In this document: positions 1 through 45,435 of the stretch, one piece after another
How positions within the stretch are numbered: the first letter of the stretch is position 1
How the letters are laid out: every line of letters begins with the position of its first letter
From: Desulfuromonadaceae bacterium
Lineage (GTDB): Bacteria > Desulfobacterota > Desulfuromonadia > Geobacterales > Pseudopelobacteraceae
Assembly: GCA_028688955.1 (NCBI GenBank)
Contig: JAQTXD010000021.1
Location: 1-45,435 of the forward strand
Direction of reading: 5' to 3'
Length of the DNA stretch: 45,435 nt
Notes under the pieces: model-generated
What the model saw: the letters and a program-made list of their open reading frames with translations, nothing else
What the model was told of the DNA's origin: nothing
Database searches by the model: none
Position numbers and translations under genes: made by a program

Positions 1-74
1 ATCGTCCTGTCTCCATATCCGGGAGAAAGGCCAGTAGTTTCAAAGTCGATAACGATGGCAGTATAGTTTCCCAT
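1..74 (-). CDS. DEDDh 3'-5' exonuclease (DNA polymerase III epsilon-like), N-terminal fragment
   Basis: Only the first 24 codons lie in the window; the gene runs off the left edge. The translation begins MGNYTAIVIDFETTGLSPG, and the D-F-E-T-T-G block is the ExoI motif of DEDDh exonucleases, where Asp and Glu bind the two catalytic metal ions. The ATG at 74-72 has an AAGG ribosome site about 7 nt upstream. Related proteins include the proofreading subunit DnaQ and stand-alone exonucleases of the same fold; the fragment is too short to choose between them. Confidence 0.75.
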   Translation of the reverse strand, partial: MGNYTAIVIDFETTGLSPGYGDRT

Positions 75-190
75 GATGAGACCTTATCAGATATGACCTT
101 TCATTTTCAGTGATGTGGTGAAGAGAGTGATATTAGTAGTCAACTCTTTGATACTGCCTTGTCGGTGTTTGTTGTGACTCACTTCTGATA

Positions 191-685
191 TCAAATCAGA
201 CGAATAAGCAGAAAAATCCCGATCATCGCGATACCGAGGGCAAGCTTGCCTGCGACCCCGATAGCCAGTCCGACAACTGTTCCAAAGCCTGCCTGGCTTG
301 CCTCATCCAGACTACGCTGCAACGATAGCTCTCCAATCACCGCTCCGACAAACGGTCCGAGTAGAATACCTGGAATGCCGAGAAAAATCCCGACTACCCC
401 GCCCACGGCAGCTCCCACCATAGCTCTCCGTGAGCCGCCATATTTTTTCACCCCGAGGATTGAGGCGACAAACTCAACCACATAAGTCATCGCAGCCATT
501 GCTGCCAGAAACAGAAGCGTCCATAGGCCGATGTAGCGGAAGCCTTCCGCCCAGGCACCGAGGAGCAGCCCCAGAAACAAAAGCAGTGCCCCCGGTACCA
601 GCGGGAGCAGCAGTCCAGCCAGACCCGTGAAGGTAAGAATTGCACTGATGATCCAGAGAATTATTGATTGATCAGTCATTGGCAA
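191..685 (-). CDS. DUF456 family membrane protein
   Basis: A 164-residue, very hydrophobic protein with about four or five membrane segments rich in Gly, Ala and Leu. The central stretch, with GVKKYGGSRRAMVGAAVGG near residues 78-96 followed by GIPGILLGPFVGAVIGE, is the hallmark of the DUF456 family. These inner-membrane proteins have a glycine-zipper-like core and no established function. The length is normal for the family. It stands alone between the exonuclease gene and a DJ-1 gene, both also on the minus strand, with gaps of 66 to 116 bp, so nothing nearby points to a specific role. Confidence 0.85.
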   Translation of the reverse strand: MPMTDQSIILWIISAILTFTGLAGLLLPLVPGALLLFLGLLLGAWAEGFRYIGLWTLLFLAAMAAMTYVVEFVASILGVKKYGGSRRAMVGAAVGGVVGIFLGIPGILLGPFVGAVIGELSLQRSLDEASQAGFGTVVGLAIGVAGKLALGIAMIGIFLLIRLI

Positions 686-751
686 TAGCAGGGGGAGGCA
701 GTAAACCCGTGCTGGTATTTTGAACCATTGGCGGTGCTCCTCCGGTCGCCT

Positions 752-1333
752 CTATGGCTCAATCTTTGTTCCAAGTACCTGCAGAAATTTGGCGAGCCAG
801 TCCGGATGAGCTGGCCATGCCGGTGCGGTTACCAACGTTCCATCAACATGCGCATTATCCATTGGAATAGATACGTACGTTCCGCCAGCGAGTGCTACAT
901 CAGGACCTACCGCCGGATATGCCGAGCAGCTTTTGCCGTGGATAACTCCGGCAGCGGCAAGCAACTGGGCACCGTGACAAATTGACGCTATTGGCTTATT
1001 AGCGTGGGAAAAGTGCTGTACGATCTTTACCACGTTTTCGTTCAGACGAAGGTATTCCGGTGCCCTCCCTCCCGGAATAACCAGCGCATCATATTCCTCT
1101 GCCTTGATTTCTGAAAACGTTGCGTTCAGGGTGAAGTTGTGACCACGCTTCTCGCTATAGGTCTGGTCTCCCTCGAAATCATGTATAGCCGTGCGTACCT
1201 GTTCGCCGGCTTTCTTTTCCGGACAGACCGCGTGTACCGTATGCCCCACCATCAGGAGCGCTTGAAAAGGTACCATTACCTCATAGTCTTCCACATAGTC
1301 GCCAACAAGCATCAGAATTTTCTTCGTACTCAT
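752..1333 (-). CDS. DJ-1/PfpI superfamily protein
   Basis: A 193-residue single-domain protein of the DJ-1/PfpI class I glutamine-amidotransferase-like fold. The nucleophile elbow A-S-I-C-H-G places Cys119 next to His120, and the acidic residues E15-D16-Y-E18 near the N-terminus match the Glu that activates the cysteine. [12 protein letters not shown] (about 85-96) is the usual glycine-rich loop. Relatives act as glyoxalase/deglycase-like stress proteins or, in PfpI, as a peptidase; which activity applies cannot be read here. The start is well supported by AAGGAG 6 nt upstream. The next gene on this strand upstream is a nitroreductase, so it may belong to a stress-response block. Confidence 0.88.
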
Positions 1334-1398
1334 AGTATTCTCCTTTCAGTTGTCCTTCGGTTAGTTAGTTGCGATGGTTTCGCAAGGAACAGTCTCCG

Positions 1399-1479
1399 TT
1401 AGGTATTGAAATTATTACACTCAGCGAATGCTGAAGTTGCAGTAAATATTATGAAACCTATGAAAAGTACTGCTCTCAT
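1399..1479 (-). CDS. Possible short exported peptide or truncated secreted protein
   Basis: A 26-codon frame starts after GGGAGATGAA and reads MRAVLFIGFIIFTATSAFA, then ECNNFNT and a stop. This is a textbook signal peptide with an A-F-A cleavage site followed by only seven residues. In the +1 frame the reading continues for 14 more codons (YLTETVPCETIATN) to a TAA, which suggests a frameshifted remnant of a small secreted Cys protein. It sits in the 244-bp gap between the DJ-1 and nitroreductase genes. It was found only by reading the gap and could be chance; the signal-peptide pattern is the main support. Confidence 0.35.
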   Translation of the reverse strand: MRAVLFIGFIIFTATSAFAECNNFNT

Positions 1480-1577
1480 TTCATCTCCCAAACACATGAA
1501 TTTCGGCCTATTCTGTTAATGAATTTAGAATGTTGGTTCCCGTTAAAAAGGAGTACAAGTAACACTCACTTCCCGGT

Positions 1578-2105
1578 CTAATTACAATTCCAATGGTTGT
1601 ATTTTATTTTGTCTCGCTGGAGTTTATCATTCAGTATTGGCAGTTTTTCTTCCGCTGGGTAACCGATGCCGAGTACGCATTCAACCTTGATATGTTCTGG
1701 CAGTCCCAACAGCTTCTGTATAAAGTCTTCAGCGGTCATCTCATACTCATGTTGGCGGTCGCGTATTTGTGCCCAGCAACTGCCAAGACTTAATGAAACA
1801 GCGGTGAGTTGGATTATTATCGCGGCGATGGAACAGTCTTCGATCCATACGTCGGATTTGGTGCTGTCAGCACAGACGACAATGGCGAGTGGAGCGTTTT
1901 TTAGGAACTCTGATCCGTGTTGTTTTGCTCTTGCAAGCTGACAGAGTATTTCTGGATCATCAATGACGAGAAATTCCCACGGATTGATTCCCCGTGAAGA
2001 TGGTGCTCTCAATGCCGCTTCTATGATGATTTCGGTACTTTCAATACTTACTTTCTCCGGTGAGAATTTGCGGATGCTACGTCGCTTTCTAAGCAGTTCG
2101 ATCAT
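1578..2105 (-). CDS. Nitroreductase family FMN oxidoreductase
   Basis: A 175-residue protein of the nitroreductase fold, which uses FMN and NAD(P)H to reduce nitro compounds, quinones or flavins. It opens with the family signature R-K-R-R-S-I-R-K-F at residues 6-14, whose basic residues contact the FMN phosphate, followed by RAPSSRGINPWEFLVI (about 33-48). A second block near the C-terminus, VECVLGIGYPAE, is the usual flavin-site loop. The length is typical of the short single-domain members. It is followed 23 bp upstream by a DCC-family gene on the same strand, so the two may be co-transcribed. The natural substrate cannot be inferred. Confidence 0.88.
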   Translation of the reverse strand: MIELLRKRRSIRKFSPEKVSIESTEIIIEAALRAPSSRGINPWEFLVIDDPEILCQLARAKQHGSEFLKNAPLAIVVCADSTKSDVWIEDCSIAAIIIQLTAVSLSLGSCWAQIRDRQHEYEMTAEDFIQKLLGLPEHIKVECVLGIGYPAEEKLPILNDKLQRDKIKYNHWNCN

Positions 2106-2128
2106 ATTTTACTCCTAAGCAGATGTTA

Positions 2129-2542
2129 CTATTTTTTGTCGATTCGACAGGTGCCAGTGGAACAATCATGTCGCTTCGGTAAAAACGGTCTGATGCGGGC
2201 AAATCCTTTATAAAACAGCCGAGCTAACAGGTTCAGTATGGGTGCAGTGACGATTACCCCCATGATTCCGTACACTGTAGAGGTGGGAAAAGCCTGCCAG
2301 ATTGCCCAGAACGCTTCTACACCTTTATAGACAGTCCCGGTACTATCAATAACGTGAAGTTCGTACATGAATTTTTCAAGGGGAATGTGAAATGGTTCAG
2401 ATTTAAATTCCGGTGAGGCGATGTCGACTGCGACAAGTTTACCGCAGTGATTCTGACGTAGGTAGTGCTCAATTTCTGATGCACAAACTATGCATGAACC
2501 ATCGTAAAATATCCGAATAGGAAAATCTGGCTTTCTGGTCAT
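2129..2542 (-). CDS. DCC-family (DUF393) thiol protein
   Basis: A 137-residue member of the DCC/DUF393 family, named after its conserved Asp-Cys-Cys motif, seen here as Y-D-G-S-C-I-V-C with D14, C17 and C20. These are predicted thioredoxin-like thiol-disulfide oxidoreductases of unknown substrate. A hydrophobic segment around residues 92-112 (GIMGVIVTAPILNLLARLF) is typical. The C-terminus adds a second Cys pair in KRHDCSTGTCRIDKK, which could bind metal or form a disulfide. Its start lies 3 bp from the end of the DUF985 gene, so the two are almost certainly on one transcript. Confidence 0.85.
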   Translation of the reverse strand: MTRKPDFPIRIFYDGSCIVCASEIEHYLRQNHCGKLVAVDIASPEFKSEPFHIPLEKFMYELHVIDSTGTVYKGVEAFWAIWQAFPTSTVYGIMGVIVTAPILNLLARLFYKGFARIRPFLPKRHDCSTGTCRIDKK

Positions 2543-2545
2543 GAG

Positions 2546-3055
2546 TTACGGGCTTTTTGTGAGACGCTGAATAATCTCCGTCTGTTCAGGAAATTGCCTC
2601 ATTAATTCTATTCTATTTACCATCTCAAAATCCGCAAAATCGAAACCAGGTGCAACAGTGCAACCGACAAGAGAATATCCACCTCCGGCCAAATCCGCTC
2701 CAAACCAGCAGCCAGCCGGTACGACACATTGAAACGTTTCACCGGCTGAGAGGTTCAATCCGAGGTGGAGGGGGTAATAATCACCTTGTGGTGTAATGAC
2801 ATGCACGGTTAGCGAGTCTCCAGCGTAGAAATGCCAGAGTTCGTCAGACTTGATACGATGCAGGACTGAAATATCACCTGATTGGAGGAGGAAGTAGATT
2901 GCGGTACAAGCTGACCGGTCGCCCGAAAACCTGCCAGAAAGAGCTGCAGCGGAAAGGACCTGTTCAGAGCGGTATGTTTCACGATACCACCCACCCTCAG
3001 GATGCTTGAGCAGCTTTAATTGTTCTATGAGTTCTTCAGCTGTTGGTTTGTCCAT
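2546..3055 (-). CDS. DUF985 cupin protein
   Basis: A 169-residue protein of the DUF985/cupin-5 family, a single beta-barrel cupin domain. Diagnostic blocks are LKLLKHPEGGWYRETYRS near the N-terminus, IYFLLQSGDISVLHRIKSDELWHFYAGD (about 53-80), and the C-terminal CTVAPGFDFADFEMV. Some relatives are sugar epimerase-like, but most are uncharacterised. The N-terminal codons overlap the end of a 51-codon small gene upstream by 20 bp, and the stop is 3 bp from the next gene, indicating a tightly coupled run of genes. Confidence 0.88.
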   Translation of the reverse strand: MDKPTAEELIEQLKLLKHPEGGWYRETYRSEQVLSAAALSGRFSGDRSACTAIYFLLQSGDISVLHRIKSDELWHFYAGDSLTVHVITPQGDYYPLHLGLNLSAGETFQCVVPAGCWFGADLAGGGYSLVGCTVAPGFDFADFEMVNRIELMRQFPEQTEIIQRLTKSP

Positions 3056-3191
3056 GGAGCCTTCCTATTTCGGCGATTACTTCAAGCCCCTTTTGTTCCA
3101 GGACGGACACTAAAGCGGCAATTTCAAAGCTGTTGGACAATGCCAATTCCTCAATTGCAACTGTTTCTGTTATTGGCATTTGATTGGCCAT
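3036..3191 (-). CDS. Small hypothetical protein (51 aa)
   Basis: A 51-codon frame fills the gap between the isochorismatase-like and DUF985 genes. It reads MANQMPITETVAIEELAL, continues through SNSFEIAALVSVLEQKGL and ends in RLHGQTNS before TGA. The protein is acidic and probably all helical, in the style of short two-helix proteins I associate with Geobacter-type genomes (V-E-E-L...A-L...L-E-x-K-G-L). The ATG lies 9 bp after the upstream stop with a GGGTGAT ribosome site, and its 3' end overlaps the DUF985 start by 20 bp, so coupling is likely. Function unknown. Confidence 0.6.
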   Translation of the reverse strand: MANQMPITETVAIEELALSNSFEIAALVSVLEQKGLEVIAEIGRLHGQTNS

Positions 3192-3200
3192 AAGATCACC

Positions 3201-3764
3201 CTACCCTCTCCCCGCAGCGATACCTTCAAGAATGTCGTCTGCTGTCCTGACTTTTGCGTACACGGCGCCCAAAGCTGCCAGAAAAGATCCATGTACTTGG
3301 CAAGCCGGGATTGTTTCGCCGTTAAAAGTAAGGTTAGGAGCAGCGCACGCGTCTTGAGCGATGGTACAGGTAAATCCCAAATCAAAGGCAGCTCGCACCG
3401 TAGCGTCAACACACATGCTGGTCATCATTCCACAAAACAAAATGCTATCAACTCCGGCATGCCGAATTTTCTCCAAGAGATCGGTATCGCGGAAACTGTT
3501 GGGGTAGTGTTTTGTGACGACATGCTCATTTTGGAGCGGCGTAACGCCGGGGTAAATGTCAAGTCCTGTTGTACCTGGCACAAAAAAAGTTGCGGCGGGC
3601 TGGACAGATATGTGTTGGATATGGATGATCGGCCACGAGGCTTTTCTGAACTCCGCCAGTAAACGTGCAGCTGCTCCTGCAGCCTCGATGCTCCCTACCA
3701 GTTCCATCCGACCGCCGGGGAAATAGTCGTTTTGTATATCAATCAGTATCAGTGCAGTACTCAT
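3201..3764 (-). CDS. Cysteine hydrolase, isochorismatase family
   Basis: A 187-residue isochorismatase-fold hydrolase. The Asp-Lys-Cys catalytic triad is visible as D9 in ALILIDIQNDYF, K85 in VTKHYPNSF and C118 in GMMTSMCVDATVRAA. The nucleophile cysteine makes it an amidase-type member (nicotinamidase, N-carbamoylsarcosine amidase and similar) rather than a true isochorismatase of siderophore synthesis. No siderophore genes are nearby. The length is normal. Upstream, 12 bp away, is a small zinc-ribbon gene; downstream, 9 bp away, the 51-codon gene. The substrate is unknown. Confidence 0.88.
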   Translation of the reverse strand: MSTALILIDIQNDYFPGGRMELVGSIEAAGAAARLLAEFRKASWPIIHIQHISVQPAATFFVPGTTGLDIYPGVTPLQNEHVVTKHYPNSFRDTDLLEKIRHAGVDSILFCGMMTSMCVDATVRAAFDLGFTCTIAQDACAAPNLTFNGETIPACQVHGSFLAALGAVYAKVRTADDILEGIAAGRG

Positions 3765-3776
3765 GGTTCCTCGCTT

Positions 3777-3986
3777 CTAAATTTCAGTGGGCATACAGAC
3801 GTTTCTGGCGCTATTAACTTCGGCTCCGCAATTTTCACACCTGACTTTCGGGTTGTCTGCGATCTGTCGGATAATTTCCCACTCCTGTTGGCTCTCAAGT
3901 TCACACATGTGACCGGTATGTAGCTCAATATCGTTGCAGGGTTGCTCCGGAGTTACCTTTTTCATATCTGCATTCTCTCTTGCCAT
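3777..3986 (-). CDS. Small cysteine-rich putative zinc-binding protein (69 aa)
   Basis: A 69-codon gene not recognised as a named family. It carries the metal-site-like pattern C-E-N-C at about residues 50-53 and a further Cys at 64, plus Cys17 and Cys28 in the N-terminal half, with a central helix ELESQQEWEIIRQIAD. Such a Cys arrangement suggests a zinc-ribbon-like fold. A second in-frame ATG, seven codons in, is an alternative start. It lies 6 bp after the next small Cys protein gene and 12 bp before the hydrolase gene, inside the same tightly packed group. Confidence 0.65.
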   Translation of the reverse strand: MARENADMKKVTPEQPCNDIELHTGHMCELESQQEWEIIRQIADNPKVRCENCGAEVNSARNVCMPTEI

Positions 3987-3992
3987 CAGGCT

Positions 3993-4157
3993 TTATTGGC
4001 ACTTTTCACATGTAGTGGCATTTGTACCGGATAACTCACAACCACAGGCCGCACAAGCGTTTACCCATTCCGGGTGTCCGGCATTGATGGCCCGCATTTG
4101 AGCTTCAAGGCGTCTAACTTCTGCTTCCATCTCATCGTTGTACTGCGATTCAAACAT
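3993..4157 (-). CDS. Small zinc-ribbon protein (54 aa)
   Basis: A 54-codon gene in the gap between the iron-sulfur flavoprotein and the 69-aa gene. It starts MFESQYNDEMEAEVRRLEAQ, a charged helix that may form a coiled coil, and ends in a compact zinc ribbon: C-A-A-C-G-C at residues 35-40 and C-E-K-C at 50-53. Two CxxC knuckles about ten residues apart are the classic four-Cys zinc site. The ATG lies 3 bp after the stop of the flavoprotein gene, so translation is probably coupled. No function is known. Confidence 0.7.
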   Translation of the reverse strand: MFESQYNDEMEAEVRRLEAQMRAINAGHPEWVNACAACGCELSGTNATTCEKCQ

Positions 4158-4160
4158 TCT

Positions 4161-4844
4161 CTAACTCGCCAGCTTCTTTGCCCAGTGTTCGCGTTCGAAC
4201 GGCCAGTATTCTTGCATCATATCAACGAGACCTGACATGCGTGACTTGAATTCTGCCCGAAAACCATCCTGCTCCGCATAAACCCGTTTGTCAGTGATGC
4301 TTTGACAAAGCTCCTGACCGAGTGAACGTGCTTTGGTAAAGAGGATTTCCTCGTTTGGGAAAGTCCTGATGCCTGCGATAGCAGATCCGATCCCTCCGAC
4401 TGAGTTAGCCCCGAGAGTGTTCGCGAAACGGCTCATGTATGCCAGTACTTCCTCGTCTTCACCGCCACCAGAGGTTTCAACCATGGCAGCATACTTACCC
4501 TCAAGTGCCATGCAGTGGATCAGGCCATTGCACCGATCAAAGAGAGCTTTCATCTGGGCTGAAACACTCCAGATGTAATTCGGACTGGCTAAAATAAAAC
4601 CGTCACAAGCAAGCAGTTTCTCTTTGATTAGTTCGTAGTCGTCATTGATGTTGCAGATGCCGGTCGTGTGACAGACATCGCACGCGACACATGGTTGGAC
4701 ATTAAGAGTTTTCAGAGAGAGTATTTCAGTTTCACCACCGACTGCTTCTACCCCAGAGATGACTTCATCGAGCAAGCGTCCGGTGTTGCCCTGCATTCCG
4801 CGTGGGCTGGCTATTATGGCGAGTATTTTCAATGTGTACCTCAC
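4161..4844 (-). CDS. Iron-sulfur flavoprotein (NADPH-dependent FMN reductase fold)
   Basis: A 227-residue flavodoxin-fold protein of the iron-sulfur flavoprotein (Isf) group. After the first beta strand, ASPRGMQGNTGRLLDEV (residues 12-28) is the FMN phosphate loop. C52, C55, C58 and C64 form a compact C-x2-C-x2-C-x5-C motif, which in Isf proteins holds a 4Fe-4S cluster beside the FMN. LASPNYIWSVSAQMKALFDR (about 85-104) is the second flavin loop. Archaeal and bacterial relatives reduce oxygen, peroxide or quinones. The start overlaps the end of the selenoprotein gene by 4 bp (ATGA), linking the two redox proteins in one transcript. Confidence 0.88.
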   Translation of the reverse strand: MRYTLKILAIIASPRGMQGNTGRLLDEVISGVEAVGGETEILSLKTLNVQPCVACDVCHTTGICNINDDYELIKEKLLACDGFILASPNYIWSVSAQMKALFDRCNGLIHCMALEGKYAAMVETSGGGEDEEVLAYMSRFANTLGANSVGGIGSAIAGIRTFPNEEILFTKARSLGQELCQSITDKRVYAEQDGFRAEFKSRMSGLVDMMQEYWPFEREHWAKKLAS

Positions 4845-5446
4845 TTTTTTCCGATCAGTCGGACAAAATCATCGTAAGCGCCGAATCCTGCAACTCTCTT
4901 TCCTTCGTAGAGATGGGTCGGAACAGCTGTTATCCGCATCTCTCTGGACCGCTGCCAGTCGGCGTCAACCGCTGATGCGTAGTTCCGTAATTCGAGAACC
5001 GTACGTGCTTCATCCGGCGGAAGTCCAACGGATGTGGCAATCGATATCAGCTCGTCAATCAGCCCGATGTTGATGCCATCGACGAAATAGGCCCGGTAGA
5101 CCGCATGATGGAACTGCTCTCCCATGCCCTGTGCCTCAGCCCATTTTCCCAGTTCCTGGGCACGCCTGCTGTTGTAGGTGCGCGATCGGGTTGTCAACGG
5201 CAGCCCTTCAGCAGCGGCCACTTGTGTGAGTCTGGACTGCATCTCCGCTATCATCGCCTCACGCCCGGCAAACATCTCCGACAGTTCCATCCCTCCTTCC
5301 GGTGTTTCCGGGTGGAGTGGGAAGGCTGTATAATGCAGTTCAACCCCGTATTCTTTGTGTAGTCGGTCGGTACGCACGGTACCGAGATAACACCATGGTC
5401 AGACGTAGTCGAAAAAGACCTCTACGATGAGTGTGTCGTTCATCAT
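4841..5446 (-). CDS. DsbA family oxidoreductase (FrnE-like), probable selenoprotein with UGA at codon 16
   Basis: Reading from ATGATG at 5446, the frame gives MMNDTLIVEVFFDYV, an in-frame TGA (5401-5399), then PWCYLGTVRTDRLHKEY and on to a stop at 4841, 201 residues in all. In FrnE-like DsbA proteins this place holds the C-P-W-C redox motif, so TGA replaces the first, nucleophilic Cys and the motif becomes U-P-W-C. Both flanks are conserved in one frame, a hairpin with SECIS features follows, and GGGGGAA precedes the start. A standard gene caller would start at the GTG at 5377 and lose the active site. The rest (FPLHPETPEGG, a helical insert, then AVPTHLYEGKRVAGFGAYDDFVRLI) fits the family. 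It lies just upstream of the iron-sulfur flavoprotein. A nonsense mutation is the alternative. Confidence 0.85.
5367..5401 (-). promoter_or_regulatory. Candidate bacterial SECIS element with its UGA codon
   Basis: Downstream of the TGA at 5401-5399 come 13 nt and then a perfect 7-bp stem, TCGGTAC (5385-5379) pairing with GTACCGA (5373-5367), closed by a 5-nt loop CGTGC (5378-5374). The loop starts 20 nt after the UGA and has G at its second position followed by U. Known bacterial SECIS elements bind SelB with an apical loop about 16-37 nt after UGA and a G in the first two loop positions, so spacing and loop both fit. The hairpin lies inside the coding sequence, as in E. coli fdhF. Confidence 0.75.
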
Positions 5447-5593
5447 TATTCCCCCTGTCTTTGTGCCACAAAATTGAGCAGATTCGCTACTTCCTGACTA
5501 CCGCTGATAGATAGCAGCATATCAGGTGAGCCCTATCATGTCGTTATCAAATATAACTGGCACCCAGCGTTTTTCAAGAAAGATATTCTTCTC
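5446..5593 (-). pseudogene. Frameshifted C-terminal fragment of an unrecognised protein
   Basis: The gap between the small cupin and the selenoprotein reads like decayed coding sequence. One frame gives EKNIFLEKRWVPVIFDND followed by MIGLT and a TGA; the neighbouring frame continues SPDMLLSISGSQEVANLLNF, then VAQRQGE and TAA. Joined by a one-base shift near 5517-5525 they form about 49 plausible residues. The final TAA overlaps the selenoprotein ATG by one base (TAATG), an arrangement typical of a real upstream gene in an operon. The upper end overlaps the cupin 3' end. The family is not recognised. Confidence 0.35.
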
Positions 5594-5897
5594 TCACGGG
5601 AGAAAACACTTCGACGGCGATAGAGTCCACCATAATCTCGGCGCTATGTTTTGCATTACCGGGAATGCACCAACTGTCTCCCGGTTCGACATCGTGGATA
5701 TCCGAACCGATAGTCAGCCTGATATGGCCTTTAATCAGATAGCCGGTCTGCTCGTGGGGGTGTGAGTGCAGCGGCAGGAGTGCTCCTTTCTGCAGTCGGA
5801 ACTCTACCATCAGGGTCTTGTCGCCATGCACCAGAGTCTTCTGCCGGATTCCGTCTACTACCTGTCTGTAGCCATCATCACTGTTCTTCTCAAACAT
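5574..5897 (-). CDS. Small cupin-domain protein
   Basis: A 107-residue single-domain cupin. The first cupin motif is L-P-L-H-S-H-P-H-E-Q-T-G-Y-L-I-K-G (residues 41-57), where H44, H46 and a following Glu or Gln form the metal site; the second is PGDSWCIPGNAKHSAE (about 72-87), with His84 as the last ligand. Such small cupins bind Fe, Mn or Ni and serve as sensors, dioxygenase-like or sugar-isomerase-like proteins. It is 15 bp downstream of the ROK kinase gene on the same strand, so a link to sugar metabolism is possible but unproven. Confidence 0.85.
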   Translation of the reverse strand: MFEKNSDDGYRQVVDGIRQKTLVHGDKTLMVEFRLQKGALLPLHSHPHEQTGYLIKGHIRLTIGSDIHDVEPGDSWCIPGNAKHSAEIMVDSIAVEVFSPVREEYLS

Positions 5898-5912
5898 TCC
5901 AAACTCCCCGGT

Positions 5913-6854
5913 TCAATAAATTTTCTGATCTGTTGTCCGTCCGATCCATGCGGCACCAAAGACTCCGGCAGAATCTCCCAACTGGTTTTTCAGAATTGGA
6001 GTACGCAGGTTGTCATGGAAGGCGTATTTTTTTATTCGCATAATACCTTCAGTGTAGAGTTCGTCGATATTGGAAAGTCCACCGCCCAGTACAACAGCAT
6101 CCGGATCAAGGATGGAGATCAGCCCACCCAGGCAGCGGCCAAAGTCTTCCAGGAAATTGTCGAAGACGTTCCGGCACCGTTCCTCACCAGCACGTGCCTG
6201 AGTAACGATTTCATCCATGGTCAGGCGGTGTCCATATTCCCGAAGAAATGCCGTTTCGACGCCTGAGCCGCTGATTAGGGTCTCAACGCAGCCATGGTTG
6301 CCGCAGTAGCATTCGGCGCCGTCGGGACTCATCGACTGGTGACCCCACTCCCCCGCAATCCGGTGTGGCCCTTCCCGGACTTCTCCGTTGATGCAGATTC
6401 CCCCGCCACAGCCGGTTCCCATGATGACACCGAATACCAATCCGTATCCCTGACCTGCTCCCGAGTGGCACTCAGCCAGAGTGAAGCAGTCAGCGTCATT
6501 ACGAATCTGAACCCGTTGACCAATGAGCCGTTCGATGTCTGTTTTGAGTGGGTGACCGATCAGGCAGGTTGAGTTGGCGTTGCGGACAAGGTTGGTGGTT
6601 GCGTCGAGCGACCCCGGTATACCGATTCCGATTGTGTAGCGGATGTCCGGTGGAAGTTGGCCTGCTGCCTTACGGATCATTTCAACAACATTTGACAGTA
6701 TTGCAGAGTAGCCGTCAGCCCGGTTGGTAGGTCGGCGCTGCCGCCAGATGACGGTGCCATCTGAAGACAGGAGTACTGCCTCCGTTTTAGTGCCACCCAG
6801 ATCGATACCGATGGACGCTGCTGTGCCTGTATGAGGGGTATTGGCTGAGTTCAT
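5913..6854 (-). CDS. ROK family sugar kinase
   Basis: A 313-residue ROK-family kinase, which phosphorylates hexoses such as glucose, fructose or N-acetylhexosamines with ATP. The phosphate-1 loop is I-D-L-G-G-T-K-T-E, the catalytic Asp lies in RNDADCFTLAE, and GVIMGTGCGGGI is the second ATP loop. The ROK zinc site is present as GEWGHQ and C-Y-C-G-N-H-G-C-V-E-T. There is no helix-turn-helix N-terminus, so it is an enzyme and not a NagC/XylR-type repressor. It resembles the fructokinase and N-acetylglucosamine kinase subgroups; the exact sugar is not readable. It starts the run of minus-strand redox genes and is followed by a cupin gene. Confidence 0.9.
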   Translation of the reverse strand: MNSANTPHTGTAASIGIDLGGTKTEAVLLSSDGTVIWRQRRPTNRADGYSAILSNVVEMIRKAAGQLPPDIRYTIGIGIPGSLDATTNLVRNANSTCLIGHPLKTDIERLIGQRVQIRNDADCFTLAECHSGAGQGYGLVFGVIMGTGCGGGICINGEVREGPHRIAGEWGHQSMSPDGAECYCGNHGCVETLISGSGVETAFLREYGHRLTMDEIVTQARAGEERCRNVFDNFLEDFGRCLGGLISILDPDAVVLGGGLSNIDELYTEGIMRIKKYAFHDNLRTPILKNQLGDSAGVFGAAWIGRTTDQKIY

Positions 6855-6862
6855 AATCCAGA

Positions 6863-7033
6863 CTATAAATCGTTACGAAACTTTATCAATAGATAAAAGC
6901 ATCCCGCACCGCCTGCTCCCATAAGCAGGTCACGCAGCCAGGGGATAGGTATGTCAAGCATGGAGTATATTATCGGATCAAGTATGGCTGAGGTCAATAA
7001 CCCTACTGCTCCCCATGTGAGAAGTTTTTTCAC
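6863..7033 (-). CDS. Small membrane protein (56 aa), hypothetical
   Basis: A GTG-initiated 56-codon frame immediately upstream of the ROK kinase, ending 8 bp before it. It reads VKKLLTWGAVGLLTSAILDP, then a short polar turn (SMLDIPIPWLRD), then LLMGAGGAGCFYLLIKFRND. Two hydrophobic segments with positively charged ends suggest a two-pass membrane hairpin. AAGGG lies about 8 nt upstream of the GTG. No homologous family is recognised. Confidence 0.5.
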   Translation of the reverse strand: MKKLLTWGAVGLLTSAILDPIIYSMLDIPIPWLRDLLMGAGGAGCFYLLIKFRNDL

Positions 7034-7384
7034 CCGGTATCCCTTGATGAATCATGTTTGTGTATTTTTTTTCAAAACGTCGCTATCGCACTGCCGTCAC
7101 GGAAACAGGAACCGAGACACGCTGCCTTGCCGTTTTGCTAAATAGGTCTAACGATTATTCCGATTGATAGCTAACGCTTCCAGAAAAACCGGTTTCTTTT
7201 CGACTGTCTTAACACTGACAATGGAAGTAATGCCACCTATATTCGCTTAACTGCGGGTATCCCTTTTGTTTTAATTAAACCAATACGGAGTGTCGGTTAC
7301 CTGGGAAGTAAATGGAGAGAACATGCACCGCTATCTATTGTCAGGAGGCTTATAGAATTCCTGATCTAAAATAGGAGAGACACC
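7034..7384. other. Intergenic stretch without recognisable genes
   Basis: About 350 bp between the small membrane protein on the minus strand and the small Cys protein on the plus strand. It must hold divergent promoters for both sides. I found no convincing coding frame, no strong hairpin and no clear -35/-10 pair, apart from the AGGAGA ribosome site at its right end that belongs to the next gene. Confidence 0.5.
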
Positions 7385-7570
7385 ATGGCACTGTTTAAAT
7401 GCAACACGTGTAATAGGACTTATGAGGACTACTATCCACCAGATGATATTTGTCTTAAGGGCACGAAAGGAACCATCAAGATAGTAACTTCAGGAGGATA
7501 CGTCCTTTCCACAAATATTGTGGATAACCCTGTGGACGCTGTGGATATGTTTCAAAAATGTCACATGTAA
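7385..7570 (+). CDS. Small cysteine-containing protein (61 aa), hypothetical
   Basis: One of very few plus-strand genes. It has a strong ribosome site (AGGAGA, 6 nt before ATG) and reads MALFKCNTCNRTYEDYYPPD, with a C-N-T-C knuckle at residues 6-9, another Cys at 23 and one near the C-terminus (QKCHM). The N-terminus resembles a rubredoxin- or zinc-ribbon-like half site. The middle (GTKGTIKIVTSGGYVLSTN) looks like beta strands. No named family is recognised. The broken gene at 7798 begins in the same style (MRCEYCTRT), so the two may be distant sisters. Confidence 0.65.
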   Translation: MALFKCNTCNRTYEDYYPPDDICLKGTKGTIKIVTSGGYVLSTNIVDNPVDAVDMFQKCHM

Positions 7571-7752
7571 TCCGGTGCTTTATCGGTTTGCATAGTGAAT
7601 AAGCATGATATGTAACTAGCCGTAATAACGTGTCAATGTTTATTTTAAGCATGCTTGAAAATAAGCTAAAAGGAGTGGAATAGTCCAATTTCTAAAAAAT
7701 AGGCAACTATCCGGTAACTACCAGATAATCGGGTCAATTAGATACTCACCAG

Positions 7753-7773
7753 GGCAGATCATTACGGTCTGCC
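7753..7773 (+). terminator. Possible weak terminator hairpin
   Basis: GGCAGA (7753-7758) pairs with TCTGCC (7768-7773) around a 9-nt loop and is followed by TTT. It lies between the small Cys gene and the broken gene at 7798. A 6-bp stem with only three T residues is weak, so it could equally be a leader hairpin for the downstream gene. Confidence 0.3.
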
Positions 7774-7797
7774 TTTATGCGTTCGAAGGAGAAATAT

Positions 7798-7915
7798 ATG
7801 AGATGTGAATATTGCACGAGGACGTTAGGTCACAGAGAAATAGTACACGGTACACGGTTACCGCTATGGAACTACTGATGAACAATCAAACAAAGTCTGT
7901 GATGTAATCAAATAG
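7798..7915 (+). pseudogene. Small Cys protein gene frameshifted by a 7-bp tandem duplication
   Basis: AAGGAG precedes an ATG at 7798, and the frame reads MRCEYCTRTLGHREIVHG before running into TGA at 7876. The sequence TACACGG occurs twice in tandem (7844-7850 and 7851-7857). Removing one copy restores a continuous frame: ...REIVHG, YRYGTTDEQSNKVCDVIK, then TAG at 7913-7915. The restored protein of about 36 residues has a C-E-Y-C knuckle and the V-H-G-x-R-Y-G-T-T-D pattern I associate with small Cys proteins of Geobacter-type bacteria. The duplication is not a multiple of three, so it is a simple cause of inactivation. Confidence 0.55.
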
Positions 7916-8118
7916 CTCAAATTGTTCAGTTGCACACCGAGAGACCATTCCGATTGCTGAGTAAGTAACTTCCCAGTCTTTAGGCCAACGTATTAATATC
8001 TTTCACCTTTAGGCATAATATCTTTGAGATCAACAACAATACGCTTCGAATCCGCGTGCCCAATTGCAAATATTGCGCACTCTTTTATCTTTTCAAGTTC
8101 TGGTCTGCTGGGGAAAAG
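7886..8118 (-). pseudogene. Decayed gene fragment, one-base frameshift
   Basis: The minus strand has two well-formed peptide stretches in different frames. The upstream part reads RPELEKIKECAIFAIGHADS, then KRIVVDLKDIMPKGERY and TAA; the adjacent frame continues LIRWPKDWEVTYSAIGMVSR, then CATEQFELFDYITDFV and TGA at 7886-7888. Adding one T near 8003 joins them. There is no start codon, since a TAG precedes the fragment at 8119-8121, so the 5' end is missing too. The 3' end overlaps the broken plus-strand gene. The family is not recognised. Confidence 0.4.
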
Positions 8119-8156
8119 CTACCGCATGAAAAACCTATTAGAAGCCTGAAGAAAAG

Positions 8157-8188
8157 CCGCCGACCTCGGAAAAACTCGAAGTCGGCGG
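8157..8188 (-). terminator. Rho-independent terminator on the minus strand
   Basis: CCGCCGAC (8157-8164) and GTCGGCGG (8181-8188) form a perfect 8-bp GC-rich stem. Read on the minus strand the hairpin is followed by CTTTTCTTC, a usable T-rich tail, whereas the plus-strand side has none. It would end transcription coming from the ATPase gene at 8351-9670. Confidence 0.6.
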
Positions 8189-8231
8189 AATGTGGCTACA
8201 ACATTTTTAAAGTGCCACGTTTACTACATTT

Positions 8232-8345
8232 TTACGGAATCGCTGACACTTTTGCATCTCGCAGGTAATTCTGTAATTCTTCCTTTTTTGTACGGTCGCC
8301 ACGCTCCCAATGCGTAGCGTCTACGATTTCTTGATTGTCAGAAGC
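8232..8345 (-). pseudogene. Small orphan coding fragment downstream of the ATPase gene
   Basis: Just after the ATPase stop, an open frame without a start codon reads ASDNQEIVDATHWERGDRTK, then KEELQNYLRDAKVSAIP and TAA. The composition looks like the C-terminal end of a real protein, with an amphipathic helix KKEELQNYLRDAK. Lacking ATG, GTG and TTG starts, it is best read as a remnant. The family is not recognised. Confidence 0.3.
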
Positions 8346-8350
8346 TTAAC

Positions 8351-9670
8351 TTATCGACCAGTACCAAGTCCCAGCAGAAACTTTGCAACAGGAATACTCA
8401 GAATCCTGCCACCAGCGGTATCAATTACATCCTCAAAATCGTTGGTAACCAGTATAGATTCTGCCTTTTCATGGCCTTCCAGAGGTTTTTGGAAACAGGC
8501 CAGCTCCCGATCCGGTATTCTGGTCACGGAAACATCTTCATACCAGACTTGAATTCGCTTGGTGATTGTCATCCCCTCCTTGACCACAAAGTCGGTATCG
8601 CTGCCTTCAGAGTGATAGTAGACCTCTTCATATTGCCGCTTCAGGTGACAAAAGACCACGTTTTCAACCAACCAGCCCATATCTTCGGAAAAGGCGAAGG
8701 CGATCCGGTTGCGTAGTCCTGTGTCGATGGCATACGGCTTGAACCCGGCTCTCATTGTGCTCTTGAGCGAATAGGAGAACATCTGCAACTGAAACAGCAG
8801 ATAGCTTTCCATAATGGCCGATACGTAATTCTCGGTTTTGTCCTGGGAGATGGTGAAGTTGTTCTTCAGCTTGGTGATGCTGGTTATTTTGGCGACGTTG
8901 GTCAGTAAGTATACTGCCAGATTGCGCAGGTTGGACACATCCCTGATCTCGTAGCGGGTGACGATGTCCCTAAACAGCAGATCCTCGAAATAGTTTTTTA
9001 GCAGGAGTTCTTTGTCATCTGTTGATCCTCTCAGTACCACTTCAGGGAATCCACCGTACTTCAGGTAATCGCTGAACGATTTTCTGACGACCGCTTTCCG
9101 GGTCGTATAGTCAAGCTCGGTCCCGACTTCCAGATTACCGAATCGCAGAAATTCCTGAAACGAAAGCGGGTAGACCTCAAACGACACATGCCTGCCGGTC
9201 AGCTTGGTGCCGATTTCACGTGAGAGCATCTGTGACGATGAGCCGGTGACGAATATCTTGATATCCTCCGTTTCACTGCGTCCTCGCACCCAGCTCTCCC
9301 AGCCAGGTACATTCTGGACTTCATCGATGAAGAGCCAGCACTTCCCTTCCGGATGCACTCGATCCCGGTAGGTGCGATATATCTGCTCCAGCAGCTCCAC
9401 GGAATATTCCGAGGAGAACAGCGGCTCCTCCAGGTTGACACGCAGGATCGAGGTTGGCTGGACATAACGGGCAAGCAACTCCCGAATAACCTGTGCCATA
9501 AGGGTTGACTTGCCGCACCGGCGAACCCCCTTGAGAACAACAACTTCTTTGGAGTCAAGCTGCCCGAGGCAGTTAGGGAGAAGGTCTCGCTTTATGCCGG
9601 CATCAATGTCACCAGTGGTCCAATAGCGATTGTAGGAGGAGAGGATTTCATAGATTTTGGTCGTCCGCAT
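8351..9670 (-). CDS. AAA+ ATPase of the AAA_14/DUF4143 family
   Basis: A 439-residue ATPase with the two-domain layout of the AAA_14 plus DUF4143 group. The Walker A loop is G-V-R-R-C-G-K-S-T (about 48-56) and the Walker B strand is CWLFIDEVQNVPGWESWV. FVTGSSSQML is the sensor-1 region, followed by SFEVYPLSFQEFLRFG, a signature of the family. The C-terminal DUF4143 part contains ENVVFCHLKRQYEEVYYHSEGSDTDFVV, which resembles a restriction-endonuclease-like fold. Function is unknown; genes of this type are common and mobile in bacteria and archaea. It stands alone, with a dyad repeat directly upstream and a terminator downstream. The length is normal and the frame intact. Confidence 0.88.
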   Translation of the reverse strand: MRTTKIYEILSSYNRYWTTGDIDAGIKRDLLPNCLGQLDSKEVVVLKGVRRCGKSTLMAQVIRELLARYVQPTSILRVNLEEPLFSSEYSVELLEQIYRTYRDRVHPEGKCWLFIDEVQNVPGWESWVRGRSETEDIKIFVTGSSSQMLSREIGTKLTGRHVSFEVYPLSFQEFLRFGNLEVGTELDYTTRKAVVRKSFSDYLKYGGFPEVVLRGSTDDKELLLKNYFEDLLFRDIVTRYEIRDVSNLRNLAVYLLTNVAKITSITKLKNNFTISQDKTENYVSAIMESYLLFQLQMFSYSLKSTMRAGFKPYAIDTGLRNRIAFAFSEDMGWLVENVVFCHLKRQYEEVYYHSEGSDTDFVVKEGMTITKRIQVWYEDVSVTRIPDRELACFQKPLEGHEKAESILVTNDFEDVIDTAGGRILSIPVAKFLLGLGTGR

Positions 9671-9678
9671 GATTCACA

Positions 9679-9725
9679 ACCGATATACTTTATTTTTTAT
9701 TTTATTTTATAACCGGTATATCGGT
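9679..9725. promoter_or_regulatory. Inverted repeat at the ATPase start, candidate operator
   Basis: ACCGATATAC (9679-9688) is matched by a perfect reverse complement GTATATCGGT (9716-9725) across 27 bp that are almost pure A and T. The ATPase ATG begins 8 bp to the left at 9670. The AT-rich spacer could hold the -10 region, so a dimeric repressor binding both arms would block the promoter. No regulator gene lies adjacent, which raises the chance of autoregulation or of a recombination site. Confidence 0.45.
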
Positions 9726-10367
9726 GAGTCAAGCATTTCTTGAAAATTACACGACCAAAAAAGAGTAGACAAAGGATTGCACGGCCGGATCGTTTTTTTC
9801 ACTCGACTAACGTTCGCATGGCCAAAGAGCAGTTCAACTTGGCATAGGTGCTGATATGAAAGCCATTGAAAAAGTTGGAAATGGCGGGCGTATCCGACGC
9901 CTTCAATATTCCATTGGGGCGCTTTTCTGAAAAAGTATACATTACAGGTTGAAACCGGATTCAAAAGTGTGGTAAAAGCCGGACGTTTTTGCCACGCCCC
10001 TAATGGTGACAAGTAGTAGAAGAAGTGAGTGTTTTATACTTACTTCATGGCGATCTGGTGGCCATGAGAAAATAAGATTGCTGGGTTCTTTGATATGTTG
10101 TGCATTTTCACATAGCCATGTTCATATCGGCGGGAGTTAGAATCCCAAACGTTCCACACAACAGACCCAGTTCGATTCCTACTTTCAACAATTGAATTGA
10201 GAACCACACCAACGGCACTTCCATGCAATAAAACTTTCACCAAGCTTTCACCAAACATGACAGTTTTTGATATAATTTGACTTACTTTACTGGACTTTGA
10301 CCGGCAGTGGAGTGCCTGCTAACAACTTGATATAATTGGATAAGTATTGTTTTTTCTGTTTAATACA
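9726..10367. other. Intergenic stretch without a convincing gene
   Basis: About 640 bp without a frame I can defend. Two minus-strand frames of 101 codons (to 10012) and 72 codons (10040-10258) have no recognisable domain, weak ribosome sites and composition unlike neighbouring genes. Short plus-strand stretches such as MAKEQFNLA and MKAIEKVGNGGRIRRLQ are broken by stops. It looks like decayed island DNA leading up to the tRNA-like fragment. Confidence 0.45.
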
Positions 10368-10396
10368 CGTGGATTCGACTCCCACCGTCTCCACCA
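10368..10396 (+). other. 3'-terminal tRNA/tmRNA-like fragment, candidate att site
   Basis: The 29 bp look like the T arm and 3' acceptor strand of a tRNA or tmRNA: a GTGGA strand, the canonical T loop TTCGACT (10374-10380), the CCCAC strand (10381-10385), then CGTCTCC and A-C-C-A ending at 10396. One T-stem pair (A10373 with C10381) is mismatched. No matching 5' acceptor strand (GGAGACG) or anticodon arm is present upstream. Such partial copies are left by tyrosine-recombinase islands that insert into a tRNA or tmRNA 3' end. A terminator follows as it would after the intact RNA gene. Confidence 0.6.
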
Positions 10397-10426
10397 TTTA
10401 ATAGTCCGGCACTGTCCGGCAACATC

Positions 10427-10456
10427 AAAAAGCCCTTGATAATTCAAGGGCTTTTT
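10427..10456 (+). terminator. Strong Rho-independent terminator
   Basis: AAAAAGCCCTTGA (10427-10439) pairs perfectly with TCAAGGGCTTTTT (10444-10456) over a 4-nt loop, and more T residues follow. The flanking A and T tracts make it usable in both directions. It sits 31 bp after the tRNA-like 3' end and was probably copied along with it from the RNA gene's own 3' flank. Confidence 0.75.
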
Positions 10457-10494
10457 CTTTTTCATTGTCCATATCAATCCATTTTGTTATGCTG

Positions 10495-11870
10495 GGTAGT
10501 GTAAAGAATTTTTCGCTTTTTTCATGGCAGTGCTTCGTTTTCAGTTAGGCCGCCTCTTCAATTTCGAATTTCAATTCAAGGTCCTGTTCTTTGAGAAGAT
10601 CAATATTCAGATAGCGTTTCGAGCCCCACTGGGTTCCGGCAATATGTCTGAGGCGTGCTGCGCACAGCATCAGCGCCGAATGTCCGTCCGGGAAGGCGCC
10701 CACCACTCTTGTCCGCCTCCGTATTTCCCGCATGATCCGTTCCAAAGCGTTATTGGTTCTGATCCGGATGCGGTGCTCGCGGGGGAAGTCGTAATAGCTC
10801 AGGGTTTCAATAATCGAATCCTGAACTTTTTTGGCTGCTTCCCTGAGTTTCAGTGCGGTTAGTTTGGCAAAGACCGCTTCGGCTTTTTCTATGGCGGCTT
10901 TTTTGTCTTCCGACGCATGAATCGCCTTGAGCATGGCCGCTACTTCCGACATCCGCCTGGCCGGCACGACACTAAAGATGTTGCGGTAGAAATGGACCGT
11001 ACAGCGTTGCCATTTGCTTTCCGGATAGAAATCTGCCAGGGATTCTGTCAAGCCCATACAGGCATCGGTGATGAAAAGGCGGACACCGGTCAGACCCCGT
11101 TGTTTCAGGTGGTGCAGGAAGTTAGACCAACCGGCCTTGTCTTCCTTTGCTCCTTCACAAACACCGAGAATCTTGCGGAAGCCCTGGTCATCGACACCGA
11201 TGGCGACCAATACGGAGACATTGCAGACTTCGCCGCCCCAGGAGCGCTTCAGGACTATGCCGTCCAGGTATACGTACGGATGTTCGCCGGTAATCTGGCG
11301 ATTCCGCCATTCTTCAATCTTAGCGTAGACCTTTTTATTGAGGTTACTGATGGTGCCAGGACTAACCTTAGTGCCCCACAGGGTTTCGGTTATATCCTTG
11401 ATGCGTCTGACGGAAACACCGGCCAGATACATCTCGATCAGCGACTCCTCAACTGAGGCTTCCCGGCGGCGGTAACGCTCGATAATCGCTGTCTCAAAGG
11501 TCTGTTGCCGCAGTTTCGGAACATTGAGAGTTACCTCTCCTGCCTTGGTGTGAAGCGTGCGCTGATAATGGCCTGCCCGGGTATCGGTTCTGGCATCGTT
11601 GCGCTGATATTTCTCAGCGTTGCAAAGTCGATCCGCTTCGGCATCAAGCATGTTATTAAGAGTCTCCTCAACTGTATTTCTGACCATTTCACCGAGATGG
11701 TCGCGAATGGCACTCTCATTCGGTTGGATTATTTGCGTCTTTTTAGTAGAATGTTCGGCCACGGCAGTGTTCTCCTTTGTGGTGGGATTTGCGTTTGGCG
11801 ACACAATTCTAACCAATTTGAAACACTGCCGTGACTCTTTTTAAAAAAGCGAAAAATATTTTATGTTATC
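10495..11870. mobile_element. IS256-family insertion sequence with 8-bp target duplication
   Basis: The element spans about 1376 bp. The 8-bp direct repeat TTATGCTG flanks it at 10487-10494 and 11871-11878, matching the 8-9 bp duplications made by IS256 elements. Its ends are 28-bp imperfect inverted repeats: the left starts GGTAGTGTAAAG, the right (read inward) GATAACATAAAA, and both continue into ATTTTTCGCTTTTTT; 22 of 28 positions agree. The only gene inside is the transposase. Preservation of the target duplication and of the full reading frame points to a fairly recent insertion, here between a tRNA-like att fragment and an integrase remnant. Confidence 0.85.
10545..11762 (-). CDS. IS256-family transposase
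   Basis: A DDE transposase of the IS256/Mutator family. Counting from the preferred GTG at 11762, it has 405 residues, with the catalytic acids at D167 (YVYLDGI), D233 (FITDACMGL) and E341 (NNALERIMREIRRR). The blocks AGHYQRTLHTKAGEVTLNVP and YLAGVSVRRIKDITE are family hallmarks, as is CTVHFYRNI between the second Asp and the Glu. The GTG is preferred because AAAGGAG lies 9 nt upstream; an ATG at 11816 would add 18 unconserved residues. The frame is complete, so the element may still be active. Confidence 0.9.
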   Translation of the reverse strand: MAEHSTKKTQIIQPNESAIRDHLGEMVRNTVEETLNNMLDAEADRLCNAEKYQRNDARTDTRAGHYQRTLHTKAGEVTLNVPKLRQQTFETAIIERYRRREASVEESLIEMYLAGVSVRRIKDITETLWGTKVSPGTISNLNKKVYAKIEEWRNRQITGEHPYVYLDGIVLKRSWGGEVCNVSVLVAIGVDDQGFRKILGVCEGAKEDKAGWSNFLHHLKQRGLTGVRLFITDACMGLTESLADFYPESKWQRCTVHFYRNIFSVVPARRMSEVAAMLKAIHASEDKKAAIEKAEAVFAKLTALKLREAAKKVQDSIIETLSYYDFPREHRIRIRTNNALERIMREIRRRTRVVGAFPDGHSALMLCAARLRHIAGTQWGSKRYLNIDLLKEQDLELKFEIEEAA

Positions 11871-11890
11871 TTATGCTGAAATCCGCAACA

Positions 11891-11951
11891 AGTGGGGGTA
11901 CATCTAGGGATATTTTCATTTTATTTCTTTGAGTGGGGGTATTTTCTAGGG
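11891..11951 (+). repeat. Pair of direct repeats upstream of the integrase remnant
   Basis: AGTGGGGGTA occurs at 11891-11900 and 11932-11941, each followed within a few bases by CTAGGG (11904-11909 and 11946-11951), so a composite unit repeats about every 41 bp. G-rich GGGGGTA repeats in front of P4-type integrase genes are a pattern I have seen in genomic islands and may be arm-type binding sites. They lie just upstream of the MALTDIQVKTAKP stub, in the expected place. Confidence 0.5.
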
Positions 11952-11976
11952 TACATGAAAACAGAGTAGGTACAAA

Positions 11977-12018
11977 ATGGCGCTAACTGACATTCAGGTA
12001 AAAACAGCAAAACCATAA
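11977..12018 (+). pseudogene. Truncated P4-type tyrosine integrase, N-terminal stub
   Basis: The frame from ATG at 11977 gives MALTDIQVKTAKP and then TAA at 12016-12018. This is the start of the arm-binding domain (DUF4102) found in P4-like integrases, usually M-x-L-T-D-x-x-I/V-x-x-A-K-P followed by K-x-K-P-Y. Nothing after codon 13 resembles the rest of the enzyme, so the gene has been deleted to a stub. With the tRNA-like fragment to its left and the IS256 insertion between, it marks a dead island integration site. Because the match is short, chance cannot be excluded. Confidence 0.5.
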
Positions 12019-12100
12019 AACGAGGAGGTGGCTTGATAAGAAGGACACCGTACTTGGGGGTCGGTAGCGAGTGGATGTAAGGGCTGGAACGCGAAGATAT

Positions 12101-12146
12101 GTAGACAAGCATATAAAATATTGATTTATTAGGTAGTTTTGTCTAC
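12101..12146. repeat. Inverted repeat GTAGACAA/TTGTCTAC
   Basis: GTAGACAA (12101-12108) and TTGTCTAC (12139-12146) are perfect reverse complements separated by 30 bp of AT-rich DNA. It lies downstream of the integrase stub. It may be a recombination-site relic or a regulator site; nothing else supports either. Confidence 0.3.
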
Positions 12147-12195
12147 TGTTGATGACCTATCTGATCTAATTCTCATTATTATTCTATGTAGTAGC

Positions 12196-12235
12196 ACACA
12201 AAAGAGGGTGCATTTTATTGCGCCCTCTTTTGTGT
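12196..12235 (-). terminator. Bidirectional-looking terminator after the pilus lipoprotein gene
   Basis: ACACAAAAGAGGG (12196-12208) pairs perfectly with CCCTCTTTTGTGT (12223-12235), a 13-bp stem with a 14-nt loop. It lies 75 bp beyond the stop of the lipoprotein gene and is the natural end of the pilMNOPQ transcript. The hairpin also separates the pilus operon from the scar region. Confidence 0.7.
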
Positions 12236-12310
12236 ACTATCTTCAGATAATTTTGTTGGAAACTATGATTTCAGCGATCGTTTGAACATAAAGATCGCAA
12301 GGCAATTATA

Positions 12311-12862
12311 TTACACATTGTTTCTATCTGCAAAAGCCACTTTTACCTTTGTACTGAACGTTACGGACTTACCGCCAATATCTTCTACCCCATCAAACGT
12401 GATGGTCACGTAATACTCCCAATAATCCAATGAACAAAGTGTAAGACCATACGTATTCACCAGATCAAGCAATAATTTGTCAGGGGCAACCTTTACATCA
12501 AATGTTTTAGGTACTCCTGGGTATATAGTGCCACCAGTGTCATATTGATTCGGGAGTACTGGAGCAGCAGAAGTTGGGTCATACTTAGAATAGCTAATTG
12601 TAATTTTGCTTATTGTGACTGGTGATTTTATGCTTGCATTAGCATAGGGGGTTGACGTAACAACAATCGGAATGGTTTGTGTTGTGTATGTTCCCCCGCC
12701 GGTTGTACAAGAATTACCGATAAGAACGTCTGCTTCAAGCCTATCAGAACCAGGAGCAACCGAGAGAGAAACCGTCTGTAACTCTATCGTAGATCCCGTA
12801 GGTGATCCACAGCCCAATATTGCCAAGCAAACAAATGCTAAAAGTAACGATACTCTTTTCAT
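12311..12862 (-). CDS. Putative lipoprotein downstream of pilQ
   Basis: A 183-residue protein with a clear lipoprotein signal peptide: KRVSLLLAFVCLAILGC, where L-A-I-L-G-C is the lipobox and Cys18 the acylated residue. No Asp follows at +2, so outer-membrane sorting is likely by E. coli rules. The mature part is rich in Thr, Ser and Val with alternating beta-strand patterns and looks like a secreted beta-sandwich; three more Cys are present. No family is recognised. It follows pilQ by 81 bp on the same strand and ends before a strong terminator, so it is probably expressed with the pilus genes and may assist the secretin. Confidence 0.75.
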   Translation of the reverse strand: MKRVSLLLAFVCLAILGCGSPTGSTIELQTVSLSVAPGSDRLEADVLIGNSCTTGGGTYTTQTIPIVVTSTPYANASIKSPVTISKITISYSKYDPTSAAPVLPNQYDTGGTIYPGVPKTFDVKVAPDKLLLDLVNTYGLTLCSLDYWEYYVTITFDGVEDIGGKSVTFSTKVKVAFADRNNV

Positions 12863-12943
12863 TAGCGAACTCCCTTAGAGAGCAATTAAATTAATTGTTT
12901 ATTCAAGTAAGTGCTTAAATCCATATAAGCTCATAGATGCATG

Positions 12944-15667
12944 TCAATTTAAAATTCTCGGTGTAATGAATATAAGGAGTTCCGATTTTGTTTTAACCAT
13001 AGCTGTTGATTTAAACAGGCGTCCGAGAAAAGGGATGTCCATTAAAAAGGGTACACCTTCTTCCGACTGCGTATCATCTTCCTTATAAATACCACCTATA
13101 ACCGTTGTTTCACCGTCTTTTAAAAGCATTTCCGTAGTTGCTTCTTTTGTATTAATAGGTGGCGGGCTTCCAGAACCAGGAGAGTTATTGGTCGCCTTGA
13201 TTTCCATTCCAATAGTTCCGTTCGCATTTATATGTGGTTTAACTTCAAGAGAAAGTACAGCTTGAACAAACTGAGTCGTTGCTCCCGTTGTTGATGTTGT
13301 ATTTTGATATGGTATAGATTGACCTTGCGTTATTTTAGCCGTTTTATTGTTCAATGTCGCAATCTTTGGAGTCGATACAATTTTGATTAAACCGGCCGTT
13401 GCTGCGGCATTAAGACGCATGTCTAACTGTATGTTACTTGCCAAACGACCAAAAGAAATACCCATATTCGTTCCGGCAACACCGCTTTGACCCGATGTTA
13501 CTGACGGATTGGTTAATCCACCAAAACTGTTATCCATCTGATTGATCCCTAAGAAAGAGGCAGAACCGTCTCTATAGTGGGCACCCCAACTAACTCCCAG
13601 ATTTCTAGTAAAAGATGATGATGCTTCTACAATTCTCGCTTCAATCATAACCTGTCGTTCTGGAACATCCATTTTTGCCAGATATGTCTTGATCCTCTCT
13701 ATATCTGATTTGATTGCCGTAATTATGAGTGTGTTTGTCCTCTCATCTACGCTGACTTTACCAGTATTAGCAGTAATAAGTCCTTCAATTGCGGTTTTCA
13801 TGTCTCCGGATTTACTATAGTTTACAGGGAAATACTCAGTATAGAGCACTTCGTTTTTCAACTGCGTTTTTTTAAGATCTAAATCTTCCTCAGCCTGTGA
13901 ACGAAATTTACCTTTACCTTTAATTAAGATAATATTTCCATCTTCACGCTTATCCAATCCTTTTGTATCAAGAATAATATCGAGAGCTTGATCCCATGGA
14001 ACATTTACAAGCTTGAGGCTGATTGCTCCGGTAACTTCATCACCGAGCACAAAGTTCTTATTGCTAACCTCTGAAAGAAGCTGAAATATCTTTCTGACTT
14101 CAGCATCTGCAAATTCCAGAGTGACTTTACGGCCCTTATAAGTATGCAATGTATTGGGTTTACTGGTGGGTTCTGCTGCAGGAGTGAGATCGGATGAGAT
14201 TTCGTCCTCGCGATTAAGTACTGGTTTTTGTACTATTGGCTTATTTTTCGCGGCTGAAGCTTCATTGAGAAGGAGATCGCCTGACAAACCGGCTGGATGC
14301 TTAAATTCAAGATAGAGCATATCTCCTTCCTGTCGTAATTCAAAAGGAGCGGCAACGCGAGTAGCAACGCGTATTTTTGTATCAGTACTTTTTTTATTTT
14401 TCACTGTCAGTGGTGTAATACGTAAAACCGGTGAAACAAATGAACGAGTTTCTAACGAGCGCTGCAGGTTTTTCGGAAGTATTGAGTTTTTGATTATAAA
14501 AGTAACATATCCAGCTGATTTAACAGGAGTATCTACGTTAATTTCGCCGTTCACCTTTACAGAAATCCGTGATATGCCTTCAAGAGCCTGAAAGTCTATC
14601 ATTTCAATTGATGCTAATCCAGGTGTTGTTTTTGGTTTGATTGCAGCAGGAGTTTTTTTATCTGGCAATACTTGATTTACAATGGCAGGCTTTATCGCTT
14701 CAGGTAAACCAACTTGCTCAGGCGTTTTAGATATTGGGGTTGATTTATCTTCAGATGAGACTGCAGCAGCAACGGACGACAACTTTGTATTTGCATTCTC
14801 TTCAGCAGACTTATCGCCAAGCGTAATTTGTACCCCAGAAGCATTCTTAGCAGCTATTGCTTCTGGGAATGTGCCGCCAACAGCATCAAATACAACACGC
14901 ACTTTATCCGGGTAGAGACCAATTCGTGCTGAGGCGACGCCTGAGGCATTCAGCGGTACAAGACGAGAAGCCAATCCACTTTTCACATTAAGTAAGTCAA
15001 CAACAAATCGTTCCGGTTTATTAAGTCTGAATGTTTTAAATTCGTTGATGGCACCATCAATCTCCAAAAGAAGCACATTTTTGTTTACGGAAATACCGGT
15101 AAGAGTTTTATTGGGATTTTCATTTCCGACAGAAATCAACTCAGATACTGCCGGCTGCGTATTGGCTGGAATAACAGGTTTTTCTACAGGTTTGGCAACT
15201 TCCGCAGTTACTGCTGTCTCTGCGATCTGAGGGAAGGATATTATCAATTCGTTTGGACGAGCAGGCAGCGTTGAAATCACAGCTTCACTGTCACTGACAA
15301 GTTCAATTTCCATTCTGGTCAGTACGCCGGCATCAGTATCAAACCGACTTGCTGTAACCGTCTTGAAATTACCACGGTTGATAACAATCGGCGCTGAAAT
15401 ATTTCCTTGCGTCACTTGTGAAAAATCAATCACTAAACGTAATGGCGAAGCGGTTTTATAGCTCGTATACGTAGCAGGCGACGTGAGACGTATTGTTAGT
15501 TCGGCGGAAGAACCTTCGCCTGATGCAACGACAGACTCAATCCCGACTGGTGTCTTGACATCCTGTTGCTCAGATGAAATTACAACGTTCGGCACTATCA
15601 CTGAAAAACCTGAAAGCACTAGAAACGTAATGAGGGAAATTTTCAATGTATGCATCTTCCACTTCAT
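12944..15667 (-). CDS. pilQ: Type IV pilus secretin PilQ
   Basis: A 907-residue outer-membrane secretin through which the type IV pilus passes. After a signal peptide (residues 1-32) come AMIN domains that bind peptidoglycan: VIDFSQV near 75-81, a second with RFVVDLLNVKSG near 215, and a third around IEMIDFQALEGISRIS. The STN/N0 domain begins KVTLEFADAEVRKIFQLLSE and is followed by the N1 (NolW) domain with DERTNTLIITAIKSDIERI. The C-terminal secretin domain carries VSTPKIATLNNKTAKI and TTVIGGIYKED. Length and order are normal for PilQ. It closes the pilMNOPQ run; the gap to pilP is 10 bp. Confidence 0.95.
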   Translation of the reverse strand: MKWKMHTLKISLITFLVLSGFSVIVPNVVISSEQQDVKTPVGIESVVASGEGSSAELTIRLTSPATYTSYKTASPLRLVIDFSQVTQGNISAPIVINRGNFKTVTASRFDTDAGVLTRMEIELVSDSEAVISTLPARPNELIISFPQIAETAVTAEVAKPVEKPVIPANTQPAVSELISVGNENPNKTLTGISVNKNVLLLEIDGAINEFKTFRLNKPERFVVDLLNVKSGLASRLVPLNASGVASARIGLYPDKVRVVFDAVGGTFPEAIAAKNASGVQITLGDKSAEENANTKLSSVAAAVSSEDKSTPISKTPEQVGLPEAIKPAIVNQVLPDKKTPAAIKPKTTPGLASIEMIDFQALEGISRISVKVNGEINVDTPVKSAGYVTFIIKNSILPKNLQRSLETRSFVSPVLRITPLTVKNKKSTDTKIRVATRVAAPFELRQEGDMLYLEFKHPAGLSGDLLLNEASAAKNKPIVQKPVLNREDEISSDLTPAAEPTSKPNTLHTYKGRKVTLEFADAEVRKIFQLLSEVSNKNFVLGDEVTGAISLKLVNVPWDQALDIILDTKGLDKREDGNIILIKGKGKFRSQAEEDLDLKKTQLKNEVLYTEYFPVNYSKSGDMKTAIEGLITANTGKVSVDERTNTLIITAIKSDIERIKTYLAKMDVPERQVMIEARIVEASSSFTRNLGVSWGAHYRDGSASFLGINQMDNSFGGLTNPSVTSGQSGVAGTNMGISFGRLASNIQLDMRLNAAATAGLIKIVSTPKIATLNNKTAKITQGQSIPYQNTTSTTGATTQFVQAVLSLEVKPHINANGTIGMEIKATNNSPGSGSPPPINTKEATTEMLLKDGETTVIGGIYKEDDTQSEEGVPFLMDIPFLGRLFKSTAMVKTKSELLIFITPRILN

Positions 15668-15677
15668 GCGGAACTCC

Positions 15678-16247
15678 TTATTGCTTCCTAGGAAGGGTAA
15701 GTTTTATATTTTCTTTTCGAACCCTGCCGTTGTCATCTTTGAACTGTTCCAAGACGTCAACACCATTTGAATTAATAGAGGTTACTCTACCGCTGTTTTT
15801 CCCAATTAACATTCCGACTTTCAACACATATCCCTTACCACCCGGATCTGTAACCATTGCCTGATTCTCGCGACCACCGGTGATTATTCCAATCAGCTTA
15901 AATTGACTGACATCGAAACTATGAATCGGCAATAAACTACGTTGAGCTAATTTTATTGATTCTGGTGTGCTTCTTGGTTCAGACTTGACTGCTACATAGG
16001 GCTTGAATGGATCTTTTTTACTACTGAAGTCGAATTGATTTACGGACGGGGCAGGAAGGCGCATTGATGAACTAACCTGCTTTTGAACCGGCTTTTGCTG
16101 CACAGAGACAACAGCTTTAGGGGCTTTTGCAGGCGCAGGTAAAGGAGCTTGCTGCTGGTTTTTACTGCACGCCGCCTGTAACAGCGTGAAGAAGACAACA
16201 GCTACTTTTGAAATATGGCTATTTTTTTTGAGTAGCTTTTTTATCAT
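15678..16247 (-). CDS. pilP: Type IV pilus assembly lipoprotein PilP
   Basis: PilP is an inner-membrane lipoprotein that links the PilN-PilO dimer to the secretin PilQ. From the ATG at 16247 the protein has 189 residues: MIKKLLKKNSHISKV starts a signal peptide ending in the lipobox L-Q-A-A-C, followed by a Pro/Ala/Gln-rich linker. The C-terminal beta domain has DPFKPYVA near the linker end and FKLIGIITGGRENQAMVTD, G-K-G-Y-V-L-K-V-G-M-L-I-G-K-N, as expected for PilP. An upstream ATG at 16289 would add 14 residues before the signal peptide and is less likely. It overlaps pilO by 29 bp. Confidence 0.92.
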   Translation of the reverse strand: MIKKLLKKNSHISKVAVVFFTLLQAACSKNQQQAPLPAPAKAPKAVVSVQQKPVQKQVSSSMRLPAPSVNQFDFSSKKDPFKPYVAVKSEPRSTPESIKLAQRSLLPIHSFDVSQFKLIGIITGGRENQAMVTDPGGKGYVLKVGMLIGKNSGRVTSINSNGVDVLEQFKDDNGRVRKENIKLTLPRKQ

Positions 16248-16827
16248 CCTTAATCTCTTTCTTATCAAGGAAGCGGAATGTAGTCGCAAGACACGTAACC
16301 TTGGTCATCATACGATTATTGACACTTTTAATATCTGAGAAAGCAACATTGTTGATATTTACAATTCGAGACAGATTTGCAACAGCTGCAAAGAAATTTG
16401 CTACGCTGTAATATGACCCGGAAACAATAATATCAACGGGCACATCAGCATAGAAATCTTTCACCGCCTCGCCTTTCGGACGAAACGTAAGGAAATCAAG
16501 ACCTGCATTTTTACCGAGTGTAGTGATACTGGTTAATAACGAAGGTATTTCTTTTGAGTTTGGTAATTCCGTTAATGCTTGTGCCAACTCCTGGTTTAAC
16601 TGTTCATATTCCATTTTTAATTTTGGAAGATTATTTGCGATTCGGGTTTTCTCATTTATTTCGCCTTCCAACTTTGACAATTCAGCTTTCAGGCCGCTTA
16701 ACTCCGTCTGTTTTGGAAGATATAGAAACCACACTAAAGCAGCTGCTTCAATTATTGAAACCAAAACCAGAATTAGAATTTTCTGTTTTGTTGGAAGCTT
16801 AAGTATTTTTTCTAAAGTAGGATCCAT
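16219..16827 (-). CDS. pilO: Type IV pilus assembly protein PilO
   Basis: PilO is a bitopic inner-membrane protein that pairs with PilN and carries a periplasmic ferredoxin-like domain. The 202 residues show a short cytoplasmic start, a membrane helix at about 17-36 (KILILVLVSIIEAAALVWFLYL), a coiled coil (ELSGLKAELSKLEGEINEKT), then the globular domain with NAGLDFLTFRPKGEAVKDFY and DIIVSGSYYSVANFFAAV, typical PilO blocks. The C-terminal tail is Lys-rich. It lies 26 bp after pilN and overlaps pilP. Confidence 0.95.
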   Translation of the reverse strand: MDPTLEKILKLPTKQKILILVLVSIIEAAALVWFLYLPKQTELSGLKAELSKLEGEINEKTRIANNLPKLKMEYEQLNQELAQALTELPNSKEIPSLLTSITTLGKNAGLDFLTFRPKGEAVKDFYADVPVDIIVSGSYYSVANFFAAVANLSRIVNINNVAFSDIKSVNNRMMTKVTCLATTFRFLDKKEIKDDKKATQKK

Positions 16828-16853
16828 ATTTATTCCGCCTGATCAATTAAGCG

Positions 16854-17432
16854 TTATTTTTTTACAGCGGGGGCGTTTTCTGCCTGGGGCATATTCGGCT
16901 CCAACTTCATTGTTATATCAAATTTCTTCAACTTTGTACCTGCAACGACCGTTTGCTCGGAAACCAGCAACTCAACTGCCATAAAATCTTTTGATGCTTC
17001 AAGAGCCTTCATAAATTGCGCGATCAGTTCTTCAGTAAAAGCTATCCCTGATATTTTTACATCCGCCCCGGACTCAACATAACTTGTCAACCACAGTTGG
17101 TCTGGCGTAAGATCGCTCAGACTTGCAAGTCTCTGAGCCGGTCCGGTTTTGTTTTTCCTTAGTTGTGCCAGAACATCGAGTTTTTTTCTGACCTGTTCTT
17201 TCAAGGTCTTAAGCTCATTCAACTTACCAATTTTAGCCTGAAGCTCTTTTATCTTATTGTTTGAGGCCGTTATATCGTCTTTAGCTGCGGCTACTTGCAT
17301 ACGTTTAACAACATAAAGAGAGCATATAACAGAGGCAATTACCACAACAACCAGACCAGCTATAACAAACTGCTGAATTGCTGTTTCTTTCTTTTTCGTC
17401 GCTCTAAGAGGTAAAAGATTAATTTTTATCAT
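16854..17432 (-). CDS. pilN: Type IV pilus assembly protein PilN
   Basis: PilN has a conserved cytoplasmic N-terminus that docks into PilM, one membrane helix and a periplasmic fold paired with PilO. Here the docking peptide is I-K-I-N-L-L-P at residues 2-8, nearly identical to the consensus. The membrane helix lies at about 22-44 (IQQFVIAGLVVVVIASVICSLYV), followed by a long coiled coil (DITASNNKIKELQAKIGKLN) and the globular domain. The 192-residue length is usual. It overlaps pilM by 4 bp (ATGA), so they are translationally coupled. Confidence 0.95.
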   Translation of the reverse strand: MIKINLLPLRATKKKETAIQQFVIAGLVVVVIASVICSLYVVKRMQVAAAKDDITASNNKIKELQAKIGKLNELKTLKEQVRKKLDVLAQLRKNKTGPAQRLASLSDLTPDQLWLTSYVESGADVKISGIAFTEELIAQFMKALEASKDFMAVELLVSEQTVVAGTKLKKFDITMKLEPNMPQAENAPAVKK

Positions 17433-18484
17433 TTATCCCCTACCCTTCTGAGTGCTAGTCCAACCGGAACCGCCATAAACGGGCCGATTTCTTCAAGGTA
17501 TTCAGGGTCAAAGTCTTTTTCGTTATATTTTAATTTAGCAAATGGATTCAATTTTTCAACAGGCAGACCGGTTTTTTCTGCAATTGTGCTTGTAAGATTA
17601 TAAACTTTGGAACAACCGCCACTTACAAATACACCTGATATACGGTCATCACTTGCTGTAGAATTATAAAAATCCAACGAACGCCGAATTTCCTGTGTAA
17701 CCGTTTCGTTAACTTTTAATATAACTTTCCGTAATGATTCGTTATTTGACTCATAGGCAAGAAGTTTTCCCGTTTCAGAATCTTCACTACTCAAACCGAG
17801 CTGCTTTTGAATCTCCTCAGAGTAGAGATTTCCTCCCATCTGTACATCTCTGGTAAAAAGAGTAATGCCATCTTTGATTATGTTGATGTTCATCACACTG
17901 GCACCAATGTTTACTAACGCAAGAATGTCTTCAGAACTAAAATCATGATTAGCTTCAAATGCGTTTTGGACGGCAAATGAATCAACATCTACAACCGAAA
18001 GCTGCATCCCGGCTTCAGTAAAAACAGCTACGTAGTCGTTAATTATATCTTTTTTGCTTGCAACCAGAAGAACATTCATCTTCGAGGGATCATTACTGTC
18101 AGGCGACAGAATCTGAAAGTCCATGTTTACATCATTGATATCAAAGGGGATATATTGCTCCGCCTCCCAGGATATTTGATCCTCTAATTCTTCCTGCGGC
18201 ATTGCCGGAAGAACTATCTTCCTGATAATTACTGAATTTCCGGAGATCGAGCAGACAACATCCTTTATTTTGATTCCAAGGCTTGCAACAAGGTTTTTTA
18301 TTACCACAGCGATTGAAGAGCTGTCCATCAGCGTGTTATCAACAATTGCCTCAGGAGGTAGAGGGAAAATGCCAGCGTTTAACAGCTGGTATGACCCTTT
18401 GTTGTCCTTAAGTTGAACAACTTTTACGGAACTCGAACCAATGTCGATTCCTATGACTTCTTTATTTTTCTTAAAAAGAAACAT
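17429..18484 (-). CDS. pilM: Type IV pilus assembly protein PilM
   Basis: PilM is a cytoplasmic actin/FtsA-like ATP-binding protein that caps the PilN tails. The N-terminal phosphate-1 loop is visible as V-I-G-I-D-I-G-S-S-S-V-K-V-V-Q-L. The IMC-like subdomain carries QISWEAEQYIPFDINDVNMDF, and the second nucleotide region is LALVNIGASVMNINI, followed by GVFVSGGCSKV, the adenosine loop. The 351-residue length is standard. It follows a small XRE regulator by 11 bp and begins the pilMNOPQ run. Confidence 0.96.
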   Translation of the reverse strand: MFLFKKNKEVIGIDIGSSSVKVVQLKDNKGSYQLLNAGIFPLPPEAIVDNTLMDSSSIAVVIKNLVASLGIKIKDVVCSISGNSVIIRKIVLPAMPQEELEDQISWEAEQYIPFDINDVNMDFQILSPDSNDPSKMNVLLVASKKDIINDYVAVFTEAGMQLSVVDVDSFAVQNAFEANHDFSSEDILALVNIGASVMNINIIKDGITLFTRDVQMGGNLYSEEIQKQLGLSSEDSETGKLLAYESNNESLRKVILKVNETVTQEIRRSLDFYNSTASDDRISGVFVSGGCSKVYNLTSTIAEKTGLPVEKLNPFAKLKYNEKDFDPEYLEEIGPFMAVPVGLALRRVGDK

Positions 18485-18495
18485 ATTCAGTCCTG

Positions 18496-18702
18496 TTATT
18501 CCTGACCCTGAAATACTTTACCCTTTTCCTCTATCGTATACCCAAGAGCCAAAATTATTTTTCGCATGGTTTCCATCCTGCACTCTTCGCCACGCTCAAT
18601 CCTTCCAACGGTGATAACAGAAACCCCTGCTTTGCGGGCAAGTTCAGACTTGCTCAACAATCTTGATTCCCTGATTGTTTTTACACTATTTTTTAATTTC
18701 AT
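18496..18702 (-). CDS. Small XRE-family helix-turn-helix regulator
   Basis: A 68-residue protein that is almost entirely one helix-turn-helix of the XRE/Cro-C1 type: SKSELARKAGVSVITVGRIE (about 17-36) is helix 2, turn and recognition helix, followed by R-G-E-E-C-R-M-E-T-M-R-K-I-I-L-A-L. It has no ligand domain, so it probably acts as a simple dimeric DNA-binding protein. It lies 11 bp upstream of pilM on the same strand, so it is likely transcribed with the pilus operon and may control it. Confidence 0.9.
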   Translation of the reverse strand: MKLKNSVKTIRESRLLSKSELARKAGVSVITVGRIERGEECRMETMRKIILALGYTIEEKGKVFQGQE

Positions 18703-18739
18703 AAAGTATCAGTCCGTAAAAAATTAATCAGTGGTGAGA

Positions 18740-18767
18740 CATTTACTATATTTTAGATACATGTCAA
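18740..18767 (-). promoter_or_regulatory. Candidate sigma-70-type promoter for the XRE-pilMNOPQ operon
   Basis: On the minus strand, a perfect -35 box TTGACA (18767-18762) is followed after 16 bp by TAAATG (18745-18740) as the possible -10, about 38 bp before the regulator ATG. The surrounding gap is very AT-rich. The -10 box is imperfect, and a TATAGT is also present slightly upstream at non-standard spacing, so the exact start site is uncertain. Confidence 0.4.
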
Positions 18768-18812
18768 GCTAATTTTATATAATTATATGCCACTCTATAA
18801 TCTATAATTAAA

Positions 18813-19469
18813 TCAGTACGCATATAATATGGACAGATGGGATTTTTCTTTAGGATTACTAGTTTTTTCACCTACAATCTCAATACGATACGTTGCAGGC
18901 ATTGCCTGAACGCTTACTCCTGATGAACCTGCCGCCGTTCCCTGACCACCGTCAAGCTGTTCATAACCTGACAAGTCACTCCCGGTACATTTACCAGCGG
19001 GATATGCTCTTTTATCCGAACATACTGTATCAACAATTTTGGTATAAACCGTATAAGAATCTGTTAATGATGTGGAATTTAGTTTAAGTGTAAAATCTGC
19101 ACTTACTTTTGGATCTGATGTATTGCTACATCCGACACCCCACTGAGATGGCTGCTTGGTTAATTTGTCCATGATGCAGGAATCAGAATTGGCACTCATA
19201 AAATTGAGCGTAGTTGGATAGGTTGCGGAGGGGTTTGTAAGATTATTTGAAAAAGTTTCCGTAAATATTTTTGGCAGCAATTCTTTAATAACGATATCCG
19301 TTGCCCCAAAAGTAGCCTCAAGAGCAGTTCTATAGCGCTTATTCGCACCCGATTGCTTGATTCCTGATGTCACCATTAGCAATAAATACATAACTATGGT
19401 TAGTGATATCAGTGTCAGCATCAATGAAGTTACCAAGGCTATCCCGTTATTGTTGAGTATGCGATTCAT
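18813..19469 (-). CDS. pilX: PilX-like minor pilus assembly protein
   Basis: A 218-residue protein with the type IV pilin-like N-terminus MNRILNNNGIALVTSLMLTL, where the short basic leader, N-N-G cleavage site and the following hydrophobic helix match PilX (the G-x-A-L-V-x-x-L-M/L-L form without the usual F). PilX primes pilus assembly together with PilV, PilW, FimT/U and PilY1. The ATG at 19469 is chosen because AGGGA lies 8 nt upstream; a more upstream ATG at 19517 lies in the pilW gene. The C-terminal half has three Cys and ends IEIVGEKTSNPKEK then LSILYAY. It overlaps nothing downstream, and a 110-bp gap precedes the XRE gene. Confidence 0.85.
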   Translation of the reverse strand: MNRILNNNGIALVTSLMLTLISLTIVMYLLLMVTSGIKQSGANKRYRTALEATFGATDIVIKELLPKIFTETFSNNLTNPSATYPTTLNFMSANSDSCIMDKLTKQPSQWGVGCSNTSDPKVSADFTLKLNSTSLTDSYTVYTKIVDTVCSDKRAYPAGKCTGSDLSGYEQLDGGQGTAAGSSGVSVQAMPATYRIEIVGEKTSNPKEKSHLSILYAY

Positions 19470-19485
19470 ACTGAGTATCCCTATA

Positions 19486-20748
19486 TCAATTTGTAAGGTT
19501 TTTTGGTCTGACGACAATTCGATAGATTTTCCAACGATAATTGAGCCACCCGTTTGTGGTGAGATCCGCTACTGAATATGTTTTAGTAAGACTCAGGTTC
19601 CCCGTGTCACCCACATTGATTGAAGCGCTATTTGCATAACCAACGTCTTTACGGCCTTCTTGTACCATCAGGTATACCTTGATGTACTTTAGCTTATTTC
19701 TTACTTCTGCAGGGCTCGTCATGAAATTCTTGATAATTTCAGGAGAAGTTGAAATCGAAGTGGAGACGGCTATTTTTGCTGAATCAGCATCATACGCACT
19801 TGATTCATCTATAACGCCGTTACCATTTGCATCCCACCCGAATACCACCTGCATGTCCGCGACACAATCAATGAGCGGCATATAAGAAAGCTTGCCATCA
19901 GTATGGTTGATATTTGCCCGGTAAAGAATCCCGGAATTTGGTGCACACATTGATGGTATTTTTGAACTATTTGAGGGGCGTGCAACAAAATAATCCGCAC
20001 GGTTAAAAGGCATGCCGAGATCACTGGTGGTCGAAGTATCGTAACCACGAATTCCATAAATATAGTTAATCTGGTTGGCATTTGTAGGATTAAATATCGA
20101 ACTCAGTGTTGTAGTTGCATTAGCTATCCAATAGATGTTTGGTGTTGCCGGCGGAGTAATCAATGTATTATTTACCGTACCCAAAGATGAAAAGGTGCGG
20201 CTGATTACAATCGCTCGATCATCATTGGCAAGATTTTCTGAGGGATTTTGCCACACGTACGGCGCTTTACCACTACTCGAATATGTAACGTATGTCCATT
20301 TCTGTGATGCTTTGTTTCCCCCTACGGTTGTTGCTTTTATTCCTAAATAATCCGTGTGATTCAGAATATTGAATGTTGTCCCGGCTTGTGAAGTTGAATC
20401 AGAGGCACCACTAATATTATTAAATGACACCAATGCACGAGGGATGTCTTGACTAGCTAATGTATTATCATTTAATCCATCTGCTGGTGAAACAGCTGCT
20501 TCCGTATAATATGCTATCGATGAATCATAATTGGTGATTGAGTCATAGAGACCAAAACCTGCCTGCTGGAGGTCACGACGGAATATTTCCAATCCGACAA
20601 CACCTTCGATATTACTATCTTCGCTTGCGGTCAAACGAGATGTACTTTTTAAAATCGAAGTAAACGCCGAACTTGTTATCATGATCACCACGATAACAAG
20701 TGCCATCGTAATGAGCATTTCTATAAGCGTAAATCCTTTGTTATTCAT
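19486..20748 (-). CDS. pilW: PilW-like minor pilin
   Basis: A 420-residue pseudopilin with the prepilin signature N-N-K-G-F-T-L-I-E-M-L at residues 2-12; the peptidase PilD cleaves after Gly5, and Glu is at +5 of the mature protein. PilW is one of the minor pilins that form the pilus-tip initiation complex with PilX, PilV, FimT and PilY1. The body is beta-rich, Asn/Thr/Ser-rich and includes a calcium-like loop F-G-W-D-A-N-G-N-G-V-I-D. It is larger than the average PilW, but its position between pilV and pilX genes supports the call. The gap to pilX is 16 bp. Confidence 0.88.
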   Translation of the reverse strand: MNNKGFTLIEMLITMALVIVVIMITSSAFTSILKSTSRLTASEDSNIEGVVGLEIFRRDLQQAGFGLYDSITNYDSSIAYYTEAAVSPADGLNDNTLASQDIPRALVSFNNISGASDSTSQAGTTFNILNHTDYLGIKATTVGGNKASQKWTYVTYSSSGKAPYVWQNPSENLANDDRAIVISRTFSSLGTVNNTLITPPATPNIYWIANATTTLSSIFNPTNANQINYIYGIRGYDTSTTSDLGMPFNRADYFVARPSNSSKIPSMCAPNSGILYRANINHTDGKLSYMPLIDCVADMQVVFGWDANGNGVIDESSAYDADSAKIAVSTSISTSPEIIKNFMTSPAEVRNKLKYIKVYLMVQEGRKDVGYANSASINVGDTGNLSLTKTYSVADLTTNGWLNYRWKIYRIVVRPKNLTN

Positions 20749-20785
20749 GATTAACTCGCTTGAAAGGCAACAATCACCTTATCAT

Positions 20786-21166
20786 TCATGGTTGTGTTAT
20801 TAATGATGAAATTTGATGGTTCAATGTTTTGTTCTTATACGTCCACGAGACCCTGATGATAACCTCTTTTGAATTAGCGCTTACAACTGTTTGCTGTTGA
20901 TTGATTGTAAATACAAAATTACCGTTGCGGACTCTTCTTGTAACTGTAGAAGGTGGAGTCAGTGCCGGATTATTTTTTACTTCCAGCATGAGTTCGTCAG
21001 CGACAGCAACCGCTTCATTTCGTATTACCGTGCCAAGATTCTGTTCTGCGGCTAGATTAACCGCCTGCAACAGACCGAGAAGGCCAACCATCATGATCAG
21101 TACGGCAACACAAAATTCTATCAACGTAAACCCTGATTGATTATTTAAACGCGCATTCTGTCCCAT
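20786..21166 (-). CDS. pilV: PilV-like minor pilin
   Basis: A 126-residue minor pilin. The prepilin motif is Q-S-G-F-T-L-I-E-F (residues 10-18), followed by CVAVLIMMVGLLGLLQAVNL, the characteristic V-x-I-x-x-V-G-L-L-G-L pattern of PilV proteins. The cleavage site is after Gly12. The mature domain is short, with little beyond a few beta strands. Its 5' end overlaps the FimT-like gene by 26 bp, and pilW follows 37 bp later, so all four minor-pilin genes are on one transcript. Confidence 0.9.
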   Translation of the reverse strand: MGQNARLNNQSGFTLIEFCVAVLIMMVGLLGLLQAVNLAAEQNLGTVIRNEAVAVADELMLEVKNNPALTPPSTVTRRVRNGNFVFTINQQQTVVSANSKEVIIRVSWTYKNKTLNHQISSLITQP

Positions 21167-21659
21167 TAACTTTCCCCAAGTTCATTCTCGTATCAAAGAC
21201 AACCAAACAGTTCACGGCAACATCTGTTTCCAGAGGATTCATAATGATCGTAAAGCTGTTTGACGCCAATCCACGTGAATCAAATTCAACAAATTCATTC
21301 GCAATACTAGCTGCCAAATTTGAATTACTCTTCTTTGTGATTCCATATCGTAATTTTTTGCTGGTGATAGTTCTGCCCGCACTTCTTGGTTCATTGTCTG
21401 AGGAATAATTTTTCAGTACATAGCTGTCTGGTTGAAAAGTGATACTGTGGTTAATTTTCTGAGTAAATGAGTTAGTACGAGCTTCGTTCAAGTCAACCAA
21501 TATTCCCCGTAACTGAGCTTCCATCCAGTTTTTTGTCTGCCACGACTGAAAATTAATTGTCGCAATACTCATAACAATTCCCATGATTGCGATAGTAATG
21601 ATCAGTTCAATCAGTGAGAATCCAGAATTGCCTTTATGAGATATACCAAACAGTTTCAT
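21141..21659 (-). CDS. fimT: FimT/GspH-like minor pilin
   Basis: A 172-residue GspH/FimT-type pseudopilin. The prepilin motif is N-S-G-F-S-L-I-E-L at residues 11-19, followed by IITIAIMGIVMSIATINFQSW. The segment MEAQLRGILVDLNEARTNSF (about 46-66) is typical of the GspH/FimT domain, and the C-terminus carries a Cys pair in AVNCLVVFD...NGTECAFK, also common in FimT. It directly follows pilY1 with a 2-bp gap and heads the minor-pilin set. Confidence 0.9.
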   Translation of the reverse strand: MKLFGISHKGNSGFSLIELIITIAIMGIVMSIATINFQSWQTKNWMEAQLRGILVDLNEARTNSFTQKINHSITFQPDSYVLKNYSSDNEPRSAGRTITSKKLRYGITKKSNSNLAASIANEFVEFDSRGLASNSFTIIMNPLETDVAVNCLVVFDTRMNLGKVNGTECAFK

Positions 21660-21661
21660 GA

Positions 21662-24600
21662 CTATTTTTCCTGAAGATGCAGAATCTTCTTTGGCGGTTT
21701 ATTACTTGCGTTGGTGATGACCGGTGGTGCATCAGTCGGTGGCTTACCTGTCATGGCAGTAGCCTGTTTTCTTCCACCACTGGCAGTAAGTGCAGTCCCC
21801 AGTGCCACCTCCTCAAAAGCACCAGTAGAAACCTGGACAAGCACCTTTGCCGTATCTTTTGCGGCAGGAGGTGCAGACCCTCCGGTATCATACTTGAGAG
21901 CCCACAGATAAGAACTCCCGCCGTACTGACATACATCCGAAGTTGGTTTAAATGTTGTGAATACGACCATACCGTTTGTAAGAGCAACCGGATCAGTTAT
22001 GTTGCGCTCTGCTCCCATATGTGCCGTAGTGTCTTCACCATCAAGGTTTACATACCACCCCTTTTTCCCACTTGTCAGTGTAAGTGATGATGGCGGCGTT
22101 GTCTGATTTTCAAGATCTGACAGCGTTAACGCGGAAACTGAACATGATTTATTAATAGCGTTTTCCGCTGTATAACATGCATCCTGAAGTCCAACAATTT
22201 GCCGGGTGTTCGCAGAATCATCAGCGCCAAAATAGAAACGCCCCGTACCGAAATACAGCCAAAGATTCTTGTTTTTCCGATCCTGAAGTCGCTTGATTCC
22301 GGATGTAACCGGCCCTATTCCTGAAATTACCGTACTAACCACCCAATTTGCCGGGTTAGGATCTTCCTTGGTCAGTAATCGTATCACACCGCCATCAGTC
22401 CAGGATGTCGTTGCGGTAATCGGAGATCCATCGTCAATATTTGCCTTTGTATAGCCAAGGTAAAGAGCATCGTCCTGATAATTTCCTTCAAGGGATTTAT
22501 TCCACCTGTCCGTATCAATAGAGGCATCCAGCATACTGCCGCCGAACGCTCTCCTGATTCCCGTATCAATAACCCAGTAACTGGTATCCTTAACCAGAGG
22601 TGTTTCAGCACCCAGATCAACAACAAATAACTTCAAATTTTGATCCGACTTTCCGTAAAACGAATGTGAGACGGTTTCAATCGGGCCGGTCGGTCCAGAT
22701 GCAAACACTGCAAACCACTTACCGTTCTTTGTTTTGTCCGCAACCGTCGTAGCGCCAACCGTCTTTTTGGCCATAATTCTTACGATGGCAGCACCAGATG
22801 TAGAATACCCCAAACCAATGTCTGCAGTTGCATCTGGCGGTGGGAACTCCCACTTTAATGCCAACTTATCTGAATCGCCGCTTGCAGTGCCGTTAAGCGT
22901 TCCATCAGTTTTAAAATATTGACCCGTAATATCGAGCATAAAATAAGATGAATAGCCTAACATTTTCGTTTTGGGTGTTGCCGTGTCTGTTGGGTCGGCA
23001 ATAGGAGTCTTCACGCAGGTGCCACTCCCAACGCCAGCGGTACAGGTGGAATTAGAGGGTCGAGAAGCGCCGCCAAGCCCCATGCTCCCTATAAGCAGTG
23101 TTCTCCAATTGGCCGCACCGCTACTGTCGTCCGGTTTTACACACTGCGCATAATCACTGCTTGCAGCACAGGGTTTAACCGCGGCATCTAAAAGTACCGT
23201 TTGCCCATCCACATAGAAAAGATGTTTGTAATCCGCTATATCAGTAAAATATTTAAGATACGGGAGAGCCGCACGCGGAATGTAGGCCCACTGTTCTTCA
23301 CCAAGGTTTGCACCGGTAAGAGTAGCCTTGACATCGCCTGCTATTGTCACTCCTGAAATACCGGTGGGCCCTGAAACAGTCAGTTTGCCAAGCTTGAACG
23401 CATGCAGCATACCGTCATTAGCACCTACATACACCATTCCCCGTGCCTTATAGTTACTTGAATTTACAAAGTAATCGTAACTCTTGTCACCATAGCCGAC
23501 AGGAGACTCAAGATTGTACGAATTTAGTTTTCCTGACGCTTGAAGTCGTGGCGTAGAAGCAACGATATCTCCCAGTTTCCATTCGAGCTGCGTACCGCCT
23601 GTCGTCAAGGCAACTTTTCGAGAACGATAACCGGTCTGGTCTGTTCCCCTGATGTAATTGATTATTTTTTGCGACTCTGCAAGATCGACAGCCTGGAGGT
23701 AGGGGCGAATATCTGTAGCTCGAGTGGTTGCTGAATAGAATCCACCTTTGGCGTCGGTAGTCGGGTACAGCAGTGAATATCCGTCAATGCTGGTTTGAAT
23801 GGTACGAGAGTCAGCAGTTCTAACCCTGAGTTGTTTACCGGCACGGAAGATACTTTTTACATCGTCAGAGTTTTCCTTCGGGAAAATAACAACATCTCCA
23901 ACTCCGTCTCCATTAACATCCTCTGTAATTTCTGCAGAAGTTTCCGAATTTGCAAAATAGAAGCGCACTGCATAATCTTTTTTTAAATTAAGGATATGAT
24001 TTGGAGTCGTCGGATTTGCAGCCGGAGACTCAAAATCGGTATCCTCACGAATTGAACTATTTGCTATGAATGGATCAACGTAGTACCACAGATTCTGCAT
24101 CTCTCCGGTCCAGTCTACTTGAGTACCATCAGAAAATATTTTGTTGGGAAAAAACACCGCCTGCAATAAATTAGCGCCGCTCCCCTCGCTGTTACTAAGG
24201 ATTGACGCAGCAGTTCCTGATGCTACCTTAGCCAGAATGCCGGACATTGCCGTCATAATGTTCTGCTGAAGCGTATCACCCTGGTTGGCAGCAAAATAGT
24301 TATCAGGGACACCATTGCCGTCTTTATCCCATTCTTTCGTCAAATCGGGAGAGGCATAGGTTAGTGAACCGTTACCATTGGTATTTTCATATCCGCCATA
24401 TTTTGCAGTGACTTTCAACGCTCCTTGAGCGGCCGCCATTTCTGACGCTTTACCAAATGTGTAAACCGTATAGAACGAAACATTCTGCACACCCAAAATT
24501 TCCGATTTACCGACTGTAGCACTACGCAAATCCGAATTGTGGGCGTAATAGGCAACCGCTGCCATTTTTTGACCATCGGCATCCGGAGCAACCTTGTCAG

Positions 24601-26470
24601 CATCGGTGATTCTACCGATCCATGTGTTCACGTTAAAATCACTGTCCGTGACTGTCCCACTCCCAGGTAAATTGTCGTTATTATTCGGTACCCCGTCGGT
24701 CAAGACCAGAACAAAATGCTTCTGGCAGGCATATTGGATCGGGTCTATAGTGCCATAATCAACAGTACCGTAGGCACTATGGTTTGCCTCGTAATAGCGT
24801 ATCGCTTCATAAAGTGTATGGGCCAGAGGCGTGTAGCCTCCGGTTGTTATACCTTCAATTGCGGTGACCAATGTCCCGACAGGATCACCCAGCTTGGAAA
24901 TAAGTTCCCCGGTCTGGTTAGGACCGTTAAGCAGCATCAGGCCGAACCTGACTTTGTCAGACAATGCCTGAATAATTCCGGTCGGTTCAGCTGTTCCGTA
25001 CTGTAGTTTGTATCCATCGGCTAAAATCAGATATTTAGTTGCTGCGGTTCGATCAACGGTTTTACCTCCAACAAGCACTTTTTTGACAACATCCACCTTA
25101 GTCATCCTGTCAAAATTTAGCCTGTTACCGGAGCAGGCAACTGTAGTGGCGTTAGCACAAGATGTTGTTGTATTGAGGCCGGCATTTGCATCAATTGAGT
25201 AGGTTTTAGTGGTGGTATTCAACGTGTACATTTTTGAATTATCAAAATAGCCCGTATAGGTTGTGCCGGAGCTATAGGTTGCATTATCAATCTGATACGC
25301 TTTCTCGGCCATACTGCCGGAGTTGTCAAAATCAATCAGAACATTAGGGATAAGACTTGACTGACCGGCCACAAAAGGCGGAATCAGGCAATAGGTGCAG
25401 GTAGTAGCTGCCTCTATGGCAAATGTGACGGAAATTGTACCATTTGCGGTAACATTATTGAAGGTATACGTGGTAATGGGCCCCAAATCCTTGTTTGAGT
25501 AAGCGGCTTGTGTGTCGGTAACTTCGACTTTGACTATCCGGTAACCGATTGTTGGCGAAATGGTAAACGTCTGGGAACCGTTTTTTGCCACGGGTGTGCT
25601 GCCAAGCGGGTTAATGGTACCGGATCCTGACGGGCTTGAAGTATTAATGGAGGAGGTTATCACCAGACTTATTTTGCGGAATTTGACTGATACCAGTAAA
25701 TCCGTGTGAACGGCAGGTGTAACGTACGTGTTGGAGGTGTAGGCGACATAAGCAGCAGAGGCAAGCTGCACACTGTCTACTTCGCACCCGGAGGCAGGAG
25801 TATAACTGAACGAAGCTGTATTATTGTTAGCTACCCCTGTTTTGACCGCCACCTGTGGATTAGCGGGGTCTGCATTTTGCCCGGTAACATAAATTGAGCT
25901 AGAATTACATACGTAATTTGCGCTGGTTGCATCCGGCTCCTGATAGACACTGGCCGTCACAGTATAGGAAGCACTGAGATTTGACTTCTCGAATACCACC
26001 CAAATAACATAGTTGCCCCGAATACTTGTAATGGTAAATTCGGTTGATGCCGTGGGGGTGGAAACCGACACATCCGTCCACGCACCGATAGAGTCATATT
26101 TATTTTGACTATCGTTATAATCACCGGTCGCCCTTGCATATTTAATAAATTTTATCTGATAGTTGTTGCCTGTATCCGGATTGACTCGGAATGTCCGGTC
26201 GGTGTCGTAGTTGTTAGTTACGGCATTACGGTCACGATTTGACATATTCTCCCAGCTGCCACCATGTGATGAAGTCCGATAGTATTGGACACCACCGCCG
26301 CTACCGTTGGGCTGTGCGGAATAGTAGTTGGTCGTGTTATTGTCACCATACCAGGCGCCGAGGTCATAATTATTATCAGCCATGGCAACTGAAGCGGAAA
26401 ACAGTATTCCTACCCCAAGCAGCAGCATCAGCAGCACGATTATATATTTTTGTTTACTATTCACTTTCAT
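21662..26470 (-). CDS. pilY1: PilY1-like tip adhesin of the type IV pilus
   Basis: A 1602-residue secreted protein from ATG at 26470, chosen over 26506 because GGAGG lies 8 nt upstream and the signal peptide (residues 1-31, ending A-M-A) then starts properly. Residues about 150-350 contain Thr/Ser-rich beta repeats like InlB B-repeats (GSGTINPLGSTPVAKNGSQT and NNVTANGTISVTF). A C-T-Y-C pair precedes the von Willebrand A-like domain, whose MIDAS motif D-N-S-G-S-M lies near residue 380. Asp-rich loops (DVNGDGVGD, DKDGNGVPD) may bind calcium. The C-terminal half from about residue 1010 (YVGANDGMLHAF) is the PilY1 beta-propeller. It should sit at the pilus tip, in adhesion, retraction control or surface sensing. 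Confidence 0.9.
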   Translation of the reverse strand: MKVNSKQKYIIVLLMLLLGVGILFSASVAMADNNYDLGAWYGDNNTTNYYSAQPNGSGGGVQYYRTSSHGGSWENMSNRDRNAVTNNYDTDRTFRVNPDTGNNYQIKFIKYARATGDYNDSQNKYDSIGAWTDVSVSTPTASTEFTITSIRGNYVIWVVFEKSNLSASYTVTASVYQEPDATSANYVCNSSSIYVTGQNADPANPQVAVKTGVANNNTASFSYTPASGCEVDSVQLASAAYVAYTSNTYVTPAVHTDLLVSVKFRKISLVITSSINTSSPSGSGTINPLGSTPVAKNGSQTFTISPTIGYRIVKVEVTDTQAAYSNKDLGPITTYTFNNVTANGTISVTFAIEAATTCTYCLIPPFVAGQSSLIPNVLIDFDNSGSMAEKAYQIDNATYSSGTTYTGYFDNSKMYTLNTTTKTYSIDANAGLNTTTSCANATTVACSGNRLNFDRMTKVDVVKKVLVGGKTVDRTAATKYLILADGYKLQYGTAEPTGIIQALSDKVRFGLMLLNGPNQTGELISKLGDPVGTLVTAIEGITTGGYTPLAHTLYEAIRYYEANHSAYGTVDYGTIDPIQYACQKHFVLVLTDGVPNNNDNLPGSGTVTDSDFNVNTWIGRITDADKVAPDADGQKMAAVAYYAHNSDLRSATVGKSEILGVQNVSFYTVYTFGKASEMAAAQGALKVTAKYGGYENTNGNGSLTYASPDLTKEWDKDGNGVPDNYFAANQGDTLQQNIMTAMSGILAKVASGTAASILSNSEGSGANLLQAVFFPNKIFSDGTQVDWTGEMQNLWYYVDPFIANSSIREDTDFESPAANPTTPNHILNLKKDYAVRFYFANSETSAEITEDVNGDGVGDVVIFPKENSDDVKSIFRAGKQLRVRTADSRTIQTSIDGYSLLYPTTDAKGGFYSATTRATDIRPYLQAVDLAESQKIINYIRGTDQTGYRSRKVALTTGGTQLEWKLGDIVASTPRLQASGKLNSYNLESPVGYGDKSYDYFVNSSNYKARGMVYVGANDGMLHAFKLGKLTVSGPTGISGVTIAGDVKATLTGANLGEEQWAYIPRAALPYLKYFTDIADYKHLFYVDGQTVLLDAAVKPCAASSDYAQCVKPDDSSGAANWRTLLIGSMGLGGASRPSNSTCTAGVGSGTCVKTPIADPTDTATPKTKMLGYSSYFMLDITGQYFKTDGTLNGTASGDSDKLALKWEFPPPDATADIGLGYSTSGAAIVRIMAKKTVGATTVADKTKNGKWFAVFASGPTGPIETVSHSFYGKSDQNLKLFVVDLGAETPLVKDTSYWVIDTGIRRAFGGSMLDASIDTDRWNKSLEGNYQDDALYLGYTKANIDDGSPITATTSWTDGGVIRLLTKEDPNPANWVVSTVISGIGPVTSGIKRLQDRKNKNLWLYFGTGRFYFGADDSANTRQIVGLQDACYTAENAINKSCSVSALTLSDLENQTTPPSSLTLTSGKKGWYVNLDGEDTTAHMGAERNITDPVALTNGMVVFTTFKPTSDVCQYGGSSYLWALKYDTGGSAPPAAKDTAKVLVQVSTGAFEEVALGTALTASGGRKQATAMTGKPPTDAPPVITNASNKPPKKILHLQEK

Positions 26471-26616
26471 GACTTCAACCTCCAGTATCATCATTTCCGG
26501 AACCACATAGTACTATTCAAGAGAACCTATCAGAGTTAATAAACTTCCTGATCAATGTATGATTCATAACACTTGTTTGTTAATTATCTATCTGTTTTGA
26601 CAGTATATTCATCATC

Positions 26617-27153
26617 TCATCGCTTCAGCAGCTGCGGATTTATTACAAGAACAGCTCCAATAGAAACCAGAATCAAAACAACAACACCTACAGCAACCAT
26701 ATTTCTCGTCGTAAACACCGTTGCCAACATCTGTTCCATGGGCGTTAATATTTTCCCATGGCAGTAAATACATACCTTCAATTGAGGGGCTATCGGTTTT
26801 TTACAGTACGGGCAGTTGATATGAAATTCTTTAACAACCTCTTTTTCGTGATGCTTCTGCTTACGTGCAGCCATCAGTTCAGCTTTTTGTTCCTTATATT
26901 TTTCATATTCGCGGGCATAATCCTTGTATATTAATGACCCGGTTATGGTGCTAAACAGATCTTCAAGCTGCTTCATATTTTCTAAAGCGTTTGAGCGAGC
27001 GACGTGGTCTGAAGACCTCATATCTCTCTCATATTCTTCTTTCAACTTTCGATACGTCTTTTGCACCTGTTCAGGATTATCACTGAATGAAAGCCCCATT
27101 GCCTTATAACAAAGCTCTATGTCTGACAACTCTTTTTCAGAAACATCGCTCAT
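26617..27153 (-). CDS. J-domain-like zinc-ribbon membrane protein
   Basis: A 178-residue protein from the second ATG (27153), preferred because GAGAGGAA is then 7-8 nt upstream. The N-terminal 75 residues resemble a degenerate J domain: LCYKAMGLSFSDNPEQVQKT then Y-R-K-L-K-E-E-Y, without the HPD tripeptide needed to stimulate DnaK. A charged coiled coil (YAREYEKYKEQKAELMAARK) follows, then a zinc ribbon C-P-Y-C...C-I-Y-C around residues 112-134, and a C-terminal membrane helix (VAVGVVVLILVSIGAVLVI). It precedes pilY1 by 146 bp and has a sigma-54-type promoter in front, so a role in pilus assembly is plausible. Function unknown. Confidence 0.75.
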   Translation of the reverse strand: MSDVSEKELSDIELCYKAMGLSFSDNPEQVQKTYRKLKEEYERDMRSSDHVARSNALENMKQLEDLFSTITGSLIYKDYAREYEKYKEQKAELMAARKQKHHEKEVVKEFHINCPYCKKPIAPQLKVCIYCHGKILTPMEQMLATVFTTRNMVAVGVVVLILVSIGAVLVINPQLLKR

Positions 27154-27228
27154 ATTCATTTCCTCTCACATTTAATCTCTGCACTCTCTTTCAAGCGACA
27201 TAGCGTTCCGTACCCTACCGCCAGATAA

Positions 27229-27244
27229 TGCAATTCCAATGCCA
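27229..27244 (-). promoter_or_regulatory. Candidate sigma-54 promoter for the pilY1 transcript
   Basis: On the minus strand, TGGCATTGGAATTGCA spans 27244-27229. It matches the RpoN -24/-12 consensus TGGCAC-N5-TTGC at all but one consensus position, with exactly 10 bp between the GG and GC dinucleotides. Transcription would start near 27219, about 65 bp before the J-domain-like gene, and read on into pilY1 and the minor pilins. The sigma-54 response regulator and rpoN are both in this window. Confidence 0.6.
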
Positions 27245-27342
27245 CTGACAAATTGAAGGATATCATATTGATATATTTAAAGTTCTAACATAACGGTGTC
27301 GTAACTATGCAATTTATTCAGGGCAAACCAGACATAAAAATA

Positions 27343-27375
27343 CCCCTTACTATGAAATAATTGCATAGTAAGGGG
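27343..27375 (-). terminator. Rho-independent terminator after the DsbC-like gene
   Basis: CCCCTTACTATG (27343-27354) pairs perfectly with CATAGTAAGGGG (27364-27375) over a 9-nt loop. Read on the minus strand the stem is followed by TATTTTTAT, a good T tract. It lies 35 bp past the DsbC-like stop and would close the long transcript running from the phosphotransferase genes through pilD. Confidence 0.75.
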
Positions 27376-27409
27376 CTAATTGTGCTCCATATTTTGAGTG
27401 TGAAAAGTT

Positions 27410-28195
27410 CTATTTCCCTTCCAGCAGTTTCTTCAGAGAGTCGGCATCACGCATCCCGACCTGAATTGCACCGTCTGGCAAAATCATCGTCGGAGTGCCG
27501 GAAATTCCATGTTTATTCGCAAATTTAACGATCTCATCAATTGCTGTTTTGCTGTTTTCATTAGTCGGTTTGGGAATTTCTTTTCCATCAAACGCCCTAT
27601 CCAAAAAATCATGATTCTTTGTTTCGATTATAGTTCTGGCTTTTTCATAGGCGCCCGGATGCATTGGTAAAGGAAATAACATGATGTATATCGCCACATC
27701 TTTGTCGATCCGAACAAGTTTTTTCAGTTCAACATGCCCTTTGCGGCAATAGGGGCAGTCAGGATCCGTAAAAACATATAGTTTTTTTGAACCGTTGGGA
27801 TTACCCAAAATCACCGCATTTGCTGTGGGAATTGTTTTAACATCGACCGATGTGATCTGCTTCGCTTGAGGCAGTTCGTTTTTATGGGCAATAACCTGTT
27901 CAAGTTTTTCCAGGTCAAAAACAGCCCCCTGAATAATATGCTTTTTCCCGTAATCCATAAAAATAATGCCCTTCTGTCCTTCCCTCTCAACCAGTAATTC
28001 AAACAGTCCTCGTGCAGGAGAGTACCGTACTGAAGTAACTGTCCCGCCAATTTTTTTTAAGAGACCACTCGCCTCCTGGGTGGAAAGAGTATGGCACGAG
28101 GCACAATCTCCGCCACACCCGTCCTTTGCCATAGCATAGGAAGAGGAAACAACGATAATCATGACCGCGACTGCACAACAAATTTCTTTCAGCAT
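27410..28195 (-). CDS. DsbC/DsbG-like disulfide isomerase with N-terminal CxxCH motif
   Basis: A 261-residue exported protein from ATG at 28195, preceded by AAGGAG at 6 nt. The signal peptide (about 1-23, ending A-M-A) is followed by D-G-C-G-G-D-C-A-S-C-H-T-L-S; C31-x-x-C34-H35 is a c-type heme-binding pattern or a second thiol pair. The middle, with LLKKIGGTVTSVRYSPARGL, fits the DsbC dimerisation region, and the thioredoxin-fold domain carries the active site D-C-P-Y-C (147-150) with cis-Pro in GISGTPTMIL. Such proteins shuffle wrong disulfides in the periplasm. The neighbouring PilY1 has many Cys residues and is a plausible substrate. The gap to the response regulator is 29 bp. Confidence 0.88.
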   Translation of the reverse strand: MLKEICCAVAVMIIVVSSSYAMAKDGCGGDCASCHTLSTQEASGLLKKIGGTVTSVRYSPARGLFELLVEREGQKGIIFMDYGKKHIIQGAVFDLEKLEQVIAHKNELPQAKQITSVDVKTIPTANAVILGNPNGSKKLYVFTDPDCPYCRKGHVELKKLVRIDKDVAIYIMLFPLPMHPGAYEKARTIIETKNHDFLDRAFDGKEIPKPTNENSKTAIDEIVKFANKHGISGTPTMILPDGAIQVGMRDADSLKKLLEGK

Positions 28196-28224
28196 GGAAA
28201 CTCCTTTAGTGGTGTCAATTTTGG

Positions 28225-29595
28225 CTACTCTATTCCAAATTCCTTTATTTTGTAAAGCAGCGAACGATGGCTGATCTCGAGAATTTTTGCAGCTTGCGTT
28301 CGATTTCCGCATGTCCTGACCAAGGCTTTCCGAATTAAATCACGTTCGATGCTATCTTCTGCCTGTTTTATTGAGAGATTTTCGTCACTACCCGTCACGT
28401 CGCGATTGTGCTGCTCCTGCATTAGTAGTGACGAAGGAAGACAGGCGGAAGTAATACGCCCGCTTTCACACATGATACAGGCACGTTCTATGACATTTTC
28501 AAGCTCACGCACATTTCCGGGCCAGCGATGTGCCAACAGGCACCGCATGGCATCAGGTTCAATAACGGTAACATTGCTATCATTGTCGCCACCGTAACGC
28601 CTTAAAAAATGTTCTGCCAAAAGTGGTATGTCTTCAACACGTTCGCGAAGCGGGGGCAACATAAGGCAGAACACATTAATACGGAAGAAAAGGTCTTCTC
28701 GAAAGCGCCCGTTTTCAACATCAGAAGATAAATCACGTGACGTGGCGGAAATAACCCGTACGTCAATTTTCTTTGAAGCCGCCCCCCCTACTCTTCTAAT
28801 CTCACCTTCCTGCAAAACTCTGAGTAACTTCACCTGAATAGCAAGCGGCATCTCGCCTATTTCATCAAGGAAAAGAGTTCCACCATCCGCCTGTTCAAAA
28901 AGCCCGATTTTGTCACTCGTCGCATCGGTAAATGAGCCACGGGTATGGCCGAACAATTCACTTTCAAGTAAATTTTCCGGTATAGCGCCGCAATTAACAG
29001 CAACAAAATCTTTATTATTTCTCCGGCCGTTCTGATGAACAGCCCGGGCAACCAACTCTTTTCCCGTACCGGACTCACCCAACACCAGAATGGTAGTCTT
29101 TAAGTCCGCAACCTTTTTGATATGGCTGAAAATATCCATCATTTTTTGGTTTCGACTGATAATTCCGCTATAAAAAAACTGGCCAGCGGCAACTGCCCGC
29201 AACTGACTATTTTCCTCTTTCAAGCGCTCACGTTCTTCTGCTTTTTTGAGTACCATTACAATTTCATCTTTTTTAAACGGTTTTGAAATGAAATCATAAG
29301 CTCCCAGTTTCATACATTCAATTGCAGTTTCCACACTCCCGTAGCCTGACATCATGATAATCGGTGCAGTGACATGGTGTTCCAATGCCCGCACCAAAAA
29401 AGTTTTGCCGTCCATTTCCGGCATACGTATGTCGCAAAGGATATAATCGTAGGCATTTTCCATAAGTCGGGCCAGCCCTTCCCCACCATCTGTCGCCTGG
29501 TCAACCCGGTATCCCTGGCGGGTCAGCATGACAGACAGCATGTGGCGCATGTTTTCTTCATCATCAATAACCAGAATATGTTGATAAATGTTCAT
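28225..29595 (-). CDS. Sigma-54-dependent response regulator (NtrC family)
   Basis: A 456-residue regulator from ATG at 29595, with a GGAAGGTGG ribosome site. Receiver domain: D11-D12, phosphorylation site D55 ([13 protein letters not shown]) and K105. AAA+ domain: Walker A GESGTGKE (173-180), Walker [10 protein letters not shown] (240-248) and arginine-finger region. The sigma-54 contact loop reads G-S-F-T-D-A (220-225) instead of GAFTGA. The C-terminal Fis-type helix-turn-helix is [20 protein letters not shown]. It overlaps the histidine kinase gene by 4 bp, so the two form a pair. Given the pilD and pilY1 neighbours it probably drives pilus genes, though it is not the classical PilR next to pilA. 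Confidence 0.93.
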
Positions 29596-31088
29596 ACACC
29601 ACCTTCCTGAACGTTGCGAGAAATTGGCAACCACACCGTGAAACAACTCCCGCTACCAACATTATTGGCTGCAGATATCCGCCCGCCAAAGCCATCGATA
29701 ATACGTGCTGAAATAGCTAACCCAAGTCCGGTCCCTTTGCCTGGAGGTTTAGTGGTAAAAAACGGATCAAAAATATGTTTCATCGACTCATCGGTAATTC
29801 CTGTACCACTGTCTATAATATCCAGTCGGATACAAGTGTTTTCATGTCCGACCCGGATTGTAATGGTTCCACCTGCAGGTGTGGCATCCCGACTGTTAAG
29901 AAGAAGGTTGATAATTACCTGCTGAAGTTGATGTTGATCACAATTTGCGCGCAATTCACCCTCATCGAATTCCGTGTAAAGATTCAGCTGCTTGAATACG
30001 CCCTGCTGTTTCAGCAGGTCTACAGTAGAGAGGACAGTATTACGAACATCTGCATCTTCCCCGGACTGCGTTCGTTGACGGGAGAAATCAAGAAGCCCCC
30101 GTACAATTCGATCGATACGGGAACTTTCATCAGAAATACGCCGGGCATAATCCTGAATTGCAGCGATATCTGAGTTTTCGCCTGCAGAGAGTTCGGCATA
30201 TCCCATAATTGCAGCGAGAGGCGTCCCGATTTCATGTGCCATCCCGGCAGCGAGCAGACCTATGGAGGCCATTTTTTCTGTACGCAATGCTTCTTCCCGA
30301 GCCTGCCGAAGGTCGCTGTTAGCCTGTGTGAGGGCAGCCATCTGCTTTGTTACCAGAAGATCCTTATCACCGAGCGCCGATGCCATTTCGTTAAATGCCG
30401 AGGCGAGCCGGACCATCTCTGCACTGCCGGACATTTTCAATCGTTGCCCATATTGCCCACCGGTAATTTTTTCCGTAGCGGTCAATAGCCGGTTAATCGG
30501 ATTAACCACAATACGCGACAGAACAAATGACCCCAAACCAAGCAATAATATAAAGTCCAGAACAAAGTAGGTAAACAACAACTCTCTGGAGCGGTTCAAT
30601 CGGGCTTTTTCAGGAGCGAGTGAAAGGAGCAAACCGGCACTGCCTACTGTCTTTCCATCACGCATAACGGAAATAAGGTGAACAACACCGCTGCCGTCTG
30701 GACGGATGTAACTCCCGTTCACATTTTTAGCCAGCCCCTGAAACGGTGAGTATGGATCATCCCCCTCACGACCGGAACTGTAGATGAGATTGCCATTTCC
30801 GTCCAGCAGGGTTAAGCGGCTGAATGAAGATTCTTCTGAAAGTTTTTGTATATAATGAGACGCTTGTGAATCCGGAGAAATAAATCCCTCGGGGTACGTT
30901 GGAATGATATCAGGAAGGAGGCTGACAAATCCTTTGAGAAGAGTACGGGCATGTTCACTTTTCTGGGCATATAAGTCGTTTGCCGCCGTTTTAAATGCCA
31001 GCAGGCTGAAGAGTAACCAGGTTAAGACCAGCAGCGATCCAAGAAACGCCAGAATCGAAACGGTTAAACTGGGACGGATATTGGGCAT
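29592..31088 (-). CDS. Sensor histidine kinase, partner of the sigma-54 regulator
   Basis: A 498-residue membrane kinase from ATG at 31088, two bases after the pilD stop. A first membrane helix (about 9-31, VSILAFLGSLLVLTWLLFSL) and a second (about 175-200, YFVLDFILLLGLGSFVLS) flank a periplasmic sensing domain of about 140 residues. A HAMP segment follows, then the H box G-M-A-H-E-I-G-T-P-L-A-A-I-M-G-Y with the phosphorylated His, the N box VIINLLLNSRDA, the G1 box IIDSGTGI and G2 box GKGTGLGLAISARI. It should phosphorylate D55 of the regulator encoded next. The signal is unknown. Confidence 0.93.
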   Translation of the reverse strand: MPNIRPSLTVSILAFLGSLLVLTWLLFSLLAFKTAANDLYAQKSEHARTLLKGFVSLLPDIIPTYPEGFISPDSQASHYIQKLSEESSFSRLTLLDGNGNLIYSSGREGDDPYSPFQGLAKNVNGSYIRPDGSGVVHLISVMRDGKTVGSAGLLLSLAPEKARLNRSRELLFTYFVLDFILLLGLGSFVLSRIVVNPINRLLTATEKITGGQYGQRLKMSGSAEMVRLASAFNEMASALGDKDLLVTKQMAALTQANSDLRQAREEALRTEKMASIGLLAAGMAHEIGTPLAAIMGYAELSAGENSDIAAIQDYARRISDESSRIDRIVRGLLDFSRQRTQSGEDADVRNTVLSTVDLLKQQGVFKQLNLYTEFDEGELRANCDQHQLQQVIINLLLNSRDATPAGGTITIRVGHENTCIRLDIIDSGTGITDESMKHIFDPFFTTKPPGKGTGLGLAISARIIDGFGGRISAANNVGSGSCFTVWLPISRNVQEGGV

Positions 31089-31090
31089 GG

Positions 31091-31879
31091 CTACCCTTGA
31101 CCAAAACCACTCAACCCCAGATACCATCTGATGAGTGGTCTCCCGTAAAAAATATACAGTATCGCACCAAATGCGAGGTATGGTCCGAAAGGAATTGCCA
31201 GTTTTGAATCTTTCTTCTGAAATAACATGATGGATACACCAACGACGGACCCGACCAGTGAACTGGCAAAGATAATAAACGGCACAGCTTTCCATCCGAG
31301 GAAGGCGCCCATCATTGCCAACAGCTTGATATCACCGCCCCCCATACCTTCTTTACCGGTCAGTCGTTGATATGAGTAGGCAACAAGCAGAAGACTGCCA
31401 CCACCCAATAAGATCCCAAACAAAGAATTCAACCAGGTGTGACCTTTCAGAAAAAACGACAGGACAAATCCAACAATAATCCCTGACAGCGATATTTCGT
31501 CAGGAATAATCTGGTATTCAATATCAATAAAGGTAATCACGACCAGAGCAGAGCAGAACAGAAACAGAGTAGCAAAAGCAAGTGTCGGCCCAAAGCGAAT
31601 GAAGAGGAACAGTGACAGTACCCCGTTGAGCAGTTCGACCAGCGGATACTGAAAAGAAATGTGTGTACCACAACCTCGGCATTTTCCTCGCAGCAACAGG
31701 TAACTCAATATCGGGATATTATCGTACCAGCAAATCTGGTATGAACAGTGGGGGCAATGGGAGGGGGGGGATACAATTGATTCATTCAGCGGCATTCGAC
31801 AGATGCAGACATTCAGGAATGAGCCGACCACTGCACCAAAAACAAACGCAGCATACGGGAAGATTTCGTGTGCCATCAT
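31091..31879 (-). CDS. pilD: Type IV prepilin peptidase PilD
   Basis: A 262-residue polytopic membrane aspartyl protease (A24 family) that cleaves the leader of prepilins and methylates the new N-terminus. The N-terminal methylase domain has the zinc-binding cysteines C-P-H-C-S-Y-Q-I-C and C-R-G-C (about 42-75). The two catalytic aspartates lie in F-I-D-I-E-Y-Q-I-I-P-D and G-G-G-D-I-K-L. About seven or eight membrane helices follow. Its substrates include the four pseudopilins in this window. The ATG overlaps the ptsI stop by one base (TGATG), so it is read from the phosphotransferase transcript. Confidence 0.96.
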   Translation of the reverse strand: MMAHEIFPYAAFVFGAVVGSFLNVCICRMPLNESIVSPPSHCPHCSYQICWYDNIPILSYLLLRGKCRGCGTHISFQYPLVELLNGVLSLFLFIRFGPTLAFATLFLFCSALVVITFIDIEYQIIPDEISLSGIIVGFVLSFFLKGHTWLNSLFGILLGGGSLLLVAYSYQRLTGKEGMGGGDIKLLAMMGAFLGWKAVPFIIFASSLVGSVVGVSIMLFQKKDSKLAIPFGPYLAFGAILYIFYGRPLIRWYLGLSGFGQG

Positions 31880-33621
31880 CAGTCGATACTTTCAGCAACA
31901 TCCAGAGTGATTTGTGATTTCAGAAACATCTCGACTTCCGCTACAGTAGCATAGCCAAAACACCCTTCGGCAATTCTGGCAGCGCCTTCCAGCGTACACT
32001 GACGAAGTATCTGTTTCACACGCAGTATGGAACCGGCTCCCATTGAAAGCTCATCAAAGCCAAGCCCCAGCAAAATCGGCAAGAAGAGAGGCTCACCCGC
32101 CATTTCACCACAGAGGCAGGCTGGAATTCCGGCGCCATGAGCAGCTTGAACGATGCGGCGCAACGACCTCAATACGGCAGGATGAAGCGGTTGATACATA
32201 TGCGAAAGCTGTTCATTACTTCGATCAATCGCAAGAGTGTATTGAATCAGATCATTCGTGCCGACGCTGAAAAAATCTACTTCACGGGCAAGCAGATCGG
32301 CGAGTGTGACAGCCGCCGGAATTTCAATCATAACTCCAACCTGTATAGAATTATCAAACGGAATACCGGACGCGGTTAGATCCTTTTTCGCTTCTTCTAT
32401 AAACGTTTTTGCCTTACGAACCTCCTCAATTCCAGAAATCATCGGAAACATGATTCTGACCGGGCCATCGGCGCTGGCACGAAGAATAGCACGTAACTGT
32501 TTTTTAAATTCATCCGGCATGCTTAAGGATAAGCGAATAGCACGCACTCCAAGCGCCGGATTAACTTCCTCAGCCTGATCCATTCCCTCCAAAAGCTTGT
32601 CTCCTCCGGCATCAAGAGTCCTGATGGTAAGAGGATGAGGTGCAACAGCCCGCTGCATAGATCGATAATAGTCAAGCTGTTCTTCTTCATCCGGCATGGT
32701 AGACCGGTTCATAAAGAGCATCTCGGTACGATACAAGCCTACACCACTCCCGCCATGGGCCAAAACTGAGGCACCTTCTTCAGGAATTTCCACATTACCC
32801 CGCAAATGCATCACATGACCATCCAGGGTAACCGCAGGCAAAGGAGCCGTTTTAAGAAGTTCAGATTCTACATACTCGTACTGTTGCTTGCGGCGGAGTG
32901 ATAATTTGAATGTTTCCTTATCAGGGTCAATTATTACTCCCCCTGATAACCCGTCCACAACAACGGTTGCACCGTCACAGAGAAGATCGGTTATCCCCTC
33001 AACACCCATAACTGCCGGTAGGTCCAGGGCACGGGCAAGTATGGCCGTATGTGATGTGCGGCCGCCAATTTCGGTTATTATGGCAAGAACGTTTTTCCGG
33101 TTAATCTGAAGCATGTCTGCAGGAGATAAGTCATGTGCCGCGATAATTGTCTGGGCTTCATGCTCGGGAAAGGGTTCAGCCGGCTCTCCACTCATGTTTC
33201 TTAAAACCCTTTCAATGACGGTCTCTACATCGCTGATACGTTCACGCAGATACGGGTCATCAATACTGGCAAATGTTTCCCGGTAACGGTGGAGGGTTCT
33301 TCGCAGAGCTCCCTCAGCATTAATCAACCCGGTACGGATGATTTCCGCTGATTCGGTTACCAGACGTTCATCAGCAAGGATCATCAGGTGAGTTTCAATG
33401 AAGAAGAGATGTTCTTCACCATTTGTTTCTGCAAGGCGGGATTTGAGGCGTTCCAACTCAATGCGTGTGTCATCAATCGCTTGAGCAAGACGAGTGATTT
33501 CGTGAGATACCGTGTCTGAAGGGATTATATATTCTGATACAACCGTTCGTCGCCGATCGATAATACGCAGCTTACCCATGGCAATCCCGGGCGAAGCCGC
33601 GATTCCACAGAATGTCTGCAT
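31879..33621 (-). CDS. ptsI: Phosphotransferase system enzyme I (PtsI)
   Basis: Enzyme I takes phosphate from phosphoenolpyruvate and passes it to HPr. The 580-residue protein from ATG at 33621 starts MQTFCGIAASPGIAMGKL, the normal enzyme I opening, right after the HPr stop (TAATATG). The active His lies in G-G-R-T-S-H-T-A-I-L-A-R. The PEP domain has GVGLYRTEMLFMNR, RTLDAGGDK and the Cys of PACLCGEMAGEP. It lacks an N-terminal GAF domain, so it is of the sugar-PTS type and not PtsP. No sugar permease is nearby, which suggests a regulatory role. Confidence 0.95.
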   Translation of the reverse strand: MQTFCGIAASPGIAMGKLRIIDRRRTVVSEYIIPSDTVSHEITRLAQAIDDTRIELERLKSRLAETNGEEHLFFIETHLMILADERLVTESAEIIRTGLINAEGALRRTLHRYRETFASIDDPYLRERISDVETVIERVLRNMSGEPAEPFPEHEAQTIIAAHDLSPADMLQINRKNVLAIITEIGGRTSHTAILARALDLPAVMGVEGITDLLCDGATVVVDGLSGGVIIDPDKETFKLSLRRKQQYEYVESELLKTAPLPAVTLDGHVMHLRGNVEIPEEGASVLAHGGSGVGLYRTEMLFMNRSTMPDEEEQLDYYRSMQRAVAPHPLTIRTLDAGGDKLLEGMDQAEEVNPALGVRAIRLSLSMPDEFKKQLRAILRASADGPVRIMFPMISGIEEVRKAKTFIEEAKKDLTASGIPFDNSIQVGVMIEIPAAVTLADLLAREVDFFSVGTNDLIQYTLAIDRSNEQLSHMYQPLHPAVLRSLRRIVQAAHGAGIPACLCGEMAGEPLFLPILLGLGFDELSMGAGSILRVKQILRQCTLEGAARIAEGCFGYATVAEVEMFLKSQITLDVAESID

Positions 33622-33622
33622 A

Positions 33623-33889
33623 TTATTCTTCCCCAAAACCATTTGCAATCAGGTCACCAATGTTTTGAAACGCCTCAGTTTCATCCTCGCCCTCAACCGT
33701 GAGGCAAACTGTAGAACCCTTTGAGGCCGCCAGCATCATGATACCCATGATGCTTTTACCGTTAACTTCCACACCTTCACGCGCTAGCTTGACGTTTGAT
33801 CCATAACGGCTGGCTGTTTTCACGAAGAGTGCTGAAGCACGAGCATGCAGGCCAAGTTTATTAATTATCAAAAATTCTTTCTGGAGCAT
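33623..33889 (-). CDS. ptsH: Phosphocarrier protein HPr
   Basis: An 88-residue HPr. His15 in G-L-H-A-R-A-S is the residue phosphorylated by enzyme I, and Ser46 in G-K-S-I-M-G-I-M-M-L is the target of HPr kinase/phosphorylase, whose gene lies 2.3 kb upstream. Both being present means HPr integrates PEP-driven and ATP-driven signals. The length is standard. It is followed by ptsI with the start immediately after the stop, and preceded by a 73-bp gap after the IIA gene that contains a small GC-rich inverted repeat. Confidence 0.96.
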   Translation of the reverse strand: MLQKEFLIINKLGLHARASALFVKTASRYGSNVKLAREGVEVNGKSIMGIMMLAASKGSTVCLTVEGEDETEAFQNIGDLIANGFGEE

Positions 33890-33962
33890 TATTCAGGCTT
33901 CCTTCCACTTTCTCCACCGCCATCCGAATGATGCAGAAGGCGGTTGGTGAGGGTTTACTCTT

Positions 33963-34355
33963 TCATTTCAAAAATTCTCCTGCAACAATGATCCCTTCGC
34001 GGCCCGCCCGTTGCAGGGCGGCAGCAAGCTCTGAGACCTGCATTCGTTCGCGACGGGAACTGAATTCAATCATCATCGGTAAATTTACTCCGGTAACGAC
34101 TTCAATGCTCCCCTCTTTCAAAAATGACATCGCCATATTTGACGGCGTTCCGCCAAACAGGTCGGTCAAAATAATGGCTCCGTTGGCCTGTACGGATTCA
34201 ACAGCAGCCACAACACGAGCCATAATATCATCAGCTCGTTCATCAGGTGCAACCTCTACAGTCGCACAGTTATCAATTGTACCAACTATCATTTCTGCAG
34301 ACATTTTGAGGGCAGTCGCCATGCCAGCATGTGCAACGAGTACTAAACCTATCAT
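33963..34355 (-). CDS. PTS mannose/fructose-type EIIA domain protein
   Basis: A 130-residue stand-alone EIIA of the mannose class. The active His9 sits in L-V-A-H-A-G-M-A, and the central ILTDLFGGTPSNMAMSFL block is diagnostic of the family. EIIA accepts phosphate from HPr. No IIB, IIC or IID genes are in the window, so this IIA is unlikely to serve transport here and probably works as a regulator, as described for proteobacterial incomplete phosphotransferase systems. Its ATG overlaps the rapZ stop by 4 bp. Confidence 0.93.
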   Translation of the reverse strand: MIGLVLVAHAGMATALKMSAEMIVGTIDNCATVEVAPDERADDIMARVVAAVESVQANGAIILTDLFGGTPSNMAMSFLKEGSIEVVTGVNLPMMIEFSSRRERMQVSELAAALQRAGREGIIVAGEFLK

Positions 34356-35215
34356 TTCAGCCCCTTTTCAATATCCCTGTGAATAACTCGCACGGATGGC
34401 CACCTTTCCTGCAGATACATTCCAGTGGCTTCTGCCAGCGCAACAGAGCGATGACGTCCCCCGGTACAACCGATCGAAATAGTTACATATGATTTCCCCT
34501 CTTGACGGTATTCAGGCAGCATCATATCGAGAAGAGGAAAAAAATGCTCTAGAAATTGAGCAGTAACAACATTATCAAGGACATAATCACGAACAGCATC
34601 ATCCAGTCCAGAACAGCCCTTCAGTTCCGGTACGAAGAATGGGTTTGGGAGAAAGCGAACATCCATGACAATACATGATTCCAACGGGACACCATATTTG
34701 AAACCAAATGACTGGACCTCAACGATCAACGGATTTTCTTTTTCCTCCCCCCTGACGATTCTCAGGATAAATTCTTTAAGCTGATGAACCGTAAATTCCG
34801 AAGTATCAATCGTTCGTGTTGCAATCTGCCTGAGACCGCTCAGGCGGTCCCGTTCAATACGAATACCTTCGGTTACAGTACAGTGATCGTCAGCGGGGTG
34901 ACGTCGACGTGTTTCAGAAAAACGGCGTATCAGAATATCGTCCAGTGCATCAAAAAAATATATCTCTATTGTGTGCCCTGTTCCGATAATTTTATGAAAT
35001 GTGGTTTCGTATCCTTTGAAAAACTCCCGTCCACGTATATCTGCAACAAGTACGATGCCTTTAAAAGTTTCACCTGATTTTCCAATAAGATCAACAAACC
35101 GTTTAAAGAGACGAATCGGCAGATTATCGATGCAGTAATACCCTTCATCTTCCAAAGCTCTGACTGCAGTGGACTTGCCTGAACCTGACATACCGGTAAT
35201 GACTATAATACGCAT
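34352..35215 (-). CDS. rapZ: RapZ family RNase adapter / nucleotide-binding protein
   Basis: A 287-residue RapZ (YvcJ/YhbJ) protein. The P-loop is G-M-S-G-S-G-K-S-T at residues 8-16, a Walker B-like LVADIRGREF follows, and the C-terminal domain has RFLPNPFFVPEL, then Y-V-T-I-S-I-G-C-T-G-G-R-H-R-S-V, the hallmark of the family. In E. coli RapZ senses glucosamine-6-phosphate and controls small-RNA decay; in other groups the role is less clear. The gene is 3 bp after hprK and overlaps the IIA gene, the classic rpoN-linked arrangement. Confidence 0.95.
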   Translation of the reverse strand: MRIIVITGMSGSGKSTAVRALEDEGYYCIDNLPIRLFKRFVDLIGKSGETFKGIVLVADIRGREFFKGYETTFHKIIGTGHTIEIYFFDALDDILIRRFSETRRRHPADDHCTVTEGIRIERDRLSGLRQIATRTIDTSEFTVHQLKEFILRIVRGEEKENPLIVEVQSFGFKYGVPLESCIVMDVRFLPNPFFVPELKGCSGLDDAVRDYVLDNVVTAQFLEHFFPLLDMMLPEYRQEGKSYVTISIGCTGGRHRSVALAEATGMYLQERWPSVRVIHRDIEKGLK

Positions 35216-35218
35216 ATG

Positions 35219-36178
35219 TTACTCAACCTCATCTCCAAGTGGCCTCGCTTCAATTCGTGCCAAAAGTCGTTCTTGAAAATCACGAGCTGAGTGGTATCCC
35301 ATTCCCTTGAGAAGATTGTTTCGAGCGGCAACCTCTATAATTGAACCCAGGTTACGACCGGGTCTTACGGGAATAACAATATGCGGGATTTCAATACCAA
35401 GAATAGATACGGTACGGTCATCAATTCCCAGGCGGTCGTACTCATGTGACTCGTCCCACTCCACCAGTTCCAGCTGCATATCCACTATTTTCTTATCGCG
35501 AATTGCCGAAACTCCGTAGAGGTCCTTGATGTTGATAATCCCAAGGCCACGTATCTCCATCAGATATTGGAGGGACTCTTCTGCGTGACCGACAAGGACA
35601 GCCGGCATCTTTTTCTTGATAAACACCATATCATCGGCTACCAGACGATGTCCGCGGATAACAAGATCAAGAGCGCATTCGCTTTTCCCTATGCCACTTT
35701 TCCCGGAGAGGAGGACACCGACCCCCAGGACATCCATCAGAACACCGTGCAGATGAGTATTCGGCAGCAACCGTTCTTCAAGAAATTTGGTTATCAAAGA
35801 GATAAAGGTTGACGATTGATGTGGAGTTGCAAGTACCGGAATTGAGTGGGATTCTGCAAGCTCAACCAGCATGTCCGGCGGACGCAGTGCCTTGGTTACT
35901 ATAAAACAGGAGATTGGAAATTTGCAGAGCGCGGCAAGATTTTTGGCAGCGACAAGATTATCACTTTGCAGGAGATAGGATATTTCCGTATTGCCAAGCA
36001 CCTGCAACCGGTCAGGGTGCAGGTGCTCAGTGTATCCGGCAAGAGCCAGTCCAGGTTTCTGAATACGTGAACTGGTAATACGGTGAGAAAGGCCCTGTTT
36101 ACCTGCGATGAGAGACAAACCGAGACCATACTCGCTATCCGCCAGCAGCTCCTGTATTGAGAGTGATATACCGTCCAT
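35219..36178 (-). CDS. hprK: HPr kinase/phosphorylase HprK
   Basis: A 319-residue bifunctional enzyme that phosphorylates Ser46 of HPr with ATP and reverses the reaction with phosphate. The P-loop is G-K-S-G-I-G-K-S-E (about 157-165), preceded by GVLLS. The signature ESLQYLMEIRGLGIINIKDLYG lies at about 205-226, and VRPGRNLGSIIEVAARN near the C-terminus matches the hexamer and activity region. The N-terminal DRTGG-like domain contains LQVLGNTEISYL. It lies between hpf and rapZ with 11-bp and 3-bp gaps. Confidence 0.95.
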   Translation of the reverse strand: MDGISLSIQELLADSEYGLGLSLIAGKQGLSHRITSSRIQKPGLALAGYTEHLHPDRLQVLGNTEISYLLQSDNLVAAKNLAALCKFPISCFIVTKALRPPDMLVELAESHSIPVLATPHQSSTFISLITKFLEERLLPNTHLHGVLMDVLGVGVLLSGKSGIGKSECALDLVIRGHRLVADDMVFIKKKMPAVLVGHAEESLQYLMEIRGLGIINIKDLYGVSAIRDKKIVDMQLELVEWDESHEYDRLGIDDRTVSILGIEIPHIVIPVRPGRNLGSIIEVAARNNLLKGMGYHSARDFQERLLARIEARPLGDEVE

Positions 36179-36189
36179 GGTAGCTGAGA

Positions 36190-36738
36190 CTAGGCGCTGT
36201 GTGGCTCTATCAAGCCGTAATTACCGTCTTTACGACGATACAGAACGTTAATTTCACTGCTGTCAGCATCAGTAAATACAATAAAATCCTTATGCAGGAG
36301 ATCCATCTGCATGACGGCCTCTTCAACCGACATCGGTTTGGCAGTCTCTGTAGTGGTTTTGATAACAACTGAATCACTTGAGCCTTCAATACTATCTGCT
36401 TCAAAGATCTTTTTGGAAAGCTGACGACCATGCTCATCACCGTTCGGTTTATGAGCTTTGATTTTTTCTTTATAGCGCACGAGTTGACGTTCAATTTTAT
36501 CGATAACTGCGTCAATACCGGCATACATGTCATTAGTTGCTTCTGAGGCCTTCGTACTGATTCCCTTCGAGTTAATAACAATTTCGACAATGTGGCGTAT
36601 TTTTTTCTCTACGGAAAAGTAAACCTGAGCATTTATCGGGCTGTCAATATACTTCGTAACCCTCTCAAGTTTTTCTTCAGCATACGCTTTAAGAGCATCG
36701 CTCTGTTCCATGTGTCTGAATGTCATTGTTACATGCAT
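36190..36738 (-). CDS. hpf: Long-form ribosome hibernation promoting factor
   Basis: A 182-residue long HPF, which binds the small ribosomal subunit and joins ribosomes into inactive 100S dimers. The start at 36738 (MHVTMTFRHMEQSDALKAYA) is preferred over 36798 because AGGAGG lies 7 nt upstream and the N-terminal strand then matches the family. The N-terminal domain (to about residue 100) has EVVINSKGISTKASEATNDM-like strands and helices; the C-terminal dimerisation domain has M-S-V-E-E-A-V-M-Q-M-D-L...F-I-V-F-T-D-A. It is the gene after rpoN, a common pairing. Confidence 0.95.
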   Translation of the reverse strand: MHVTMTFRHMEQSDALKAYAEEKLERVTKYIDSPINAQVYFSVEKKIRHIVEIVINSKGISTKASEATNDMYAGIDAVIDKIERQLVRYKEKIKAHKPNGDEHGRQLSKKIFEADSIEGSSDSVVIKTTTETAKPMSVEEAVMQMDLLHKDFIVFTDADSSEINVLYRRKDGNYGLIEPHSA

Positions 36739-36794
36739 TGAATCCTCCTGTGTGGTTGGTGCTGTGAAGTGGACGGCCGCCCGGAGGCGATCCG

Positions 36795-38237
36795 TCAAAA
36801 ATGTCTTTTCCGTTCCGAGGATGATCCCAAATTCAGCATTTCGCGATATTTGGTTACTGTGCGGCGGGCAATATTTACCGTTTGACTCGTCAGCATTTCA
36901 GCAATTTTTTGATCGGATAGAGGTTTTTTAGTATTTTCTTTTTCGATTATTTCTTTGATTCTGTTTTTTACGCTTTCAGAGGCGACAAAGTCACCCTCAC
37001 TGGTCGAGAGACCGCTGTTGAAGAAATATTTTAGTTCCAACAATCCCTGTGGCGTCTGCATATATTTATTGGTGGTGACCCGACTGATGGTTGATTCATG
37101 CATACCGATATCTTCGGCAATGTCCCGCAATACCAGAGGGCGAAGGTATTCAATGCCACGATCAAAATATTCCCGCTGAAAACGTATGATGCTTTTTGCG
37201 ACTTTGTATATCGTTCGCTGTCTCTGCTGGATGCTCTTGATCAACCAGACTGCCGAACGCATCTTGTCATTAATATAGTGCTCTGCCTGGGTGTCGATTG
37301 TACCATTTCCACGGGCATCTGCATATTGGGTGCTGACTTTCAGGTTTGGCAACCCTTCTTCATTCAGCATGACAACATAATCGTCACCCACCTTATGCAC
37401 AAAAATATCAGGAGATATATAATGCACATCATCGGTGCTGAATGATGAGCCAGGGCGCGGGTCAAATCCGGAAATTATACGGGAAGCTACCAGCACCTGA
37501 TTCAGGTCAACTTTTAATGAACGTACAATCTGCTTGTAATTTCGCTTTTCCAGGTCACCGAGATGATTTTGCAGAATACTTTCAACTATGCTCCCCTTCA
37601 TGCCCAAATTCCGAGCCTGAATCAGCAAACATTCACGCAGATCGCGGGCGGCAACACCAGGGGGATCAAATTCCTGGATACATTCAAGTACGTCGAGGAC
37701 ATCTTCCTCGGTAGAGGAACTTGCCACAGCAATTTCAGAAATGGTCGCTCTCAGGTACCCATAATCATCCACATTTCCGATGATAACTTCACCCACTCGT
37801 ATATCCATTTCTGAATATTGTCCCATATGAAGTTGCCACAAGAGATGATCAATCAAAGTACCTTTTTTTGTCAGCAGGTTTTCAAAGGAAGGGCGTTCAT
37901 CTTCACCACCGTACTGCTGTTCACCGGAACTGTAGTTGTACCCATCAAGATAGCTGTCCCAATCCCGCAGAGTATCCTCACCGGTTTCAACTTCATGAAA
38001 GTCGCCGACTTCCTGTGCTGGCTCAATTTCCTGCTCTGCAACCTCCAGTGTATCGAGCTCGCGAATTTCCTCCATCTCGGATGCTTCTTCAAGAAGCGGG
38101 TTTTCCTCCAATTCCTGAACGACCAGATCCTGAAGTTCAAGACGCGTCATCTGCAGCAACTTGATAGCCTGCTGCAGCTGGGGAGTCATCACCAGCTGCT
38201 GGGACATTTTCAGTTGTTGGCGCATTTCCATTGCCAT
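36795..38237 (-). CDS. rpoN: RNA polymerase sigma-54 factor RpoN
   Basis: A 480-residue sigma-54. Region I is Gln- and Leu-rich (LKMSQQLVMTPQLQQAIKLL, residues 8-27) and contacts the AAA+ activator. Region II is acidic (about 50-110). Region III has the core-binding part and a helix-turn-helix (IAEDIGMHESTISRVTTNKY), and the RpoN box I-A-R-R-T-V-T-K-Y-R-E is present near the C-terminus. It reads promoters of the GG-N10-GC type such as the one at 27229-27244. It lies 52 bp after lptB and 56 bp before the hpf start. Confidence 0.97.
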   Translation of the reverse strand: MAMEMRQQLKMSQQLVMTPQLQQAIKLLQMTRLELQDLVVQELEENPLLEEASEMEEIRELDTLEVAEQEIEPAQEVGDFHEVETGEDTLRDWDSYLDGYNYSSGEQQYGGEDERPSFENLLTKKGTLIDHLLWQLHMGQYSEMDIRVGEVIIGNVDDYGYLRATISEIAVASSSTEEDVLDVLECIQEFDPPGVAARDLRECLLIQARNLGMKGSIVESILQNHLGDLEKRNYKQIVRSLKVDLNQVLVASRIISGFDPRPGSSFSTDDVHYISPDIFVHKVGDDYVVMLNEEGLPNLKVSTQYADARGNGTIDTQAEHYINDKMRSAVWLIKSIQQRQRTIYKVAKSIIRFQREYFDRGIEYLRPLVLRDIAEDIGMHESTISRVTTNKYMQTPQGLLELKYFFNSGLSTSEGDFVASESVKNRIKEIIEKENTKKPLSDQKIAEMLTSQTVNIARRTVTKYREMLNLGSSSERKRHF

Positions 38238-38289
38238 GAAACAGTGACCTCAAAGCTTAATTGGAGTTACATGCTGTGTAAAAGGTGCA

Positions 38290-39033
38290 TCAGAGACGAA
38301 AATCTTTCCCCAGATAAATTTCCTGGGCTTTTTTACTTGAAGCAATTTCGCCTGGCGTACCGTGTTCCAGTACAATACCACTGCTCAGAATATATGCGGC
38401 ATCGCAGACACCAAGTGTTTCCCGTACATTGTGATCAGAAATCAAAATGCCAATATTTTTATTTTTAAGTGACAGAATCAAACCCTGAATATCAGCAACG
38501 GCAATTGGATCAATCCCTGCGAACGGCTCATCCAGAAGAATGAACGAGGGGTTTGTAATAAGTGCCCGTGCGATTTCAACCCGGCGACGTTCTCCACCTG
38601 AAAGCGCATATCCCTTTGATGAGGCAATGTGTGAGATCGAAAATTCTTCCAGCAACTGTTCCATCTTTTGACGGCCACGGCGTTTGTCAGATTCCACCGT
38701 TTCAATAATTGCCATAAGGTTATCAGCAACCGAGAGCTTGCGAAAAACCGAAGCCTCTTGCGGGAGATAACTTATACCACGCCGTGCCCGCTGGTACATC
38801 GGCAGCATCGTTATCTCCTCATCACCGAGGAAAACCTGCCCACCATCCGGATGAGCCAACCCAACCACCATATAAAAAGTCGTCGTTTTTCCCGCACCGT
38901 TTGGACCCAGCAGACCGATTACGGATCCTGAAGTGATGGAAATATCTACACCACCAACAACCTGACGACTTCCATAGTTTTTTTTGAGCGACTTTGTCCA
39001 GAGCCTGGAAGAATTAACGTCCACCGGCATCAT
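38290..39033 (-). CDS. lptB: LPS export ABC transporter ATP-binding protein LptB
   Basis: A 247-residue cytoplasmic ATPase powering LptFG extraction of LPS from the inner membrane. Walker A is G-P-N-G-A-G-K-T-T-T (about 41-50), the Q loop is YLPQEASVF, the signature is L-S-G-G-E-R-R-R-V-E, Walker B is SFILLDEPFAGID and the switch His is in LISDHNVRE. The E-D-F-A-G-I-D-P pattern is specific to the LptB group. It overlaps the end of lptA by 20 bp. lptF and lptG are not in the window. Confidence 0.96.
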   Translation of the reverse strand: MMPVDVNSSRLWTKSLKKNYGSRQVVGGVDISITSGSVIGLLGPNGAGKTTTFYMVVGLAHPDGGQVFLGDEEITMLPMYQRARRGISYLPQEASVFRKLSVADNLMAIIETVESDKRRGRQKMEQLLEEFSISHIASSKGYALSGGERRRVEIARALITNPSFILLDEPFAGIDPIAVADIQGLILSLKNKNIGILISDHNVRETLGVCDAAYILSSGIVLEHGTPGEIASSKKAQEIYLGKDFRL

Positions 39034-39538
39034 TTTTCCTTGCAGGCTGATTTATGATCGCTTCTACTCGTGATTTTGGATCGCCACCACTTGAAACATC
39101 ACTCTTGTCATCATCAACGTAATAGGTGATCACCTTCCCGCTAATGCTGTCGCTACCCTGAACAACCCGGGGAGTCCCGGTGAGAACAATTCGGCCATTG
39201 CGACTATCGTACAACGCCTGTTCGGCAAATCCTGTTCTATTTAATTGTACAATCCTGACATTTCCGAGCGCTTCTACCTTCTCCACCTCATTGTTACTAT
39301 CCGAGTAGTTTACGATAAGTTTATCAGAAAATATAGTAATGTCGCCCTGTTTTGCAACTACTTTGCCAGAGAAAACCGCCATTTTCCCTTTATTGTCGGC
39401 GGTCATCTCGTTTGATTTAACGGTAATCGGGAGTTGCGAGCGATCCTTGTGCACCTGAGTCCCTGAAACAGCAGCGGAGACCGGGATCAGACAGCACAAA
39501 CTAACCAGCACTGCACAGAGCGAATGTATTTTCATCAT
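39014..39538 (-). CDS. lptA: LPS transport periplasmic protein LptA
   Basis: A 174-residue periplasmic bridge protein of the LPS transport system. It has a signal peptide of about 23 residues (MKIHSLCAVLVSLCCLIPVS) and a single OstA-like beta-jellyroll with KSNEMTADNKGKMAVFSGKV and GDITIFSDKLIVNYS, which match the LptA strand pattern. It stacks between LptC and LptD. The gene overlaps lptB and lies 41 bp after lptC. Confidence 0.93.
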   Translation of the reverse strand: MMKIHSLCAVLVSLCCLIPVSAAVSGTQVHKDRSQLPITVKSNEMTADNKGKMAVFSGKVVAKQGDITIFSDKLIVNYSDSNNEVEKVEALGNVRIVQLNRTGFAEQALYDSRNGRIVLTGTPRVVQGSDSISGKVITYYVDDDKSDVSSGGDPKSRVEAIINQPARKNDAGGR

Positions 39539-39579
39539 TAAATACCTGGCTGGATTCTATACTCGAGCAAAGCTAATTA

Positions 39580-40149
39580 CTAATTACGGATAATTGAAGC
39601 TTCAACAGCAGAGTGAAAATGAGCTCGTTGATTTTCAACACCCAAATCCATACCTACCGCATGAAGCTGTAACCTATCCTGGCTGAAGAATACCGGATCA
39701 GCAGTTGAAAACCGGGCACTTGTACCGGTATAGACAATCGAATCCGTTTCAAAATGTGCCCGGTCTTCAGTTACAATCCTGATATTCCCTTTCAACCGTA
39801 CCGTCTTTACAGCTGCTGAATATTCACCATTGTCAGCCGTAACTGTTATTGCACCGTGGACACCGGAGCTCTGAAACACCATGCGAATATCTGCAAGGTA
39901 CGCTGTCTCTCCACTTTTATCATAGTCTGCCCGCTCGGCAACGAGTTCCCATGAGACCAGACCATCCTGAATTTCAGAAAAGCGTGCTTTTTTCAGGGAA
40001 ACATCAATATTGCGGGGAAGCTGCTGTTTAACCGGTAGAACCGGAACCGCCCCCTGGGGATCATTCCGAAAAATAACGACCGCGATGGCAGTTATCGCCG
40101 TAATCACAAGTAGCGCCAACAGAGGTCTGATATACACGGGCAATGCCAT
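39580..40149 (-). CDS. lptC: LPS export protein LptC
   Basis: A 189-residue bitopic inner-membrane protein with one N-terminal helix (about 6-28, YIRPLLALLVITAITAIAVVI) and a periplasmic LptC/OstA-like beta domain. WELVAERADYDKSGETAYLA and ITVTADNGEYSAAVKTVRLK are the usual strand repeats. LptC takes LPS from LptBFG to LptA. Sequence identity in this family is low, so position next to lptA and lptB is part of the evidence. A 105-bp gap separates it from kdsC. Confidence 0.9.
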   Translation of the reverse strand: MALPVYIRPLLALLVITAITAIAVVIFRNDPQGAVPVLPVKQQLPRNIDVSLKKARFSEIQDGLVSWELVAERADYDKSGETAYLADIRMVFQSSGVHGAITVTADNGEYSAAVKTVRLKGNIRIVTEDRAHFETDSIVYTGTSARFSTADPVFFSQDRLQLHAVGMDLGVENQRAHFHSAVEASIIRN

Positions 40150-40254
40150 AATTGGAAGGGACTATATCATTGAGGAGCGGGACTGTCCAGCATAACGTAA
40201 CATGAAAATATGTTTTGGCACAGAGATTGTATCAGCTTAAAATCAGCAAAGAAT

Positions 40255-40773
40255 CTACAGCTCATACCGGGACACAACCTCATTCCATAGGCCGCGGCCT
40301 TTAAGAATTAAATCACATACTTCACGCACGGCACCCTTCCCCCCTGCGCAGGACGTCACATAATGAGCAACGCTCCTAACCTCAGACAGGGCATCTGCAG
40401 GAGCCGCTGCAAAAATCACGCGACGCATGACGGGAACATCGATTATATCATCTCCCACATAGGCAATCTGGTTGTCAGTAAGCCCGGTTTTCAGTTTAAT
40501 ATCAAGGTAGCTGTCAATCTTTTTCAGTGAGCCCTGATACACCAATTCAATACCGAGTTCTCTGGCCCTGATATCAACCACAGCTGACGTACGGCCGGTT
40601 ATGATGCCGACTTCTATGCCATGACGCTGAAGCATTTTAATGCCATGTCCATCCTTGACATTGAATACTTTGGTTTCCAGTCCGTTGCCGTCATAGATAA
40701 TACCGCCATCAGTCATTACACCGTCAACATCAACTAACAGCAGTCGGATATCGGCTAATTTATCATTGATCAT
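40255..40773 (-). CDS. kdsC: KDO-8-phosphate phosphatase KdsC
   Basis: A 172-residue HAD-family phosphatase that removes phosphate from KDO-8-P. The HAD nucleophile motif is D-V-D-G-V-M-T-D-G (about 14-22), motif II is I-I-T-G-R-T-S, and motif IV is Y-V-G-D-D-I-I-D. The short length, without a cap, is as expected for KdsC, which works as a tetramer. The start at 40773 is chosen because its ATG overlaps the kdsD stop as ATGA; a longer start at 40818 would read into kdsD. Confidence 0.94.
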   Translation of the reverse strand: MINDKLADIRLLLVDVDGVMTDGGIIYDGNGLETKVFNVKDGHGIKMLQRHGIEVGIITGRTSAVVDIRARELGIELVYQGSLKKIDSYLDIKLKTGLTDNQIAYVGDDIIDVPVMRRVIFAAAPADALSEVRSVAHYVTSCAGGKGAVREVCDLILKGRGLWNEVVSRYEL

Positions 40774-41738
40774 GCGATACCCGCCTTCAGTATGTCGTGC
40801 AGATGAATAACACCACAAGGAGCAACACTCTGATCATTTTCAAAAACGAACAGCGAGGTTATAGCCCGCTGCTCCATAATCTGCAATGCAGCTGCGGCAA
40901 GTTCAGCCTGTTTGATGCGCAACGGACCGTATTTCATGATTTCAGAAGCGCGCTGGTTGAGGATATCAAAACCTCGTTCAAGTGAACGGCGCAGATCGCC
41001 GTCGGTAATGACACCTGTCAATGCACCGCTTGCATCACAGACGCCGGTCACGCCGAGTCCCTTTGCCGTGATAACGAAAAGGGCCTCTTTCATCAGGGTA
41101 TCCTCCTGCACCAACGGAACTGAATCGCCAACATGCATCAGGTCTTCCACTCTCAGTATCAGCTTTTTGCCGAGGGACCCACCGGGATGAAATATGGCAA
41201 AATCTTCCGCCTTAAAACCACGCCGAACCAGCAGCGCGACGGCAAGCGCATCCCCCATAGCCAGAGTCGCGGTAGTGGAAGCGGTCGGAGCCAATCCAAG
41301 CGGACAGGCCTCCTCCACAACAGAGACATCCAGAAAAACGTCACTTGAACGGGCCAGATTTGATAACGCATTACCGCTCATGGCAATCAAATGAGCACCC
41401 AGACGTTTGATGGAAGGTAAGATCCTCAGTATCTCTTCCGTTTCACCGCTGTTGGAAATGGCGATTACGACATCACCCTTCATGATCATGCCCAGATCAC
41501 CGTGGATTCCTTCGGCCGGATGGAGAAAGAACGCCGGGGTACCGGTAGAAGCCATGGTGGAAGCAATTTTCTGTCCGACCAGACCGGATTTACCCATACC
41601 GCTGACGATCACACGCCCGGGGCCCTGAAGAATCAGATCAATTGCACGCTCGAACGATGCATCAATGCGGTCGGCCATGGTCGTCAATGCCAACGCCTCG
41701 ACCCGGATTACCCGGCGTGCCTCATCGATAACATTCAT
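40770..41738 (-). CDS. kdsD: Arabinose-5-phosphate isomerase KdsD
   Basis: A 322-residue isomerase converting ribulose-5-phosphate to arabinose-5-phosphate, the first dedicated KDO step. The SIS domain has [21 protein letters not shown], then [16 protein letters not shown] and [17 protein letters not shown]. Two CBS domains occupy about 205-322, starting with [20 protein letters not shown]. This is the KdsD/GutQ layout of normal length. It overlaps kdsA and kdsC by 4 bp each, so the three are translationally coupled. Confidence 0.95.
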
Positions 41739-42568
41739 GCTGGCACCCTCAGTTTAACTGCCGAATCAACCGCTTTAAGGGTCTTCAGCAGCAGGGGAAG
41801 CTCATTAAGTGGAATTGAATTGGGGCCATCACAGAATGCCTTATCGGGATCTTCATGCACTTCCATGAAGACTCCATCTATTCCGGTGGCAACTGCAGCC
41901 CGGGAAAGATATTCGACAAACTCGCGCTGCCCGCCTGAACTGTCTCCCTGTCCGCCGGGGAGCTGAACACTGTGCGTCGCGTCAAATACAACGGGATAGC
42001 CGGTGGCACGCATCACCGGGAAGCTGCGCATATCCACGACAAGATTGTTGTAGCCAAAAGAAGCCCCTCGTTCCGTAAGAATGATATTTTCATTGCCGCT
42101 TGCTGCAATTTTTCCGGCAACATTTTTCATATCCCACGGGGCCAGAAACTGTCCTTTTTTGACATTGATTACCCTCCCGCTCCTGGCGGCTGCACTCAAC
42201 AGGTCTGTCTGACGGCAGAGAAACGCGGGGATCTGCAGAACATCAAGCACCTCAGCTGCCGGGGCAATCTGTTCAATGGAGTGGACATCCGAGATAACCG
42301 GGACGCCAAGTGATTCCTTAACCTTACGCAGGATTGCAAGCCCTTCCCGTAAACCCGGTCCACGATAGGCATTGATCGAAGTGCGGTTGGCCTTATCATA
42401 GGAAGCCTTAAAGATCAGGGGGATTGAAAGACCGTTACAAATAGTCATCAGGCGTTCGGCGTGGTGCAGCGTTGCAGCCTCGTTTTCAATAACACATGGC
42501 CCGGCAATAAGAACCAGTGGCCGATTACCGCCAATCATAAAATTTCCTATACTGATTTCACGTGTCAT
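41735..42568 (-). CDS. kdsA: KDO-8-phosphate synthase KdsA
   Basis: A 277-residue enzyme that condenses arabinose-5-phosphate with phosphoenolpyruvate to form KDO-8-P. Conserved blocks: [11 protein letters not shown] near the start, [20 protein letters not shown] (about 53-72), [30 protein letters not shown] and [12 protein letters not shown]. It reads N-x-K in the metal-site region (VINVKKG) and keeps the Cys of the IENE-type opening (G-P-C-V-I-E), so metal dependence should be checked rather than assumed. It lies 2 bp after pyrG. Confidence 0.95.
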
Positions 42569-42570
42569 GT

Positions 42571-44196
<1,626 letters not shown>

Positions 44197-44244
44197 TCAA
44201 TCAACAGTGTGACGCCTCCCTGGTCAGGAAGGGTTTGGGGGATT

Positions 44245-45009
44245 TTACTTATAAAATTTTCGAAACTGTTCCTGTGCTTTCAGCAAATCATCAGGTGTAT
44301 CAACGCCAATTGACTCAAACTCAGTCTCGATAACCCTGATTTTTATGCCATTCTCCAATGCTCGCAACTGCTCAAGCTTTTCAGAAATTTCCAGAAATGT
44401 TGCCGGCATGGCGGCAAACTTCAAGAGGAAATCACGACGATACACGTACAGCCCGACATGCTTATAGCAGAGCAGCTTACCGCAACAGAAAGAATCATCC
44501 TTGAGATCCTTCCATTTATCTCGGAAAAACGGGAGCGGTGAACGGGAAAAGTAGAGGGCATCACCACGATTGTCTGTTACCACCTTGACAACGTTTGGAG
44601 AGAGAAAATCATGGAGACACTTGATGCGGGTTTTGACGGTTCCCATCTGGAGATCGGGCTCTTCAAGAAAGGGCTGCACAGCCTGATCAATCAAGGCCGG
44701 ATCAATAAGCGGCTCGTCGCCCTGAACATTGACGATTATGTCTGAATCAAGACTGGCAGCAACTTCGGCCAAACGGTCGGTACCTGTTTCATGGGCGGTT
44801 GAAGTCATAATTGCTTCCCCGCCGATGGCGTTAACCGCATCGGCAATACGCGAGTCATCAGTCGCGACGATAACCCGGCTAACCAGCCTGGACTGTGCAG
44901 TTCGCTCGTAGACGTGCTGGATCATTGGTATCCCGTCAATTTCAGCCAGAGCTTTACCGGGAAAACGTGTTGAAGCATAACGGGCAGGAATAACCGCTGT
45001 AATTTTCAT
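44245..45009 (-). CDS. kdsB: CMP-KDO synthetase (3-deoxy-manno-octulosonate cytidylyltransferase) KdsB
   Basis: A 254-residue cytidylyltransferase that activates KDO with CTP for lipid A core assembly. It starts [20 protein letters not shown], with the nucleotide-binding P-A-R-x-x-S-x-R-x-P-G-K loop; [14 protein letters not shown] and [12 protein letters not shown] are further signatures. The start at 45009 is preferred because the enzyme begins there in all relatives I recall, and AAGG lies about 10 nt upstream; the frame open to 45105 adds 32 unconserved residues. It heads the KDO/LPS gene set. Confidence 0.95.
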
Positions 45010-45211
45010 ACCGAAGTAGCCTTGTAGTAAAGGGGATGATGACGAAAACGTCAGGTGTCCTGTGGTTGGACGTGACAAGTTACCGCAAAAGAATTGATGT
45101 GTCAAGGCAGGAACAAAACGCCGGGAGTCAGCCTTTAATGCTTATATTTCGATCATATTTTCGTAAGAACGTCATCAGCTAACGTGCTCCAATAATTGAT
45201 AGTGCTTATTT

Positions 45212-45435
45212 TTATTCGCTACCAACCTGGGACTTTCCATCATCCCGTTTTCCCTTACCGACAAGAATCACCCCAGTTGCCGTGTTCATGATGATCTTTC
45301 TGCCTACTTGCCCACCAATGTCTTTGGCGACAACCGGAATTCTGTATTCCTCCAGCATTTGTAGTGCCAGAGTAATATTCCGGTCACCGATCATGAACAT
45401 TTCCATTCCAGTTCCCGTTACATTCGCCCCGCCAA
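45212..45435 (-). CDS. cheD: Chemoreceptor glutamine deamidase CheD, C-terminal fragment
   Basis: The gene enters from the right edge; only about the last 74 codons are visible. The segment GGANVTGTGMEMFMIGDRNI then ALQMLEEYRIPVVAKDIGGQ and GRKIIMNTATG matches the C-terminal part of CheD, with the G-G-A and I-G-x-R-N blocks that build its active site. The catalytic Cys and His lie outside the window. CheD deamidates glutamines on chemoreceptors and interacts with CheC. Whether a chemotaxis operon follows cannot be seen. Confidence 0.85.
   Translation of the reverse strand, partial: GGANVTGTGMEMFMIGDRNITLALQMLEEYRIPVVAKDIGGQVGRKIIMNTATGVILVGKGKRDDGKSQVGSE

Follow-up and report, generated by a model that had tools for sequence, protein, structure and literature searches.

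A gene on the minus strand of the 45,435-nucleotide stretch of a Desulfuromonadaceae genome analysed here (hereafter the window) very probably encodes a selenoprotein, a FrnE/DsbA-like oxidoreductase in which an in-frame TGA at the active site would be read as selenocysteine (Sec). From comparison of its sequence with relatives I put the probability of this reading at roughly 0.96. The evidence favours Sec over a nonsense mutation at this codon by a wide margin, in agreement with a preliminary description of the window, and none of the outcomes which that description named as counting against Sec, among them a TGA unique to this assembly and a hairpin that is not conserved, was found.

A reading frame that continues through UGA

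Standard ORF calling yields a 178-residue product from a GTG start (5377-4841, minus strand) that, as the preliminary description had stated, lacks the redox motif. Reading through the TGA instead gives 201 residues, MMNDTLIVEVFFDYV-U-PWCYLG..., from ATG 5446 or from ATG 5443, the latter of which lines up with the start of several relatives. The same description had placed the TGA at the first active-site position (FFDYV-U-PWCYLG), behind a ribosome-binding site and an ATGATG start, and both are borne out in the minus-strand frame 5446-4841 (Table 1). Residues flanking the TGA on both sides are conserved in the alignment of relatives, and four residues upstream of it (E9, F11, D13, Y14) do not vary among 13 aligned sequences. 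Comparison shows, at the level of sequence, that a conserved FrnE/DsbA frame passes through the UGA at codon 16. The read-through product would contain Sec16 and a single cysteine, Cys19, and has no C-terminal CX4C. The gene also ends in TGA (4843-4841). Scans for promoters and terminators returned matches at chance level only.

Table 1. Features of the selenoprotein candidate and its downstream neighbours in the window
Feature	Position	Strand	Basis or remark
Probable Sec-containing FrnE/DsbA-like thiol-disulfide oxidoreductase	4841..5446	minus	Pfam, sequence, fold, read-through frame
In-frame TGA, probably read as selenocysteine; first residue of U-P-W-C active site	5399..5401	minus	
Ribosome-binding site AGGGGG (5456-5451) and ATGATG start	5441..5456	minus	sequence, alignment with relatives
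Bacterial SECIS-like hairpin, 7-bp stem, loop CGTGC	5367..5385	minus	folding and comparison with relatives
Downstream FMN reductase / iron-sulfur-flavoprotein-like protein, CX2CX2CX5C	4161..4844	minus	Pfam FMN_red; neighbour, not a required part
Tiny Cys-bearing ORF, 54 aa, at least one CxxC	4157-3993	minus	
Tiny Cys-bearing ORF, 69 aa, at least one CxxC	3986-3777	minus	

The proposed FrnE/DsbA-like identity is supported by Pfam, by sequence and by the predicted fold. Pfam DSBA matches residues 8-193 of the read-through protein at 117.3 bits, and no NCBIfam model matched it. With a profile of 13 relatives, the best sequence match in the PDB is the FrnE of Deinococcus radiodurans (5cp1, E 3.1e-29), and an AlphaFold model of the protein (pLDDT 85.4) finds as its top fold matches the same D. 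radiodurans FrnE and Streptomyces SCO1869, followed by YjbH and HCCA isomerases. D. radiodurans FrnE (DR_0659; PDB 5cp1, 5cnw, 5co3), described as a predicted cytoplasmic member of the DsbA family (PMC8945050), has its CPWC-type active site in the same place. There the present protein reads UPWC, with probable Sec where D. radiodurans has Cys, and it also differs in lacking the C-terminal CX4C tail. Many FrnE proteins, but not all, possess this motif. According to the same source, the FrnE proteins of D. maricopensis and S. roseofulvus are likewise without a C-terminal CX4C (PMC8945050), so the missing motif does not bar membership of the FrnE family.

This kind of selenoprotein is already known, under the name FrnE; to it the present gene contributes a representative from bacteria, backed by strong comparative evidence. 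DsbA-like UxxC selenoproteins of COG2761 have been on record since 2005, in a Sargasso Sea study that reports nine of them with UXXC and whose figure legend refers to a predicted bacterial SECIS for a DsbA-like selenoprotein (PMC1088965). GOS data yielded 63 proteins labelled 'DsbA 1' (pfam01323, UxxC; PMC2398784), and entries with PF01323 and UxxC appear as 'DsbA-like protein' in a 2022 review (PMC9312934) and as 'DsbA-like protein form 1' in a 2026 review (PMC13188914). Another survey gives DsbA-like selenoproteins for Anaeromyxobacter, Desulfovibrio desulfuricans and Desulfotomaculum, and none in three Geobacter rows (PMC1794560). COG2761 is frnE, with DR0659 listed under it (PMC1978522). 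As far as these descriptions go, the present protein is like the prokaryotic DsbA-like selenoproteins in the COG of frnE, in Pfam PF01323 and in a UxxC with Sec first, but it comes from Geobacterales and is present in two copies in a single genome. SelenoDB 2.0 has a selenoprotein family 'FrnE (DsbA)' (PMC3965025) and an algal survey reports Sec-containing FrnE in Mamiellophyceae (PMC6627142); by name and description these too are FrnE proteins with Sec, but they are eukaryotic members.

Standard annotation would shorten the gene and drop its active site. The present result aids the correct annotation of such genes in the phylum. It also identifies cultured carriers, among them Geobacter argillaceus ATCC BAA-1139 (L066), Pelotalea chapellei DSM 13688 (L068) and Geomonas limicola Red745 (L071), each with TGA at this codon, where the role of cytoplasmic DsbA-fold selenoenzymes could be tested.

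The UGA codon and its hairpin among relatives

This assembly is not alone in having the TGA. A second frnE copy in the same genome (G000:C19:35191-35787, or L001:1486-2082; hereafter the C19 copy) likewise carries TGA at this position, along with a stem-loop identical to that of the window, the two proteins being about 74% identical. Across 76 genomes of the family, 22 gave a total of 25 matches, of which 20 (in 19 genomes) have TGA, two have a Cys codon and three are fragments that stop short of the site; TGA thus accounts for 20 of the 22 matches that span the codon. Matches were found in 81 of 395 genomes of the phylum, 83 in all. Sixty-seven of them contain one TGA, which lies at this codon in all 51 that were read there, and 16 contain no stop, 14 with Cys and two not spanning the site. 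The best 80 of 524 relatives from a GTDB scan (the named loci), a set which, having been gathered with a Sec query, leans towards that query's close kin and overlaps in genomes with the family and phylum searches, comprise 78 TGA and two Cys forms. Selenocysteine is the commoner state, and Cys the rarer, among relatives retrieved with this query. The alignment places the UGA opposite the Cys of homologues, between conserved flanks.

The preliminary description had proposed reading this codon in homologues: TGA predominates, although one close relative (G044, 75% identity) carries TGT. That gene (G044:C86:3062-3661, represented by L028 and L052) retains six of the seven hairpin pairs in spite of its TGT, and its genome has both selB and tRNA-Sec; it looks, from sequence, like a recent change from Sec to Cys. 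A second frnE copy in another genome (G058), 45% identical, has TGC at the codon. tRNA-Sec is present in 18 of 19 family genomes with a TGA frnE versus 40 of the other 57, a modest enrichment (p 0.024). The exception, G017, is 96% complete and contains a TGA frnE but neither tRNA-Sec nor selB over the cut-off; either contigs are missing or the TGA frnE would be stranded there.

In eukaryotic selenoproteins the SECIS element lies elsewhere in the mRNA; here, comparison places a SECIS-like hairpin with a G in its apical loop just 3' of the UGA. The stem pairs 5385-5379 with 5373-5367 around a loop at 5378-5374. The 7-bp stem and 5-nt loop are present as first described but their distance from the TGA needs correction, since the 20 nt given for the hairpin is the distance to the start of the loop, the stem itself starting 13 nt past the TGA. 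All 78 named TGA loci share the G noted at loop position 2, its codon specifying Val in 51 of them and Gly in the other 27. This G (5377) is also the first base of the GTG at which the standard ORF starts.

Taken by itself, the window sequence gives weak evidence for the hairpin, which becomes convincing only through comparison with relatives. In single-sequence folding the window hairpin has a z-score of -1.01, with 28 of 200 shuffles folding at least as well. Among six TGA sequences folded singly, the hairpin is in the best structure of four and absent in two (L068 and L084), z-scores ranging from -1.76 to 0.28, and Rfam gave just one match at the hairpin, no better than chance. The picture differs in a set of 75 sequences (the window, the C19 copy and 73 of the 78 named TGA loci, five identical in the first 40 nt having been dropped). 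The seven stem pairs are formed in 95.4% of 525 cells, versus at most 47.2% in slid controls; both sides of a pair have changed in 46 cells versus 12.8 in shuffles (none of 500 as high), and five of the stem pairs include such a change, a number reached by four of 500 shuffles. RNAalifold independently predicts five of the seven pairs. Pair columns 20-32 are unpaired in 17 of the 75 sequences. The hairpin is thus conserved with compensatory changes. Silent sites agree: in 22 sequences (the window, the C19 copy and 20 named loci with an identity of 65% or more), the fraction of same-residue pairs with a synonymous difference is 0.09 at the hairpin codons versus 0.48 elsewhere in the gene, the lowest value among 197 segments compared. 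Such comparison shows, as far as sequences can tell, selection for a hairpin in the RNA that lies shortly after the UGA.

At greater evolutionary distance the hairpin also distinguishes the TGA forms from the Cys forms. Among distant TGA sequences (27-45% identity), 18 of 20 hold six or seven of the seven pairs in register, and in the remaining two (L194 and L206) the hairpin, with 10 bp and a GGCG loop, is displaced to another register. The distant Cys sequences (26-41% identity), FrnE-like relatives in the phylum (G459, G366, G194 and 11 others), have the same domain with CPFC or CPYC, but none of the 14 reaches six pairs in the TGA-form register, each retaining two to five; in one of them (L176) an unrelated stem of 8 bp is possible. 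The difference in retention has p = 4e-6, although many of these sequences are related and do not count as independent events. Besides L028/L052, with the six pairs mentioned above, the closer Cys relatives hold four pairs (L048) and two (L101).

Selenocysteine machinery and other readings of the TGA

All four genes of the Sec pathway, for which a search had been proposed, were found in the genome: selA (605.9 bits), selB (358.1 bits) and tRNA-Sec (selC, 77.6 bits) are grouped on contig C27, and selD (371.9 bits) is on contig C60. The selD product, read by eye, is the Cys form and starts GAGCAAK. Formate dehydrogenase alpha and AhpC-TSA, used as queries against the genome, gave 15 and 11 matches respectively, none of them a TGA-containing gene.

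By the known bacterial pathway, SelA would make Sec-tRNA(Sec) with selenophosphate from SelD, and SelB, held with Sec-tRNA(Sec) at the UGA by hairpin 5385-5367, would insert selenocysteine. Judging from the family and the DsbA fold, the product would be a soluble cytoplasmic oxidoreductase, with the selenol of Sec16 as the nucleophile towards disulfides and Cys19 as the residue that resolves the selenenylsulfide. Because the CX4C proposed to regenerate D. radiodurans FrnE is missing, another electron donor would be needed, for which thioredoxin and a small thiol are candidates.

Three other readings of the TGA were weighed and rejected on the recurrence of the TGA, the conserved flanks, the hairpin and the use of TGA as the gene's own stop. 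In favour of a nonsense mutation or a sequencing error, either of which would have broken a Cys-containing frnE, are the Cys homologues, one of them as close as G044, and an assembly of 212 contigs with 5.91% contamination; the mutated gene would be a pseudogene. Yet the same TGA stands in the second copy of this genome and at nearly all named loci, the frame is intact with conserved residues before and after it, and the hairpin is conserved with its silent sites constrained, which leaves this reading a negligible chance. Scarcely any probability attaches either to a true start at GTG 5377, with a shortened protein and the upstream frame untranslated. It is what standard ORF calling yields, but a GTG occurs there in only 49 of the 78 named TGA loci, the other 29 having GGG, GGT, GGA, GGC, GTC or GTT; the invariant residues upstream would fall outside the protein, and according to the model its first strand and active site would go missing.

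Slightly less improbable, but still very improbable, is a residue other than Sec at the TGA, whether Trp or Cys under an altered code or the outcome of unspecific readthrough. A reading frame alone cannot reveal the residue inserted, but in distant relatives a hairpin in this register accompanies TGA and not Cys, the genome has the full Sec pathway, and TGA must still work as a stop because the gene itself ends in one. Insertion of selenocysteine is the reading that I retain.

Neighbouring genes

The gene is followed by what I take to be an iron-sulfur flavoprotein and, between this and an isochorismatase-like gene, by the two tiny Cys-bearing ORFs, the longer of which has no Pfam or NCBIfam match. 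The flavoprotein and the tiny Cys proteins are thus where the preliminary description put them, but its suggestion of a dedicated thiol/selenol redox module did not hold up. By tblastn, the flavoprotein adjoins frnE clearly at one of the 80 named loci (L050, which retains the isochorismatase as well) and by a weak match at another (L063), some of these loci being so short that neighbours may be cut off. When 505 neighbouring ORFs, each 90 aa or longer and no further than 3.5 kb from frnE, were clustered across 82 loci (the 80 named loci, the C19 copy and the window), no cluster occurred at more than four of the 82. A frnE/flavoprotein module as a general arrangement was therefore rejected.

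The flavoprotein does adjoin both frnE copies of this genome. Because both copies and one relative have it, a narrower version can be put forward, in which Sec-FrnE and the iron-sulfur-like flavoprotein form a fixed pair in one Geobacterales lineage, the flavoprotein regenerating Sec16 in place of CX4C; I regard this as unlikely. If true, the selenol enzyme would be served by a flavin/Fe-S reductase dedicated to it.

Downstream of the C19 frnE there is a 330-aa ORF, by eye a dehydrogenase of the quinone-oxidoreductase type, and then the flavoprotein paralog, which is 75% identical to the flavoprotein of the window. Elsewhere in the window, an ORF at 10545-11816 resembles, by eye, an IS256-type transposase.
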